The notes under the pieces: generated by a model
Told to the model about the DNA's origin: nothing
Database searches by the model: none
What the model saw: the letters and a program-made list of their open reading frames with translations, nothing else
Source of the DNA: Candidatus Omnitrophota bacterium
GTDB lineage: Bacteria; Omnitrophota; JACPQZ01
Direction of reading: 5' to 3'
Assembly (NCBI GenBank): GCA_016190205.1
Contig: JACPQZ010000056.1
Location: 1-5,408 of the forward strand
DNA: 5,408 nt
Program-made: the position numbers and the translations under genes
Part shown: piece by piece, positions 1-5,408 of the stretch
How positions within the stretch are numbered: the stretch's first letter is position 1
Layout: every line of letters starts with the position of its first letter

Positions 1-872
1 GTGTTGCTGTAGACCACCTTGAGGAATCCACCACGCGGGCCCGTCCAGTACAGAACGCCGCAGGCGAGCATGACCATCCAGAAGTTCGTCAAGAAACTCT
101 TCCTCGAGGAGACGAACCCGAAGAACTGCGGACGGCCCCTGGCCTCGTCCGTGATACGGCGAAAGTCTCTGGGCTTGTACTTGTGGAAGAACCCCCGGGA
201 TCGTCGGTCGATGTGGCGCTGGCGCGTGTCCTCCGTCAGCTCGATATCGTACAGGTTGAACAGAAGCCACAACGTCGCGTCCTGACCCTTCCAGACGGTT
301 GTCCGGACCGTTGTGCGGATCGTCGAGCCGATCGACCACCGGATTCGGAACGCGAGGCGGAGCGTTCGCAGGTGCTTTGCGTACGCGTACTCAAGCATCG
401 CCGCTGGCGTAACCTCACTGCCAGTGGCGTCGCGGAACACATCCTCGCGCACGTCATACAGGAAATCTCCGCCAACATCGTCCGCGTCCAGGTCCACGGG
501 AATCCGGGCTTTGCGGAGCAATGCCGCCGACTCGGCGTTTGGCCGATCATGCGACCCCGGTTCATCCTGGCCATCATCGTCTCCACGCACCAGTGAACGG
601 CCGTGACGCCAGCGGCGGAAAAACCACGGCTGAAGCTCGACACGGCAGACGACACTCTCTGGCGTCGCGGGAGCTTGAACGACGAACCGCACATAACACC
701 GCACGGCAGGGCGACCATCGCGTGTGACGATTCGCGAAAGTATCGTGTCTTGTGGATATCGCCGGAAGGCATAGAACCCGGCGCAATCCGTCATCGGAGC
801 GACGTCCTCGTACTCGGCCAGCTGTTCGACTCGAGCGCGACGAATGACGTCCGCCGCCGTCGCGAGGATCAC
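1..872 (-). CDS. Unknown protein of cassette 5, C-terminus beyond the window
   Basis: An open frame of 290 codons runs from a GTG at 872 to the left edge with no stop. I do not recognise the family. The frame has strong G/C preference at third positions and clean composition, so it is convincingly coding. A TGA lies 18 codons upstream and no other start lies between it and the GTG; the next in-frame ATG is residue 27 (794). The GTG overlaps the TGA of a 20-codon ORF as GTGA, which suggests coupled translation. Visible features are a charged stretch with D and E at about 97-104, an acidic DLDADD segment at 127-132, an aromatic-rich segment WLLFNLYDIEL near 202-212, a basic region at 217-247, and a hydrophobic segment at about 260-276 (FLTNFWMVMLACGVLYW) that could be a membrane helix. 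It lies directly downstream of attC 979-1071. Function is not inferable. Confidence 0.75.
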   Translation of the reverse strand, partial: MILATAADVIRRARVEQLAEYEDVAPMTDCAGFYAFRRYPQDTILSRIVTRDGRPAVRCYVRFVVQAPATPESVVCRVELQPWFFRRWRHGRSLVRGDDDGQDEPGSHDRPNAESAALLRKARIPVDLDADDVGGDFLYDVREDVFRDATGSEVTPAAMLEYAYAKHLRTLRLAFRIRWSIGSTIRTTVRTTVWKGQDATLWLLFNLYDIELTEDTRQRHIDRRSRGFFHKYKPRDFRRITDEARGRPQFFGFVSSRKSFLTNFWMVMLACGVLYWTGPRGGFLKVVYSN

Positions 873-931
873 GCTGTCGTTACCACCCGTAGAACGACCG
901 TGTGCTCGTTGCGGAAATCCGTATCAACCAT
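869..931 (-). CDS. Possible 20-residue leader ORF coupled to the cassette 5 gene
   Basis: ATG at 931 opens a 20-codon ORF (MVDTDFRNEHTVVLRVVTTA) whose TGA overlaps the GTG start of the next gene as GTGA. It is the first ATG after the cassette boundary at 984/985. An AAAAGG lies about 13 bases upstream, which is a poor ribosome-binding site distance. It may be a leader that feeds ribosomes to the weakly initiated GTG gene, or simply chance. The same frame is open further upstream through the attC, which weakens the case for it being a gene. Confidence 0.3.
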   Translation of the reverse strand: MVDTDFRNEHTVVLRVVTTA

Positions 932-978
932 GAACGTGTGCGTACCTTTTCGCTCAAACCACTCGCGTAGTCGCTGCC

Positions 979-1071
979 GTCCAACGTTCCGGATCAGCGA
1001 CCCCGCGCCACTGATGCCCGGTCTGCAACTGAGACGCAATCGCGGGGTTTGCTGCATCCGGTTTGTTCGGC
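979..1071 (-). repeat. attC site of cassette 4
   Basis: On the plus strand the ends are GTCCAAC (979-985) and GTTCGGC (1065-1071); read on the minus strand R'' is GCCGAAC and R' is GTTGGAC, which fits GTTRRRY. Arms 989-1007 and 1041-1061 pair, the second being two bases longer with an extra base after CCGGAT. The extra base sits on the R'' side, which sets the minus orientation. The 33-base variable loop is the longest of the four sites. The preceding gene stops about 20 bases before it. Confidence 0.87.
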
Positions 1072-1091
1072 AATTCCGACTTCGTCTTTCA

Positions 1092-1478
1092 TCATTGGAT
1101 GATCTGACTTGCCTTGAACTTCAGGGGTCTGGCCTTTGCCTGCAATCGGGCACGTTTCCGGATGGTCACAAGCACAGCAACGCCAAATAGAATGAGAAAC
1201 GCCGCTGTGTTTGCCGCAAGTATGCCATTGAAGTCCGACATGAGATACGCCACGGCGAAACCTGCAAGGAAGTTGGCCAATACGGACGAGATGAAGAACC
1301 ATATTTCGTACTCTTCAAGCGTGGACGCGTTGACCATTTTGATCTCGATAGTCTCAGGGACGGAGACCATGACATTGAGACCGCCCGCGATCGGGTTTCC
1401 ACTGGATTCGGATCCGGCGAACGCTTCAACCTCAACTTGGTTTGGCATTTCTTCGGGCGCGCGTGCTTTGTCATTCAT
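1092..1478 (-). CDS. Small two-helix membrane protein, second gene of cassette 4
   Basis: The 128-residue product has a polar N-terminus (1-35), a short region predicted to be beta-rich (VMVSVPETIEIKMV, 36-49), an acidic linker TLEEYE, then two probable membrane helices at about 59-80 and 84-106, followed by a basic tail RKRARLQAKARPLKFK. The positive-inside rule would place the tail, and hence also the N-terminus, in the cytoplasm. The ATG overlaps the end of the upstream Cas2-like gene by 8 bases, so the two are translationally coupled and probably act together. The start is the first ATG and an AAAGGG lies about 9 bases upstream inside the neighbour. I do not recognise a named family. A membrane effector or anchor for the upstream protein is inference only. 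Confidence 0.85.
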   Translation of the reverse strand: MNDKARAPEEMPNQVEVEAFAGSESSGNPIAGGLNVMVSVPETIEIKMVNASTLEEYEIWFFISSVLANFLAGFAVAYLMSDFNGILAANTAAFLILFGVAVLVTIRKRARLQAKARPLKFKASQIIQ

Positions 1479-1776
1479 TGTCTCGCGCCCTTTCTCGGAT
1501 CATCGGCCACATACTCTTTGGCAGCCATCCATCGTACCGTCCGCCGTGCATGACGGGTGTCACGAGGAAGTGAACGGTTACAGTGGAAGTACGAGCGACT
1601 TCTTTGATCGATTCCTTTATTGACTCATAGGCTTCCTCGTTCCGTATCCTCACGATGTAGAGAGTAGTGAGCGGCTTGACCCAGGAATAGCCGCTTAGAC
1701 ACTCCTTTAGCGCGGCGTTTGCGGCTTTCCACGCTTCGCCTTCCGCTTGTATATCCCATGAAACTACAAAGTGCAT
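1471..1776 (-). CDS. Small protein with a Cas2/VapD-like layout, first gene of cassette 4
   Basis: The 101-residue product begins with a hydrophobic strand ending in WDI (MHFVVSWDI), then a helix (residues 12-28), a second strand around YSWVKPLTTLYIV (30-42), a second helix (46-60) and strands VTVHFLVTPV (66-75), finishing with GGRYDGWLPK and a polar tail. This beta-alpha-beta-beta-alpha-beta order with a strand-1 aspartate is the ferredoxin-like pattern of Cas2, VapD and related small proteins (including those annotated SinR-family). The resemblance is by layout and motif, not by alignment. If it holds, a metal-dependent ribonuclease activity is possible but Cas2-fold proteins are often not nucleases. 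The start is supported by AAGGAAG about 9 bases upstream, inside the cassette. No CRISPR repeats or other cas genes are present. Confidence 0.85.
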   Translation of the reverse strand: MHFVVSWDIQAEGEAWKAANAALKECLSGYSWVKPLTTLYIVRIRNEEAYESIKESIKEVARTSTVTVHFLVTPVMHGGRYDGWLPKSMWPMIRERARDNE

Positions 1777-1803
1777 GTCATGTCGCTTCCTTTCTCATGC
1801 CGT

Positions 1804-1873
1804 GCCGAACGTGGCGAATGAGCCGCGCGCCGTCGCTGATCAGCGGCGCGTCGGCTCCATTCGCGTGTTCGGC
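1804..1873 (-). repeat. attC site of cassette 3
   Basis: Plus-strand ends are GCCGAAC (1804-1810) and GTTCGGC (1867-1873). Arms 1814-1832 and 1844-1864 pair along their whole length apart from two extra bases in the second arm, on the R'' side, which fixes the minus orientation. The loop is 11 bases. The R' core read on the minus strand is GTTCGGC, with C where the consensus has a purine. Confidence 0.9.
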
Positions 1874-1877
1874 GGCA

Positions 1878-2447
1878 TCATGTCCCGGCGGGCGAGCCGG
1901 CCCCCGGGCTCGCTGTCGCCTGTTTGAACCTAGCGACCTCTTTCGACCACTGCTTGGTTCGCAACATCTGCAGTAAGCTGACCAGAAGCGCGGCGGCAAC
2001 AACGGCAAGGCCGAGCGTGAGAAGACCAATCTGGTCCTTCGACGACCTGCCGATGTAAACAACCATGCCGGCACTGGCAGCAGCGATCACAGCTCCGACG
2101 AGCAAGTCTATGGCTAGACCATAGGTGGCCCACGTCTTTGAATTTGGATCTGAGCGAAGGCTTGAGAGAGCCCTGTAGCCACCTGCCTGGTCCTCAAGGA
2201 GTGCGGCAGCATCCTGGCACGCGTTGAGGAGCTGACTGTTCCGAAAGTCGAGAATCCAGAACACGACTGACACGAGAGCGGCTCCACCAAAGACGGCTAC
2301 CCGAATGGGAGCGCTCGTATTCTGCGAGAACGCGACACCAAGGGCCGCCAAGACCGTGACATAGCCCGCAAAGATCTTCTCCCGCCACGACGCGAAATGC
2401 CGCCAGATATCGGCTAACTCCTCGTAGAGTTTGGGGTCGTGCTTCAT
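1878..2447 (-). CDS. Four-helix membrane protein of cassette 3
   Basis: The chosen ATG at 2447 has a strong GGAGG five bases upstream and lies just inside the cassette boundary; a longer frame continues upstream only by reading through the attC. The 189-residue product starts with a charged helix containing WRHFASWREK (15-24), then probable membrane helices at about 25-41, 48-66, 109-133 and 140-161. A soluble loop at about 67-106 begins DFRNSQLLNACQDAAALLE. The C-terminus is basic, then ends in a Gly/Ser/Pro tail. Two helix pairs around a cytoplasmic-looking loop, with an amphipathic lead-in, recall small effector membrane domains such as SLATT, but this is a weak layout-based comparison. 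The TGA lies four bases before the R'' core of attC 1804-1873. The function is unknown. Confidence 0.88.
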   Translation of the reverse strand: MKHDPKLYEELADIWRHFASWREKIFAGYVTVLAALGVAFSQNTSAPIRVAVFGGAALVSVVFWILDFRNSQLLNACQDAAALLEDQAGGYRALSSLRSDPNSKTWATYGLAIDLLVGAVIAAASAGMVVYIGRSSKDQIGLLTLGLAVVAAALLVSLLQMLRTKQWSKEVARFKQATASPGAGSPAGT

Positions 2448-2473
2448 GATCTCCTCCCCGTACTCGGGTGTCC

Positions 2474-2536
2474 GCCGAACGGCCATGGTGAGCGGCCGGC
2501 CGCTCTCGGCCGGGCCGCTCGACCATGTTGTTAGGC
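2474..2536 (-). repeat. attC site of cassette 2
   Basis: Plus-strand ends are GCCGAAC (2474-2480) and GTTAGGC (2530-2536). Arms 2484-2501 and 2508-2527 pair with a six-base loop and two extra bases in the second arm, on the R'' side. On the minus strand R'' is GCCTAAC and R' is GTTCGGC. The TAA stop of the preceding gene (2531-2533) lies inside R''. Confidence 0.9.
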
Positions 2537-3124
2537 TGCGCCCCCAGTCTCCTCGATCGCTGCTGCAAACTCTGGGAGTCCGACGCGGGCCAAGTACGCC
2601 GCAAAGCGCTGCGCGATGTCCTCCCGAAAGAGCGGCGCCACCGAGCACACGCACGCAGTTGGTTTAAGTTCTAGGAGGTACTTCACCGTTGCTGAAAAGT
2701 AGTGCTTGAAGTCGATGACCGAGGGTACGATGGGCACGTCATCCTCGAACTCGAGGTAGTGATAGCGCGGCCGTTCGTTGTTGCGGAGGAAGGCGCCTGC
2801 ACTGCGCGTCTTGGGGACTCGCTCCATTTGGATGCCCAGTTCGCTGAGATGCTCACCTTGGTACACGTGCTCAACGTTGTACAGGGGTGCCATGAGGACG
2901 GAGATTAGCCACTTGTCTTGGGTGGAGTGAGCCTCGGTTCGAAACCGGTGGTCCTGTTCCAGGTCGCAGTCCTGAGTCAGGACGATCGCGAGGGGGAAAA
3001 CGATCCGTGCGACCTCGATCAGGCCCGACCCCTCAGCGACATACTCCACCCAGTGGACGTCCCGAAGGATGTCCCCCTGACAGAGCCTAGTCTTGTCTGC
3101 CTTCAGTACCTTTGTCTGCTGCAA
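2531..3124 (-). CDS. Conserved-looking protein with TQDCDLEQD motif, third gene of cassette 2
   Basis: The product is 197 residues from a TTG at 3124. That start is favoured because AAGGGG lies five bases upstream and no ATG occurs nearby. Notable segments are QGDIL (16-20), VFPLAIVLTQDCDLEQDHRF (42-61), a region around APLYNVEHVYQGEHL (79-93), YHYLEFEDD (121-129), VPSVIDFKHYF (133-143) and LFREDIAQRFAAYLARVGLP (165-184). The QGD, TQDCDL and C-terminal LF-RE-RF patterns look like those of an uncharacterised conserved family I have seen but cannot name. Conserved Asp, Cys and His could form a metal or catalytic site, which is inference. It overlaps the linker gene by 38 bases, and its TAA falls inside the attC core. 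Confidence 0.85.
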   Translation of the reverse strand: MQQTKVLKADKTRLCQGDILRDVHWVEYVAEGSGLIEVARIVFPLAIVLTQDCDLEQDHRFRTEAHSTQDKWLISVLMAPLYNVEHVYQGEHLSELGIQMERVPKTRSAGAFLRNNERPRYHYLEFEDDVPIVPSVIDFKHYFSATVKYLLELKPTACVCSVAPLFREDIAQRFAAYLARVGLPEFAAAIEETGGAA

Positions 3125-3278
3125 CAGTGCCCCTTACGATGATGCGGCGCGGTTTGCCGATGCCGTACTTGGCGCTTTGAACTTCATCGGGTTCTGCGGC
3201 TTGGCCCGCAAGAGGTGTTCCAGCCGTTTGAGGCTCGGGAACGTACTCGCCGAACGGATCCTTCTCCTCAGGCGGCAT
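3087..3278 (-). CDS. 63-residue linker protein, second gene of cassette 2
   Basis: ATG at 3278 follows GGGGG about eight bases upstream and overlaps the end of the TIGR04255-type gene by 11 bases. The product is acidic and proline-rich at its start (PPEEKDPFGEYVPEPQ), low in hydrophobic residues, then basic near KYGIGKPRRIIVRG (about 37-50). It is likely disordered with one short structured or nucleic-acid-facing stretch. Its 3' end overlaps the next gene by 38 bases in another frame. It fits a small adaptor or regulatory protein of the three-gene unit, but I recognise no family. Chance is less likely than usual because the two overlaps bridge neighbouring genes with no gap. Confidence 0.6.
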   Translation of the reverse strand: MPPEEKDPFGEYVPEPQTAGTPLAGQAAEPDEVQSAKYGIGKPRRIIVRGTVAADKGTEGRQD

Positions 3279-4035
3279 TCATGATCCCCCGGAGATTGTC
3301 CGTGATGCTCTGCTCGAAATAGCGCTGGATCGTTGTGTGGAAGTCGTCCAGAAGGTGGCTGACCTCTCTGATGTCGACGGCCGAGTGGGTATAGGCGTCG
3401 AGGTCGAGTACAAAGACCTTCTGGCGAATGCGAGCGGGATAGTCGGGGTTGTGCATTCCAAGACGATAGCGAAGATGGAAGGCATCAAACGCCAACTCCA
3501 AGTTGTGGAAGACACGAGAAAGGGCTGGCCGGTCTGCTTCCAGGGGAAACTGAAATAGCGACAGGAGCTGCGGAGCCAGGTAAGCCGACCAGTCAGTAGG
3601 GTTCGCTTCCGCCAACTCGATCGTGTTTACGTAGCGAAGACCCACACGCGACGGTTGAGCGCCCGGGAATAGCTCGGCGACTCGATCGAGAACCCCAAGG
3701 AACTCAGCCTTGACGATCTCGTAGGTGTGGTAGGTCCGATGTTGGACCAGCACGACCTGCCGGCCGATGGTCAGGGTCTTGGTTCGTTCCTTTCCATGAA
3801 AGAGCCATTCCTTGAACCGCTCTTCACTCGACTGAACACCTTGCGGGCCGATCTCCACTGCACGCTGAACCGCCTCGCGTGGTTCCGCAATTGGGAAAGT
3901 GCCCACTGCAACCTCGATAAGCCGTGGTGGAAGTGCAGCTTCCACGCCCGGCAACGGGCTGACGAAGTCAACTCGCGCGATAACCTCTTTGAGGAAGTTC
4001 CTTCGATAGCAGGTCTCCGCAAACGGGTCAGGCAT
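3268..4035 (-). CDS. TIGR04255-type protein, first gene of cassette 2
   Basis: The 255-residue product starts at ATG 4035, six to seven bases after AGGAAAGG and 45 bases inside the cassette; the longer upstream frame crosses the attC and is rejected. Family-like signatures are an N-terminal FLKEVIARVDF (14-24), a central RVGLRYVNTIEL (130-141), FVLDLDAY (208-215) and a C-terminal helix ending HTTIQRYFEQSITDNLRGIMN (233-253). These match my memory of TIGR04255, a sporadically distributed bacterial family without known biochemical function. No membrane segment or signal peptide is visible, so it is probably cytoplasmic. It is the lead gene of an overlapping trio. Patchy distribution and residence in an integron cassette fit an accessory or defence role, which is inference. 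Confidence 0.88.
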   Translation of the reverse strand: MPDPFAETCYRRNFLKEVIARVDFVSPLPGVEAALPPRLIEVAVGTFPIAEPREAVQRAVEIGPQGVQSSEERFKEWLFHGKERTKTLTIGRQVVLVQHRTYHTYEIVKAEFLGVLDRVAELFPGAQPSRVGLRYVNTIELAEANPTDWSAYLAPQLLSLFQFPLEADRPALSRVFHNLELAFDAFHLRYRLGMHNPDYPARIRQKVFVLDLDAYTHSAVDIREVSHLLDDFHTTIQRYFEQSITDNLRGIMNAA

Positions 4036-4074
4036 GTTGCACCTTTCCTCAGTCGCTCCCCTCGTTTTGAAGCA

Positions 4075-4133
4075 GCCTAACGTGAGGCGATTGACCGGCG
4101 CGCTTTTGCGTCCGGTCCAATCGCTGGTTCGGC
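4075..4133 (-). repeat. attC site of cassette 1
   Basis: Plus-strand ends are GCCTAAC (4075-4081) and GTTCGGC (4127-4133). Arms 4087-4098 and 4112-4124 pair perfectly except for one extra base in the second arm, the classical extrahelical base on the R'' side when read on the minus strand. R'' is GCCGAAC and R' is GTTAGGC, a good consensus core. At 59 bases it is a short attC. Confidence 0.93.
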
Positions 4134-4276
4134 ATGAGGCGATAATATGAAGGACCATCACGGTAGAGACATTGTAAGTCCATTAGACGCGCTACCACCA
4201 GTCATTGACTACTCACTTGCGATGCGCCAACTCCACAAGGCGATTGACACATACCTTCTCGATTTACCTCTCACAC
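4134..4276. other. Apparent non-coding tail of cassette 1
   Basis: About 140 bases separate the stop of the cassette 1 gene from its attC. On the minus strand only ORFs of about 15 codons with no good ribosome-binding site are seen. On the plus strand an ATG at 4147 opens a frame that looks fairly protein-like for about 60 codons, but then it runs antisense to the cassette gene and on into the integrase remnant. I see no terminator here. Confidence 0.5.
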
Positions 4277-4561
4277 CTACGCCTGAGAGGGTTTATCTAG
4301 AATCGCTGCGAGCATTTGTTCAAATGGAGTTCCAGCAGCCAAATGACGAACTATCACGGGATGAAGCAACTGCCTCTCGTGTTGAAGGTTTTGTGGGAGG
4401 GGGCAGTTTAAGAATTGGGCAAGTTGGTCAACCCGCTTTGCAAGAGAAGCGACCTGAAAATACAGGAGTAGCATGGCCAGCCTGTTCCAATCACCTTGCG
4501 ACCAAACGGATGCAGGTAGCTGGAGGATGTATTCGACGGCTTCTTCAAGATTGTCGTACAT
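4277..4561 (-). CDS. Small helical protein of unknown function, cassette 1
   Basis: The 94-residue product starts at ATG 4561 behind AGAGAGGTGA, a good ribosome-binding site at the proper distance. It looks all-helical: an acidic first helix (DNLEEAVEYILQL), a WSQGDWNRLAMLLLYFQVASLAKRV region (21-43), then LAQFLNCPLPQN and a final helix GTPFEQMLAAILDKPS. No membrane segment is convincing, though 27-38 is hydrophobic. It uses more A/T-ending codons than genes in the other cassettes. It is the first gene after the attI-like junction and should be best served by the candidate cassette promoter. I do not recognise a family. Confidence 0.75.
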   Translation of the reverse strand: MYDNLEEAVEYILQLPASVWSQGDWNRLAMLLLYFQVASLAKRVDQLAQFLNCPLPQNLQHERQLLHPVIVRHLAAGTPFEQMLAAILDKPSQA

Positions 4562-4564
4562 GGA

Positions 4565-4582
4565 TCACCTCTCTGTTTTCAT
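4565..4582 (-). other. Five-codon mini-ORF at the start of cassette 1
   Basis: ATG AAA ACA GAG AGG TGA begins next to the recombination core (4583-4589) and ends three bases before the ATG of the cassette 1 gene. Its last codons contain the ribosome-binding site of that gene. It recalls ORF-11 in attI1 of class 1 integrons, a short ORF that aids translation of the first cassette. Chance is quite possible. Confidence 0.25.
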
Positions 4583-4617
4583 GCCGAACTACGCGTATAT
4601 GGTTTCCAGGCGAAGTG

Positions 4618-4644
4618 CTTATCTCTGGCACGATGTCAGATAAG
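4618..4644. repeat. Inverted repeat overlapping the candidate -10 box
   Basis: Seven-base arms CTTATCT (4618-4624) and AGATAAG (4638-4644) are perfect inverted copies 13 bases apart. They overlap the -10 element and the expected transcription start of the candidate cassette promoter, so an operator or an integrase-binding element is possible. No T-run follows on either strand, so a terminator is unlikely. Confidence 0.4.
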
Positions 4645-4669
4645 ACCCCATCAGGTAAACCTCAGTCAA
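4640..4669 (-). promoter_or_regulatory. Candidate cassette promoter (Pc)
   Basis: On the minus strand TTGACT (4664-4669) and TCTTAT (4640-4645) are separated by 18 bases; they match the sigma-70 consensus at five and four of six positions. Transcription would start near 4633, about 70 bases before the first cassette ATG, and run into the array. The position between the integrase remnant and attI suits a Pc for an integron whose integrase is read in the same direction as the cassettes. Confidence 0.45.
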
Positions 4670-4701
4670 GGGGTGTGATATCAACCGGTTATGCCATTTT
4701 T

Positions 4702-4716
4702 CCCAATGTCATTGGG
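4702..4716. repeat. Perfect 7-base inverted repeat at the integrase stop codon
   Basis: CCCAATG and CATTGGG flank one central base, and the TGA of the integrase remnant (4709-4711) lies at the centre. On the minus strand it is followed by AAAAAT rather than a T-run, so it is not a classical terminator of the remnant. Role unknown. Confidence 0.4.
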
Positions 4717-5035
4717 GTGTTATCCGGTTTCCGTCTATCACCCCCGCGGCCGGGGGAGCCCCCAGGGAATCGACCGGGCTCCGGACGCCCCGTCCTCCCC
4801 GGTTCAGAACATGGGTGTAGACCATGGTGGTCTTGACGTCTTTATGACCGAGCAACTCCTGGATGGCGCGGATATCGTAGCCCGCTTCGAGCAGGTGCGT
4901 GGTCCCGCACAATGCGGGATAAACTCCGGAATCGCGGAAGGTGTGGCAGCTTGTCGGGTTGGCGGTGCAGGCCCAGCGGACGCAGTCGGGGAGCTTGGGC
5001 TGCTCTCGAGCTGCGGGGTGGCTGTTCCCCCTCAT
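4709..5035 (-). pseudogene. intI: C-terminal remnant of integron integrase (tyrosine recombinase)
   Basis: The 108-codon ORF carries the hallmark end of IntI: SCHTFR (29-34), [25 protein letters not shown] (46-70) and [19 protein letters not shown] (71-89), including the HxxR pair (H31, R34), H64 and nucleophile Y73. A full IntI is roughly 320 residues; the N-terminal domain, box I arginine and the IntI-specific segment are absent, and upstream frames do not supply them. The residue after HTFR is D instead of the usual H, and about seven extra residues (GVYPALCG region, 37-45) separate HTFRxS from THLLEAG. ATG 5035 has AGGGAGG six bases upstream, so the fragment may still be translated. It lies on the same strand as the cassettes. 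Activity is very unlikely. Confidence 0.88.
4904..4918. repeat. 15-base palindrome within the integrase insertion
   Basis: CCCGCA and TGCGGG flank a three-base centre, inside the extra segment of the integrase remnant next to the HxxR box. It probably came with whatever caused the insertion or is the scar of a slippage event. Confidence 0.55.
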
Positions 5036-5224
5036 CGAACGCCTCCCTTCAGACGTGCGGATCGTATGACGAACCAATCATTGACGTCAAGGGACATCTT
5101 CGGAGACCCGTGATTGGCAATCAGGCAATCCGGGGTTCCGAGGTGCCGGGCACCCTTGAGTGCACCCGGTGGGCTGGGGACACTGGTACCCTTGGCGTCT
5201 GCGGTTAGGAGTATCCGAGCGTGA
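5036..5224. other. Spacer between regulator and integrase remnant, no gene seen
   Basis: About 190 bases separate the regulator's natural stop from the remnant's ATG. No frame resembles missing IntI sequence, so the integrase was cut by deletion or rearrangement rather than by a simple frameshift. Minor structures are GGTGCCCGGCACC and GATTGGCAATC palindromes; neither is followed by a T-run. Confidence 0.5.
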
Positions 5225-5408
5225 TCAGCCGTCGATTCCGAAGCGCTTCAGGCGGGTGTAAAGTTAAGAGCGGGTGGTTCCGAGGATCTTCGCGGCCTGG
5301 GACTTGTTCCATCGGGTCTTGTTGAGGACGTCGAGCACGATGCATTTTTCCCATTCGGGAAGGGACTGGCTCGATGGGGATTCCGGCGCGACGGTCTGTC
5401 TGCCTCCA
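5225..5408 (-). pseudogene. C-terminal end of an NtrC-family regulator with a premature stop
   Basis: From the right edge the frame reads a Fis-type (HTH_8) DNA-binding domain: SLPEWEKCIVLDVLNKTRWNKSQAAKILGTTRS, then TAA (5264-5266), then LYTRLKRFGIDG and a natural TGA (5225-5227) in the same frame. This arrangement is typical of the end of sigma-54-dependent activators of the NtrC family. The in-frame stop removes the last 12 residues plus one, including most of the recognition helix, so DNA binding should be lost. A single change from a serine TCA, or from AAA, CAA or GAA, would create it. It could also be a sequencing error. The first 47 codons are in the window and the rest of the gene is outside it. 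Confidence 0.8.

Follow-up and report, generated by a model that had tools for sequence, protein, structure and literature searches.

TIGR04255 proteins head a conserved three-gene operon, here designated T-M-X, in which the TIGR04255 gene (T) is followed by a gene for a small middle protein (M) and by a third gene (X) that varies between loci and includes members of several toxin families. The operon was examined starting from a window of 5,408 bases, the entire contig JACPQZ010000056.1 of a 1.65-Mb Candidatus Omnitrophota genome (GCA_016190205.1), where X is a protein that we designate Q. Gene order and sequence relationships lead us to consider, at slightly better than even odds (probability of about 0.55), that T-M-X is a tripartite toxin-antitoxin-like module with M as the antitoxin and T as a helper. 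A toxin-antitoxin-like nature was absent from the earlier note on this DNA; it is the variable third gene that points to it.

One integron cassette carries T, M, and Q

Because attC-like sites flank the trio on both sides, T, M, and Q are one cassette (Table 1), attC-type sites bounding the unit at either end as in integron cassettes generally. The R′ box (GTTAGGC) of the site upstream of T is the start of the three-gene cassette, and the TAA stop codon of Q falls within the GCCTAAC box of the site at its 3′ end. A stricter attC scan gave five sites across 541 kb of T loci, the pair flanking the trio among them, and none in 308 kb of shuffled sequence. T and M overlap by 11 bases (3268 to 3278) and M and Q by 38 bases (3087 to 3124), so that coordinates and attC sites agree with the earlier note's description of an overlapping three-gene unit within a single cassette. 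No promoter or terminator was found by scanning window positions 2400 to 4400. The GC content of the contig is 58%, compared to 56 to 59% in the other contigs sampled.

The integron integrase remnant and the cassettes share one strand; in the usual integron layout, the integrase is divergent from the cassettes. In the next cassette, the product is a probable membrane protein whose similarity to SLATT, a domain type that occurs in defence effectors, is very weak (E 0.11). The array also contains another probable two-gene unit. One of its genes encodes a 101-residue protein weakly like the PADLOC candidate PDC-S32 (E 0.001); the overlapping gene encodes a membrane protein for which the CARF_2M match is weak (E 0.0097). 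At the contig end, the frames resemble a broken C-terminal Fis-type helix-turn-helix (EWEKCIVLDVLNKTRWNKSQAAKILG).

TABLE 1 Features of the 5,408-base window, with strand and basis of each assignment
Feature	Position	Strand	Description
Three-gene cassette	2474–4081 (ends approximate)	−	attC recombination points on either side plus gene content
T	3268–4035	−	255 aa, TIGR04255 family; first gene of the operon
M	3087–3278	−	63 aa; N-terminal part hydrophilic; conserved C-terminal motif YGxGKPRRIIxRxx
Q	2531–3124	−	197 aa, TTG start, TQDCDLEQD; MazF/CcdB-like predicted fold
attC-like site 3′ of Q	2474–2536	−	GCCGAAC...GTTAGGC
attC-like site upstream of T	4075–4133	−	GCCTAAC...GTTCGGC; part of the preceding cassette
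Third attC-like site	1804–1873		Beyond the pair flanking the trio
Integron integrase remnant	4709–5077	−	TIGR02249 positions 243–315 of 315, C-terminal part only
Next cassette	1878–2486	−	Probable membrane protein
Probable two-gene unit	1471–1776 and 1092–1478	−	See text
Contig end	5205–5408	−	See text

The operon recurs across bacteria, archaea, and viruses

A genome scan with Q retrieved 55 loci from about 19 phyla, archaeal as well as bacterial; Patescibacteria, Planctomycetota, and Bacillota are among them. In nearly all of those with sufficient contig, T was found directly upstream on the same strand with a small ORF in between. T, M, and Q are not chance frames, since relatives of each are arranged in this order in many phyla. 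In a set of 83 distinct T loci, which includes those found via Q and differs from the 83 evaluable loci of the TIGR04255-only sampling described below, 50 were of the Q type, preceded immediately by T and a small M, and the gap between M and X was within 40 bases in 75. The small gene directly precedes and overlaps the putative toxin gene, the gene layout of type II toxin-antitoxin loci. A Methylocystis plasmid (L007:2524-3747), for example, keeps the T-M-Q order, with a middle protein of 70 residues and overlaps of 8 bases. A viral scan with Q yielded one locus, in the viral contig L064, and a viral sequence scan with T gave no match. None of the other T-M-X loci scanned lay between attC sites, and the cassette setting is not the explanation of the trio; neighborhoods were mixed, with restriction-modification, integrase, and housekeeping genes.

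Individual loci showed further features. Upstream of the Methylocystis operon lie two small WGR-domain genes, together with genes for a recombinase and for an annotated abortive infection protein. Close to the end of its record, a Methanobacteriales virus genome (L073:2986-4630) has T together with a middle gene and a HEPN-like gene; the overlaps are of 4 bases. In L042:4069-5486, T and Q are each split into several frames, as in a decaying operon copy.

The M of the window gave no meaningful match in Pfam, NCBIfam, PADLOC, or PHROG, including none to MazE, CcdA, or DUF4065. An iterative HMM located it in place in about 24 loci (E down to 1e-21). In about two dozen Q loci M fits a single profile, which ends in YGxGKPRRIIIRAKI; the M of more distant Q loci is a different small protein of 60 to 150 residues. 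M is under purifying selection where measurable, dN being well below dS in the measurable pairs (for example, 0.58 versus 3.5 and 0.27 versus 2.2, with dS near saturation). The survey hence bears out the three-gene unit of the earlier note: homologs in the same order in many phyla support one conserved unit, the partner and the linker recur beside TIGR04255, and the linker frame is conserved, as seen from the in-place profile matches and the dN/dS comparison.

TIGR04255 was present in roughly 4 to 14% of the genomes in each phylum sample, with a patchy distribution. Such patchiness would suit abortive infection or phage defence, in which T would sense a phage product, M would couple the signal, and X would shut the cell down, as would the plasmid copy beside an abortive infection protein and a recombinase (L007) and the copies in an archaeal virus (L073) and a viral contig (L064). 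The anatomy is also the same as that of CmdTAC, in which the chaperone senses a phage capsid protein and releases the toxin (PMC11618068). On the other side, PADLOC 2.0.0 holds no model matching T, M, or Q, and the neighborhoods are mixed. We therefore regard a defence function as possible at somewhat below even odds; it may be a role of the same tripartite module and not a different anatomy.

X is exchanged among toxin-like families behind a constant T

In a sampling based on TIGR04255 only, comprising four phylum samples with downstream frames judged by eye from ORF tables, 70 of the 83 evaluable T genes were followed by M and X (12/12, 26/27, 15/15, and 17/29 by phylum sample). In the set that includes loci found via Q, an automatic rule requiring two further overlapping or adjacent ORFs was satisfied at 69 of 82 T loci versus 45 of 237 control genes; at least some T loci missed the rule through a wrong automatic ORF choice, M and Q being plainly present there. 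Nine related archaeal T genes (L152 to L158, L160, and L161) have no M-X behind them, and in this group T may have a stand-alone role.

The X classes comprise PemK/MazF, VapC, HEPN, DUF7689, Q and its relatives, and several unnamed families. In the TIGR04255-only samples, PemK/MazF is represented by the X of L090 (PF02452, E 1.1e-18) and of L136, whose best PDB match is an mRNA interferase (2.2e-5); VapC by L004 (VapC20, 1.5e-6); and DUF7689 by L002 (2.5e-35). The HEPN class includes L008, a Thermus plasmid locus found with the T of the window (PF05168, 4.2e-6), profile A9 matched a HEPN structure (1.4e-4), and HEPN-resembling frames, as judged by eye, recur in the archaeal sample. Third genes with an SNTCD motif (L067, L089, L092, and L133) are related to Q by profile comparison (probability 89.9 for A6), several of these loci showing a hydrophobic stretch near the N terminus of the middle gene product. 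Two other assignments were dropped: class c is not claimed as a relative of Q (hhalign probability 1.1), and PDB profile searches gave no support for HicAB in the L006/L068/L069 class.

On a quick tree of T, the X class was strongly clustered, with 17 changes compared to 31.5 after shuffling. The tree groups the X classes together and does not follow host taxonomy, a pattern consistent with horizontal movement of the entire operon, its effector being exchanged now and then.

The C-terminal half of M varies together with X

One such exchange is seen among archaea. The T of L165 is 73 to 77% identical to that of L163, L167, and L174, and its M is homologous to the M of L167 (E 6e-20). The X of the latter three loci matches the Q profile (E about 1e-25; hhalign probability 99.6). 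That of L165 is PemK/MazF-like, by BLAST to L131, L135, and L136 and by its RRPTLVI motif; it had no PDB match at E 0.1. Aligned with the M of the Q-type loci, the M of L165 shares the N-terminal part and differs in the C-terminal half, for which the simplest reading suggested by the alignment is that the N-terminal half of M works with T and the C-terminal half with X. No N-terminal motif common to all M classes was evident by inspection by eye. The M of L091 (class c) has an HTH_3 domain above the Pfam cutoff; that of L090 has no known antitoxin domain.

Variation in the C-terminal half of M according to X, next to a T that stays similar, argues that M carries the toxin specificity, and HTH domains such as that of class c M are common in antitoxins; both observations count against an alternative in which T itself would be the neutralizer, a promiscuous antitoxin with a role like that of Panacea (DUF4065), and M only a bridge adapting T to each toxin. 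This alternative draws on the fact that T alone is common to all classes, with X exchanged among MazF, VapC, HEPN, and others, on the short, largely hydrophilic character of the Q-class M, and on the precedent of Panacea, a single domain reported to neutralize many toxins (PMC8832971). We consider it unlikely.

Predicted structures of Q and T

Q is predicted to belong to the PemK/MazF fold superfamily (MazF/CcdB/Kid fold). Its AlphaFold2 model, built with 51 homologs, had a pLDDT of 94, and all 50 matches listed by Foldseek, as well as all 50 rows listed by VIA-align, were MazF/PemK, CcdB, or Kid toxins, the best VIA row among those listed having a Z of 10.7 and an rmsd of 3.0 Å over 110 residues. 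At the sequence level, neither Q nor the 54 members of alignment A2 matched PF02452 (PemK/MazF) in Pfam, hhalign of Q to the L090 PemK/MazF protein was not significant, a PDB sequence profile search gave nothing credible, and NCBIfam, PADLOC, and PHROG gave no meaningful match; PADLOC on the Q homologs returned weak, scattered matches only. The catalytic residues of MazF are the Arg of the RP motif and a Thr. As read from the motif in alignment A4, Q appears to have FP(Y/L) where MazF has RP and to lack the catalytic threonine. Residues Q51, C53, D54, D138, K140, and R180 are invariant in alignments A2/A4. Q may hence be a toxin whose active site differs from that of MazF, or it may not be a nuclease. 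The apparently replaced RP motif, the distinct invariant set, and the missing PemK match would also fit a catalytically dead MazF/CcdB-fold binding subunit within a regulatory or enzymatic complex, which we find doubtful in that the same T and M families pair with PemK/MazF-type proteins and the invariance of polar residues points to selection on an active or binding site.

By the curated cutoff, T is assigned to TIGR04255 (E 8.7e-31; 107.6 bits against a cutoff of 30; residues 10 to 252 on profile positions 2 to 251 of 252). The NCBIfam name of the family is sporadTIGR04255, and its NCBIfam entry carries no functional description. T had no Pfam match at E 1, hence neither a SecB nor a DUF4065 domain, and a PDB sequence profile search gave nothing credible. 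Its AlphaFold2 model (pLDDT 95.6) showed no clear fold match, and comparison with a viral structure library returned weak or unnamed matches only. Similarities to the guanidino kinase catalytic domain (Z 8.5, rmsd 3.8 Å) and to AdoMetDC were in the range of common arrangements and were discarded.

Proposed mechanism

From these patterns we infer a scheme with a toxic X, its neutralization, a chaperone or sensor role for T, and possibly a trigger. X, here Q with its predicted MazF/CcdB fold, would be the toxic effector. M would be the antitoxin or adaptor, holding the effector through its C-terminal GKPRRIIxR motif and engaging T through its N-terminal part. T would be a shared third component that stabilizes or presents M, like the SecB-like chaperones of toxin-antitoxin-chaperone (TAC) systems, and might also be the sensor of a trigger; X would then be freed if T or M were lost or diverted.

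Several observations weigh against this tripartite module. Q lacks a PemK/MazF sequence match and appears to lack the RP motif and threonine of MazF catalysis, and T lacks a SecB domain or clear fold match. T can exist alone, as about nine related archaeal T genes without M-X indicate, and the L090 M lacks a known antitoxin domain, as the L165 X lacks a PDB match at E 0.1.

A broader proposition, plausible to us but tentative and a little short of an even chance, is that TIGR04255 is the common part of a broad, undescribed tripartite toxin-antitoxin superfamily of bacteria, archaea, and viruses, in which a non-SecB chaperone or sensor, acting through a modular adaptor antitoxin whose N-terminal half would serve T and whose C-terminal half would serve the toxin, would have captured MazF, VapC, HEPN, and several new toxin families, including Q with a new active site. 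The genomic logic of TIGR04255 would predict the function of the family, as the third component of a toxin-antitoxin module. It would also single out the genes next to TIGR04255 as the likely effector and adaptor, with the uncharacterized X families as candidate new toxins. Interest would rise if many toxins proved to have T as their general non-SecB partner.

Comparison with known systems

A search of the open-access literature, with subscription papers and preprints outside its scope, found no paper naming TIGR04255 or IPR026349 and no description of the operon context of TIGR04255, which suggests that T-M-X is an apparently undescribed operon.

The module resembles TAC in having three genes, for a toxin, an antitoxin, and a dedicated third protein, and in that a single kind of third protein works with several toxin families. 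In TAC systems, including the HigBA-SecB-like system of M. tuberculosis, the dedicated chaperone supports the antitoxin via a short region, and the antitoxin regions recognized by the chaperone have no significant sequence similarity (PMC5105189). T-M-X differs in that T, the first gene, encodes a TIGR04255 and not a SecB-like protein, and X includes the MazF-fold Q (as predicted), VapC, and HEPN. TAC membership goes with a SecB-like third protein; because T is not SecB-like by Pfam at E 1 and its fold has no clear match, TAC is an analogy of arrangement and not a membership.

With MazEF/PemIK and CcdAB, the operon shares the predicted fold of Q, the presence of true PemK/MazF proteins in some T operons, and an M gene that lies ahead of X and overlaps it, a common arrangement for antitoxin genes. 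It departs from them in that Q has no PemK sequence similarity and, by motif reading, appears to lack the MazF catalytic motif, that M matches neither MazE nor CcdA, and that a third gene, T, is present.

Panacea (DUF4065)/NetFlax likewise pairs one conserved protein with many toxin families; T, in contrast, has no Pfam domain, and here there are three genes with a middle protein that changes. Searching the text of the NetFlax paper gave no mention of a three-gene or tripartite arrangement.

Integron cassettes mostly contain a single ORF; among those with two, some are toxin-antitoxin pairs (PMC8618304). The present cassette resembles these pairs as a putative toxin-antitoxin-like unit mobile as one attC-bounded cassette, with three ORFs instead of two.
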